Assembly: GCA_005799265.1 (NCBI GenBank)
Contig: SYHD01000217.1
Span: 1-42,366, forward strand
DNA: 42,366 nucleotides
Reading direction: 5' to 3'
Source of the DNA: Planctomycetia bacterium
GTDB taxonomy: Bacteria; Planctomycetota; Planctomycetia; Gemmatales; Gemmataceae
Shown here: in pieces, positions 1 through 42,366 of the stretch
Position numbering within the stretch: the first letter of the stretch is position 1
Layout: each line of letters starts with the position of its first letter
Translations under genes and position numbers: made by a program
Notes under the pieces: generated by a model
Seen by the model: only the letters and a program-made list of their open reading frames with translations
What the model was told of the DNA's origin: nothing
The model's database searches: none

Positions 1-123
1 ATGAAAAGATCTTCCTCATGGGCAATCCTTCCCGCCATGCTGTACGCTGACTGCGAGCCGATCGGGTTGCGTGGTTCTTTTGGGCGACCCATTCAGGAAT
101 TGAACGGTCGGGAAATCGTCTAA
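1..123 (+). CDS. Short open frame at the window edge, possible 3' end of a gene
   Basis: Reading from base 1 there is an open frame of 40 codons, beginning with ATG at base 1 and ending with TAA at 121-123. The frame is open up to the edge, so it may be the carboxyl end of a longer gene or a small independent ORF. The product has no signal peptide or motif that I recognise. It ends about 180 bp before the promoter of the next operon. I cannot assign a function, and it may be non-coding. Confidence 0.2.
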   Translation: MKRSSSWAILPAMLYADCEPIGLRGSFGRPIQELNGREIV

Positions 124-305
124 CCCATAATCCTACTGACCGCAATGTGCGCCAACAAGGTTTATTATTTCCAGATTTGAGATTTTTTTCCAAGGCGAAA
201 TCTGGGGAAAGGTTTTTTCCCGAAGTTCTCCCGGCTTCCCACCGCGATTCTCCACTCCACCCCTGCTTTGCAATCAAGAAACACTGTGCGAAAAAAGTGC
301 GACCC
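124..305. other. Leader region upstream of the first operon, no gene seen
   Basis: This stretch is more AT-rich than the genes around it and holds no convincing coding frame. The short frames crossing it on both strands lack a plausible start and product. A small inverted repeat, GGGAAA at 205-210 and TTTCCC at 216-221, could form a weak hairpin, but no T-tract follows. The right end holds the direct repeat and promoter listed separately. Confidence 0.5.
286..302 (+). promoter_or_regulatory. Direct repeat upstream of -35, candidate response-regulator operator
   Basis: The hexamer GTGCGA occurs at 286-291 and again at 297-302, an 11-bp period (one helical turn). It ends 4 bp before the -35 box of the promoter at 306. 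Tandem direct repeats at about 11-bp spacing next to a -35 element are the classical arrangement of OmpR/PhoB-family operators. The third gene of this operon encodes a response regulator with a winged-helix-like output region, so autoregulation is a reasonable inference. The repeat is seen directly; binding is not shown. Confidence 0.45.
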
Positions 306-333
306 TTGACATGTACAAAAGAACACATATATT
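306..333 (+). promoter_or_regulatory. Sigma70-type promoter of the ATPase-kinase-regulator operon
   Basis: A perfect -35 hexamer TTGACA (306-311) is followed after 16 bp by TATATT (328-333), one mismatch from the -10 consensus. Transcription would start near 340, giving a leader of about 135 nt before the ATG at 476. The promoter overlaps a possible upstream start at 311, which argues that the ATPase starts at 476 instead. Confidence 0.6.
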
Positions 334-475
334 TGGTGTAGCCTGGCTGCGATCTCCGCAATTGGAACCAGGAACTCCAAGGACGACCTGTAAGCATATT
401 TGGGTTTCACCAGACTTCGCCGACCCGCGCCCTGCGCCTCGGACCTTCGAAATCCTGGTGCTTGGAGCCAGTCCC

Positions 476-2347
476 ATGTCTCACCGTATTCGTTCGCTCT
501 CAATCGTTGGCGGCTTTCTGGACGGCGCCAGTTTCGATCTCGGTGACGGCCTGAATTGCCTCATCGGCGCGCGCGGTGCCGGCAAAACCACGGTGATCGA
601 GTTCGTCCGCTACGCCCTTGATGAATTGCCGAATCGAGAGTCCGACCCACAGGCACGACGGCGAATCGAATCGCTCGTGGAACGGAATCTCGGCAACGGT
701 CGGATTCAACTCGTTGTCGAAACCAAGGATGGCTTGTCATACATCGTCAACCGTTCACCAGGCGAGAATCCAATGGTCCTGTCTCCGGATGGTAAGCCAA
801 CGGGCATCACACTGCGGGCGGGAAGCTTGTTTCAGGTCGACATCTACAGCCAAAACGAAATCGAGGGACTGGCCGAGCGAGCGGAGGCGCAGCTGGCGCT
901 CATTGACAATTTCCACTCGGAGCAAATCAGGGTAGTAGCAACCGAAACGCAGCGCCTTATCTTCCAGATGCGAGCAAACGCCAATCAGATCATTCCCCTC
1001 GAGGAGAAGCTTGCTACGCTCGCGGAGGATATTCACACGCTGCCCAACGTCGAGGACAAGCTGAAGGCGTTCATCGGAACGGCCAAAGAAGCCTCCCACC
1101 CCATCGACGAAGCGCACGCACATAAGGCTTTGCGGGATCGCGAGCAGGCGGCCATTCGCTGCACAAAAGAGCTGCTCGGCGATCTCGCGCCGAGTTTGCA
1201 AAGCATGTGTGGGCAAATCGACGAGCAGGTCAATTCCGACCTTGACCGCGATATTCTCGCGGGACCCAACGGCGCAACCTTTTCGGAGCTGAAACGAACA
1301 CTCGCTCGGTGCGCCGGAGAAGTCGACCGGCTCCTGGAGCTTGCATGTGAGCACATCCGCAGGGCATCCGAGGATTTGGCGGCGGTTTCCACCGCGTTGG
1401 CACACCGCCATGACCAACAGGAACTGGCATTCCGCAAGCTGATCGAGAAACACAAAATTGCGCAGGGACAAGCCAACGAACGCGCCCGGTTGGAAAAGCT
1501 GCGCGGCGATCTCCTTGTCAAACAGCGGTTGCGGAATGAGCTGCAACAGAAACTGGACCAACTCCGCGAGGAACGCATCGATCTGATGCGTCGCCTTTCC
1601 GAGATGAGAGATCAACGATTCGCGCTCAGGCAGGAGGTCGTGGGCCGGATCAATCAACAACTATCCCCTTCGATTCGAGTCAGTATCGAACAAGACGGCG
1701 AACGGACCACGTACCGCAAGATGATCGAGGAAGCCCTTAAAGGCGCCCGCATGAGGCAGGGCCGCGTGGCCGACAAGATAGCCGAAGCGTTCGCACCCGG
1801 CGATTTGTCTGAAGTGGTCAAATCCGGCAACTCGCGCGCTCTCGTCGACAAAGCCGAGCTGACACCCGACCAGGCAGACAAAGTCATAACCGCATTCGCC
1901 GACAGTCCCAACCTTCTGGAATTGGAGACCCTCGAGATGCTTGACCTGCCACGAATCGAGTTGAAGGACGGCGTCGCCTACAAGGAACTTGCGTCCTTGT
2001 CGACGGGCCAGCGCTGCACCGCGATCTTGCCTATCCTGCTCCTCGACAGCGAAAAGCCGCTGCTCGTCGATCAGCCCGAGGACAATTTGGACAACAGCTT
2101 CATTTACGAAACAATTGTGAGGAGCATACGCAAGATCAAAAAACAACGGCAGCTGCTGTTCGTTACCCACAATCCAAACATTCCCGTCCTGGGGGAGGCG
2201 GAGCGCGTGTTCGTGCTGACCTCCACCGGGAACAGCGGCAGAAAGTCCAGGGAGGGATCGGTGGATGGATGTCGCAATGAGATCGTCCAGCTCCTCGAAG
2301 GCGGGGAGGAGGCATTCAAGTTGCGTCAGCGGCGATATCGTTACTAA
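476..2347 (+). CDS. SMC/RecF-like coiled-coil ABC ATPase
   Basis: This is a 623-residue cytoplasmic ATPase of the ABC/SMC/RecF class. The Walker A loop GARGAGKTT is at about residues 31-39. The signature LSTGQR (Ser about 509), the Walker B segment LLVDQPEDNLDN (Asp about 532) and the H-loop FVTHN (His about 565) lie near the carboxyl end. A long charged coiled-coil region (roughly residues 300-400) separates the two halves, as in DNA-repair ATPases; no zinc-hook CxxC is seen. I chose the ATG at 476 because GGAG at 464-467 precedes it and the promoter at 306-333 excludes the longer frame. It is followed after 26 bp by a histidine kinase and then a response regulator. In this protein class ATP hydrolysis drives clamping on DNA or signalling conformations. 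The substrate here is unknown. It resembles the ATPase half of TrlF-like and other orphan defence ATPases. Confidence 0.85.
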   Translation: MSHRIRSLSIVGGFLDGASFDLGDGLNCLIGARGAGKTTVIEFVRYALDELPNRESDPQARRRIESLVERNLGNGRIQLVVETKDGLSYIVNRSPGENPMVLSPDGKPTGITLRAGSLFQVDIYSQNEIEGLAERAEAQLALIDNFHSEQIRVVATETQRLIFQMRANANQIIPLEEKLATLAEDIHTLPNVEDKLKAFIGTAKEASHPIDEAHAHKALRDREQAAIRCTKELLGDLAPSLQSMCGQIDEQVNSDLDRDILAGPNGATFSELKRTLARCAGEVDRLLELACEHIRRASEDLAAVSTALAHRHDQQELAFRKLIEKHKIAQGQANERARLEKLRGDLLVKQRLRNELQQKLDQLREERIDLMRRLSEMRDQRFALRQEVVGRINQQLSPSIRVSIEQDGERTTYRKMIEEALKGARMRQGRVADKIAEAFAPGDLSEVVKSGNSRALVDKAELTPDQADKVITAFADSPNLLELETLEMLDLPRIELKDGVAYKELASLSTGQRCTAILPILLLDSEKPLLVDQPEDNLDNSFIYETIVRSIRKIKKQRQLLFVTHNPNIPVLGEAERVFVLTSTGNSGRKSREGSVDGCRNEIVQLLEGGEEAFKLRQRRYRY

Positions 2348-2373
2348 CCCCCCCCAAATCGGTGCTGCTCGCC

Positions 2374-3528
2374 ATGCTGAACGATACACTGGTCCAACTG
2401 ATGGGAGACCGTGAGAGTATGCCCTGGCACGAGCGCCGGAGTCTCGTGAACCGGATAGGCGAAACGCTCCGACGCCAGGGCGACGACCGGGACGCATTGG
2501 CACTCGCGCATGTCCTTGCCGAGGATCCGAAATGGGAAGTACGGCAAGCTGTAGGCGACATTCTGCCGATATTGCCCCGCGACGAGTTCATGGCACTGGC
2601 GAGCGAACTGGCCAACGACAGTAATTCGTTCGTGCGCCAGGCCGCGGAACGAGCTCTTGAGCGGCGGCGTGAAGGGACGCGATGGCAATCCCGGACGAGG
2701 AGCTGTATCGAGCAAACCCAGAATGATCTTCTCGTATTCGAGCGAATGTACGGAAAGATAGCGGCGGAGAACGCTCGCGCCATCGCCGAACGCTGGTTTG
2801 AAATCTTGGTTGCATCCACCGTTCACGAGATCAAAGGAATCCTTTCGCCACTGGCGGCCACGGTCACGCGATTGCACCGATCGGAGAGTCGAAACTCACT
2901 CGACAATGGGGTGGTCAGTGAAGGGCTTGCGAAGATGAAAGATCGGATCGCTTTTCTGGAACGCCTGGTGATGGACATGCGGGACTACTCGAGGTCCGTG
3001 CCGCCTGGTCGGCGATGCGCGCTACTCTGCGCGATTATCGCCGAGGCGCAGAGCCTCGTGTTCGAGAATTTGCAAGCCAATGGGCTCGACTCCTCGCCGG
3101 TGCGGTTGTTTGTGAACGTGCCGAAAGGGATTCAGGTCCGAGTTGCTCGACACCAGGTGGTGGCAGCCGTCAAGAACGTCTTGAAAAATGCCTACGAGGC
3201 GTATTTTCGCGAGAACCGAGGCCTTGTCGCTGGCGAGGTCCATGTCCGCGCCGACATCGTAGCGGACAATGTGCGAATCATCATTCAGGACAACGGGCCG
3301 GGGATGGCCGCAGTCGACCTTCGTGAGGTCCAAGGCTTTGTGCCGGGGAGAACCAGCAAGAAAAACCGGGGCACAGGATTCGGGTTGCCGATTGCTCGAA
3401 GGTACATCATGGCCCACAGAGGCAAAATTGACATTGAAAGTCGCGAGATGGGCGGCACGAAAGTAACGATCATTCTGCCGCTTGGATTGGAGGATCCCAA
3501 CGATGACGACGAAAGCACTGATCATTGA
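2374..3528 (+). CDS. Soluble sensor histidine kinase with HEAT-like N-terminus
   Basis: This is a 384-residue kinase with no signal peptide or membrane segment, so it senses a cytoplasmic cue. Residues about 35-100 look like two HEAT-type helical repeats (WEVRQAVGDILP and SFVRQAAERALE), a protein-protein interaction scaffold. The phosphoacceptor is His151 in the H-box VHEIKGILSPL. The ATP-binding domain has the N-box LKNAYEA (about 270), the D-box DNGPGM (about 306) and the G-box GTGFGLPIA (about 333). All key residues are present. A GTG at 2362 is an alternative start; neither start has a clear ribosome site, and a run of eight C lies just upstream. The 3' end overlaps the response-regulator gene by 26 bp, which indicates translational coupling. 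The HEAT repeats may read the state of the neighbouring ATPase (inference). Confidence 0.88.
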   Translation: MLNDTLVQLMGDRESMPWHERRSLVNRIGETLRRQGDDRDALALAHVLAEDPKWEVRQAVGDILPILPRDEFMALASELANDSNSFVRQAAERALERRREGTRWQSRTRSCIEQTQNDLLVFERMYGKIAAENARAIAERWFEILVASTVHEIKGILSPLAATVTRLHRSESRNSLDNGVVSEGLAKMKDRIAFLERLVMDMRDYSRSVPPGRRCALLCAIIAEAQSLVFENLQANGLDSSPVRLFVNVPKGIQVRVARHQVVAAVKNVLKNAYEAYFRENRGLVAGEVHVRADIVADNVRIIIQDNGPGMAAVDLREVQGFVPGRTSKKNRGTGFGLPIARRYIMAHRGKIDIESREMGGTKVTIILPLGLEDPNDDDESTDH

Positions 3529-4627
3529 GGATGATCCACTGATTGCAGAGGATGTTGGTGATATTCTCACCTCCCTCGGCCATACATACGATTACGCCGA
3601 TTGCCTCGAGACAGCTCGCGCTCGGCTTGCGGCGGAAAGATACGCCTACTACCTCGTCGATCTGGAAATCCCAGTCCGCACAGGCCGTGGTTTGCCTCGC
3701 ATCCAGAACGGCGAGAATCTCCTTGAAGAAATCGCCCAGCGCTTCGCCGGACGTAAGCCGCCAGTCATTGTGATCACGGCGCACGGCCGAGATGGCCCCG
3801 ACTTGGCCGTCGAAGTCATGAAAAAGGGCGCTTTGGACTTCATCACCAAACCATTTCCGACTACGGGCAATACGCTGGACAAGAAAATCACCGAGGTGTT
3901 GGCCCGCAGCCGGCCGCCTTCCCCGCTCAGGCAGTCGGCACCGGAGCACGTTGGCGAACCGACTCCGTTTCTCGGCGGAGACCTCGTGTTCTTTGCGGAG
4001 CGAGTGGAACTCTGCGGAATCAAGGTTTGCGGTGGGCCTCGCAACGGCCAGATTCGGAAGGTATTGGATATTCTGCGGCAGAAAAACGCGAGCGGAAAAT
4101 ACCCCGCTTACAGCGGCACCGAGTTGGCGGACGAGATCGGCGCCCACGGCGGCCAGAACGGAATTGCTGGCTGTATTCGCAATTTCCGGACGAACGTAAC
4201 CAGAGTCCTTCGGGAAGAAGCAAGTATGCTCTGCGGTCCGCACGATGTGATTCAGAGCGGTGGGGCCGGATACCGGCTTGCCGAGTGGATCACGGTCCGC
4301 AACGGCGAGCCAGGTTCGGCAGGCTCATCGCCTGCCGGTCAAACGCCGGGAAATGTCCACGACGCACGCACCGACAATGGTGATCTAGGTCATGACCTAG
4401 ATCATGAACAAGATCATGACCTAGATCACGCCGCCCCAGGTGAACGCCGCCGTGCCTGGATCATCGCGCGGCTTCGCGCTGGCCAGCAACTTCGTGTGCC
4501 GGCGATTGCGCGAGGATTGAAATGTTCCGCAGCCACGGCAAAACGCGAGCTTGAAGTTTTGAAAAGTCAGGGACGGATCGAGTTCGTCGGCAGCGCGAGG
4601 ACCGGATTCTACCGCCTGAAGGCGTAG
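3503..4627 (+). CDS. Response regulator with two winged-helix-like output regions
   Basis: The 374-residue protein begins with a receiver domain (about 1-130). It has an acidic pair at Asp10-Asp11, phosphoacceptor Asp53 (LVDLEIP), switch Thr92 and conserved Lys116 (FITKPF), so it should be phosphorylated by the kinase it overlaps. The loop after Asp53 is longer than usual. Residues about 160-262 end in QSGGAGYRL, which resembles the wing of OmpR-type DNA-binding domains. A low-complexity Asp/His linker (about 293-309) then leads to a second helix-turn-helix-like region (about 312-374: VPAIARGLKCSAATAKREL), of the kind used to recognise DNA. The start ATG at 3503 lies inside the kinase gene. 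The linker is encoded by a 24-bp tandem repeat listed separately. The operon direct repeat at 286-302 is a candidate target. Confidence 0.85.
   Translation: MTTKALIIEDDPLIAEDVGDILTSLGHTYDYADCLETARARLAAERYAYYLVDLEIPVRTGRGLPRIQNGENLLEEIAQRFAGRKPPVIVITAHGRDGPDLAVEVMKKGALDFITKPFPTTGNTLDKKITEVLARSRPPSPLRQSAPEHVGEPTPFLGGDLVFFAERVELCGIKVCGGPRNGQIRKVLDILRQKNASGKYPAYSGTELADEIGAHGGQNGIAGCIRNFRTNVTRVLREEASMLCGPHDVIQSGGAGYRLAEWITVRNGEPGSAGSSPAGQTPGNVHDARTDNGDLGHDLDHEQDHDLDHAAPGERRRAWIIARLRAGQQLRVPAIARGLKCSAATAKRELEVLKSQGRIEFVGSARTGFYRLKA
4381..4428. repeat. 24-bp tandem repeat with perfect palindrome inside the regulator gene
   Basis: Bases 4381-4404 form a perfect 24-bp palindrome with the core GGTCATGACC. 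Bases 4405-4428 are a second copy, identical at 21 of 24 positions and less palindromic. The period is a multiple of three, so it encodes two 8-residue Asp/His-rich units (DLGHDLDH and EQDHDLDH) between the two output regions of the response regulator. It may be an operator, a recombination-prone repeat or a metal-binding linker; the sequence alone does not decide. Confidence 0.85.
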
Positions 4628-4785
4628 ACCGTTCAAATCCGGTCTCCTGGCCGATCACGCCGGACATCACGCTGGCCGTTTCGTAAATTGAACAATGGCT
4701 TGCCATTGTGGGTCCGGGCGAAGGCAGGCCGCCACGTATTCGTTAACCAATGGTTCAAACGAGTGCCAGTCGCCCCGACATCGGT
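4628..4785. other. Gap after the regulator operon, small hairpins only
   Basis: No gene is seen between the regulator stop and the terminator. A 6-bp stem with an 8-base loop spans the stop codon (4626-4645), and a short hairpin made of ACAATGG and CCATTGT lies at about 4692-4709. Neither has a T-tract. The strong terminator follows at 4786. Confidence 0.4.
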
Positions 4786-4822
4786 AAGCCTTGTCGGGAA
4801 GCAATTTCCGACAAGGCTTTTT
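4786..4822 (+). terminator. Rho-independent terminator of the ATPase-kinase-regulator operon
   Basis: AAGCCTTGTCGGGAA (4786-4800) pairs with TTTCCGACAAGGCTT (4805-4819) through 15 base pairs, including one G-T wobble. The tetraloop GCAA is of the stable GNRA type. A T-run follows directly. It ends the plus-strand operon about 160 bp past its last stop codon. Read from the other strand there is no T-tract, so it should act mainly on the plus strand. Confidence 0.85.
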
Positions 4823-4945
4823 CCTCCTCTTGGTCTACTCCGACGGCAAGGGTAGAGTTGAGTGTCAGCAGAACGTCGGGTTCCGGCGCAATGGCGAACG
4901 CGATGCACAAGCGCTGCTGCTGGCCCAAAGTACTCAGCTTGTTCT

Positions 4946-7900
4946 TTACTTTGCAGCCAATCCCCGAATCTCAATCCCCTTGAGCGCTGGGCCCACGGGA
5001 TTAGCGAGAAGCTTGACTTCGAGTTCTCGACCTTTGACCTCGACGATGGTGCGGAATTGCCAGGGTTTCGACTGTCCGCCCGCCTCGGTGAACACATCGA
5101 CTTTCTCGGCCACGGTCTTGTCGTTGATTACGATGTCAAATAGGCGTTTGCCTTTGCCGGCGAAATCGGAGTTAGTCTCGGAGAAAAGCAGCACCACTTC
5201 GTAGCGCCCCGGATCAACCTTGAATTCGTAGCCGAGACCATGGTTCGCCCATCGCTCCGATTGGTACACGTCCTTCGAGACGTTGCTCCCGGTGTTCCAG
5301 ACACTCGTGCCGCCGAATTTGAGTGAGGGATGTCCGTCGCCGGTATCAGCTTCCCAATGTACGCCGTCGTCAGTGGCGACTTCGGGGCCGCCGCAGTTGA
5401 TTCGTTTCAAATATCGAAGAGGGGATGCCATTACGACTTTGCCCGGTTCACTCAGGAGGCCGGCCGAGCTGCGCGGGCGAACGGCATAGCGGTATTCGGT
5501 GCCGAATTTCGTTTCCTTATCGAGAAACCGTCCAAGCTTCAGATCAGATATCTCGCCGACTTTCTTCATCTCGCCATCTTTGCCCTCACCGCGATGGATT
5601 TCAAAGGCGGAAACGATCGGCTCCCATTCGCCAGTCCAACTGAGCATTACTGACTTGGAGCCTGGCATTGCCACGACTTTGAGCGAGTTCGTCGGCGATT
5701 GATGATCGGGCACTTCAACACGCAAATATCGGACTTCGCCCTCGCGGCCTACCACGTCAATGGCATGAACGGCGTACCAGGTTGATTGCTTGGCCGTCGG
5801 CGCGTTGTCGGTATAGGAGAGCATTTCTGCGGGCAGTTTCGCGAGCAGTGTCTTTTCGCTCAGTTTGAATTGGTCGGCGGCACCACGATGGACACGATAT
5901 TCAACCACTTTTCGGTCATCGGTGGCCGGCTTCCAGCCGATGGACACGCGATAGCTTTTCGCCACGGCCGCGACTAACTCCGGCACAGCGGTTGGCGACG
6001 TCAAATCGGGTATCGCTACCAGCGGAGCCTCGGCTCCTTGCATCGGCTCACGGGTCGGCTTTACGCCCGGCTCGTGCATTTCAAGATAATATTCAAACGG
6101 AGCCTTCGTGACCGAAGCCGGCAAAGTCACCTTGAAACGATCCTTGGTTACCGACTCAAGTGGCAAGCCCGCGAATGTTGCTTCGCCCTTGTGACGCCAA
6201 AAGAGCTTGCCGGTTGCCTTGCTGTCCGGCTTTTCGCCAATGAATCCAATGTTGTTGAGTTCGAGGTCTTTTCCCCCGAAAAATTCTGATGGGAGACTGA
6301 CTGTGATACCAGTTTCGCTCAACCTGAAAAGCTTGCCCTCCCCGGCCAACAGCTTGACGGTCAGTGTCCGCTTTTCGAGGTCAAAGGTCGCTTGGGACAA
6401 CTCGCCCGACTCCTGGGAGATTTCCGCAACATGGCTTGCCTTGCCCCGCAAGACGAGCGTTAGCTCTTTGGCGTCCAACCCGAAATGACGGTTGACTACG
6501 AAGAGGTAGTCCTTCTGGTCCGCGTCCTGCAACCAGCCAACTGACATCGTGCCACCCGTCGCGCTCGCAACCGGCATGGTCGAGTCGAAGCCGCTTCCCC
6601 CACGGGGAATCGGTGCAGAATGGGCCACTGCCACGCCCTGCAATTTCACCATCCATGGCGCCAATGCGTTGAGTTTCCGGTTCATTCGCTGGACATAACC
6701 ATACCGCTCGGTCTTCTCGCCTTTGCCATTGAGAATCGCGTCCTTGTAACCCCAGCCATCGTCGCGTGGCGTGGTGTAGGTAAAATATATTATACCTTTC
6801 GCGCCGTATGCCAACGTGGTGTAAACCTGCCAGCGAATGTCCGCCTCGTCTTGTGGCCGATACATTCCGTGCGGCACCGAGCAGATGACCTGCACGAACG
6901 GCAGGTTCCGTTCGCGGCAAACCCGGGACACGACCTCCAAGTTCTCGAAATAATCGGGCCTGGTCGCGTTTTTTTCGAGCAAGGCGTAGTGATCCCAGCA
7001 CACGAACGGAGGATTGATCGCCTGAATATAGCGACGAACATACTCTTCGTAGCTTCGCGTTCCCATTGCCACGGGCGGTGCGTAGGTCGGCAATAGATTG
7101 ATGAACGGAATCATCTTCGGATTGGCTTTCTCGAACTCGTCGCTAATCGACTTGAGTTCGGCGAACTTGTCCGCACCGGGCTCATCCGCGAGATACAGGC
7201 CAGCCACGGTCGGATCGTTCGCGTACTTGGCGACCACGGCATGGATGTTTTTTGCAAAATCAGCGTGTTCGGGTTTGAACTTGAACAGCTGCTTGTCCGC
7301 CACGATGGCCTTGATCCCCACGGCCTTGGCAAGCGCGGCGTCACCGGCGGGCCGTTTGAGATCGGTGATCAGGACGAGATTAAACCCGCAGTCCGCATAT
7401 TCCTTGTAGCGTTCCAGGCTCGCTGTCGGCCCGCTCCAGGCGGAAATGATGAATGGCGGATCGTATGACCGCATCTTGATCGGGGCCGGTTTTTCGCGCA
7501 CGCCTTTCACGCCGAACAATTCGAGCTGGCCCAGCGAGAAGCCAGGCGGCCGATTGAAATCATCGAAGGTTGTGCTGTTCGGATTGAAGCAGGAGTAAGT
7601 CACAATGCGAAACCACGGATAGGCCTTTTTGGGCAAGGGGAAATCGGCTTTGTCAATTTTCTGCTCCTTGAGCTTGGCCGAGAGCTTCTTCAAATCCTCT
7701 GGCGTGACAACCTTGGCCATGTCGGCGGTTGTGAATGAGGTAAAAAGCGTCGTCTCGCTGCGTTTCTCACTAAGCGAGCTGCGCTCGCGATCCTTGGCGT
7801 CGCATCGGTAGATGTCGGTCCAGTCATCATCCCTACCGCTGTTCGATCCCTGAATCGCCCACACTTTGGGGTCTCGGCCTGGCATGTCGGGAGCTGTCGT

Positions 7901-8350
7901 GATGGTGAAATGCGTTAGTACAAACGCATCCTTGAATTCAACGGCGCAGTAGTAGGGGGCATCCTTGGTCGGCCCGCCGTTGCCGCCGTCGCGGAAGCCG
8001 ACGTACCATTTGCGTTTCTCGGGGTTGTTCAGAAAGATGGCACACGCGGGCGCCCCCTGCCAGCTCTGATAGGGATGGCGTTGATGCGGCGCCGTTCCAG
8101 GCGGATTATTGGGCGCCGACTTCATGCGCAGCCAGTTGCCGTTCAGCGGCTTGAGATCGTTCTCAGACTTGTCTTCACCGTAGTTGACTTTGTCTTTCTC
8201 CTTCACGGTATCGTTGGGATCGGTCAAATCTCCACCCAAGAGGCTGGAGTTGCCGGTTCCCAGCCGATGGTGGGCGTGCGCCAACTCCGACAAAGCGAGC
8301 ATGCCGTAGAGCGTGATACCCAAGACGGTAATAATGACTCTTTTTTCCAT
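4946..8350 (-). CDS. Secreted glycoside-hydrolase-like protein with FN3 and malectin domains
   Basis: This is a 1134-residue exported protein with an N-terminal signal peptide (hydrophobic stretch at about 5-25, cut near AHA). Residues about 60-290 resemble an F5/8 (discoidin)-like region. Residues about 295-600 look like a TIM-barrel glycoside hydrolase: LYLADEP carries a probable catalytic-type acid, and the region also contains WDHYALL and IIYFTYTTP. Two fibronectin type III-like segments follow (about 790-980). The C-terminal 170 residues form a malectin-like carbohydrate-binding domain (starting RINCGGPE, with FSETNSDF). The layout suggests a cell-surface or secreted polysaccharide-binding hydrolase; the glycan is unknown. 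It is a single gene facing the plus-strand operon tail to tail and divergent from the CotH gene. Confidence 0.75.
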   Translation of the reverse strand: MEKRVIITVLGITLYGMLALSELAHAHHRLGTGNSSLLGGDLTDPNDTVKEKDKVNYGEDKSENDLKPLNGNWLRMKSAPNNPPGTAPHQRHPYQSWQGAPACAIFLNNPEKRKWYVGFRDGGNGGPTKDAPYYCAVEFKDAFVLTHFTITTAPDMPGRDPKVWAIQGSNSGRDDDWTDIYRCDAKDRERSSLSEKRSETTLFTSFTTADMAKVVTPEDLKKLSAKLKEQKIDKADFPLPKKAYPWFRIVTYSCFNPNSTTFDDFNRPPGFSLGQLELFGVKGVREKPAPIKMRSYDPPFIISAWSGPTASLERYKEYADCGFNLVLITDLKRPAGDAALAKAVGIKAIVADKQLFKFKPEHADFAKNIHAVVAKYANDPTVAGLYLADEPGADKFAELKSISDEFEKANPKMIPFINLLPTYAPPVAMGTRSYEEYVRRYIQAINPPFVCWDHYALLEKNATRPDYFENLEVVSRVCRERNLPFVQVICSVPHGMYRPQDEADIRWQVYTTLAYGAKGIIYFTYTTPRDDGWGYKDAILNGKGEKTERYGYVQRMNRKLNALAPWMVKLQGVAVAHSAPIPRGGSGFDSTMPVASATGGTMSVGWLQDADQKDYLFVVNRHFGLDAKELTLVLRGKASHVAEISQESGELSQATFDLEKRTLTVKLLAGEGKLFRLSETGITVSLPSEFFGGKDLELNNIGFIGEKPDSKATGKLFWRHKGEATFAGLPLESVTKDRFKVTLPASVTKAPFEYYLEMHEPGVKPTREPMQGAEAPLVAIPDLTSPTAVPELVAAVAKSYRVSIGWKPATDDRKVVEYRVHRGAADQFKLSEKTLLAKLPAEMLSYTDNAPTAKQSTWYAVHAIDVVGREGEVRYLRVEVPDHQSPTNSLKVVAMPGSKSVMLSWTGEWEPIVSAFEIHRGEGKDGEMKKVGEISDLKLGRFLDKETKFGTEYRYAVRPRSSAGLLSEPGKVVMASPLRYLKRINCGGPEVATDDGVHWEADTGDGHPSLKFGGTSVWNTGSNVSKDVYQSERWANHGLGYEFKVDPGRYEVVLLFSETNSDFAGKGKRLFDIVINDKTVAEKVDVFTEAGGQSKPWQFRTIVEVKGRELEVKLLANPVGPALKGIEIRGLAAK

Positions 8351-8544
8351 CTCAACATCCTACGGCGTGAAGATTAGTTGCGAGCACGCAGAAGAAGCAT
8401 CGTAGAGGCCTGGTGGGATTTTCGGATCATTGTACTGCCGAGGAACTGGTCGGAACATAGAGCGATCGCAAGGCAAATGGTCGCCAAGAGATCGCAGGGA
8501 ACATATCGTAGGCGATGAGACACGTTGTCAACCTGGAGCATTCG

Positions 8545-9708
8545 ATGAAATCCCTATTTGGTAAATCTCGATGTCTCGCGCTCCCCTGTGTGCTTGCCCT
8601 TCTCGCTGTGAATCCCGTTCTCGCGCAGAAGGAGGCCAAGGAAAGCGCAGCGTTTTTCAAGAGCGACAAGATCGTTCACCTCAGCATTGAGATCGGCTCG
8701 AAACCCATCTCCCTTTTGCGCCTCGATCCTCGAAAATACGTCACGGCCACATTGACTGAAGACGACGTTGTTTATCCGGATATCGGAGTTCACGTCCGGG
8801 GCGGTCTAGGCAGCTTTCGACCCATCGACGGCAAGCCAGGCCTCACGCTCAACATGAACAAATTCGGCGAGGACAAGCTCTTTCACGGCATGGATAAATG
8901 GCACCTCTGCAACTCCGCACAGGATCCTAGCTATCTCAGCGAGTTCATCTGCGGCGAGTTGATGCGTGCCGCGGGCGTTCCCGCTTCCCGCATCCATCAT
9001 GCTGTCGTCAAGCTGAATGGCCGTCAGCTCGGCATGTATTATTTGAAAGAAGGCTACGATAAGCACTTTTTGAAAGAGCACTTCAAGAACTCAGACGGCA
9101 ACGTCTATGATGGCGGCTTCTTACGCGATATCGATCAGCCGCTTCAACTCGTGAGAACCAAGGACGATGTCAAGGATTGGGCCGACCTCAAGGCCTTGAC
9201 CGCAGCGGCCCGGGAACCTGACTTGAAAAAGCGTTTTGCGAGTCTCGAAAAACTACTCGACATGGATGTCTTCATCAGCGGTTTCGTCTTGCAGGCCATC
9301 CTCGGCGACTGGGACGGATATGTCTTCAATCGCAACAACTATCGCATTTACCACGACCCCAAACGCGACAAGATCATCTTCATCCCATCGGGCATGGATC
9401 AAGAGTTCGGCAACGCCGTGCAGGGCCCACTCTTTCCGCCGATGAATGGCCTCGTCGCCAAGGCCGTTCTGCAGACGCCGGAGGGCCGGGCACGCTATTT
9501 GAAACGGATGGCGGAGATCAACACGACGATCATGGTTCCGGAACGCTGGCACAAACGGCTTGATGAACTCCAGGCACGCGTGCAGCCCGAACTCACGAAG
9601 CTCGATGCCGTCGCCGGCCGTGATTATGTGAATCAGGTCAAGCGCATCCGCAACTTCTTCCGCGATCGCCCCAAGAGCATCGAGCGGCAACTCAAGGCGA
9701 CGAAGTGA
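8545..9708 (+). CDS. CotH-kinase family exported protein
   Basis: This is a 387-residue protein with a signal peptide (LALPCVLALLAVNPVLAQ). It carries the CotH-type atypical kinase fold: an early VRGG motif, the helix segment PSYLSEFICGELMRAAGV, then DWDGYVFNRNNYRIY and the metal-site motif IPSGMDQEFG. The last replaces the more common WDLDxxFG but keeps the Asp. CotH of Bacillus phosphorylates spore-coat proteins; planctomycetes carry exported homologues of unknown substrate. I chose the ATG at 8545 because it sits directly before the signal peptide; a start at 8515 would add a hydrophilic leader. It is divergent from the glycoside-hydrolase-like gene, with a 194-bp shared upstream region. 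Confidence 0.85.
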   Translation: MKSLFGKSRCLALPCVLALLAVNPVLAQKEAKESAAFFKSDKIVHLSIEIGSKPISLLRLDPRKYVTATLTEDDVVYPDIGVHVRGGLGSFRPIDGKPGLTLNMNKFGEDKLFHGMDKWHLCNSAQDPSYLSEFICGELMRAAGVPASRIHHAVVKLNGRQLGMYYLKEGYDKHFLKEHFKNSDGNVYDGGFLRDIDQPLQLVRTKDDVKDWADLKALTAAAREPDLKKRFASLEKLLDMDVFISGFVLQAILGDWDGYVFNRNNYRIYHDPKRDKIIFIPSGMDQEFGNAVQGPLFPPMNGLVAKAVLQTPEGRARYLKRMAEINTTIMVPERWHKRLDELQARVQPELTKLDAVAGRDYVNQVKRIRNFFRDRPKSIERQLKATK

Positions 9709-9817
9709 GCGCAGATCATTTTTTCGGTTGATCCCGCGCCGCCGACAACTTGCGTCATGTTTCCATCGTTGAGGCACTCCGAATCCCACCTCATCCCAGT
9801 GCTCGTGAACTACCTTC

Positions 9818-10429
9818 TCACGGCATCTTGATCTGAATGCGACGGTATTCCATCTGGCCGCGGTCGCCTTCCAGACCGATTGGGCCGGTCTCGGGAAGGG
9901 CAATTCCGGCTTCGAGAAGCTCGCCGTTACAGGTGCAGCGGGCCATCTTACCCTTCACGACTATCTCGATTTGATTCCAATCCTGGGCCTTGTACTTTTT
10001 CAGCTCCTTGTAGGGGCCCGCCACCAGGTAGTCCCGGCATTGGAGCTGCGGCCGGCGGATGAAAATACCGCTGTCGGCATTGACGCTGGCGCGGAATTCG
10101 AGCTTGAGGACGAAGTCCTTCGGGAATTCCTCCACGGTGTCGAGCTGCGCAATCAGCCGGTCTTTGCCCTTGGGGAAGTTCACGGTGAGAATCCCGTCCT
10201 TGGCGGAGTAACGGCCGTTGTCGCTCGACTCCGTTTTGCCGTCGAACTTCTCCACGACCGCGCGGACATTGGGAGACTTCTTGTCCGCCTTGGCGCGGAA
10301 GCACCAGCCGGTGAGGTCCTTGCCGTTGAACAGGCTTCGGAATCCCGGGTCCGGTTGCCAATCGCCGGCGTAGAGCGTGTTAGCCAGGAGGAGGGCGAGC
10401 AACGTGAACAGCAAATTGCGAAGTCGCAT
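9818..10429 (-). CDS. DUF1080 (3-keto-disaccharide hydrolase-like) exported protein
   Basis: This is a 203-residue protein with a signal peptide (LLFTLLALLLANTLYA) and a single DUF1080 domain. The domain's opening motif FRSLFNGKDLTGW is at about residues 30-42, SGIFIRRP lies in the middle, and the end is GPIGLEGDRGQMEYRRIQI. DUF1080 has a concanavalin/LamG-like jelly-roll fold. Some members cleave 3-keto-glycosides and many are only predicted. It lies 188 bp downstream of the YncE-type propeller gene on the same strand and may be the last gene of that run. I chose the start so that the signal peptide is at the N-terminus; the frame could extend upstream by 29 codons. Confidence 0.85.
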   Translation of the reverse strand: MRLRNLLFTLLALLLANTLYAGDWQPDPGFRSLFNGKDLTGWCFRAKADKKSPNVRAVVEKFDGKTESSDNGRYSAKDGILTVNFPKGKDRLIAQLDTVEEFPKDFVLKLEFRASVNADSGIFIRRPQLQCRDYLVAGPYKELKKYKAQDWNQIEIVVKGKMARCTCNGELLEAGIALPETGPIGLEGDRGQMEYRRIQIKMP

Positions 10430-10617
10430 GATCTTGGCCCAATGCAACCGAGGAGTGTGGCAATAGAAAACGCCCGCGCCGCCTGTACGAGCCGACTCGG
10501 TTCTTCGCGCTCGCACGCCGTGAGGCGCTTGCCCTCACATCCTATTCTGCGTAACGTTCCCGGAAAGTGTGCTCGCAGAAGGGAAGCAGAATGTTGCCTT
10601 TCTCTCAGAACTTGCAT

Positions 10618-11643
10618 TCATTTTACGTGTGGCACATCCACCACAAGCAACCGCTTAGGCTCCTTGCCCGCTGGAATCCGGGCGACGACTTGCCTTGTCG
10701 TCGTATCGACCACGGCGACCTCATTGCGGCTGCGGACGGAGACGTAGCAATACTTGCCGTCCGGCCCGAATGTTAGCCAGTAAACGGTGCCGCCAATCGG
10801 GATCGTGGCGATTTGCTTGGGTTTCGCGCCGGTGATGTCGTAGACGTGGACCACCTTGCGCTCGACGTCGCAGTCCCAGACTTCCTTATCGCCCGGACGA
10901 ATGCCCAGACCGTGACTGCGACTTGTGATCTTCGCGAGTTCCGGCGGGACATCGGCCGGCACGCGGTGAATCATCTTGCGAGCGGCAACGTCGGCCATCT
11001 CAATCCCCACTAGGCCGTCCACCTGGGCGAAGAAATTCTTCTCATCCTTGGTGATTGCGACGGGGCGAACCGAGCTGCTGAAGGGAATCGCGCCGATCAC
11101 CTTGCGCGAGGCTACTTCCACAATCGTGACCTTTTTCGGAGCGCCCAAGGGAGCCAGATACATGCGCTGGCCATCTGCCGAACAGACGGTATTGTGGGGT
11201 TGGCCCCCCGTAAAGATCTTATCGATGATCTTGGCCTCTTTGACGTCAACGACCTGATAATTGCCGCCGCTGACGGGGACATACGCGAACTTGCCGTCCG
11301 GCGTCACCGCGAGCTGGTTGGGAGCCGACCCGGTGGGCAAACGCCGCACGACCTTATCGGTCGCCGGATTGATCCAAACGAGTTCCCCCTTGCCCCCTTC
11401 AACCGTGACCAGCAGCAGATCCCCGGCCGCCGAAGCGGCGATGCCATGAGGCCGTGGCCCAACCTCGATTCGGCCGAGCACTTTGTTGGTGGCGACATCG
11501 GCGATGGTCACATCATTGCCGGCGGTGTTGATGATGTAGAGCTTCCGTACCGGCTCAGGCGTAGGTTGAGTGTGGAGAAGTGCGTGCCAACCCGGCATGG
11601 CAAGCGCGGTCATCACGATCCCAAGAATTAGTCTCCTTCTCAT
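10618..11643 (-). CDS. YncE/YVTN-type beta-propeller protein, exported
   Basis: This is a 341-residue secreted protein. After a signal peptide come about seven YVTN/NHL-type repeats such as YIINTAGNDVTIADVATNKV and VAVVDTTTRQVVARI, each with a turn like PDGKFAYV. This is a beta-propeller that normally serves as a binding platform or redox partner; no catalytic residues are evident. It follows the HzsA-related gene by 29 bp, so the two are very likely co-transcribed, and the propeller may accompany the di-haem protein in the periplasm. GGAG precedes the ATG. Confidence 0.85.
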   Translation of the reverse strand: MRRRLILGIVMTALAMPGWHALLHTQPTPEPVRKLYIINTAGNDVTIADVATNKVLGRIEVGPRPHGIAASAAGDLLLVTVEGGKGELVWINPATDKVVRRLPTGSAPNQLAVTPDGKFAYVPVSGGNYQVVDVKEAKIIDKIFTGGQPHNTVCSADGQRMYLAPLGAPKKVTIVEVASRKVIGAIPFSSSVRPVAITKDEKNFFAQVDGLVGIEMADVAARKMIHRVPADVPPELAKITSRSHGLGIRPGDKEVWDCDVERKVVHVYDITGAKPKQIATIPIGGTVYWLTFGPDGKYCYVSVRSRNEVAVVDTTTRQVVARIPAGKEPKRLLVVDVPHVK

Positions 11644-11672
11644 ATTGTCTCCAGGTAGATTCCGCGGGTGGT

Positions 11673-14600
11673 TCAGGGGTTGGCAACGACGGACAGAGTT
11701 CGCTCAATACGCGTGATGTTTCCTTGGCGGTCTTGCACGGATACCGTCAGCTTGCCCTTGGGCAATTCGGTGAGCGGCCTGGCAAGTGTCAGCTCCCAAA
11801 CGCCGGGCGTTTTTGCTTTGAATCGCGACGCCAGGTTTTCGCCTGCCTTCACGTCGTCGATGGCGAAGTCGGCGGTCACCTTGAAGGTCGGCATGTCGAG
11901 GCCGGTGCCGTAGTCGTGCATGCCGATCAATATGCGGTCGAGCTTGGCGTTGCCGCCGGCTTGGGGACTGGTAAGTGTCAAGGTCGGACGGCCTTCGTCG
12001 AACAGCCAGCCACCCGCCGCTTGCGGCGTAGCCGTTCGATCAATCGGACAGCCGATGTCGATCCAGCGCGCCAGGGTCAGCTTGTCTTCGTCTGAAAGCG
12101 GCGCAACCTTGACGAGTTTGCCGTCCGGACCTTTCGCCTTGCCGGCGACCGCGTCTGGCGGCGGCATCACGTGGCCCTTGTAATCGACGTCGTACATGCG
12201 GCGTTTGCCGTGATGACACCAATCAAGCACGTTCTTCTCGTCTTCCAGATCGAGCGGCGGACTCGGAATGTCGTCGTTGTGGAAGCCGTCGAGCCTTTTG
12301 CCATGGACCAACCACATCAAGGGGCTGCGCCGCGCCTGGAATGCCCACGAATACTGAACCACACGGGCATAAGTGCGCGGCAATCCTTGCGGGACCTGCA
12401 CATTTTCGGCCCACGGTACGAGGCCGCGTTTGGCGATCGGTTGATAGTCATCGAGCGCGAGTCGGCCAGCCGGCTTCTCGTGCTTGATCGAATGGCATGC
12501 GACGCAGCTTCGTTCCAGGATCGGCTTGATGTCGCGATGGAACTCGACATCCGTCACACCCTTGGCGTAGGTGATGCCGGTGCGATTGTCGGTGTCCCAT
12601 TTCTTGCCCGTGCGATCATTAGCCTTCGTCGTAAACAACGGCGCGTTCGCGCTCAGATCCCAGATCTTGTAGTCGGGCTTGGCGGCAGCGGTATGCTCGA
12701 ACAGCGTCGGTTGCTGGCTGTGGGCGTGGCAGCCACCACAGTTGGTGCGCACCTCGCCCGGGCGAACTTGATGCCACGTCTGGGCCATGTTGACGACCAT
12801 GCCGTTGTTGTCGAGCGTCTGGAACGTCCAGGCGACGTCGGCCGGTATTTTGGCGAGGAAGCTTGTGTCGGGATTGCCGTCCGGATCGAGCGGTTGTTTG
12901 CCGTCCTTCGAGAACTTGCGCACCGGGAACTCGCCAAGGATGCGGATGCGTTCCTCCGCGTCGCTGCCCAGGGCGAAGTGGCCACGCTTCTTCGAGACCA
13001 CGTCGCTGACAGGTTCAAGGATCAAGATGCGGATGCCCCAGATGTCGCTGTTTTCGTAGAGGCCCGCGTCGGCCCCCTGTTCGCCCCAGTTGCCCGGGAA
13101 GCCGAACCGCGTTATGGCCAACTCACGCCACAGATGTTTGCGGTCCTCGGGCTTCGCCGAGCGCGCGGTGACTGATCCTGGCGGCACAATGCCGTTCGGA
13201 TAGCTTTCGCGTTTGTAAAGACTCGAACTACCGACGAGCCCGAACGGCGTTCCCTCGGGCAGATGCGGCGAGACCTTGCCGCCATTGCGATGCACGAGTC
13301 GCGGCGGTTCATCGATACCGTAAGAGCGCTTATACGACACCAGGGCGCGCGGCCACAGTTCCTGATATTTCGGATCGTTCTTGATGAGTAGCATCTTCGA
13401 CGGATGATTGATCGGCTGGCCCGATTTCAAGAGATAAATGCCGGCGTCGTAACCAGGCACGGTTTGGTCCTGCGCGTCCCACGGCAACGCCCACGTCGTC
13501 AGCAGGTGATTGTCCGGGGCGGCCGATGGGTGCGTGACGTTGCCAAAGAACGGGTTGCTGTCAAAGGGATTCATCTTTTGATTGGGCTTCACATCCTGAT
13601 GGCTGGCGAACAGGGTCAGGTTGACGATGCCGAGCGGCGCGAATCGCTTGGCGCCGGGGCCGAAGCTCGCCTGTCCCGGTGGCAAACGCATGGGAAACTT
13701 GTAGTAGGTTCCGAAGCCGTCGGTTGATCCGGATTGGTAATAGGTTTCGACGACGATGCTCTCGTCGGAAAGCTGAGTCTGAAAATGGACCGCTTGTCCT
13801 GGTGGCGACCCGAGGGCGCTGGTCAAAGGGTCCCAGTTGGTGCCGTCGGGATGGATCGCCCAGATGCCCCACCGCTCGTCGCTGCGAAGTCCCTGTGTTT
13901 CCAGCGAGCTAAACATCACGCGGCCATCCTTGAGCGCGACCGGATGCAGCGCGGTGCCGAGATTGAGCGAGCCAATGTGATCGATATTCGTGCCGTCGTC
14001 GTCCATGACGAACAGTTGCAGCGCCGGCTGCGTCTGTTCACGGACGCCGCGAAAACCATTGCGATCGCTGACGAACACGACCTTTCCGCCCGCCACAGGG
14101 CACGGCGCCAAGTTGTGCACGCCGCGCGGATGCGACTCGACGCCGGATGGAACGGCCCCGGTGTTGGGGGTACGCTGTTGCGAGGTAAGCTGAATCACCT
14201 TGCGGCTGGCGACATGGACCTTGTAGATGTCCGCCCCCTTGCGGCTTTGCAAATGTGTCATGCTTGCCGAAGGCCCCGTGTTCATGCTGTGGAACTTCGC
14301 AAAGTAAACCCATTGGGCGTCGAACGACACGACAGGGTCCGTGATGGATTCGTGGGGTTCTACCGGCACCAGCGATTCGTCCCGTCCGTCCGGATGCAGC
14401 AAGCGCAGCTCGGCGCCGGGCGCGTTCGTCTGATGCAAGCCGGCCTGGTTGAGATGGTTGATGCCGGAATACGTTTTCGGATACGGACGCGGGACACGGA
14501 CGTAGACGATAGGATAGTCGTACTTCACTGCTTTGTCCGACGCGACGGGCAGCGGCATATCACGCGCGGAATCCCATGGCCGCCGCGGCGCCGGTTTGGT

Positions 14601-14723
14601 ATCGCCTTGATCTCCTCCCGCTATGGGCTGTGGCGCGCCGGCACAGGATCGGTAGGCAAGCCAGCCCATGCCGGATAAAAGGATACCAATAACGACGAAA
14701 CGAGTCAGTCGGTGCGGGGACAT
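11673..14723 (-). CDS. HzsA-related di-haem c-type protein
   Basis: This is a 1016-residue protein with an N-terminal membrane anchor or signal (FVVIGILLSGMGWLAY). The first two thirds look like a TolB/WD40-type propeller, with repeated segments such as RLLHPDGRDESLV and LFVMDDDGTNIDHIGS. Two haem c attachment motifs, CGGCH at about residue 660 and CVACH at about residue 740, lie in the C-terminal third. The last 120 residues are a beta-sandwich-like tail. This architecture matches the proteins named HzsA-related, after the hydrazine synthase alpha subunit of anammox planctomycetes, but this organism need not make hydrazine. It is the first gene of the run that continues with the YncE propeller. 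AGGAG precedes the start. The redox role is inferred. Confidence 0.8.
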   Translation of the reverse strand: MSPHRLTRFVVIGILLSGMGWLAYRSCAGAPQPIAGGDQGDTKPAPRRPWDSARDMPLPVASDKAVKYDYPIVYVRVPRPYPKTYSGINHLNQAGLHQTNAPGAELRLLHPDGRDESLVPVEPHESITDPVVSFDAQWVYFAKFHSMNTGPSASMTHLQSRKGADIYKVHVASRKVIQLTSQQRTPNTGAVPSGVESHPRGVHNLAPCPVAGGKVVFVSDRNGFRGVREQTQPALQLFVMDDDGTNIDHIGSLNLGTALHPVALKDGRVMFSSLETQGLRSDERWGIWAIHPDGTNWDPLTSALGSPPGQAVHFQTQLSDESIVVETYYQSGSTDGFGTYYKFPMRLPPGQASFGPGAKRFAPLGIVNLTLFASHQDVKPNQKMNPFDSNPFFGNVTHPSAAPDNHLLTTWALPWDAQDQTVPGYDAGIYLLKSGQPINHPSKMLLIKNDPKYQELWPRALVSYKRSYGIDEPPRLVHRNGGKVSPHLPEGTPFGLVGSSSLYKRESYPNGIVPPGSVTARSAKPEDRKHLWRELAITRFGFPGNWGEQGADAGLYENSDIWGIRILILEPVSDVVSKKRGHFALGSDAEERIRILGEFPVRKFSKDGKQPLDPDGNPDTSFLAKIPADVAWTFQTLDNNGMVVNMAQTWHQVRPGEVRTNCGGCHAHSQQPTLFEHTAAAKPDYKIWDLSANAPLFTTKANDRTGKKWDTDNRTGITYAKGVTDVEFHRDIKPILERSCVACHSIKHEKPAGRLALDDYQPIAKRGLVPWAENVQVPQGLPRTYARVVQYSWAFQARRSPLMWLVHGKRLDGFHNDDIPSPPLDLEDEKNVLDWCHHGKRRMYDVDYKGHVMPPPDAVAGKAKGPDGKLVKVAPLSDEDKLTLARWIDIGCPIDRTATPQAAGGWLFDEGRPTLTLTSPQAGGNAKLDRILIGMHDYGTGLDMPTFKVTADFAIDDVKAGENLASRFKAKTPGVWELTLARPLTELPKGKLTVSVQDRQGNITRIERTLSVVANP

Positions 14724-14882
14724 GGCGTGCTACTCCTTCGAATTGCAATCAAATTCGCGGGCAAGGCTTGACAATTTTCAGGCGGAGAAGTCGGGGGCGT
14801 GGACCGTGACAATCTACACGCAAGCGCGGGCGATTGCAACCTGTTCGCCCACAACTTCGATTCAGACGCCTTGCGATGATGA

Positions 14883-15245
14883 TCTTGCCGTGACATCTGT
14901 ATCCGCTCACGTAGATTCTTGTTCAATGCGTCTGCAGCCTCGCGATTGTTCTCCGTAGTGGTGACGCTTGGTTACGAACACCACGCCCATACACTCGAAC
15001 ACTACGGCAACGCCGGTCGGGTTGAAGACGCCGATCCCGTCACCCGGGAGGTACTGCGGCAGATTCACACCTGGTACACCTGATTCTTCGCCGACGGCCC
15101 GCTCGAATTCACGGCGATGAAGCTGGGGCGGCATTCAGAGTTTTCGCTGTTGCGCAAGGACAGCGCGCTTGCAAGCCTTGAATCCGGCCCGCATCTACGT
15201 TATCCGCAGATGTTCCCCTTCACCGATGCGCATGGCCGACCGTAA
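14883..15245 (+). pseudogene. Coding-like remnant interrupted by one in-frame TGA
   Basis: One frame is open from 14883 to 15080, meets TGA at 15081-15083, and continues open to TAA at 15243-15245. Third codon positions are GC-rich on both sides of the TGA, as in the true genes nearby. No ATG precedes the open part in frame, so the 5' end is missing too. The product segments include GYEHHAHTLEHYGNAGRVED and, after the stop, FFADGPLEFTAMKLGRHSEF. I do not recognise the family. A single C-to-T change (CGA to TGA) would explain the stop. This is most likely a decayed gene; recoding is possible but unlikely. Confidence 0.4.
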
Positions 15246-15537
15246 GTCACTGCCGGCGCAGTTCCGCCGCAACCGGAATGATCGGAGCGTAGAACTCCCG
15301 AGCGAGCCCAGGCTTCCGTGGCGCTGATGCGGGCTCGCCTGCTGACCACGGCCACGGCCTCGACGACAGCGGTGGAAATGTCAGGCTTGGTCAGGTTCTC
15401 CTGGCCGATCGATTTCGCCGTGTGGGAGCTGGAGCTGGCCCGGCGCGCGGCGGCCCGGGCGCGTGCCGAAGCGTTGAAAACCAATAGCCTATCTGAAAGC
15501 GTTTCATTGTGAAGTCTCATCGCAAGGAGTCCTCTCC
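15246..15537 (+). other. Gap before the SGNH-like gene, possible second gene remnant
   Basis: A plus frame open from about 15282 to the TGA at 15510-15512 has GC-rich third positions and would encode an Ala/Arg-rich segment ending near ARAEALKTNSLSES. It has no clear start beyond a GTG at 15318. An antisense frame of 106 codons covers the same bases. I recognise neither. A good ribosome site, AAGGAG, lies just before the next gene. Confidence 0.3.
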
Positions 15538-16437
15538 ATGTTTGTGCGCATCACGTCCGTTTTCGTTTCGGCATTAATGCTCTTACTCGTCGGTCAGGCG
15601 GCGGCCCAGGATAAGAAGAATGACAAGCTTGCCGCGCCGATCGTCAAGGGCCAACGTGTCTTTACGTGTGGGCACAGCTTTCACGTTTGGGTCCCCGGCA
15701 TCGTGGCCGATCTTGCCAAGAAGTCGGACATCAAGGATCATGTGCAAGTCGGTCTGTCGTCGATCGGCGGATCGAAAGTCATTCAGCACTGGAACAAGCC
15801 AGACGACCAGAACAATGCCAAGGCGGCGCTCAAGACAGGCAAAGTCGATGTGCTCACCCTGTCGCCGATCTTCTTCCCCGACGCAGGCATCGAGAACTTC
15901 ACTCTGCTGGCCCTTGAGCACAACAAGGACATTCGCGTTCTTGTCCAGCCCATCTGGCTGCGCGCGGACACCTACGAACCGACCATGAAGCGTGCTGCCA
16001 AGGTGGATTTCAATGCGATCACGATCGAGGAGCTGCGCAGCCGGCATGCCGTGTATTTCAAGGAGATGGACGCGCACATCCGTGACTTGAACAAGAAGCA
16101 AGGCAAGACGGTACTGTACATCGTCCCGGCCCCGCAGGCCGTGCTGTCGCTGCGCGAGAAGATCGTCGCCGGTCAGGCGCCCGGGCTGAAGATGCAGTCG
16201 GACCTGTTCACCGACGCCACCGGGCACGGCACCCCGTCGCTGAAGACCCTGGTCGGCTATGTGAACTATGCGGTGATCTACCGCCGCAGTCCGGTCGGCT
16301 TGCCCGCGCCCGAAATCCTGAAACAGGCGAAGCTCGGCGATCAAGAGGCCAAGCTCAATAGCCTGCTGCAAGAATTGGCCTGGGACGCGGTTACTCAGCA
16401 TCCGCTTAGTGGCGTTCGCCTGGATGTGCAGCCATGA
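15538..16437 (+). CDS. Exported SGNH-hydrolase-like protein
   Basis: This is a 299-residue protein with a clear signal peptide (VSALMLLLVGQAAAQ). After it, FTCGHSFHVWVP (about 42-53) stands where SGNH/DUF4886-type hydrolases carry their catalytic serine block. SSIGGSKVIQHW (about 74-85) resembles the glycine block, and VDVLTLSPIFFPD follows the expected third block. The C-terminus has GYVNYAVIYRRSPVG rather than a clean DxxH. It may therefore be a divergent esterase or a non-catalytic relative. AAGGAG a few bases upstream supports the ATG at 15538. It heads a co-directional set with a membrane protein and a Tat-exported propeller, but the gaps of over 200 bp do not prove an operon. Confidence 0.65.
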   Translation: MFVRITSVFVSALMLLLVGQAAAQDKKNDKLAAPIVKGQRVFTCGHSFHVWVPGIVADLAKKSDIKDHVQVGLSSIGGSKVIQHWNKPDDQNNAKAALKTGKVDVLTLSPIFFPDAGIENFTLLALEHNKDIRVLVQPIWLRADTYEPTMKRAAKVDFNAITIEELRSRHAVYFKEMDAHIRDLNKKQGKTVLYIVPAPQAVLSLREKIVAGQAPGLKMQSDLFTDATGHGTPSLKTLVGYVNYAVIYRRSPVGLPAPEILKQAKLGDQEAKLNSLLQELAWDAVTQHPLSGVRLDVQP

Positions 16438-16489
16438 CGCAGGAACCCGCTTGACAAGCTGGCATTTGGGTGGTGTCTCAACTCAACGA

Positions 16490-16540
16490 GTAGTGCGGGA
16501 TTCAGCCCGTGTTTGCTGCGAGGGGTAAAGCCCGCACTAC
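16490..16540. repeat. REP-like inverted repeat
   Basis: GTAGTGCGGG (16490-16499) and CCCGCACTAC (16531-16540) form perfect 10-bp arms. The similarity continues imperfectly inward, through ATTCAGCCC against the complement of GGGTAAAG. It lies between two genes, encodes nothing, and looks like a dispersed palindromic repeat of the 'gcgggctttagcccgc' kind. Other copies cannot be seen in this window. Confidence 0.7.
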
Positions 16541-16652
16541 GAAACGGAGACAGTACCGGTATCTTGCGAGGCTTCCTCGGGTATAGGTCGAGCGGCTACA
16601 ATACGAGGGAAGTGCTGTCAGCGCCACACAAGATTTCAATATTGGACATGAA

Positions 16653-17258
16653 ATGGCTGCAACATCAGCAGACCCATTTTCTGATGGTCTTCATGTCGCA
16701 AGTGATGCGGACCGGACCTTGTTTGTTCAGTGGAGCAATCGTGACGTTCCACGGGATAGATGCCTGGTCTTTGTTTATGTTGCGGCCGCTGGCGTGTTTG
16801 CTGCGTGTACCGCGTTGTTTATCTTTGGGATAGTCACGTCGGGCTTTGATTCGCCCCCTGGCCTGTTCCAGTGGCTTTGGCTCTGCGTTGTCGGCGTCGG
16901 CGGTCTGATAGCCGCCATGGGGTTCGCGCTTGAATTGCGTACTCTGTTTGCGAAAGAGTGGATCCGGATTTCCGACCGAGGCATTTGCCATGGATTGGAA
17001 GGGTATTGGATTTCGACCTCAGAGGTGATTGCGATGTCGGAAGCGGAGGAGTTGTTCTTGGGTCACTACGGAAGCGGCAGCGATCGAGAATCGGCGTTGA
17101 CATTGAATATCCTCTACGGCAACAACGCTCAACAGCCAAGAAAGAGGGAGATAATCGGACTGTGGTTGGCCCGAGACATCAAGATCAAGTTGTTTGCAAC
17201 GATCAAGGATTTTATCGTCGTTCAAGGCTGGAAGATGGACATTACACAAAACGATTAA
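16653..17258 (+). CDS. Membrane protein with two TM segments and a PH-like tail
   Basis: This is a 201-residue protein with no recognised family. Two membrane segments, about residues 40-62 (VFVYVAAAGVFAACTALFIF) and 72-94 (WLWLCVVGVGGLIAAMGF), are joined by a short loop. A soluble C-terminal region of about 100 residues (IRISDRGICHGLEGYWIS and onward) has the strand pattern of bacterial PH-like domains. Codon use is less GC-rich than in its neighbours. The gene ends 23 bp before the Tat-exported propeller gene, so the two may be transcribed together. Function unknown. Confidence 0.6.
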   Translation: MAATSADPFSDGLHVASDADRTLFVQWSNRDVPRDRCLVFVYVAAAGVFAACTALFIFGIVTSGFDSPPGLFQWLWLCVVGVGGLIAAMGFALELRTLFAKEWIRISDRGICHGLEGYWISTSEVIAMSEAEELFLGHYGSGSDRESALTLNILYGNNAQQPRKREIIGLWLARDIKIKLFATIKDFIVVQGWKMDITQND

Positions 17259-17281
17259 ATGTCGGTCAGAAGGAGATTAAC

Positions 17282-18673
17282 ATGCAATCCGGCAACAGCC
17301 TCTCCCGCCGCGCACTGATGCAAGGTGCACTGACGACTGCCGGCGGCATTGCGATGAGCCAGAGCGACCTGCTCGCCGCCGCTGTGCAACCGCCGAAGGC
17401 GCCGTTTACCTACGTGCAGACCAAGGCCTTTCACATCCCGCCCGAGACGACCACGGAGGAGTCCGGCTACTTCTCCCTGTGCGAAGGCCTCAACGGCAAG
17501 ATCTACGTCGGCACCGCCGCCTATGGCCGGAATTCGTTTCTGGTCGAATTCGATCCGGCCACGGAGCGGATGCGCATCGTTCTCGACACCCACAAGGTCG
17601 TCGGCCAAAAGACCACGGGCTACGCCGCCCAGGCCAAGCTGCACACACGCAACTTTGTCGGTCCGTCCGGCAAGATTTACGTCGGCTCCAAGCAGGGCTA
17701 CCTGTCGCAAGCCGAGCGCGCCGCCCAGAAAAAGGGGGAGAAGGTCCCCGTCTATCAGGGCGGCTATGTGATGGTCTACGACCCCGCCAAGGATACCACC
17801 GAGAACCTCGGCATGCCGATGCCGCTCGACGATGCGCGCCGCAAGGCCGGCCGAACGGAAGGCGAAGGCGTGATCGACGTCACTGCCGACGAAGCGCGCG
17901 GCCTGATCTACGTCGTCACGTGTGAACATCAGCACTGGATGCTCTATAACACGAGGACGAAGACGTACCGCGACCTCGGCCCGATCCTGCGTGATCAACC
18001 CAACACGCTGATCGACGCCCAGGGGCGCGGCACCGCGATTACGTCGGACTTCCGCATCGCTCGCTACGAACCGGGCAAGGACCGCGTGACGATCGATCCG
18101 CTGCGCGTCGACGGGAAACCGTTCGCGGAGTACCTCGGCGCCAAACGCGTGCATCCCGACTGGCGCATCACGCCGGACGGCCGAACGGCTTACCTGCAAT
18201 TGCTGGACGACCTGCGCATGTTCCGCGTCGATCTCACGAGCGCCGTCGGTCAGCCAGTACTCGCGACCAATCTCGGCGATCGCATCAAGGGCGCACATCC
18301 CGATTCACGCGGCTCGATCTGCCTCGGTCCCGATGGCCGCGTCTACTCGGCGATCCGCATCGATAACACGACCAGCTTCGGCAAAGGCTATCTGCATCAT
18401 CTTGTCCGCCACGACCCGAGCACGCGCAGGATGGAGGATCTCGGTGTGTTCACCGTCAGGAACCCTGGCTTCTTTGATTTCAAGGGGATTCAGACGAAGA
18501 ACCCCGACGGCTCGCTGCGTCCGCGGCACGGCTATCACACCTTGCCGGACGGCACACTGACGCCGTTGCACGTCATCATGGCCATGATCGTCGCGCGCAA
18601 TGGCACGATCTACGCGACGACGATTTACCCGTACACGCTTTTGAAGGTCGAAACGGTCAAGGCGATCAAGTAG
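17282..18673 (+). CDS. Tat-signal beta-propeller protein
   Basis: This is a 463-residue protein. The ATG at 17282 is preceded by AAGGAG 7 bases upstream; the frame runs further upstream but that part overlaps the previous gene. The N-terminus SLSRRALMQGALTTAGGIA is a twin-arginine type signal, so it is exported folded. The body has repeated propeller blades with turns such as NGKIYVGTAAYGRN, SGKIYVGSKQGYLS and DGRTAYLQLLDDLRM, ending in NGTIYATTIYPYTLLKVE. The family is a planctomycete exported propeller of unknown ligand. It converges on the DUF1501 gene, with only 25 bp between them. Confidence 0.8.
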   Translation: MQSGNSLSRRALMQGALTTAGGIAMSQSDLLAAAVQPPKAPFTYVQTKAFHIPPETTTEESGYFSLCEGLNGKIYVGTAAYGRNSFLVEFDPATERMRIVLDTHKVVGQKTTGYAAQAKLHTRNFVGPSGKIYVGSKQGYLSQAERAAQKKGEKVPVYQGGYVMVYDPAKDTTENLGMPMPLDDARRKAGRTEGEGVIDVTADEARGLIYVVTCEHQHWMLYNTRTKTYRDLGPILRDQPNTLIDAQGRGTAITSDFRIARYEPGKDRVTIDPLRVDGKPFAEYLGAKRVHPDWRITPDGRTAYLQLLDDLRMFRVDLTSAVGQPVLATNLGDRIKGAHPDSRGSICLGPDGRVYSAIRIDNTTSFGKGYLHHLVRHDPSTRRMEDLGVFTVRNPGFFDFKGIQTKNPDGSLRPRHGYHTLPDGTLTPLHVIMAMIVARNGTIYATTIYPYTLLKVETVKAIK

Positions 18674-18698
18674 CAACTTCCTTGTTCGCTCGTCGCCG

Positions 18699-20120
18699 TC
18701 AGGCAAGAATCTCACCTACCACGTGCCCCGCGACGTCCGTCAGACGAAAATCGCGGCCGGCATGGCGATAGGTGAGCCGTTCGTGGTCTAGGCCGAGCAA
18801 GTGGAGAATTGTTGCGTGGAAGTCGTGGATGTGGACTTCGTTGGCCGCGACCGAGCACCCGTGATCGTCGCTCTCGCCGAAGCTAAAGCCGCCCTTAACG
18901 CCGCCGCCCGCCATCCATGAGGCGAACACTTCGGCATGATGTTCGCGGCCGCGCGCGTCCCGACCGGTGTTGAACGGCGTGCGGCCGAACTCGGTGGTCC
19001 ACACGACCAGCGTTTCGTCGAGCATGCCGCGATGCTTGAGGTCCTTGAGCAACGCGGCCATCGGTTGATCGACGTTTCGAGCCAGCGGCCCGTGCTGGTT
19101 CATGTCGCCGTGTGAGTCCCAGTTGCCGGAGGCGCCGGTGTCGATCAGTTCGATGAAGCGGACGCCGCGCTCGGCCAGGCGTCGGGCCACGAGGCACTGC
19201 CAGGCGAAGCCTCGCGTGCTGCCGCGCGGCAGGCCGTAGAGGCGCAATGTCGCGTCGGTCTCCTGCGCGAGGTTGAATGCCTCGGGCGCTTCCGCCTGCA
19301 TGCCGAAGGCGGTCTCGAAGCTGCGGATGCGCGCCGTCAAGTTGGCGTCGCCCGGACGATCCGCGAGATGCCGGCGGTTGAAAGCACTCGTGAGGCCGAG
19401 CTCCATTTCCTGCAGATCCGCCGCTGCTTGCCGTCGTTGGATGTTGGGCATCGGGTCCGGCCCGGGCGCGACGTGCGTGCCCTGATGGCAGCCGGGGAGA
19501 AAATCCGACGCCCACACCTGCCCGCCGGCATAAGGCAACTGCGGCGCGAGCACAATGAACGACGGCAAATTTCGGTTCACTGTTCCAAGCCCGTGGCTCA
19601 CCCACGCGCCGATGCTTGGCCGGGCAAACGTCACCGAGCCGGTGTGGATGCCAAGCGTGGCCTGAAAGTGATCGGGATGATCATTGCGCATCGAGCGGAT
19701 GAGGCACAGCTCGTCGGCGCACTCGGCCAGGTGAGGGAAGAGATCGCTGATCCACAACCCCGATTGGCCGCGCTGCTTGAACGCCCATTGCGGCCGTTTG
19801 AAGTACTTCTCGACGACGCGATTGTTCGGCGCGAACGCTTCGAGCATCCGTTGCGGTACTTGATATGGCTGATTGTGATCGGCGAAGAGTTTCGGCTTGT
19901 AGTCGAACGAGTCCACATGGGAGACGCCGCCGCTCATGTTCATGAAGATGACGCGCTTGGCGCGTGGCTCATAGTGCGACGGTTTCGGGGCAAGCGGGTC
20001 GGCATCGCTCGGCTGGTCTTGGGCGAGCAATTCGGTCAGGATACCGGGAAGCAGCAGGGATCCACCCACGAGTGAGCGAATCATGGAGCGACGATTGCAG
20101 AGGAACGGGTTGGGATTCAT
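18699..20120 (-). CDS. DUF1501 protein, partner of PSD1
   Basis: This is a 473-residue DUF1501 protein with an alkaline-phosphatase/sulfatase-like fold. The leader CNRRSMIRSLVGGSLLLPG is Tat-like, so it is exported. Motifs seen are NMSGGVSHVDSFDYKP (metal-site-like Asp), GIHTGSVTFARPSIGAWVSH, VVWTTEFGRTPF and the end ATILHLLGLDHERLTYR. It is the downstream gene of a minus-strand pair with the PSD1 protein at 20211-22658, 90 bp apart. This pair is typical of planctomycetes and its substrate is not established. It closely resembles the DUF1501 protein at 25972-27393. Confidence 0.92.
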   Translation of the reverse strand: MNPNPFLCNRRSMIRSLVGGSLLLPGILTELLAQDQPSDADPLAPKPSHYEPRAKRVIFMNMSGGVSHVDSFDYKPKLFADHNQPYQVPQRMLEAFAPNNRVVEKYFKRPQWAFKQRGQSGLWISDLFPHLAECADELCLIRSMRNDHPDHFQATLGIHTGSVTFARPSIGAWVSHGLGTVNRNLPSFIVLAPQLPYAGGQVWASDFLPGCHQGTHVAPGPDPMPNIQRRQAAADLQEMELGLTSAFNRRHLADRPGDANLTARIRSFETAFGMQAEAPEAFNLAQETDATLRLYGLPRGSTRGFAWQCLVARRLAERGVRFIELIDTGASGNWDSHGDMNQHGPLARNVDQPMAALLKDLKHRGMLDETLVVWTTEFGRTPFNTGRDARGREHHAEVFASWMAGGGVKGGFSFGESDDHGCSVAANEVHIHDFHATILHLLGLDHERLTYRHAGRDFRLTDVAGHVVGEILA

Positions 20121-20210
20121 GTCTCACCAGTGTTCTTTCTTCGTCTAGCGTGCGCGCCAAGTAGCCGACAGCGTCGCGCGATTGCCAAAAGATGGACGGA
20201 GAGTGTTTAC

Positions 20211-22658
20211 TCAATCCACAAACACAAACTCATTACCACTCAGCAGCGCCCGCGAAAACGAGGCCCACGTTTGCAACTCAACCTGCGGGACCGGCGTCTT
20301 GAGGGTCGTCAGCCGGGCGCGATATTTTTGCAAGAACTCGACACAGTCCTTGTGCTCATCCAACGTCGGCGCGCGATTCAATGCAAGCTGATACGCCAGG
20401 CCCAATCGTCCTGATTCGTCGGCAGCGCCAACGACCACACGCTCGGCGAACTTCTTGGCAACGTGATGGGCGAGCGGGTCGTTCATCATGAACAACGCTT
20501 GCAACGGCGTTGTGCTCGGCAGCCGCACGCCGGTGCTGGAACTGGGGTCGGCGCCATCGAAAAGCGCGAGGTAAGTGTTCTTGCGTAGCCGTTGCTGCAT
20601 GAGATAGACGCTGCGGCGTTTCGTCTCGTAGACGGCCACGAACGGTGCGTGCTGGGTATACCCCCAGGACTTGGCGGGCGGGAACGGGTGTCCGCCCACG
20701 GTGCGTTCGTCAAGCTCGCCGCTCACGAAGAGCATCGTATCGCGGATCGACTCGGCATCGAGCCGGCGGCGCGTGAACCGCCCGAACAGGTCATTGTTCG
20801 GATCGAGCTTTGCGTTTTCAGCCGTCTCCGCGCTGGCAACCTGCCAGGTTGCTGAGAGGAGAATTAGTTTGTGCATCTTCTTGATGGACCAGCCGCTCTC
20901 GATGAAGCGCGTCGCGAGAAAGTCGAGCAACTCAGGATGCGTCGGCGCTTTGCCCTGCTTGCCAAAATCGTTCGGCGTCTGCACGAGGCCCTTGCCGAAG
21001 TGATGTTGCCAGATGCGGTTGACCATGACGCGGGCCGTGAGCGGGTTCTTTGAGTCGGTGAGCCAATCGGCAAGGTGCAGTCGTCCGCTGCCGGTCCCAT
21101 CCCCAGGCAATCGTTGGCCGCCAAGCACGGCTGGAAAATGACGCGACACTTCTTCGCCGAGTCGTCTGGGATCGCCGCGCAGGTGGATCTTGGCGTTTGC
21201 CGGCTTGGCGTCCGTGACGGCATAGGCGTTGGGGACGGCCGGCGCTTCCGCGTCGAGCTGGGCGCGTTTCTTCTTGGCGTCCGCGAGCGCTTTCGTGGCC
21301 GCATCGAGACGTGTTTTTTTCTCCGGACCATCGGGGGCCTTCTTGGCCTCGGCTTCCGCGGTCTGGTGCTGCTTGACTTCCGTATCGAGCGCCGCCAACT
21401 TGGCGCGATGGGTCTTGAGGGACACGTCGAGCTCCGGCGAGGTCAGCGGCACGAAATCCTCCTGCGCTCTGCCGACTTCGGCGCCCGGGAACGGATAACG
21501 CGTGCTGTTGAAGATTCCGTAAAGGCCGTAGTAGTCGCTCATCGTGAACGGGTCGAACTTGTGATCGTGGCAGCGTGCGCACGAGATACTTGAGCCCAAA
21601 ATGGTGCGCCCCAGATTGTCGATGGTGTCCTCAATCGTGAGATGGTGCTCGCCCATGCGGTCGCCGCCGAAACGCCTGGCGCTGGCGAGATAACCGGTGG
21701 CGATGATGCGCTCATTCTTCTCCGCGTCGCTGCCGCCCGGCATCAAGTCACCGGCGATTTGCTCGCGCAGGAACTGATCGTAAGGCAGATCGCGATTGAA
21801 TGCTCGAATGACCCAGTCGCGATATCGATGCGCCTGCGGCACCGGGTAATCCGAGGCATTGCCACAGGTGTCGGCATAACGCGCTACATCGAGCCAGTGT
21901 CGGCCCCAGCGTTCGCCGTAACGAGGTGAATCAAGCAGACGATCGACGACCTTGGCAAACGCTTTCGGCGAGGCGTCGGCGAGAAAGGCGGCTAACTCAT
22001 CGGGCGTCGGCGGCAGGCCGGTGAGGTCAAACGTGACGCGTCTGAGCAGCGTCCGTTTGTCGGCCAATGGGGCAGGCGCCATCCCAGATGCTTCAACGCG
22101 GGCCAAAATGAAATGATCGATCGGCGTGCGCGGCCAGGACGCATCCTTGCCTTTGGGCACCGTCGGATCTTTGATCGGCTGGAATGACCAAAATTTGCGG
22201 CCTTCCTCCAGGCTCATGCCGAATTTGGCAGGCGTTGTTGCCGGGATCTTATCCGATACTGCCTTGCGAGGGGCGGGGGCGCCCATTTTTATCCAAGCAG
22301 CCAGGTCGGCGATCTGAGTTTCAGTGAGCTTCCCCTTCGGCGGCATGCGCAGGTCCTTGTCCGTGTGCCGCACCGCGATGAGAAGGAGGCTCTTCTCCGG
22401 CTCTCCCGGTGTAAGCGCGGGGCCGGTTACGCCCCCCTTGAGCAAATGGTCGCGCGTATCGAGCCACAGGCCGCCCTTCTGTTTCTTGCTTGCCATGCTG
22501 TGGCATTCAAAGCAATTATCGACGAGAATCGGACGGATCCTTTTCTCGAAGAACGCAATTGCTTCGGGTGTCGCGTCTTGGGCCAAGGCCGAACATGATC
22601 CTCCAGCGAGGTTCAATACGAGCCCGGCAAGCAGCAGCACATACGATTGTGTTTTCAT
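20211..22658 (-). CDS. PSD1 protein: PSCyt1-DUF1549-DUF1553
   Basis: This is an 815-residue exported protein. The signal peptide is at residues 1-27. A PSCyt1-type cytochrome domain has haem motif C49-F-E-C52-H53 and the MPPKG ligand region. DUF1549 (PSCyt2) follows from about residue 130, with GERWGRHWLDVARYADT and a second CxxCH (CARCHDHKFDP). A charged coiled-coil insert lies at about 425-490 (LAALDTEVKQHQTAEAEAKK). DUF1553 (PSD1) ends in LSGNEFVFVD. I placed the start at 22658 because the signal peptide begins there, although the frame is open further upstream. The DUF1501 gene follows 90 bp downstream. The pair probably acts in the periplasm as a redox-linked enzyme on a macromolecule (inference). 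Confidence 0.92.
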   Translation of the reverse strand: MKTQSYVLLLAGLVLNLAGGSCSALAQDATPEAIAFFEKRIRPILVDNCFECHSMASKKQKGGLWLDTRDHLLKGGVTGPALTPGEPEKSLLLIAVRHTDKDLRMPPKGKLTETQIADLAAWIKMGAPAPRKAVSDKIPATTPAKFGMSLEEGRKFWSFQPIKDPTVPKGKDASWPRTPIDHFILARVEASGMAPAPLADKRTLLRRVTFDLTGLPPTPDELAAFLADASPKAFAKVVDRLLDSPRYGERWGRHWLDVARYADTCGNASDYPVPQAHRYRDWVIRAFNRDLPYDQFLREQIAGDLMPGGSDAEKNERIIATGYLASARRFGGDRMGEHHLTIEDTIDNLGRTILGSSISCARCHDHKFDPFTMSDYYGLYGIFNSTRYPFPGAEVGRAQEDFVPLTSPELDVSLKTHRAKLAALDTEVKQHQTAEAEAKKAPDGPEKKTRLDAATKALADAKKKRAQLDAEAPAVPNAYAVTDAKPANAKIHLRGDPRRLGEEVSRHFPAVLGGQRLPGDGTGSGRLHLADWLTDSKNPLTARVMVNRIWQHHFGKGLVQTPNDFGKQGKAPTHPELLDFLATRFIESGWSIKKMHKLILLSATWQVASAETAENAKLDPNNDLFGRFTRRRLDAESIRDTMLFVSGELDERTVGGHPFPPAKSWGYTQHAPFVAVYETKRRSVYLMQQRLRKNTYLALFDGADPSSSTGVRLPSTTPLQALFMMNDPLAHHVAKKFAERVVVGAADESGRLGLAYQLALNRAPTLDEHKDCVEFLQKYRARLTTLKTPVPQVELQTWASFSRALLSGNEFVFVD

Positions 22659-22926
22659 TGCGAATCCTGGCACAGCTTCGTTTCGAACAATCAGAATCCC
22701 GTTCATTGCTTGGCAGTTATCATGAGTATACCTGCCTGCGTGGTGGGTGTCATCCAGAATCAGATTATCATGCCGAGTTGGGTTACGCGCGACACGCTTT
22801 CTTGTGGTGTTCGCCGATTCGTAAGATGAACGTTGCTTTGAGCCAACCGTGACGGCAGCGGGATCGGGATGACTCGGATTCTCTGCTCGTCTCACCCGAC
22901 CCACGACCAAACAGGAGTCCTTCTCC

Positions 22927-24945
22927 ATGAGACTCTCGACATTCCCCCTGTGTCTGTTCTTCCTCGTAACGAGCGTCTCTGAGGCGCGTGCCCAGGACAG
23001 GGACGCGTTCCGGCCGATGGATGTCTTTCGCCTGGAATATGCAGCCGATCCGCAAGTTTCGCCGGACGGCAAACGCGTCGTCTATGTGCGCAACTTCATG
23101 GACATCAAGAAGGATCGGCGTCGCTCCAACTTGTGGATCATCAACGTCGATGGCAACGAACATCGCCCGCTCACCAACGGCGACGGCAACGAGCGATTGC
23201 CGCGCTGGTCTTCCGATAGTAAGAGGCTCTTGTATCTCTCGGCTGAAAAGGAACTCATGTGCCGCTGGATGGATACCGGCAACGTCGGCCGACTCGCCAA
23301 GTTGCCGGCCGAACCGCTTGGGCTGGCCTGGTCCCCCGATGGAAAAACCATCGCGTTTACGATGCATGTGGCCGACGTGCCCAGGCCGTTCGTGCAACTG
23401 CCGACGCCGCCCAAGGGGGCCGAGTGGGCCGAACCGCCAGTGATGATTCGTTCCCTCAATTATCGTTTCGACGGCAAAGGCTATCTCAAGGAAGGCCATC
23501 ATCACCTGTTCATGCTCCCCGCGGAGGGCGGTACGCCCAGGCAACTCACGACGGGGCCGCACGAACACGTCGGCGTTCCTGCCTGGACGACCGATGGGAA
23601 GGCAATCCTTGTCGCGGGCAACCGGCATCCCGAAGGCGGGCACGATCCGCTCAACACGGAGATATATGAGGTTGCTGTGGCCGACGGCGCCATCAAGGCG
23701 CTCACCAAACGCAAGGGGCCGGACAACAACCCCATGGCTTCGGATACGTGGATCGCCTACACCGGCTTCGACGACAAACGGCAGGGGCACCAGGTCACGC
23801 GGCTCTACATCCTGGATCGAGACGGCAGCGCACCACGCGTGGCAACCGACAAGCTGGACCGCGATGTGAAATTCCCGGTCATGGCCAAAAACGCGGGACT
23901 GTTCTACCAATATGACGACGAAGGCAACACCAAGATCGCCTCGCTGGCAAAAAAGGTGGTCCTGGCCGACAATGTCGGCGGCACCACGCTCGACCGGCCC
24001 TACGCCAGCGGCTCGTTCTCCGTGTCCGATGACGGCACGATCGCCTTCACGCAGACATCGCCAGGCCATCCGGCCGAGGTCGCTGTGCGCGCCCCCAGCG
24101 ACAAGGCGCCGCGCCGCTTGACGTATTTGTCCGCAAGCCTCCTGGACCAAAAGAAGCTGGCGACCGTCGAAGAAATTCGCTACAAGTCGAGCGTGGCATC
24201 GGGTGGCCGTATGATTCACGGCTGGATCGTGAAGCCCGCCGGCTTCGATGCGAAGAAGAAGTATCCGTTGATCCTGGAGATTCACGGCGGCCCGTTCGCC
24301 AACTACGGCCCGCGTTTCGCCGTGCAGATGCAGCTCTACGCCGCCGCCGGCTACGTCGTCTTCTATGCGAACCCGCGCGGCAGCACGAGCTACGGCGAAG
24401 AGTTCGGCAATCTGATTCACCACGCCTATCCCGGCCACGATTACGATGACCTGATGTCGGGTGTCGACGCCGTTCTCGCGAAGGGCTACATCGATAAGGA
24501 CAGCCTTTTCGTCACCGGCGGCTCCGGCGGCGGCGTCCTCACGGCGTGGATCATCGGCAAGACAGGCCGTTTCCGCGCCGCCGTCGTCAGCAAGCCGGTC
24601 ATCAACTGGTTCAGCTTCGTTTTGACCGCCGACATCTATGCCTTCTTCAACCGCTACTGGTTCCCCGGCCCGCCGTGGGAGCACGCGGAGCATTACATGA
24701 AGAGGTCACCCATTTCGCTCGCCGGCAATATCACGACGCCGACCATGGTCATCACGGGCGAAGTCGATCACCGCACGCCGATCAGCGAGTCCGAACAACT
24801 CTACCAGGCGCTCAAGCTGCGCAAGATCGACGCTGCCCTGGTGCGTATCCCCGGCGCCTCGCACGACTTCGCCGCCCGCCCGAGCCATCTGATCGCGCAC
24901 ACGGCCTACGTTCTGCAATGGTTCGAGACGTATCGAAAGAAATAG
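22927..24945 (+). CDS. S9 family prolyl-oligopeptidase-like serine peptidase
   Basis: This is a 672-residue exported peptidase. After the signal peptide (about 1-23), a TolB/DPP-type propeller spans about residues 30-420, with blades such as VSPDGKRVVYVRNF and WSPDGKTIAFTM. The alpha/beta-hydrolase domain has the nucleophile Ser533 in GGSGGG, Asp614 in GEVDHRTP and His646 in GASHDF: a complete triad. It also has the oxyanion-region HGGPFANYGPRF. It should cleave short peptides in the periplasm, as S9C acylaminoacyl-type peptidases do. AGGAG lies upstream. It is divergent from the PSD1 gene and is followed 70 bp later by the pseudouridine synthase, with no evident functional link. Confidence 0.92.
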   Translation: MRLSTFPLCLFFLVTSVSEARAQDRDAFRPMDVFRLEYAADPQVSPDGKRVVYVRNFMDIKKDRRRSNLWIINVDGNEHRPLTNGDGNERLPRWSSDSKRLLYLSAEKELMCRWMDTGNVGRLAKLPAEPLGLAWSPDGKTIAFTMHVADVPRPFVQLPTPPKGAEWAEPPVMIRSLNYRFDGKGYLKEGHHHLFMLPAEGGTPRQLTTGPHEHVGVPAWTTDGKAILVAGNRHPEGGHDPLNTEIYEVAVADGAIKALTKRKGPDNNPMASDTWIAYTGFDDKRQGHQVTRLYILDRDGSAPRVATDKLDRDVKFPVMAKNAGLFYQYDDEGNTKIASLAKKVVLADNVGGTTLDRPYASGSFSVSDDGTIAFTQTSPGHPAEVAVRAPSDKAPRRLTYLSASLLDQKKLATVEEIRYKSSVASGGRMIHGWIVKPAGFDAKKKYPLILEIHGGPFANYGPRFAVQMQLYAAAGYVVFYANPRGSTSYGEEFGNLIHHAYPGHDYDDLMSGVDAVLAKGYIDKDSLFVTGGSGGGVLTAWIIGKTGRFRAAVVSKPVINWFSFVLTADIYAFFNRYWFPGPPWEHAEHYMKRSPISLAGNITTPTMVITGEVDHRTPISESEQLYQALKLRKIDAALVRIPGASHDFAARPSHLIAHTAYVLQWFETYRKK

Positions 24946-25015
24946 TGTGCCGAGACGGATGCATCGTCTCGCGCCACGGCTCGCTGATCGTGGAATCATT
25001 ACCCCAGGAACTGCC

Positions 25016-25900
25016 GTGACCGCCGCTTCTGACGATCGCCCCCTGCCCGTGCCGTTGGCGGAGGGGCCGCTGCTGGCCTGGCTGCTGCACGCGCTGGCGC
25101 CGATGAACCGGACGCGCGTCAAGCAATTGCTGCGGCACGGCCGGGTCTCGATCAACGGAGTTGTCAGGACACGCCACGATCATCCGCTGCGGCCTGGCGA
25201 CCGCGTCGTCATTCACGCGGCTACTCGCGCCGACCATAGCTTGCAAGAGGCCGGCATCGCCATCGTTTTTGAGGACGACGCCCTGATCGTCATCGACAAG
25301 CCGCCGGGACTTCTGACAGTCGCCACGGCCGCGGAGAAGACCGACACGGCGTTTGCCCGGCTGAACGCCCACCTGGGTGCGCGCGGGCTGGGCCGACCGT
25401 TCGTCGTCCATCGGCTCGACCGTGAGACCTCCGGGCTGCTTTTGTTCGCTCGAAGTGCGTCCGTTCGCGATGACATCCAGGCGAACTGGGAGAAGGTGAC
25501 GAAGACGTATCTGGCCGTCGTCGAGGGCACGCCGCAGCCGGCCGAGGGAGTGGTCAATAACTTCCTGACCGAGGCCCGCAATCTGCGTGTGCGCGTCACG
25601 CGCAGCGGCGTGGGCTCAAAGCGGGCGGTGACGCGCTACCGCGTCGTCGCCACGCAAGCGAAATATTCGCTCGTGGAAGTCGTGCTGGAGACGGGCCGGA
25701 AGCACCAGATCCGCGTGCATCTTGCGGGGCTCGGCTGTCCGGTGATTGGCGATCCAGCATATGGCTCAACGAGCGGCCCGGCCGACCGCCTAGGCCTGCA
25801 TGCGTGGCGGTTGGCATTCGATCATCCGGCAACCGGCACACCGCTGGTGATGGAGTCGCCGCTGCCGCTGGGACTGCGGCGGGTGATGAGGCTTGACTGA
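25016..25900 (+). CDS. RluA-family rRNA pseudouridine synthase
   Basis: This is a 294-residue cytoplasmic enzyme that isomerises uridine to pseudouridine in rRNA or tRNA. An S4 RNA-binding domain is at about residues 12-68 (TRVKQLLRHGRVSINGVV). The catalytic domain has IDKPPGLLT, the active-site Asp135 in HRLDRETSG, KTYLAVVEG and the C-terminal GRKHQIRVHL motif. I chose the GTG start at 25016 because AGGA lies just upstream; an earlier GTG at 24947 would add an odd Arg-rich leader. Which RluA subgroup it belongs to (RluA, RluC or RluD type) cannot be told from this sequence. Confidence 0.9.
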   Translation: MTAASDDRPLPVPLAEGPLLAWLLHALAPMNRTRVKQLLRHGRVSINGVVRTRHDHPLRPGDRVVIHAATRADHSLQEAGIAIVFEDDALIVIDKPPGLLTVATAAEKTDTAFARLNAHLGARGLGRPFVVHRLDRETSGLLLFARSASVRDDIQANWEKVTKTYLAVVEGTPQPAEGVVNNFLTEARNLRVRVTRSGVGSKRAVTRYRVVATQAKYSLVEVVLETGRKHQIRVHLAGLGCPVIGDPAYGSTSGPADRLGLHAWRLAFDHPATGTPLVMESPLPLGLRRVMRLD

Positions 25901-25971
25901 GCAGCGCGCGCAAATCGCGCATGGGGGGCGGATGTCGTGCAATCAGCAAGATTGGAGTCTCGCCGCCACGT

Positions 25972-27393
25972 TTACGCCAGCACGTCGCGAATCACATTGC
26001 CCGCAACATCCGTCAGCCGGAAATCGCGGCCGTTGAAGCGGTACGTCAAACGCGTGTGGTCGAGGCCGAGCAGGTGCAGAATGGTCGCCTGGATATCGTG
26101 AACGCTGGTGCGATTTTCGACGGCCTTGTAGCCGAACTCGTCGGTGGCGCCATAGTGGACGCCGCCGCGGATGCCGCCGCCGGCCATCCAGATGGTGTGG
26201 GCGTGCGGATTGTGATCGCGGCCGACAGAGCCTTGCGAATCGGAGGTGCGGCCGAACTCGCCGCCCCAGACGACGAGCGTCGAATCCAAGAGGCCGCGCG
26301 CCTTCAAATCCGACAAGAGGGCGCCGACCGGTTGATCCATGCTGGCGGCGCAATCGCGATGGTTGACGTTGATGTCGTTGTGTCCATCCCACGGCACGTC
26401 GTTGACCGCGCCGCCGGAGATGCGGCTAGCGCTGAAGAAAATCTGCACGAAACGCACGTTGCGTTCGACGAGCCGTCGCGCAAGCAAGCACTGCCGGCCG
26501 AAAGTCCCGGTCTCGCGGCCGTTGACGCCATAGAGATCCTGGATCTGCCGCGATTCCTGGCGTAGGTCGAGCGCTTCGGGGGCGGCCGACTGCATGCGAT
26601 AGGCCAACTCGAACGACTGGATGCGCGCGGCGAGATCGGCCTCCTGCGTGCGCTGCTGTTGATGCTCCTGATTGAGTTCGCGCAGGAGTTCGAGCTGCGA
26701 ACGCTGCTGCGTTTCGTTCATGCCGGGAGCGCGCGCCAAATTCGCAATCTCCTCGCGGCGGCGGGCATCGAGTGTCAAGGGTTGATAGCTCTTGGGGAGG
26801 AAGCCGGGCGTCCAGATGTTGTCGTCCCCGCGCGGCTTGGTCTCGTGCATGACGACGAAGGCGGGGAGGTTTTCGTTCATGGTGCCAAGGCCGTAGGTGA
26901 TCCATGAGCCCATGGCGGGATAGCCGGGCCGATTGAGGCCAGTCATGAGTTCGATCGACGCGGGAGCATGATTATTTTGCAACGAATAGCACGAGTGAAT
27001 GAACGCCATGTCATCGACGTGCCGGGCGGTGTGCGGCAGCAGATCGGACACCCACGACGCGGACTGCCCGTGCTGCCGCCAGCGAAACGGCGACGCCAGG
27101 CAACGGCCGCTGGTCTGGAAGAAGCCGGTGCGCGGATCGGCGCCGGCCAAGACCTGCCCGTTGCGCCGCTGCAATTCGGGCTTGTAGTCGAAGGTATCGA
27201 CTTGCGACGGGCCGCCGGTCATGAATAGCCAGATGACCGAACGCACCTTGGGCGCAAAGTGCGGCTGCTGCCGACGCTCTTGCGCCGCAGTCTCCTGATG
27301 GAGCAGCGATGCCAGCGCGAGTGAACCGAGGCCCATGCCACTGGTTTGCAGGAAACGGCGGCGGGAGGGAAGGCTAATGGCGTTGAGATTCAT
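25972..27393 (-). CDS. DUF1501 protein with Tat leader
   Basis: This is a 473-residue exported DUF1501 protein. The leader has SRRRFLQTSG, a twin-arginine motif. Family motifs are MTGGPSQVDTFDYKPEL, ASIELMTGLNRPGYPAMGSW, VVWGGEFGRTSDSQ and the end ATILHLLGLDHTRLTYR, very close to the DUF1501 at 18699-20120. A Gln-rich helical stretch (LNQEHQQQRTQEADLAARI) lies in the middle. Its usual PSD1 partner is not adjacent: the inactive protease gene lies 35 bp upstream, and the nearest PSD1 gene is at 30795-33803, with a toxin-antitoxin pair between. Confidence 0.92.
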   Translation of the reverse strand: MNLNAISLPSRRRFLQTSGMGLGSLALASLLHQETAAQERRQQPHFAPKVRSVIWLFMTGGPSQVDTFDYKPELQRRNGQVLAGADPRTGFFQTSGRCLASPFRWRQHGQSASWVSDLLPHTARHVDDMAFIHSCYSLQNNHAPASIELMTGLNRPGYPAMGSWITYGLGTMNENLPAFVVMHETKPRGDDNIWTPGFLPKSYQPLTLDARRREEIANLARAPGMNETQQRSQLELLRELNQEHQQQRTQEADLAARIQSFELAYRMQSAAPEALDLRQESRQIQDLYGVNGRETGTFGRQCLLARRLVERNVRFVQIFFSASRISGGAVNDVPWDGHNDINVNHRDCAASMDQPVGALLSDLKARGLLDSTLVVWGGEFGRTSDSQGSVGRDHNPHAHTIWMAGGGIRGGVHYGATDEFGYKAVENRTSVHDIQATILHLLGLDHTRLTYRFNGRDFRLTDVAGNVIRDVLA

Positions 27394-27428
27394 GCGTTCC
27401 TCGATGTCTGTGCCCTATTCGCAAACCG

Positions 27429-29801
27429 TCATTTCGGATTCGCGGACAGAGGCGGTCCATCTTTGTTAATACGCACATGAACGATGCCGTTGCGATCGGT
27501 GCGCGCGATCGCTTCTCGGCCCAGGGGAGAAATAGCGAACTCCTGGACATCGACCCGGCCGAGCGGAGAAAAGTCATGTTCGCTCAGTTTGTAATCCGCG
27601 GAGAAGCCGTAGACGATCAATGGCTTGCTGGAGTTTTGGCCAAAAATGCATCGACTGATCGGATCGATGCCGACAGCGCGCGGATAACCGCCGGCGGCAT
27701 AACCGGTTGCCGGGCGTCTGAGGTTGTCGGTCGGATAGATAAACGTCGAGTAGTTGGAAAGGGGAGGATGATCCGGGTGTGCGCCATTTCCGCCGCCTGA
27801 CGGCATGGCGACGAATTTGCTGTCGTTGCTGAAACAGATTCGCCGGGTGTTGTTGCCGCCAATCCGGTAACTGGTTTCCTCGAAAGTCAACTCGTCTCCT
27901 TCGACGCGGAACCGGCTCAGACCGTCGTCCCCGGCGCACAGGACGTATTTTCCATCAGGAGAAGCCGCAAAAACCCAGGTCTCGTGTTTGGCATGCGTGG
28001 CAGTGACTTTGCCTTTTTTCAGATTCACCGCGTTGAGCATATGGCCGCGGCGATTGGCCTTGGGCGTACCGGCCCACGCCAACGACCCCTCGATGCCGGA
28101 GGACACGTGCGAGAGGCCAGAAATCGCAATCTTCATCTTGATGTCCTGGAGGCTGGCGGGATCAATCACCCAAAGCTCGCCGATGCCGATCACGGAGACC
28201 AAAAGACCTTCGCCGGACATGGCCAGATTGCCGCATTTGTGACCAAGCTCCGTGAATTCCTCGACTTTGCCGCTATTGGCGCTGACTCGTTGCAGCGTGC
28301 CGAATTCCCAGAGCACAAAGAACGATTTTCCGTCCCTGGCCCAGATAATGTCGCCGAGGATATTGTCGCCTTGCTTCTTGCTGATGACGCCGAATTGCCG
28401 CAGCGTGACGTCTCCCTTTTGGAACGGTCGAGGTCCTTCCTCGCCGGCATCTACCTCCATTGGTTTTTCCTGCGTTACCAACTTTTTGATTGAGACCTTG
28501 ACTGGCTCGACGGCGAACTTCGTAACTGCGGTGTCGCCAATGCGCAGGCGCGAGAGGTAGCCGCCGATGGAAAAGCGGTGCTCGCCCGGGAGTGGCGATT
28601 CGTCCGTGACCGAAAGGAGCGGCTCGCTGTTGCGGGCTATCGAAATCGTCTTGCCGCGCTTGGTGATGGTCAGCAAGAACGGCTCGGTCATGACGCGCTT
28701 GTCTACGCGGCGCAACAGCTTTCCGTCCTTGTAGAGCAATAACGCCGTGTGGCTGAAGTGAATGCGATATCCCTTTCCATCCAGTATGTCGGCGTCCGTT
28801 TCCTCAGTCCCGAAGCGGATCAACAGCGAGCGGAAGTCGCCAAACTGCGACGACTTCAGGGCCAGATCTCCCTGCAAGTCGACGACGTGGCATGGGATGG
28901 CCAGTTCGAAATCGCGAGGGAGCGTGCTCTTGCTTGTGATCCAAAAGGCGGTGCCGTTGGCGTCCAGAGTCAACGTGCCTTTGGCTTCGGCGACCTCCGC
29001 CTTGTTGATGGTCCAGGCGAACTTTTCTGCTCGCAGCACCTGAATGGCGGGCATCGTCTTCGCGTCGGCCAGCGCGGCCGTCTCGGTAGTCTTGGCGGCA
29101 AGTTTCTTCGCCTGAGTAGCCGCCTCGTCGATTTCGCTCAGATACAGGGCATAATGCCGGCCATTTTCTTTGCGTGTGCGGATCAGCCCGACGACCTCTC
29201 CCTTGGCGTTGAAGAGCGGGCCGCCGGCCCCCTCGACATGAGCCGCGATGTCGACCTGGTAATGAGCGCGACCATCCAGTTTTACGCCGGTCGCGGAGAC
29301 GGTCCCTTTGCTGAACGAGAGCGGCGGATCATCCGTCCCCTTGGACGACGCATATCCGAGGGTCGCGATCGGCGAGGCCAGATAAGGCTTTGTTTTCGAT
29401 TGGGGCAACGGAATGAATGCGCCGGGTTTGCCGGTGATCTTGAGCGCTGCGAAGTCCAGGTTGTCCTTGGCCGGCGCGACGTAGACGACATCTGCCCTGA
29501 AGAATTCCAACACGTCAGGATCCTTGGCCGACGGAACGCCAACCATGAGGAATGCTCCAGCCTCTTTGTCGTCGTCGCTCAATGCGGCCTGCCTATGCGT
29601 GTAGATCAGGCCATCCTTGTCTGCGAAAAAGCCGGTCGCGTTCGTTGCCGACAGCCTGGTCCCGACCCGTTTGATCAAGACTACGCTCTTGCGCGCTTGG
29701 GCGACGTTGAAATCGCCCTGCGCCTGAGCGCAGTCGGGCAGCGTGGTCCATGCGGACAGCAGTATGATTGCGATCCATCCCTTCCACATCGCCTGGAGCA
29801 T
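27429..29801 (-). CDS. Trypsin-like pseudoprotease with LamG-like and propeller domains
   Basis: This is a 790-residue exported protein. GGAG lies 6 bases before the ATG at 29801; a GTG at 29813 is possible. A signal peptide (IAIILLSAWTTLPDCAQAQ) comes first. Residues about 35-225 are a trypsin-like (HtrA-type) domain. In it the catalytic His position is Gln71 (YTHRQAA instead of LTNAHVV), the Asp is kept as Asp116 (NLDFAAL), and the Ser is replaced by Ala192 (EGAGGPLFN instead of GNSGGPLFN). It should therefore be inactive as a protease. Residues about 250-420 look like a LamG/DUF1080-type lectin fold, and the last 330 residues like a WD40/TolB propeller. It precedes the DUF1501 gene by 35 bp. 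A scaffold or binding role is inferred. Confidence 0.8.
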   Translation of the reverse strand: MLQAMWKGWIAIILLSAWTTLPDCAQAQGDFNVAQARKSVVLIKRVGTRLSATNATGFFADKDGLIYTHRQAALSDDDKEAGAFLMVGVPSAKDPDVLEFFRADVVYVAPAKDNLDFAALKITGKPGAFIPLPQSKTKPYLASPIATLGYASSKGTDDPPLSFSKGTVSATGVKLDGRAHYQVDIAAHVEGAGGPLFNAKGEVVGLIRTRKENGRHYALYLSEIDEAATQAKKLAAKTTETAALADAKTMPAIQVLRAEKFAWTINKAEVAEAKGTLTLDANGTAFWITSKSTLPRDFELAIPCHVVDLQGDLALKSSQFGDFRSLLIRFGTEETDADILDGKGYRIHFSHTALLLYKDGKLLRRVDKRVMTEPFLLTITKRGKTISIARNSEPLLSVTDESPLPGEHRFSIGGYLSRLRIGDTAVTKFAVEPVKVSIKKLVTQEKPMEVDAGEEGPRPFQKGDVTLRQFGVISKKQGDNILGDIIWARDGKSFFVLWEFGTLQRVSANSGKVEEFTELGHKCGNLAMSGEGLLVSVIGIGELWVIDPASLQDIKMKIAISGLSHVSSGIEGSLAWAGTPKANRRGHMLNAVNLKKGKVTATHAKHETWVFAASPDGKYVLCAGDDGLSRFRVEGDELTFEETSYRIGGNNTRRICFSNDSKFVAMPSGGGNGAHPDHPPLSNYSTFIYPTDNLRRPATGYAAGGYPRAVGIDPISRCIFGQNSSKPLIVYGFSADYKLSEHDFSPLGRVDVQEFAISPLGREAIARTDRNGIVHVRINKDGPPLSANPK

Positions 29802-30068
29802 GGGTTTCTCCACACCGTATCTGGAGACTGGAATCTACCTGATTGAAAGCCGATCGTTCAGCTGGCGTAAACCCCTGGCAAGCCATTTCTCGGCGTCAGC
29901 ATCCCGTCATGAATACGAGATGACCGGATATATTTTGGGAGCAAAGTACGGCTGCCGCCCGCAGCCCTTTTCTTTCGCTTCCCCTTCGCCGCTTTCGTCG
30001 TACCAGTCGGGAAACACGCCCTCGTAGTTTATCGCTATTATCCTTGCACCTGTGGTTGCAGCGCAGTT
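29802..30068. other. Gap between toxin gene and pseudoprotease, nothing clear
   Basis: This 267-bp stretch separates the toxin gene and the pseudoprotease gene on the same strand. I see no coding frame with a plausible start and no terminator. It presumably holds the promoter of the pseudoprotease-DUF1501 pair, but no clear -35/-10 pair can be picked out. Confidence 0.3.
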
Positions 30069-30503
30069 TCATGGCGTTTTTAAGTCATCCAAAACCACCA
30101 CCGACAACCCCGCGACGCTGCGGAATCCGCCGTCGTTCGTCACGAAAAGCGCACAGCCGATTTGTTGGGCCGTGGCGGCGTGGATTGCGTCCGGAGTTTT
30201 CAGTTTGGTCTTTGCCCGTAGCTGGGCCGCATCGCGCAAGATCGACTGCGTGATCGGCAGCAGCCGCGTTTGTGCTTGTAGGAAAAGCTGCTCATATGCG
30301 GTCGCCAGAGCAGCATTGCCCGCTTGGAGCGGTCCAACCAAGGTTTCCAGCAACGTCAATTCGCTACTGACAATTTCGTTGGCCTTTCCCTTGGCCGCCA
30401 GCCACACAGGCTGAATGAGCGGCCAATAAATCGGATGCTTCTCCACGCTGTAAATGATGGCATTGGCATCCAAATACACCAAACCCGATGAGGGGATGGT
30501 CAT
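30069..30503 (-). CDS. PIN-domain toxin (VapC-like)
   Basis: This is a 144-residue single PIN domain, a Mg-dependent ribonuclease. The acidic site is complete: Asp12 (VYLDANAIIY), Glu53 (SSELTLLETL), Asp105 (TPDAIHAATA) and Asp124 (FVTNDGGF). The start codon overlaps the antitoxin stop by 4 bp (ATGA), the standard arrangement for type II toxin-antitoxin pairs. It lies between a PSD1 gene and a pseudoprotease gene, in a spot where unrelated genes have probably been inserted. The RNA target is unknown. Confidence 0.88.
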   Translation of the reverse strand: MTIPSSGLVYLDANAIIYSVEKHPIYWPLIQPVWLAAKGKANEIVSSELTLLETLVGPLQAGNAALATAYEQLFLQAQTRLLPITQSILRDAAQLRAKTKLKTPDAIHAATAQQIGCALFVTNDGGFRSVAGLSVVVLDDLKTP

Positions 30504-30742
30504 CGTTCCCACGAATCTTTTTCCTTGCGTAGGAATTGTTCGTACTCTTCCCACGTGTCAAACGCATGTGGGCCCGGCGGCAGTGTCTCCAGAAATTCAA
30601 GCGCGGACCCGTACTTCGTCTTTACCTTTTCGGGCAAGACCACAATCACCTCGACCCTCGCTCCTTCCTGCAACTCCGGATCGCTGAATTCAACGCGATT
30701 GCCCGGTAATACCGTGGTTTCCATTCGCAGTGCGGTTGGCAT
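30500..30742 (-). CDS. Antitoxin of the PIN-domain toxin
   Basis: This is an 80-residue protein translated just before the PIN toxin, with overlapping ATGA. The N-terminal half (VLPGNRVEFSDPELQEGARV) resembles short beta-strand antitoxin or AbrB-like DNA-binding regions. The acidic C-terminus (LPPGPHAFDTWEEYEQFLRK) is the usual toxin-wrapping tail. It should neutralise the toxin and repress its own operon, as in type II systems. The exact antitoxin family is uncertain. An internal Met at residue 7 is an alternative start. Confidence 0.8.
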   Translation of the reverse strand: MPTALRMETTVLPGNRVEFSDPELQEGARVEVIVVLPEKVKTKYGSALEFLETLPPGPHAFDTWEEYEQFLRKEKDSWER

Positions 30743-30794
30743 GGGTTTGACCTCCGCTCGTCATCATACTCGATTTCAGCGTAAGTGAAATCCT

Positions 30795-33700
30795 TTAATC
30801 GACATAAATGAATTCATTCAAGCACAACAACACCTGACAGAAATCGGTGAACGCCTGATCGCGTGCTTGCGGCGTTTTGCCGTAGCTCTCGGCCTGGCGT
30901 TCGATGAACGATTGCATGCGGTCACGTTCCACGCTGGTTGGGCGGCGGGCGAGGGCGATCAGATAGGCGTCGTCGATCGATTGAGCCAGCGGCACGTCCT
31001 TGGAGCGAACCCGGGCCGCGAGCTTCTGGGCGGCGCCGCGCACGAACGGCGAGTTCATGAACGCCAGCGATTGCGTCGGCACCGTCGTGACGCTGCGTTC
31101 GCCGATCGATTGCAGCGCTTCGGGCACGTCGAACATCTGCAACAGCGGGATCATCTGGCTGCGTTTGACGGTGAGGTAGACGCTGCGGCGCAAGCTGTTG
31201 CCGTCGAGCGTGCCGGGGCCGTACATCTTCGGATCGAGCGTGCCGGCGACCGCTAACAGGTTGTCGCGGATCGCCTCGGCTTCGAGCCGGCGCGTCGGAT
31301 GACGCCACCAGAGGCGATTTTGCGAGTCGATCTTGAGGTTCGCTTCGTTGACCTCGTTTGATTGCATGTAGACGGCGCTCGTCATGATGAGCTTGTGAAT
31401 CGGCTTCAAGCGCCAGCCGTTCTTGATCAACTCGCCAGCCAAATAATCGAGCAACTCCGGATGCGTCGGCGCATCGCCTTGAGCGCCGAAGTCGTTCGGC
31501 GTGCCAACGATGCCGCGGCCCATGTGATGCTGCCAAAGCCGATTGACGATGACGCGCGCCACGAGATGCCCCGCTCCGTGATCGGCGTCGGTCATCCAGT
31601 TGGCGAGAGCGACACGCGGCTCATTCGGTTTCGTCGCGCTGAGCCAGCGCTGGTCGCGATCGGTATGCGTCATCAAGACCTGCGCGAAGCCGGTCTTGGC
31701 GATTTCACGTTTCTTCTCAGGTTCGCCGCGAATGAGGAAATTGACATCGCCTCCTTTGGTCCCCGCTGCGAAAACGTCCACGAGTTTCGCTGTCGGCTCT
31801 TTCTTGGCGTGCTGCTCGAGCGCGCTGTAGACGGCCTCCGTCGGCTTGTCGAACTTGCGCAGCCAGCGCCCGATGGGCTCACGTTGATGCGCGGCAAGCT
31901 GCATGCGTTGCGCGATGACACGCAACTCGGCGGCGTGTTGCAGTTCGCCCTTGTCTTTCAATTCAGGCGCTGCCGTGCTGATCGCGACGCGCGGCTTGCC
32001 GATCGCGAAATACTCGTCGTGGAAATGGAGCTTCAACGTCAGCACCGTGCCGCCAACGAAGCCGACGTTGCCCTCGATGGCGAACACCGCCGCGTGATCC
32101 TTGCTTAGCTCTTTGCCGATGGACCAACCCGTCGTGCGATCACCGTCGAGCGCATTCGCGAGCGGAAACTCGGTAGTCTCGGAGCTGACCGCGATTGCCT
32201 TCAACTTTACCGCCACCGGCTCTGCCTTGCTCGATGGATCGAGCGGCGTCGCCGTCAACGACATTTCCGTCAGCGTGAAGCTTCCCTGTGGATTGCGCCC
32301 CGGTCCCCCCTTGGGGAGCGACTTGTCCGTCAACGCTTCGACCCTGATCGATTTGATGCCGGTCTGCATCGTCTGCGCGATGATCGTGAGCGTATCGTTC
32401 TTCTCCGCCTTGTCGGGGGCCAGGAGCGAACCGTCCGCTTGCTTGACGAGCGTTGATTTTTTGTTCTTGGCGTCAATGGCGTCGAGGATCAGCCACGACG
32501 GCGTGTCCTTGTCTTTCTGCGCCGCTGCCCAGGCTTGCAATCGCTTCGACAACTCCGCCTGCTCGAATTCATCGCGTTTCTTCAACAGCGGCGCATGAGC
32601 GCGGTCGAAGGCTTCCTTCTCGGTGCGGAACATCTCGGGGTCCATGTTGACCTTGACGTTGGCCGAGTCGGTCCGGCCCAGGTTCGCGATCAGGCGATAA
32701 TAATCCTCCTGCGGGATCGGATCGTACTTGTGCTCATGGCAACGGGCGCAGCCGAGTGACAGGCCGAGCATCGAGGTCCCGAGCGTCGAGATCATGTCGT
32801 CGAGATGATCGTACCGAATGAGCGCGAGCGTCTTCGACGTGGTCTGCCCTGGATACGAACCGGCGACGAGGAAGCCGGTGGCCGAGATCGCTTGCAAACT
32901 GCCGGGGGCGAGATGATCGCCGGCGAGCTGCCAGCGGATGAACTGATTGAACGGCATGTCCTGGTTCATCGCCTTGATGACGAAATCGCGGTAGTGATAA
33001 GCGTTTGGGCGATTGCCGTCGAACTCGTACCCGCCGCTCTCGGCGAAGCGCACGGTGTCGAGCCAATGACGCGCCCAGCGTTCGCCGAAGTGAGGCGAAT
33101 CGAGTAGCCTATCGACGACCGCCTCATACGCTTGCGGTTTAGCGCTCGCGGCCTCCTTCAGAAACGCCTCGATCTCCGCGGGCGACGGCGGCAACCCATG
33201 CAGATCGAAATACGCCCGCCGAATCAACCGCTCGGCCGCGATCGGTCCGTTCGGCGTCACGCCCTTGTCCTCAAGCTTCGCCAGGATGAAGCGATCGACC
33301 GGCGTGCGACCCCAGGCCGCGTTCTTCACCGCCGGCGGCGTGATCGCCTTGATCGGCTGAAACGCCCAGTGCTCGCGGCCTTTCTCAATGTCGATGCTGC
33401 GTTTGGCAAGCGCTTTACCGGCGCGTGGATCGGGAGCGCCCATGTCGATCCACTTGACGAAGTCGGCAATGACTTCCTTGGGCAGCTTGGTCGCTTGCGA
33501 CGGCATCTTCGTCGGCCCGTCGTGCTCCAGGGCTTTGATGAGGAGGCTGTCCTTGGCTTTGCCGGCAACAAGCACCGGCCCATTGACGCCGCCTTTGAGC
33601 ATGCCGTCCTTGGTGTCGAGCAGAAGGTCCGCCTTGAGCTTTTTGGATTGCGCGGAGTGGCACTCGTAGCAATACTTGCTCAAGACGGGGCGGATCTTGT

Positions 33701-33803
33701 TCTCGAAGAACTCGACCCCCTTCGGATTCGTCCCGCCCGCAAAGAGGAAGGCTGGCATTCCGAGCATCGCAAGTAAAACACCGAGCAATCGTTGGTGAGT
33801 CAT
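30795..33803 (-). CDS. PSD1 protein with discoidin-like insert
   Basis: This is a 1002-residue exported protein of the same family as the one at 20211-22658, with a signal peptide at about 1-23. PSCyt1 has haem motif C45-Y-E-C48-H49. DUF1549 includes GERWARHWLDTVRFAES and a second haem-type motif, GCARCHEHKYDP. Between DUF1549 and DUF1553 is an insert at about 420-610 with the look of a galactose-binding/F5/8 C domain (LANALDGDRTTGWSIG and LKLHFHDEYFAIGKPRVAIS). DUF1553 follows, and the end LCLNEFIYVD matches the family. The downstream DUF1501 partner is displaced by the toxin-antitoxin pair and the pseudoprotease gene. The insert suggests sugar binding (inference). Confidence 0.92.
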   Translation of the reverse strand: MTHQRLLGVLLAMLGMPAFLFAGGTNPKGVEFFENKIRPVLSKYCYECHSAQSKKLKADLLLDTKDGMLKGGVNGPVLVAGKAKDSLLIKALEHDGPTKMPSQATKLPKEVIADFVKWIDMGAPDPRAGKALAKRSIDIEKGREHWAFQPIKAITPPAVKNAAWGRTPVDRFILAKLEDKGVTPNGPIAAERLIRRAYFDLHGLPPSPAEIEAFLKEAASAKPQAYEAVVDRLLDSPHFGERWARHWLDTVRFAESGGYEFDGNRPNAYHYRDFVIKAMNQDMPFNQFIRWQLAGDHLAPGSLQAISATGFLVAGSYPGQTTSKTLALIRYDHLDDMISTLGTSMLGLSLGCARCHEHKYDPIPQEDYYRLIANLGRTDSANVKVNMDPEMFRTEKEAFDRAHAPLLKKRDEFEQAELSKRLQAWAAAQKDKDTPSWLILDAIDAKNKKSTLVKQADGSLLAPDKAEKNDTLTIIAQTMQTGIKSIRVEALTDKSLPKGGPGRNPQGSFTLTEMSLTATPLDPSSKAEPVAVKLKAIAVSSETTEFPLANALDGDRTTGWSIGKELSKDHAAVFAIEGNVGFVGGTVLTLKLHFHDEYFAIGKPRVAISTAAPELKDKGELQHAAELRVIAQRMQLAAHQREPIGRWLRKFDKPTEAVYSALEQHAKKEPTAKLVDVFAAGTKGGDVNFLIRGEPEKKREIAKTGFAQVLMTHTDRDQRWLSATKPNEPRVALANWMTDADHGAGHLVARVIVNRLWQHHMGRGIVGTPNDFGAQGDAPTHPELLDYLAGELIKNGWRLKPIHKLIMTSAVYMQSNEVNEANLKIDSQNRLWWRHPTRRLEAEAIRDNLLAVAGTLDPKMYGPGTLDGNSLRRSVYLTVKRSQMIPLLQMFDVPEALQSIGERSVTTVPTQSLAFMNSPFVRGAAQKLAARVRSKDVPLAQSIDDAYLIALARRPTSVERDRMQSFIERQAESYGKTPQARDQAFTDFCQVLLCLNEFIYVD

Positions 33804-33966
33804 GATTGAATGCTTTGGTAAGAGAACTTCGGCTTGGTGGCAGGAGTATGGATCTTATCATACGCCGGAAGGCATCGTCGAGAGAAAAATAGCCGTCGCT
33901 TGATAAAATGCCAAGGGCGATCACATGTCCGGCTCGCCGAGCCGCGTTACACGGAGGGGACAATCG

Positions 33967-34941
33967 ATGCTTCGCTATCTCGCAATCGCTATCGTTCTGA
34001 TGCTGCAATTGGGCCCCGCTATTGCGCAGGATCTCTCACTCAAGCCCGACGACCCCGCGTCCACCGTGCATCCGCGCAAATTCGGGTTGCCGGGCGGCAT
34101 CGGCGTGACGCGCGGCTGGTACGTCTGGCGATCGTTCGACACGAAGACCTGGCGCGCCGAGGTGAGCCACGAAGGTACCGGGCAGAAGTACAGCGTGCGC
34201 GTGTTGCCGTGGTTGACGACGTATCGCAATCTCGCGTATGGGGCTCATCCCGACGAGCTGCTGGCGGGCGAGCGCGTGAACATGTTTTTCAATCCCGACG
34301 ACAAGCAGCAACGTGCGTATCTCGTCCACTTTCAGGACGAATTGTGCCAGATGAAGGGACACAATCACGCCTGGCAAATCGAGAAAATTATTGATGGCGG
34401 CTTCACAGCGCGCGTGATGGCCGGCGACAAGCAACTCGACGACAAGATCGCTACGTTCACGTTCGATCCGAAGTGCCAGTTCTGGCGCGGCGGCAAGATT
34501 GTCGATAGTGCGAACGCGAAAGTCGGCGAGCGCGTCTACTTGCGCTGGTGCTATGACGACACGCGCCGCGTCGTCAAGCTGTGCAGCGACGCCGGCAGTC
34601 TTGACGCGATCCAGGCCGAAGCACGCAAGCGGATTGGCGAGCGCGTCAAGAAGGAAGGCATGACCGCGTTCGTCGAGGAGGCCAAGGAGAAGACGCGCGT
34701 CCTCGTCTTCGCGACCTGGTGGCAACAAGCCGGCGATCTGAAGCCCGGCGACAAGCTGCGCTTGCAGGCGGAAGGCGGCGAGCCGGTTGCGGTGAACCTG
34801 GTGTCTCGCAAGAACCTGGGCACGTACGGCTCCGGCTGCAGCGAGCTGATCGTCGATGGGCTCAACGCCAAGCAAAGCGAGCTCGTGCGCGGCTGGACCG
34901 GCGGCAAGGTCGTGCGCGCATTTGGACCACAGGCAGAGTGA
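33967..34941 (+). CDS. Exported protein of unknown function
   Basis: This is a 324-residue protein with a signal peptide (LAIAIVLMLQLGPAIAQ). GGAGGGG upstream supports the ATG at 33967. The body contains YVWRSFDTKTWRAEV, VNMFFNPDDKQQRAY, FQDELCQMKGHNHAWQIEKI and a C-terminal segment with LKPGDKLRLQAEGG and YGSGCSELIVDGL. The arrangement of short beta-strands suggests OB- or S1-like beta-barrels. I do not recognise a named family. It is followed 3 bp later by the FACACC-family gene, so they are probably transcribed together. Confidence 0.7.
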   Translation: MLRYLAIAIVLMLQLGPAIAQDLSLKPDDPASTVHPRKFGLPGGIGVTRGWYVWRSFDTKTWRAEVSHEGTGQKYSVRVLPWLTTYRNLAYGAHPDELLAGERVNMFFNPDDKQQRAYLVHFQDELCQMKGHNHAWQIEKIIDGGFTARVMAGDKQLDDKIATFTFDPKCQFWRGGKIVDSANAKVGERVYLRWCYDDTRRVVKLCSDAGSLDAIQAEARKRIGERVKKEGMTAFVEEAKEKTRVLVFATWWQQAGDLKPGDKLRLQAEGGEPVAVNLVSRKNLGTYGSGCSELIVDGLNAKQSELVRGWTGGKVVRAFGPQAE

Positions 34942-34944
34942 GGT

Positions 34945-35631
34945 ATGAGCGAACACGAATGGCTAAGGGCCGATGAGCCGCGACAATTGCTGTTTCAAAT
35001 TCGGCACCAACGCAAGTTGCGAAAGCGGCGTTTGTTTGCCTGTGCATGTTGCCGACGCGTTTGGACTTTGCTCACCGACTCGCGCAGTAGGAAAGCCGTC
35101 GAAAAGGCAGAACAATTCGCTGACGAGTTGGTCGACAAATCAGAACTTGATAAAGCATATGAAGCTGCTCGTGACGCTGCGCTCGAATTAAATACCCAAA
35201 TCATGGAGGTTCCCGTTAGCCAACGAGAAATGCCGTGGAAGTTATGGAAGGCCGCCGAAGCGGCGGTTCACGCCGCGGCACCGCGGGGCACTGCGGATGC
35301 AACAATGGACGCACTTGATGCATCGTTTGTTGTAGATTTTGCACATAGAAAAGCCGAGAGACAGCTGCACTGTGTTTTGATTCGCGACATATTCGGCAAC
35401 CCCTTCCGCCCCGTCGCCATCGATCCCGCCTGGCTCACCTGGCGCGACGGCACGATTCCGCTGATCGCGCAAGCCATTTACGAGGAGCGTCGCTTCGCCG
35501 ACATGCCGATTCTCGCGGACGCTCTGGAAGAAGCCGGTTGCGCGGACGCCGACATTCTGAACCACTGTCGGCAACCCGGCGAGCACGTGCGCGGCTGCTG
35601 GGTCGTGGACCTGCTGCTCGGCAAGACTTGA
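34945..35631 (+). CDS. Gemmataceae-type FACACC / DALEEAGC family protein
   Basis: This is a 228-residue cytoplasmic protein of a paralogous family I recognise from Gemmata-type genomes. The start is MSEHEWLRADEPRQLL, followed by the Cys-rich motif RLFACACCRRVWTLL (about 29-43), a helical middle part, and the very conserved end (IFGNPFRPVAIDPAWLTW, DALEEAGCADAD and HVRGCWVVDLLLGK). The function is unknown; the Cys cluster could bind metal. The first 450 bp are less GC-rich than the last 230 bp, a change at about 35395 that fits gene conversion between paralogues. It is 3 bp downstream of the exported protein gene. A minus-strand frame overlaps its 3' end. Confidence 0.8.
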   Translation: MSEHEWLRADEPRQLLFQIRHQRKLRKRRLFACACCRRVWTLLTDSRSRKAVEKAEQFADELVDKSELDKAYEAARDAALELNTQIMEVPVSQREMPWKLWKAAEAAVHAAAPRGTADATMDALDASFVVDFAHRKAERQLHCVLIRDIFGNPFRPVAIDPAWLTWRDGTIPLIAQAIYEERRFADMPILADALEEAGCADADILNHCRQPGEHVRGCWVVDLLLGKT

Positions 35632-35806
35632 TTCCATGTGGTTTTGTCTTCCGCGCTTTGCCGGCGGTTTTCTTCTTGCCGTTCAAGCGGGCACGGACCT
35701 CGCTGAGAGGAATCCTCGTTTTTTCATTCGAACGTTCAGCGAAGAGTTTCATCAGCGCTTTATTCTTGACGACCGCGGCGATCTCCAGGTCGAAGTCGGA
35801 ACTCAT
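35435..35806 (-). CDS. Possible small antisense-overlapping protein
   Basis: The first 60 codons (35806 down to about 35632) look like a real small protein: MSSDFDLEIAAVVKNKALMK, then FAERSNEKTRIPLSEVRARL and a Lys-rich tail, with GGGG before the ATG. The frame then runs on across the 3' end of the FACACC gene with a low-quality Arg/Ser-rich sequence, as if the original stop had been lost by a frameshift. The family is not recognised; a nucleic-acid-binding or antitoxin-like role is possible. The overlap of about 200 bp with a convergent gene makes the full-length product doubtful. Confidence 0.35.
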   Translation of the reverse strand: MSSDFDLEIAAVVKNKALMKLFAERSNEKTRIPLSEVRARLNGKKKTAGKARKTKPHGIKSCRAAGPRPSSRARARRVADSGSECRRPRNRLLPERPRESACRRSDAPRKWLARSAESCRRAR

Positions 35807-35912
35807 GTTGTTCCCCAAACGTCATAGAGGCCGGAACCGTTGACACTCGGTATTCTAACAGATAACGACCCGACGTGAGCGTCGGTCGCGAGAATGAACG
35901 GAGAAATCAAGC

Positions 35913-36470
35913 ATGCGTTTCTCTCGCCTCTCGATCTTGTCGATGGTCTTTCTCCCCTTCTTCGTCACCGAGGCTTCAAGCGACACGCGCGAGCCGCGCA
36001 TCGCGTTCGCGGTCAAGGACGGGTTCGTCGAATTCGCGCTGCGTCAGAACGGCGAGCCGATTGCCGATGCGATCATCGAGATCACCGACGACAAGGGGCG
36101 AAAATTCAGCGGCGAATCGGGACCGGACGGCGAGGGAGCGTTTCCGTCGCAAAACAGCGCATCGTTCACGGTTGAGATCAAAACGGGCGCTCGCACCGCC
36201 GATCCGATTCGGCTGTATAAGACCGCGGACGGCATCGAACCCGCGCGTGTGCTTTTGAGCTATGGGCTGCGTCCCTGTTGTCGCGGGTTGGCGAAAGCGA
36301 AGCCGATCATCGTCGGGTCGCCGTTTGAACCGCAAACGCCGGCCGCGAGCGAGGAATCAGCGTCGTGGCTCTGGCTGTGTGCGTTCCCGATCGGACTGCT
36401 CATGACGGCGGCGCTGACGATCACGATTCGGCAAAATCAAACGGCGGCGTCGTTCGCGGAGAACCCATAG
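35913..36470 (+). CDS. Small exported membrane-anchored protein
   Basis: This is a 185-residue protein. A signal peptide (FSRLSILSMVFLPFFVTEAS) is followed by an Ig-like beta region (FALRQNGEPIADAIIEITDD), a Cys pair (LRPCCRGL) and a C-terminal membrane segment (WLWLCAFPIGLLMTAALTI) with a short cytoplasmic tail. It starts at 35913 after GGAG and ends 2 bp before the thioredoxin-fold gene, so they form an operon. The pair suggests a membrane-held redox or metal-handling unit, the small protein perhaps being a partner or substrate (inference). The family is not recognised. Confidence 0.65.
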   Translation: MRFSRLSILSMVFLPFFVTEASSDTREPRIAFAVKDGFVEFALRQNGEPIADAIIEITDDKGRKFSGESGPDGEGAFPSQNSASFTVEIKTGARTADPIRLYKTADGIEPARVLLSYGLRPCCRGLAKAKPIIVGSPFEPQTPAASEESASWLWLCAFPIGLLMTAALTITIRQNQTAASFAENP

Positions 36471-36472
36471 TC

Positions 36473-37180
36473 ATGGGCAACACGCTGCGCATCTTCGCGC
36501 CGATGCTCGTGATCGGAGTGCTCACGCTGGGTCCGCTGGCGTATTACGTCCATCGCCGGGCGAATCCGCCGGTCGCGCCGACCCCGACAAGCGATATTGC
36601 GCAGGAAGCGCGCGACGATCTGACGCAGCGCAACTTCACGCCGCTGTCCGCCTCGCTGGAATCGCTCTTGAACGATCCAGCGTATGAGCCGGTCCCCACA
36701 CAGGCGCACACGCTGCTGCTGCAATCGGCTCCGGCCTTCAAGTTGACCGACGTGGACGGCAAGGAATGGACGCTCGCGCAGCAGTTGAGGGACGGACCGG
36801 TCGTGCTCGTTTTCTATTACGGCTATCATTGCAATCACTGCGTCAGCCAGCTCTTCGCGCTCGACAAGGACATCGACAAGTTTCGCGAGCTGGGCGTCAC
36901 GGTCGTGTCCGTCAGCGCCGACGCGCCGGAGCTGACGCGCGAGCGTTTCAAGCAATACGGGGCGTTCAAGTTCCCGGTCCTATCCGATCCGAAGAACAAG
37001 ATCGCCCAGCAATATGAAGTGTACGTGCCGAACTCGAAGCCCGACCAGGAAGGGAGCCTGGTGCATGGCACCTTCGTCATCACCCGCCAGGGCAAGATCG
37101 CCTGGGCCCATTGCGGCGCCGAGCCCTTCACCGAGCATCGCACGCTGCTTCACGAGGTGGCCCGCGTCGAAGGGCGCTAG
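36473..37180 (+). CDS. Membrane-tethered AhpC/TSA (thioredoxin-fold) protein
   Basis: This is a 235-residue protein. One N-terminal membrane helix (IFAPMLVIGVLTLGPLAYYV) is followed by an AhpC/TSA-Redoxin domain from about residue 80: SAPAFKLTDVDGKEWTLA, the active-site motif C120-N-H-C123 (FYYGYHCNHCVSQ) and TVVSVSADAPE. The two active-site Cys sit as CxxC, more like a thiol-disulfide reductase or SCO-like protein than a classical peroxiredoxin. It probably faces the periplasm. It is translated 2 bp after the small membrane-anchored protein. Confidence 0.8.
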   Translation: MGNTLRIFAPMLVIGVLTLGPLAYYVHRRANPPVAPTPTSDIAQEARDDLTQRNFTPLSASLESLLNDPAYEPVPTQAHTLLLQSAPAFKLTDVDGKEWTLAQQLRDGPVVLVFYYGYHCNHCVSQLFALDKDIDKFRELGVTVVSVSADAPELTRERFKQYGAFKFPVLSDPKNKIAQQYEVYVPNSKPDQEGSLVHGTFVITRQGKIAWAHCGAEPFTEHRTLLHEVARVEGR

Positions 37181-37190
37181 CCACGGCGAT

Positions 37191-38432
37191 TCACTTCGGC
37201 GCGCCAAGGCAATACAGATGCGATTGTGAACGTGAAAAGATCTGGCCCTTCGAGGGCGTCAGCGACGCGCGGAAGATCTCGCCCGGACCCGCGCCGACAT
37301 TGCTCTCCGCGATTACCTTGAACGTCGGACCCGGCTCGATGACGCTCGTCTCACCCGCCTCGCTCTGATAATACACGAGCCCGTTGGCGGCGATCGGCGA
37401 CGACGTGAACTGTGTGCCGCGCAGACGTTCCTTCCACAGCACCTTCCCCGTCGTGGCGTTATAGCAGGTCGCGATGCCCGTCATGTCCGCGGTGATGAGG
37501 TAGTCGCCGACAAGGATCGGCGACGGCTGATCACGCCCTCCCTTGCGCGGCGTGTGCCAGGCCATGTGCGATTTCGTCACGTCGCCCGAGCCGCCGAGCT
37601 TGACGGCGTATATATCGCCCACCAGGCCATTGATGACATAGACCAGCCCTTTGCCTGGCGCCACGGTCGGCTCGCCGCGGCCGATGAAGCTCTTGCATCG
37701 CCACAGCTCCGTGCCTTTCGTTGGGTCATAGCCGATCACGAAGTCCTCGCCGTTGAGCACGATCTCTTTGCGTGTGCCCGCATCGACGGGCACGGGCGAG
37801 CTCCAGCCGCCGCGGAACGGCGTTGGGCGCGATGTCTTCCAAACATCTTTGCCGGTCCGTTTGTCGACGCCGATGATGAAGGGGTCCTTGATCGAATCAC
37901 AATTTTGGATGACGAGATCGCCGACGATGAGCGGACATGCACAAGTGCCCCACGGCCCCGGAAACTGGCCGAGATCACGCGACCACAGCTTCTTGCCGTC
38001 CATGGAAAAAGCGTGCAGCCCGCCTTTGCCGAAGAAGGCGATGACGCACTCGCCGTCGGTCGCACAGGTAGCGGACGCCCAGCCGTTCATGACATGGCTC
38101 GGTTCCGGTGCGCCCGCCCAGGCTTCCTGCTCCCATACGATCTTTCCCGTAGTTCGCTCGACACACAGGACGATCCGCTTCTTGCCTTTTTCAAGTGCCG
38201 CGGTCAGGAAAATGCGTTCGCCCCAGACGACAGGCGACGACTGCCCCTCGCCCGGCAGCTTCGTTTTCCAGACGACCGCCTTCGTGTCCCACTTCGTCGG
38301 CAAGCCGCTTTCGCTCGTGTGCCCGTTGTGCTGCGGTCCGCGCCAGCCCGGCCATTCGCCGTCCGCATGAACGAGCGCGGGCAGACAGCAGGCGAAGACG
38401 ACGAGCATCAAATAAGGAAGGGAACGCGTCAT
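37191..38432 (-). CDS. PQQ-like beta-propeller exported protein
   Basis: This is a 413-residue protein with a signal peptide (LMLVVFACCLPALVHA). The opening motif EWPGWRGPQHNGHTSESGLP is typical of planctomycete PQQ-like propellers, and blades such as TTGKIVWEQEAW, RTGKDVWKTSRPT and TTGKVLWKERLRG are PQQ-repeat type. No catalytic Asp or Glu set for alcohol dehydrogenase activity is evident, so it is probably a scaffold or binding protein. It converges on the thioredoxin-fold gene, with 10 bp between them. Confidence 0.88.
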   Translation of the reverse strand: MTRSLPYLMLVVFACCLPALVHADGEWPGWRGPQHNGHTSESGLPTKWDTKAVVWKTKLPGEGQSSPVVWGERIFLTAALEKGKKRIVLCVERTTGKIVWEQEAWAGAPEPSHVMNGWASATCATDGECVIAFFGKGGLHAFSMDGKKLWSRDLGQFPGPWGTCACPLIVGDLVIQNCDSIKDPFIIGVDKRTGKDVWKTSRPTPFRGGWSSPVPVDAGTRKEIVLNGEDFVIGYDPTKGTELWRCKSFIGRGEPTVAPGKGLVYVINGLVGDIYAVKLGGSGDVTKSHMAWHTPRKGGRDQPSPILVGDYLITADMTGIATCYNATTGKVLWKERLRGTQFTSSPIAANGLVYYQSEAGETSVIEPGPTFKVIAESNVGAGPGEIFRASLTPSKGQIFSRSQSHLYCLGAPK

Positions 38433-38583
38433 GATTGGACCTCAGGAATGCGTTGAAGGCGGGCGAGGAATCCACGGCATTGTATGAAGTTGCCAGCGGG
38501 CTGCGAAGGGGGCCGTGACTCGAGTCAAATGGGGAAGGCAGTACCGGTCGTTCACTCTGGATCCTGAACGGGTGAAACAAATT

Positions 38584-38644
38584 AGCCCCAGGTCAACGCT
38601 GGGGTTGCCTGGGGCTGAATTTATTCCAGCCTATCAGGCTGGAA
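38584..38644. repeat. Double-hairpin intergenic repeat
   Basis: AGCCCCAGG (38584-38592) pairs with CCTGGGGCT (38608-38616), and an inner CTGGGG (38599-38604) offers an alternative pairing. A second hairpin has TTCCAGCC (38624-38631) and GGCTGGAA (38637-38644) with a 5-base loop. It lies 20 bp past the stop of the DUF1501 gene at 38664, so it may also act as a transcription end signal. The composition resembles widely dispersed bacterial repeats; other copies are not seen here. Confidence 0.7.
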
Positions 38645-38663
38645 ATCAAGCCGAGGAAATCTA

Positions 38664-40034
38664 TTACAGCAACTCCTGAATCGCCGTCGGATCATCCAGC
38701 ACGTTGACCGGCCGACCGCTCGGGTCCAGAAGCTGCAAGTGCGGGTCGATGCCGAGCACGTTGTAGATGGTGGCGTGGATGTTGCACGGCGTGAGCGGGC
38801 GGGAGAGCGGGCGTTCGCCGAGGCGGTCCGTGGAGCCGACGATGGTGCCGCCGCGGACGCCGCCGCCGCCCATGAGGCAGAACATGCTGTTGCCCCAGTG
38901 GTCGCGGCCGGGGGTGCCCATCGAGCGCGGGGCGCCGCCGTTGCCGCCGTCGTTCATTCTCGGCGTGCGGCTGAATTCGCCGCACAGGACGACCAGCGTT
39001 TGGTCGAGCAGGCCGCGTTCTTGCAGGTCGGTGAACAGGCCGTAGACGAGGCTATCGACGATCGGCAGCAAGCGTTGGTAGCTGCCTTCGAGGTCCCAGT
39101 GGTGGTCCCAGCCGCCTAGGTGGACGGTGACGAATGTCGAGCCCGCTTCGACGAGACGACGCGCCAGCAGCGTGCTTTGGCCCCAGTTGTGTCGGCCATA
39201 GCGATCGCGCAGACGCGGGTCTTCGCGGTGGATGTTGAAGGCGTCGCGCGCTGCTGGCCCGGTGACGAACTCGAACGCTTCTTGCGAGTAACGGTCCATC
39301 GCCTGGGCGGTGCCGCGGTTGTCGAGATCGCGCAGCATGCGGTCGAAGTGATTGTTGAGCGTGCGGCGATCTTCGAGCCGATCGACCGAGAGGCCCGCGG
39401 CGAGATTGAGGTTCTGCACGTTGAAGGTTGGGCTGTTGGGATCGCCGCCGGTCGCGAACGGGTTGTGATGGGCGCCGATCATGTGCCCGCCGAAGTAGCC
39501 GGGGTTGAGGCCGATGCTCGCGGCGTAGGGGACGCCGACGTAGCCGGGCATGCCGCGGCGGCGCGGGCCGGCCTCGCGCGACACGATGGCGCCGATCGAC
39601 GGAAATCGCTGCATCTGATTGACGCCGCTGACGCCCATGTCCTTGGTCGTGAGCATGCGATGCCCGCCGGCGAAGTGATCGCCGGTGTCGTGGTGCAGCG
39701 AGCGGACCATCGAGAAGAGGTTCGTGATGCGAGCCTGCTTGGGGTAAAGCTCGGTGACGTCGAAGCCCGGCACGCGCGAACGAATCGGCCGCCAGATGCC
39801 GCGGAACAGCTCCGGGGCGTCGGGCTTCATGTCGTACATGTCCATGTGTCCGGGACCGCCGTCGAGCCAGATGAGGATGACGGAGGTGTTACGGGTATTT
39901 CCCGATTGCTCGCGCGCTTTGAGGATCTGCGGCAGACCGAGCGCGGCCATGCCCGAGACGCCCACTTTGAGGAAGCTGCGGCGGTTGATGCCATCGCAAT
40001 AACGTCCGGCGCGGCCAAGATCGAGATTGAACAT
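38664..40034 (-). CDS. DUF1501 protein without PSD1 partner
   Basis: This is a 456-residue exported DUF1501 protein with a twin-arginine leader (INRRSFLKVGVSGMAALG). The motifs WLDGGPGHMDMYDMKPDAP, HHDTGDHFAGGHRMLTTKDM and VVLCGEFSRTPRMND are present. It differs from the other two DUF1501 proteins here: the C-terminus reads YNVLGIDPHLQLLDPSGRPV instead of the LGLDHERLTYR type, so it belongs to another subgroup. No PSD1 gene lies next to it. GGGGG precedes the ATG. Confidence 0.9.
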   Translation of the reverse strand: MFNLDLGRAGRYCDGINRRSFLKVGVSGMAALGLPQILKAREQSGNTRNTSVILIWLDGGPGHMDMYDMKPDAPELFRGIWRPIRSRVPGFDVTELYPKQARITNLFSMVRSLHHDTGDHFAGGHRMLTTKDMGVSGVNQMQRFPSIGAIVSREAGPRRRGMPGYVGVPYAASIGLNPGYFGGHMIGAHHNPFATGGDPNSPTFNVQNLNLAAGLSVDRLEDRRTLNNHFDRMLRDLDNRGTAQAMDRYSQEAFEFVTGPAARDAFNIHREDPRLRDRYGRHNWGQSTLLARRLVEAGSTFVTVHLGGWDHHWDLEGSYQRLLPIVDSLVYGLFTDLQERGLLDQTLVVLCGEFSRTPRMNDGGNGGAPRSMGTPGRDHWGNSMFCLMGGGGVRGGTIVGSTDRLGERPLSRPLTPCNIHATIYNVLGIDPHLQLLDPSGRPVNVLDDPTAIQELL

Positions 40035-40177
40035 GATATCCCCCTTGAATAGACAGCGTTTCTTTTATCGGCAAGGTCGGATGGTGGGCTGCAGTCGGCA
40101 TGCAGGCTACAAACAGCTTATCATCTTGGCGCGAAAAGGGAAATGGAAAAAACGCGATCATTCCGGATCACCGGCCG

Positions 40178-40816
40178 TCAACCATCCGGCGTCTCCAGAA
40201 GCTCCTTCAATCGCTCCGCGAGTTGCGGCGGGAGCCTCGGCAGCCAGGACGCATCGACGAGTCCGACGCCGATAATATCCCGCAGGTGAGTACGGTCCTT
40301 GTCACGATTCGACATCAGCTTCATAGGCACGAGCGCCTCGAGAGTAATCACGCGGAAATTGGCCGGGTTGTCAACGGTCTGGATGTCCGGCGCCGGGAGC
40401 AAGTGATCGGGGCGCGTTTTCTCGCCAGCGAACAAAAGGTGGATGGCCTCGCTGGGCTTTCCCTCGGCGCCGTCGCGGAACATAATCACATCCAGCAACT
40501 CGCCGCCCACGAAGCCAGCCTGCTCCAGAGCAGCAGCGATTGCGGGCAGATCGCTGCGGCGCACCAGCAGATCGACGTCGCGCGTATTGCGGACGGCGCC
40601 TTCATCGACGGTGGCGACCCACGAAGCGACGGCATTCCCTCCCACCACGGCGTAGGGAATGCCGACCTCGTTCAACGCTGCCGTTGCGCGCAACAATCGC
40701 TCGCGGACCTTGGCCACGGCTCGCTCCATGCGATCCAGAATGTCCGTGCTCATGCTGACGGTCTGCGTCGTCCAGCGCGGCACGTTTTCCTGGGTTGAAA
40801 CAATTGGCGCGGTCAT
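40178..40816 (-). CDS. Nucleotidyltransferase-fold protein, orphan
   Basis: This is a 212-residue protein with a nucleotidyltransferase fold: VVGGNAVASW (Gly59-Gly60) and the metal motif RDVDLLV (Asp80, Asp82). A helical C-terminal part follows (VITLEALVPMKLMSNRDKDR, HLRDIIGVGLV). This resembles AbiEii/MNT-type toxins or antitoxins and other predicted nucleotidyltransferases. No HEPN or AbiEi partner is adjacent, so it may act alone. The start could also be at 40849, which would overlap the LamG gene by 14 bp; the chosen ATG at 40816 avoids that. Confidence 0.75.
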   Translation of the reverse strand: MTAPIVSTQENVPRWTTQTVSMSTDILDRMERAVAKVRERLLRATAALNEVGIPYAVVGGNAVASWVATVDEGAVRNTRDVDLLVRRSDLPAIAAALEQAGFVGGELLDVIMFRDGAEGKPSEAIHLLFAGEKTRPDHLLPAPDIQTVDNPANFRVITLEALVPMKLMSNRDKDRTHLRDIIGVGLVDASWLPRLPPQLAERLKELLETPDG

Positions 40817-40835
40817 GGTCTCTATCTTACCAGAA

Positions 40836-41693
40836 TCAACGCTTGCCAAGCAACCCCGGCGTCTTGTGCAGCGCCGTCACCTCGGCCACCGTCAACGCGC
40901 GATTGAAACACGCCATCTCGTCGAACAGGCCCGTGTAGCCGACGGCGGTGTAGATGCCGGCTTTCTCGATGTCCCAGTCCATGGCGATCGCGCGGTCCTT
41001 GACGTCGCCGATCTTCTTGCCGTCGATGTAGAGCGTGGCGCTGGCGTTCGGTTTGCCGGTGTCGAAGTTGTCCCACGACAGGACGATGTGATGCCACTCG
41101 CCCGCTTTGAACGCGACCTTGGGCACGCGCACCATCGGCGCGTCGGCGTCGCTCTCTTTGGCGCCGGTCTTGCCATCGGGCACCGCGGGGAAGACGCCCA
41201 TGCGAAGATCGCGCGGCTTGGCGTCGTTGAAGTCGAACCAGATGCCGCCGTTGTTGGCGCCTTTCTGCGTGATCTGCACCGGATCACAGAAAGTCAGCTT
41301 GAGGGCCGCGGGATTCATGTTGATCCACATCGAGCACGCGCCGCCCCAACCGCCCTTCTTGAACGCGAGGTTGCCTTTGACCGGATAGGAAAATCGGCCG
41401 CGGTTGGGCAGCACGTCGGTCGCGTCCAGACAGCCGCCGGCGATGCCCTTCTTGACGATCTTGTAAATGTCCTTGTTGTAGCCTGGCGCAAACGTGAATT
41501 TCTTCGGATCGGTCGGATCGCCCGAACGCGTCATAATCGGCCCGACGCCGATTTCCGGGGTCAAGCTTTCGTCGAACGAGGCGTAGAAGCTGACCGCTTT
41601 CTGGAGCGCGTCGTCGCCGGCGTCAACCGGAATCGCAGTGAGAATCAAGAGGCCGAGGATGATCGCCATTGTGAACAAGCCGCTGTTTGTCAT
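40836..41693 (-). CDS. Exported LamG/concanavalin-like protein
   Basis: This is a 285-residue protein with a signal peptide (LFTMAIILGLLILTAIPVDA) and a LamG/jelly-roll domain: FYASFDESLTPEIG, MWINMNPAALKLTFCDPV, AGEWHHIVLSWDNF, ATLYIDGKKIGDV and GYTGLFDEMACFNRAL at the end. This is a carbohydrate-binding-type fold common in planctomycete exported proteins; the ligand is unknown. AGGAG lies upstream of the ATG. The nucleotidyltransferase gene follows closely, probably by chance. Confidence 0.88.
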   Translation of the reverse strand: MTNSGLFTMAIILGLLILTAIPVDAGDDALQKAVSFYASFDESLTPEIGVGPIMTRSGDPTDPKKFTFAPGYNKDIYKIVKKGIAGGCLDATDVLPNRGRFSYPVKGNLAFKKGGWGGACSMWINMNPAALKLTFCDPVQITQKGANNGGIWFDFNDAKPRDLRMGVFPAVPDGKTGAKESDADAPMVRVPKVAFKAGEWHHIVLSWDNFDTGKPNASATLYIDGKKIGDVKDRAIAMDWDIEKAGIYTAVGYTGLFDEMACFNRALTVAEVTALHKTPGLLGKR

Positions 41694-41780
41694 GATTCGC
41701 TCCTGACTCGGTTTGCCATGGAAACAGTCGCAGCGTACCCCGGCGACACGCTGGATGCAAGTAGGTGTTGGCGTTCATCT

Positions 41781-41882
41781 TACTAACCCTGAGCGCAAGC
41801 GAGGGGATAGCATGGCCCCTGGCGGTGTCATCGGCCTTTCCGAGGCGTCCTGCTATCCCCTCGCTTGCGCTCAGGGTTAGTA
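41781..41882. repeat. Perfect 32-bp inverted repeat, MITE- or REP-like
   Basis: Bases 41781-41812 and 41851-41882 are perfect 32-bp inverted copies with a 38-bp spacer. The arms contain CCCTGAGCGCAAGCGAGGG, a dispersed type of sequence that I believe occurs in many planctomycete genomes. It lies 88 bp upstream of the LamG gene start and about 30 bp from the IS66 end. It may be a miniature element or a strong hairpin; no coding frame is present. Confidence 0.85.
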
Positions 41883-41914
41883 GAGTCGGCGGAGTTTTCG
41901 TACAATCAATGCAC

Positions 41915-42366
41915 GTAACCGTTCACCATCACGATAGCAAACACGGACAGGCCAGCCCGCGCCGATGATTATGGACAGCGTTGTGGAGATATTCAAGGGC
42001 GTTCTTGCCATGCAAGCGACACGTTTGCACGACGGTCAGAATCCGTTCGACGAACCGGCAGCCAGATTCGCTGTTGCAGCCGAAACTGCGCCGGCGCCAC
42101 AGTACGGCGCGACGCAAAAGACGTTCCATGTAGTTGTTGGTCGGTTCGACTCCCTCATGCGTCGCGAAGGTCCACAGGGCGGACTCCAACTCCAGCAAGT
42201 TCCCGCAGAACTTCGCCACGCGCGCATCATCGCCCAGTCCGCCTTCTACCAACGCCTTGCCCAACCGACGCTGGAGCGGTTCGATCAGCGTTCCCAATTT
42301 TCGCCGCGTGACTTTTCCTTTTTGAAACGCATGCCACGCGGCGAAGAGTTCTTTGACAATACGCAG
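41915..42366. mobile_element. IS66-type insertion sequence, one end, cut by the window edge
   Basis: GTAACCGTTCACC (41915-41927) directly after the transposase stop is a plausible IS66-family terminal repeat, which typically starts GTAA. The transposase reads from outside the window toward this end. Eight bases before the candidate end, CAATGCAC at 41907-41914, would be the target duplication, which the other end should repeat. The accessory genes of the IS and the other end lie beyond 42366. Confidence 0.55.
41929..42366 (-). CDS. IS66 family transposase, C-terminal part
   Basis: This is the 3' portion (about 145 codons) of an IS66 transposase; the frame remains open to the window edge, so it continues upstream. 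IS66 hallmarks of the C-terminal domain are PTNNYMERLLRRAVLWRRRS, FGCNSESGCRFVERILTVV and LHGKNALEYLHNAV. A TTG at 42297 could be mistaken for a start, but the open frame reaching the edge and the conserved sequence before it show a longer protein. No disabling change is seen in the visible part. Confidence 0.9.
   Translation of the reverse strand: MRIVKELFAAWHAFQKGKVTRRKLGTLIEPLQRRLGKALVEGGLGDDARVAKFCGNLLELESALWTFATHEGVEPTNNYMERLLRRAVLWRRRSFGCNSESGCRFVERILTVVQTCRLHGKNALEYLHNAVHNHRRGLACPCLLS

Follow-up and report, generated by a model that had tools for sequence, protein, structure and literature searches.

JetC of Wadjet and LmuB of Lamassu are SMC-like ATPases that work with nuclease partners. 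A different ATPase of related build, TrlF, is encoded in the Photorhabdus trl operon, where trlF is accompanied by trlG, coding for a protein with AlbA_2 and HATPase_c_4 domains, and by a small putative regulator gene (PMC7554251). Detocs, like the locus described below, consists of three genes built on a two-component relay, and its best-described effector, in the passage covering it, is an ATP-cleaving PNP (PMC11249213). The first-pass annotation of the present locus knew of no named system comprising an SMC-like ATPase, a HEAT-repeat histidine kinase and a response regulator. None turned up in the literature covered on TrlF, Detocs, kinases, regulators and phages, most subscription papers being outside this coverage, and the passages covered in PMC12839542, PMC7554251, PMC7159879 and PMC11249213 do not name such a triad.

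The window analysed here is a whole stretch of 42,366 nucleotides from a Planctomycetia bacterium (contig SYHD01000217.1), and all features below lie on its + strand. Three intact co-directional open reading frames were found, coding for an ATPase of 623 residues (476-2347), a histidine kinase of 384 residues (2374-3528, with the frame open from GTG 2362) and a response regulator of 374 residues (3503-4627), the last two sharing 26 bases (3503-3528). This agrees with the operon initially proposed, in which the ATPase comes first and the regulator overlaps the kinase. The ATPase probably starts at ATG 476, because the full-length matches of most relatives begin at query residues 1 to 5; the first in-frame ATG, at 311, is disfavoured since it falls within a promoter match. 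The latter is a sigma-70-like sequence, TTGACA-16-TATATT (306-333), recognised by consensus only at 11 of 12 positions; sites with at least 9 matches number 6 in 7 kb, against a mean of 2.3 after shuffling. Downstream, a hairpin (4786-4819) followed by a U-run forms a predicted intrinsic terminator (4786-4825) of -26.1 kcal/mol (z -6.2), equalled in none of 200 shuffles and absent from the output of a separate signal pattern scan. The single promoter and single terminator proposed earlier have their counterparts, a promoter-like consensus match and a strong terminator. On its upstream side the window coincides with the contig end.

The ATPase was identified from its reading frame, Pfam matches (AAA_23 and AAA_21), fold and similarity to the TrlF family profile NF045780. 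The profile is aligned over positions 289 to 944 of 944 with an E-value of 9.7e-92 and 309.2 bits, below the curated cut-off of 350: the SMC-like ATPase half of the family is present, profile positions 1 to 288 are unmatched and the Pfam search gave no PHP match. We take this N-terminal part to be the PHP domain, partly from what is generally known of the family and partly because L093, the sole long form tested, gave a PHP match that was weak (E 2.6e-4) and did not reach its cut-off. The nearest structures are those of SMC, MukB, Rad50, JetC, RecN and LmuB, and the protein has the split ATPase head and coiled coil of SMC/Rad50/RecF-like enzymes. Judged from its sequence, the ATPase belongs to a TrlF/Ppl-type branch devoid of the N-terminal part; the earlier label of a DNA-repair-type ATPase is therefore right as to an SMC/Rad50-like fold and wrong as to a generic repair enzyme. 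In an alignment of 81 rows (80 relatives and the window), the Walker A lysine, signature glutamine, Walker B aspartate and H-loop histidine are conserved. Walker A, GARGAGKTT (residues 31-39; 566-592), has its K37 in 75 of 75 rows. Walker B and the D-loop, LLVDQPEDNLDN (residues 529-540; 2060-2095), contain a glutamine where the catalytic glutamate is usual, with D532, Q533, P534 and E535 each found in 81/81 rows. Long forms likewise carry a DQPED-type Walker B. The idea that this glutamine marks the entire family was rejected, since 4 rows of a wider set of 144 have glutamate at this position, three of them being complete triads (L088, L089 and L090).

In the kinase, matched domains cover most of the protein. 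Pfam recovered HATPase_c (E 4e-19) and, just under the cut-off (27.4 bits for 27.7), HEAT_2 (PF13646, E 4.2e-6) at residues 15-96 (2416-2661), in line with the HEAT-repeat kinase described at first. R57 and D82 of the HEAT region are present in 74/74 rows. The phospho-acceptor His151, in the motif VHEIKGILSP (codon 2824-2826), is found in 73 of 73 rows, its lone gap in the alignment being the broken locus L073; N272 (73/73), G335 and G337 (both 72/72) mark the N, G1 and G2 boxes. The regulator begins with a receiver (Response_reg, E 3e-14) in which D10 and the phospho-acceptor Asp53 (3659-3661) are invariant in 70 rows and K116 in 69, so that the protein pair has the phospho-histidine, N, G1 and G2 boxes, aspartate and lysine of a two-component system. 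The claim that active residues are intact in all three proteins accordingly holds for the kinase, the receiver and most ATPase motifs, and fails at the catalytic glutamate of the ATPase. Past the receiver, an AlphaFold2 model (mean pLDDT 87.6, pTM 0.47) displays the two folded winged-helix segments anticipated in the first-pass annotation, on either side of a disordered linker. One is OmpR/PhoB-like (residues 157-268; 3971-4306), with best fold matches to VanR, KdpE and MtrA and no Trans_reg_C match in the Pfam search, the assignment to OmpR/PhoB thus being made by fold. The other is C-terminal (residues 306-374; 4418-4624), with weak HTH_11 and HTH_DeoR matches under the cut-off.

Whether relatives keep the three genes together had been set beforehand as the test of the proposal, and they do. 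Among 80 loci collected using the ATPase only as query, the kinase lies directly downstream in 73 and the regulator in 69. Of the 34 viral loci with a short form, 28 carry all three genes; the six exceptions lie at contig ends or consist of a fragment. A phylum search found the triad in 9 of 11 short-form loci, six of these nine already belonging to the 80; the two others are remnants. Over 79 triads, protein distances (kinship included) are correlated at 0.90 for ATPase and kinase and at 0.79 for the regulator with either partner, values reached in 0 of 2000 permutations; shared ancestry by itself could yield high correlations of this sort. None of 17 long PHP-type viral loci has a kinase or regulator. 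In a rebuilt tree, calculated without L101-L110 and L156, 121 short rows are separated from 16 long forms by a branch with support 67; in the first tree, six long forms truncated by the ends of their loci had carried the short label. As drawn, this first tree places inside the triad branch five Myxococcota rows labelled as devoid of kinase. L072, L074, L075 and L077 encode an ATPase with neither kinase nor regulator despite room downstream; the apparent loss in L079 only reflects truncation where its contig stops. In L091 a remnant of the ATPase stands alone. The single reading frame of L092, joining ATPase profile positions 59-386 to kinase positions 173-380, was rejected as proof of contact because it is a decayed copy lacking Walker A, Walker B, HEAT repeats and phospho-histidine. 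According to record titles and kinase and regulator matches, the triad occurs in Planctomycetota, Verrucomicrobiota, Lentisphaerota, Alphaproteobacteria, Magnetococcales, Myxococcota, Gemmatimonadota and one Neomarinimicrobiota; most of these genomes are metagenome bins, for which individual placements may be wrong. ATPase, kinase and regulator are inherited together as one unit whose phospho-sites do not vary, and the triad looks like a mobile relay found in phages, in defence-gene neighbourhoods and on chromosomes of several bacterial phyla.

The output domain of the receiver differs between branches. A plasmid branch carries an APH/TCAD9-like kinase as output, and the five plasmid loci that were inspected retain the kinase histidine and the output motifs H-[GA]-D-L-H-G-x-N and D-[FY]-G-D; the receiver lysine, which never varies in the main branch, could not be made out in the receivers of the plasmid branch.

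With a probability of roughly 0.5, we read the triad as a conflict module that moves horizontally, with a DNA-sensing ATPase of SMC-like type gating a phosphorelay whose output can be exchanged. Linkage, distance correlations, the DNA-handling fold, defence and phage neighbours, the output swap and the partnerless long forms argue for it. Against it count the lack of a repeat array at the window, the Myxococcota ATPases without partners, the plasmid receiver lysine that is not evident and the transcription factor as only output, which is unusual for a defence system. For the ligand, the docking and the purpose, be it defence or a switch of the element, we infer the following scheme. The ATPase would recognise an invading or damaged genome by clamping its typical DNA ends, structures or replication intermediates; in its ATP-bound state it would dock on the HEAT domain and switch the kinase; His151 would phosphorylate Asp53; and the regulator would bind DNA via its winged helices, altering how its own operon and adjoining phage or defence genes are transcribed. 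In the plasmid branch it is instead the APH-like kinase that this sensor pair would switch. The benefit likely goes to the mobile element, which would react to competing or damaged DNA.

A serious contender, to which we lend some credence while holding it short of probable, is that the triad is a life-cycle switch of the element, a two-component stand-in for a CI-type repressor that would hold phage early genes off and release them in response to DNA damage or replication stress sensed by the ATPase. Neighbours at viral loci (116 of 137 scanned) suit it, comprising Sak4-like annealing, SSB, helicase, exonuclease and integrase/invertase genes, and in 22 of 29 viral loci a rough gene caller found the upstream gene running in the opposite direction. 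So do locus-specific, operator-like repeat arrays upstream of the ATPase, sought in 73 loci of at least 7 kb, each compared with its own control windows: 10 loci (nine distinct) rank in the top 5%, for 3.7 expected, all within two branches, one of 7 and the other of 10 rows, made up of Verrucomicrobia and phage loci, that meet at an unresolved fork. The other 63 loci speak against it, including the window, which has no such array. Taken together, 86 upstream regions share little in the way of k-mers except runs and relics of close kin. HTH_3 domains over the cut-off are rarer in triad viral records than in long-form records (4/30 versus 8/17, p 0.016; 30 of the 34 short-form records, leaving out L115, L134, L141 and L144), which favours the switch, but the contrast is 6/30 versus 8/17 with weaker matches, and fragments and differing host groups make the count weak. 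Furthermore, several Planctomycetota copies adjoin restriction or BREX genes instead.

The latter neighbours suggest a regulator of defence islands that would activate adjoining restriction, BREX or DISARM-like genes upon foreign DNA. Indeed BrxL is found in L002, type III restriction-modification in L003 (second gene away), L008 and L027, and type I restriction upstream of the triad in L006 and L015. As neighbour identity varies between loci and many copies adjoin other genes, we consider it unlikely. In the immediate neighbourhood (96 of 109 genes, excluding 13 of which most are short or border a contig end, and also excluding proteins above 1200 residues), restriction-modification, BREX, WYL, recombinase and phage early genes were found; WYL, resolvase, ResIII and integrase are all missing from the 25 commonest families of a control made of 96 of 141 proteins from 20 stretches in ten genomes of the same class, which are not the taxa of most loci; families that occur a single time in the control may lie beyond that list. 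The context of the triad is as much phage as defence island. Alternatively, the ATPase itself could be the effector, its expression being controlled by the kinase-regulator pair. Its relative Ppl bears the name of an anti-phage protein in NCBIfam and PADLOC, yet the triad ATPase lacks the N-terminal part of TrlF/Ppl proteins and the enzyme-like domain of the plasmid-branch regulator places the output at the regulator, leaving this reading little probability as well. That an ordinary two-component pair happens to adjoin an unrelated ATPase gene has only the commonness of such pairs in its favour; conservation over several phyla, the linkage in the 80 loci, the phylum search and the viral set, and the correlated distances refute it in practice. 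Returning to the conflict module, a wider version is tempting if somewhat doubtful: a mobile signalling machine using an SMC-type DNA clamp as kinase sensor, whose receiver was rewired between a transcription switch (phage immunity region, locus-specific operators) and a plasmid kinase effector, and which would include a two-component phage switch replacing a CI-type repressor. Overall, the conserved triad, the defence neighbours and the SMC-like fold of the original proposal stand, and its generic repair ATPase does not.

Compared with known systems, the triad ATPase resembles the ATPase half of TrlF, without a detected PHP domain and under the curated cut-off, and the trl operon (PMC7554251) has its AlbA_2-HATPase_c_4 protein where the triad has a histidine kinase and a receiver. 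Similarity to Ppl (NF042955 and PADLOC Ppl, E 1.6e-35 and 1.8e-25) is best in a C-terminal stretch, and the Ppl models span 882-894 positions, against 623 residues and two partners here. JetC and LmuB have a like fold of ATPase head and coiled coil; no nuclease partner was found in the triad. A fused RNase protein of defence neighbourhoods shares a kinase-type ATPase domain and a winged helix with the triad, but is a single protein in place of three genes, and the passage describing it mentions neither a receiver nor an SMC-like ATPase. The regulator is akin to KdpE, VanR and MtrA in its receiver and first winged helix, and differs from these OmpR/PhoB proteins by the extra C-terminal winged helix on a disordered linker and by a partner kinase that would be gated by an SMC-like ATPase. 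The Detocs passage (PMC11249213) mentions no ATPase sensor, and the best-described Detocs effector is the ATP-cleaving PNP, whereas the output of the triad is a DNA-binding domain or, in the plasmid branch, an APH-like domain; Pfam and family profile searches found no ATP-degrading effector domain in the window triad. If our reading is right, an intracellular DNA-clamping ATPase turns the state of DNA into a two-component signal, a constant sensor with an exchangeable output being a directly testable design, and the triad connects TrlF-type ATPases, defensive two-component systems and phage switches.

All three genes read as intact open frames in the same direction: the ATPase (476-2347), the HEAT histidine kinase (2374-3528), whose ATG lies 26 bases behind the ATPase end, and the response regulator (3503-4627), which overlaps the kinase gene. 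ATG 476 is the most likely ATPase start, because full-length matches in most relatives open at query residue 1-5. A near-consensus promoter was predicted by consensus match at 306-333 and a strong terminator, as a hairpin, at 4786-4825. The operon with overlapping regulator, one promoter and one terminator described in the first-pass annotation is thus borne out. The window being the entire contig C182 (42,366 bases; source assembly of 372 contigs, 87% completeness), its upstream side ends with the contig. The ORF at 8515-9708 resembles, by eye, a CotH-type protein.

Among 80 genome loci retrieved by the ATPase query alone, a kinase lies directly downstream in 73 and a regulator in 69, so that the triad is conserved as a unit. 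The seven kinase-less loci comprise two that end within the ATPase gene (L023, L079), an ATPase fragment (L076) and four Myxococcota loci with 34-35% identity and space downstream (L072, L074, L075, L077); four further loci lack the regulator, three stopping with the contig (L009, L016, L019) and one being broken (L073). The Nannocystis ATPases of L074, L075 and L077 have no histidine kinase downstream, and the gene that follows falls into one cluster with a Ser/Thr protein kinase-like protein of L046 (kinase by eye). Distance correlations between ATPase, kinase and receiver were 0.90, 0.79 and 0.79 over 79 triads, with kinship left in.

The ATPase is patchily spread in the window's phylum, with up to four copies per genome: a match of any kind occurs in 47 of 294 genomes. 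In 10 of the 294 it runs over the full length with 33% identity or more, the frame being too short to hold the long form; among the 21 genomes of the window's class this is so in 2. Nine of the 11 phylum loci with the short form, without the N-terminal part (L082-L092), carry kinase and regulator, six of these triads being already counted among the 80 loci; the other two are remnants (L091, L092). L092 is a decayed copy, in which a central piece of the ATPase continues in frame into the kinase's C-terminal half. The kinase frame of L089 is split into two ORFs, the triad being otherwise complete. No kinase or regulator match was found within the flanks, of about 1.5 kb only, of 18 loci (L093-L110), mostly long forms, assigned by open frame, and some fragments.

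Viral contigs yielded 51 ATPase loci, 34 short and 17 long forms. All three genes are present in 28 of the 34 short-form loci, a count including L137, with a short regulator frame, L112, which is the Chthoniobacter locus L020 itself, and L114 and L115, near copies of each other. The incomplete loci either stop at the contig end (L113, L116, L117, L134, L141) or are a fragment (L144). None of the 17 long-form loci (840-1035 aa) has a kinase or regulator match, one of them (L156) being cut directly behind the ATPase. A Phage_portal_2 protein occurs in 15 of 30 viral triad records, so at least half are tailed-phage sequence; resolvase occurs in 12 and tyrosine integrase in 3. Annotations of the 116 viral neighbours by PHROGs include Sak4-like annealing proteins (15), sigma factors (11), integrases (6), DNA invertases (6), exonucleases (5) and helicases. 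With a rough gene caller, the upstream gene was on the opposite strand in 22 of the 29 viral loci where one was called.

Pfam matched AAA_23 and AAA_21 on the window ATPase. Its match to the NCBIfam TrlF profile (309 bits, family cut-off 350 bits) covers positions 289-944 of 944, the entire ATPase half; nothing in this profile search matched the first 288 positions, where by inference the PHP domain of the long relatives would sit. The Pfam PHP match was weak in L093, the sole long relative tested. The AlphaFold2 model (mean pLDDT 87.1, pTM 0.71) has as nearest folds, among the 50 matches listed, SMC heads, MukB, Rad50, JetC, RecN and LmuB, with modest TM-scores by query of 0.24-0.42. The claim of intact active residues held for Walker A, signature and H-loop, conserved across the alignment, and needs qualifying at the usual catalytic Glu, which is Gln in all 81 rows (80 relatives and the window). 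In a wider set, 140 of 144 rows have Gln and 4 have Glu, three of the latter belonging to complete triads (L088, L089, L090). The ATPases of these three read DEPEGNLDN, against DQPED in nearly all other rows. Both residues are found in seemingly intact systems.

Kinase His151, Asn272 and G boxes, like regulator Asp10, Asp53 and Lys116, are invariant or nearly so among relatives. The predicted regulator model consists of a receiver and two winged helices (157-268 and 306-374), between which runs a disordered linker (272-304), and its best full-length solved-structure matches are OmpR-type regulators; in some branches the regulator is shorter, about 250-310 residues. Palindromic repeated DNA around CTAGGTCATGACCTAG lies at 4381-4430, within the stretch that codes for the linker, as seen by eye.

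A second output appeared on plasmids, where 1106 records show some match and 128 have a single site that spans 80% or more of the query. Five inspected plasmids (Klebsiella, Leclercia, Caballeronia, Rhodococcus, Vibrio; triads L162, L163, L164, L165, L166) encode, besides a short ATPase and a small kinase, a receiver with an APH/TCAD9-like domain behind it (Pfam was run on four of the five regulators). They keep the kinase His and the output motifs H-[GA]-D-L-H-G-x-N and D-[FY]-G-D, the kinase N-terminus lines up with the last portion of the HEAT region, and the receiver Lys is not evident in the five aligned regulators. Their ATPases form a single branch with support 100. A regulator of this type was matched, by regulator match only, in 47 plasmid records, 36 of them Piscirickettsia; two long plasmid forms inspected have no kinase or receiver neighbours of this sort annotated.

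The sensor pair thus stays the same while the output differs between branches, and mainly for this reason we regard the ATPase together with the HEAT kinase as input. Our main reading, a mobile module in which a DNA-sensing ATPase gates a phosphorelay, builds on the conserved unit, the invariant phospho-sites, the SMC-type fold, the mobile context and the two outputs. The ATPase would sense DNA and dock on the HEAT part of the kinase, the signal would run from this input to the regulator, the regulator would act on transcriptional targets, and the module would presumably confer a benefit. A less likely rival is that the ATPase is itself the effector; another is that the triad regulates neighbouring defence genes. 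The 96 immediate neighbours include WYL (9), resolvase (7), ResIII (5), phage integrase (4), sigma-54 activators (4) and AAA_24 (3) by Pfam, and BrxL (L002) and DrmD- and DrmA-like helicases by PADLOC. Type III restriction is found at L003, L008 and L027, type I at L006 and L015, an AAA_13 protein at L003, an Old/GajA-like ATPase at L037 and an argonaute-type match at L031. WYL, resolvase, ResIII, integrase and BrxL are all absent from the 25 most frequent families among the 96 control proteins. The mapping against defence islands proposed earlier did bring out defence genes. The neighbours vary from locus to locus, which argues for a self-contained module. In L031, L032, L045, L047, L053, L056, L057, L058, L080 and L140 (the last by eye), a WYL-cluster gene of either orientation precedes the triad by about 90-220 bases; in L060 one lies 1.8 kb away. 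A sigma-54 activator-like gene lies within about 0.2 kb in L053, L058, L064 and L070 and at 5.6 kb in L063; with PADLOC, RtcR/PspF-like models were matched by four triad neighbours.

The triad may instead be the mobile element's own life-cycle switch, a rival almost as probable as the main reading. In some Verrucomicrobia and phage loci, a 9-base word occurs in four to six copies, one mismatch allowed, in the 200 bases preceding the ATPase gene. The word is locus-specific: TGATACCGG-like in L020 (= L112), L036 and L043, ATGGG-bearing or similar in L042, L123 and L124, TCCAAGGTT-like in L121, and CCCACATAG- and AAGCCTATG-like in L126 and L134. Ranked against control windows of their own locus, 10 of 73 loci reach the top 5%, and 6 reach the top 1%. 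These ten all belong to two branches (7 and 10 rows) joined at an unresolved fork; L116 and L117, also members of these branches, stay outside the top 5%. The window has no upstream array, its value being reached by 271 of 279 control windows. These arrays are candidate operators and resemble a phage immunity region. HTH_3 scores above its threshold in 4 of the 30 records with a triad versus 8 of 17 long-form records (Fisher p 0.016; 6 of 30 versus 8 of 17 with weaker matches), a contrast weakened by records being fragments and host groups differing. The switch may hold for the phage branches, with island copies serving defence.

The window triad would operate as two-component systems do; in predicted fold, its ATPase is akin to SMC-type DNA-handling proteins. 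On sequence criteria the triad is placed outside the TrlF family, because the N-terminal part is missing and the score stays below 350 bits. Nor do we file it under Detocs, the defensive two-component system, because the effector best described for that system is absent from the window triad. An instructive cousin is the Photorhabdus trl operon, where trlF adjoins trlG, which bears an HATPase_c_4 domain (PMC7554251).
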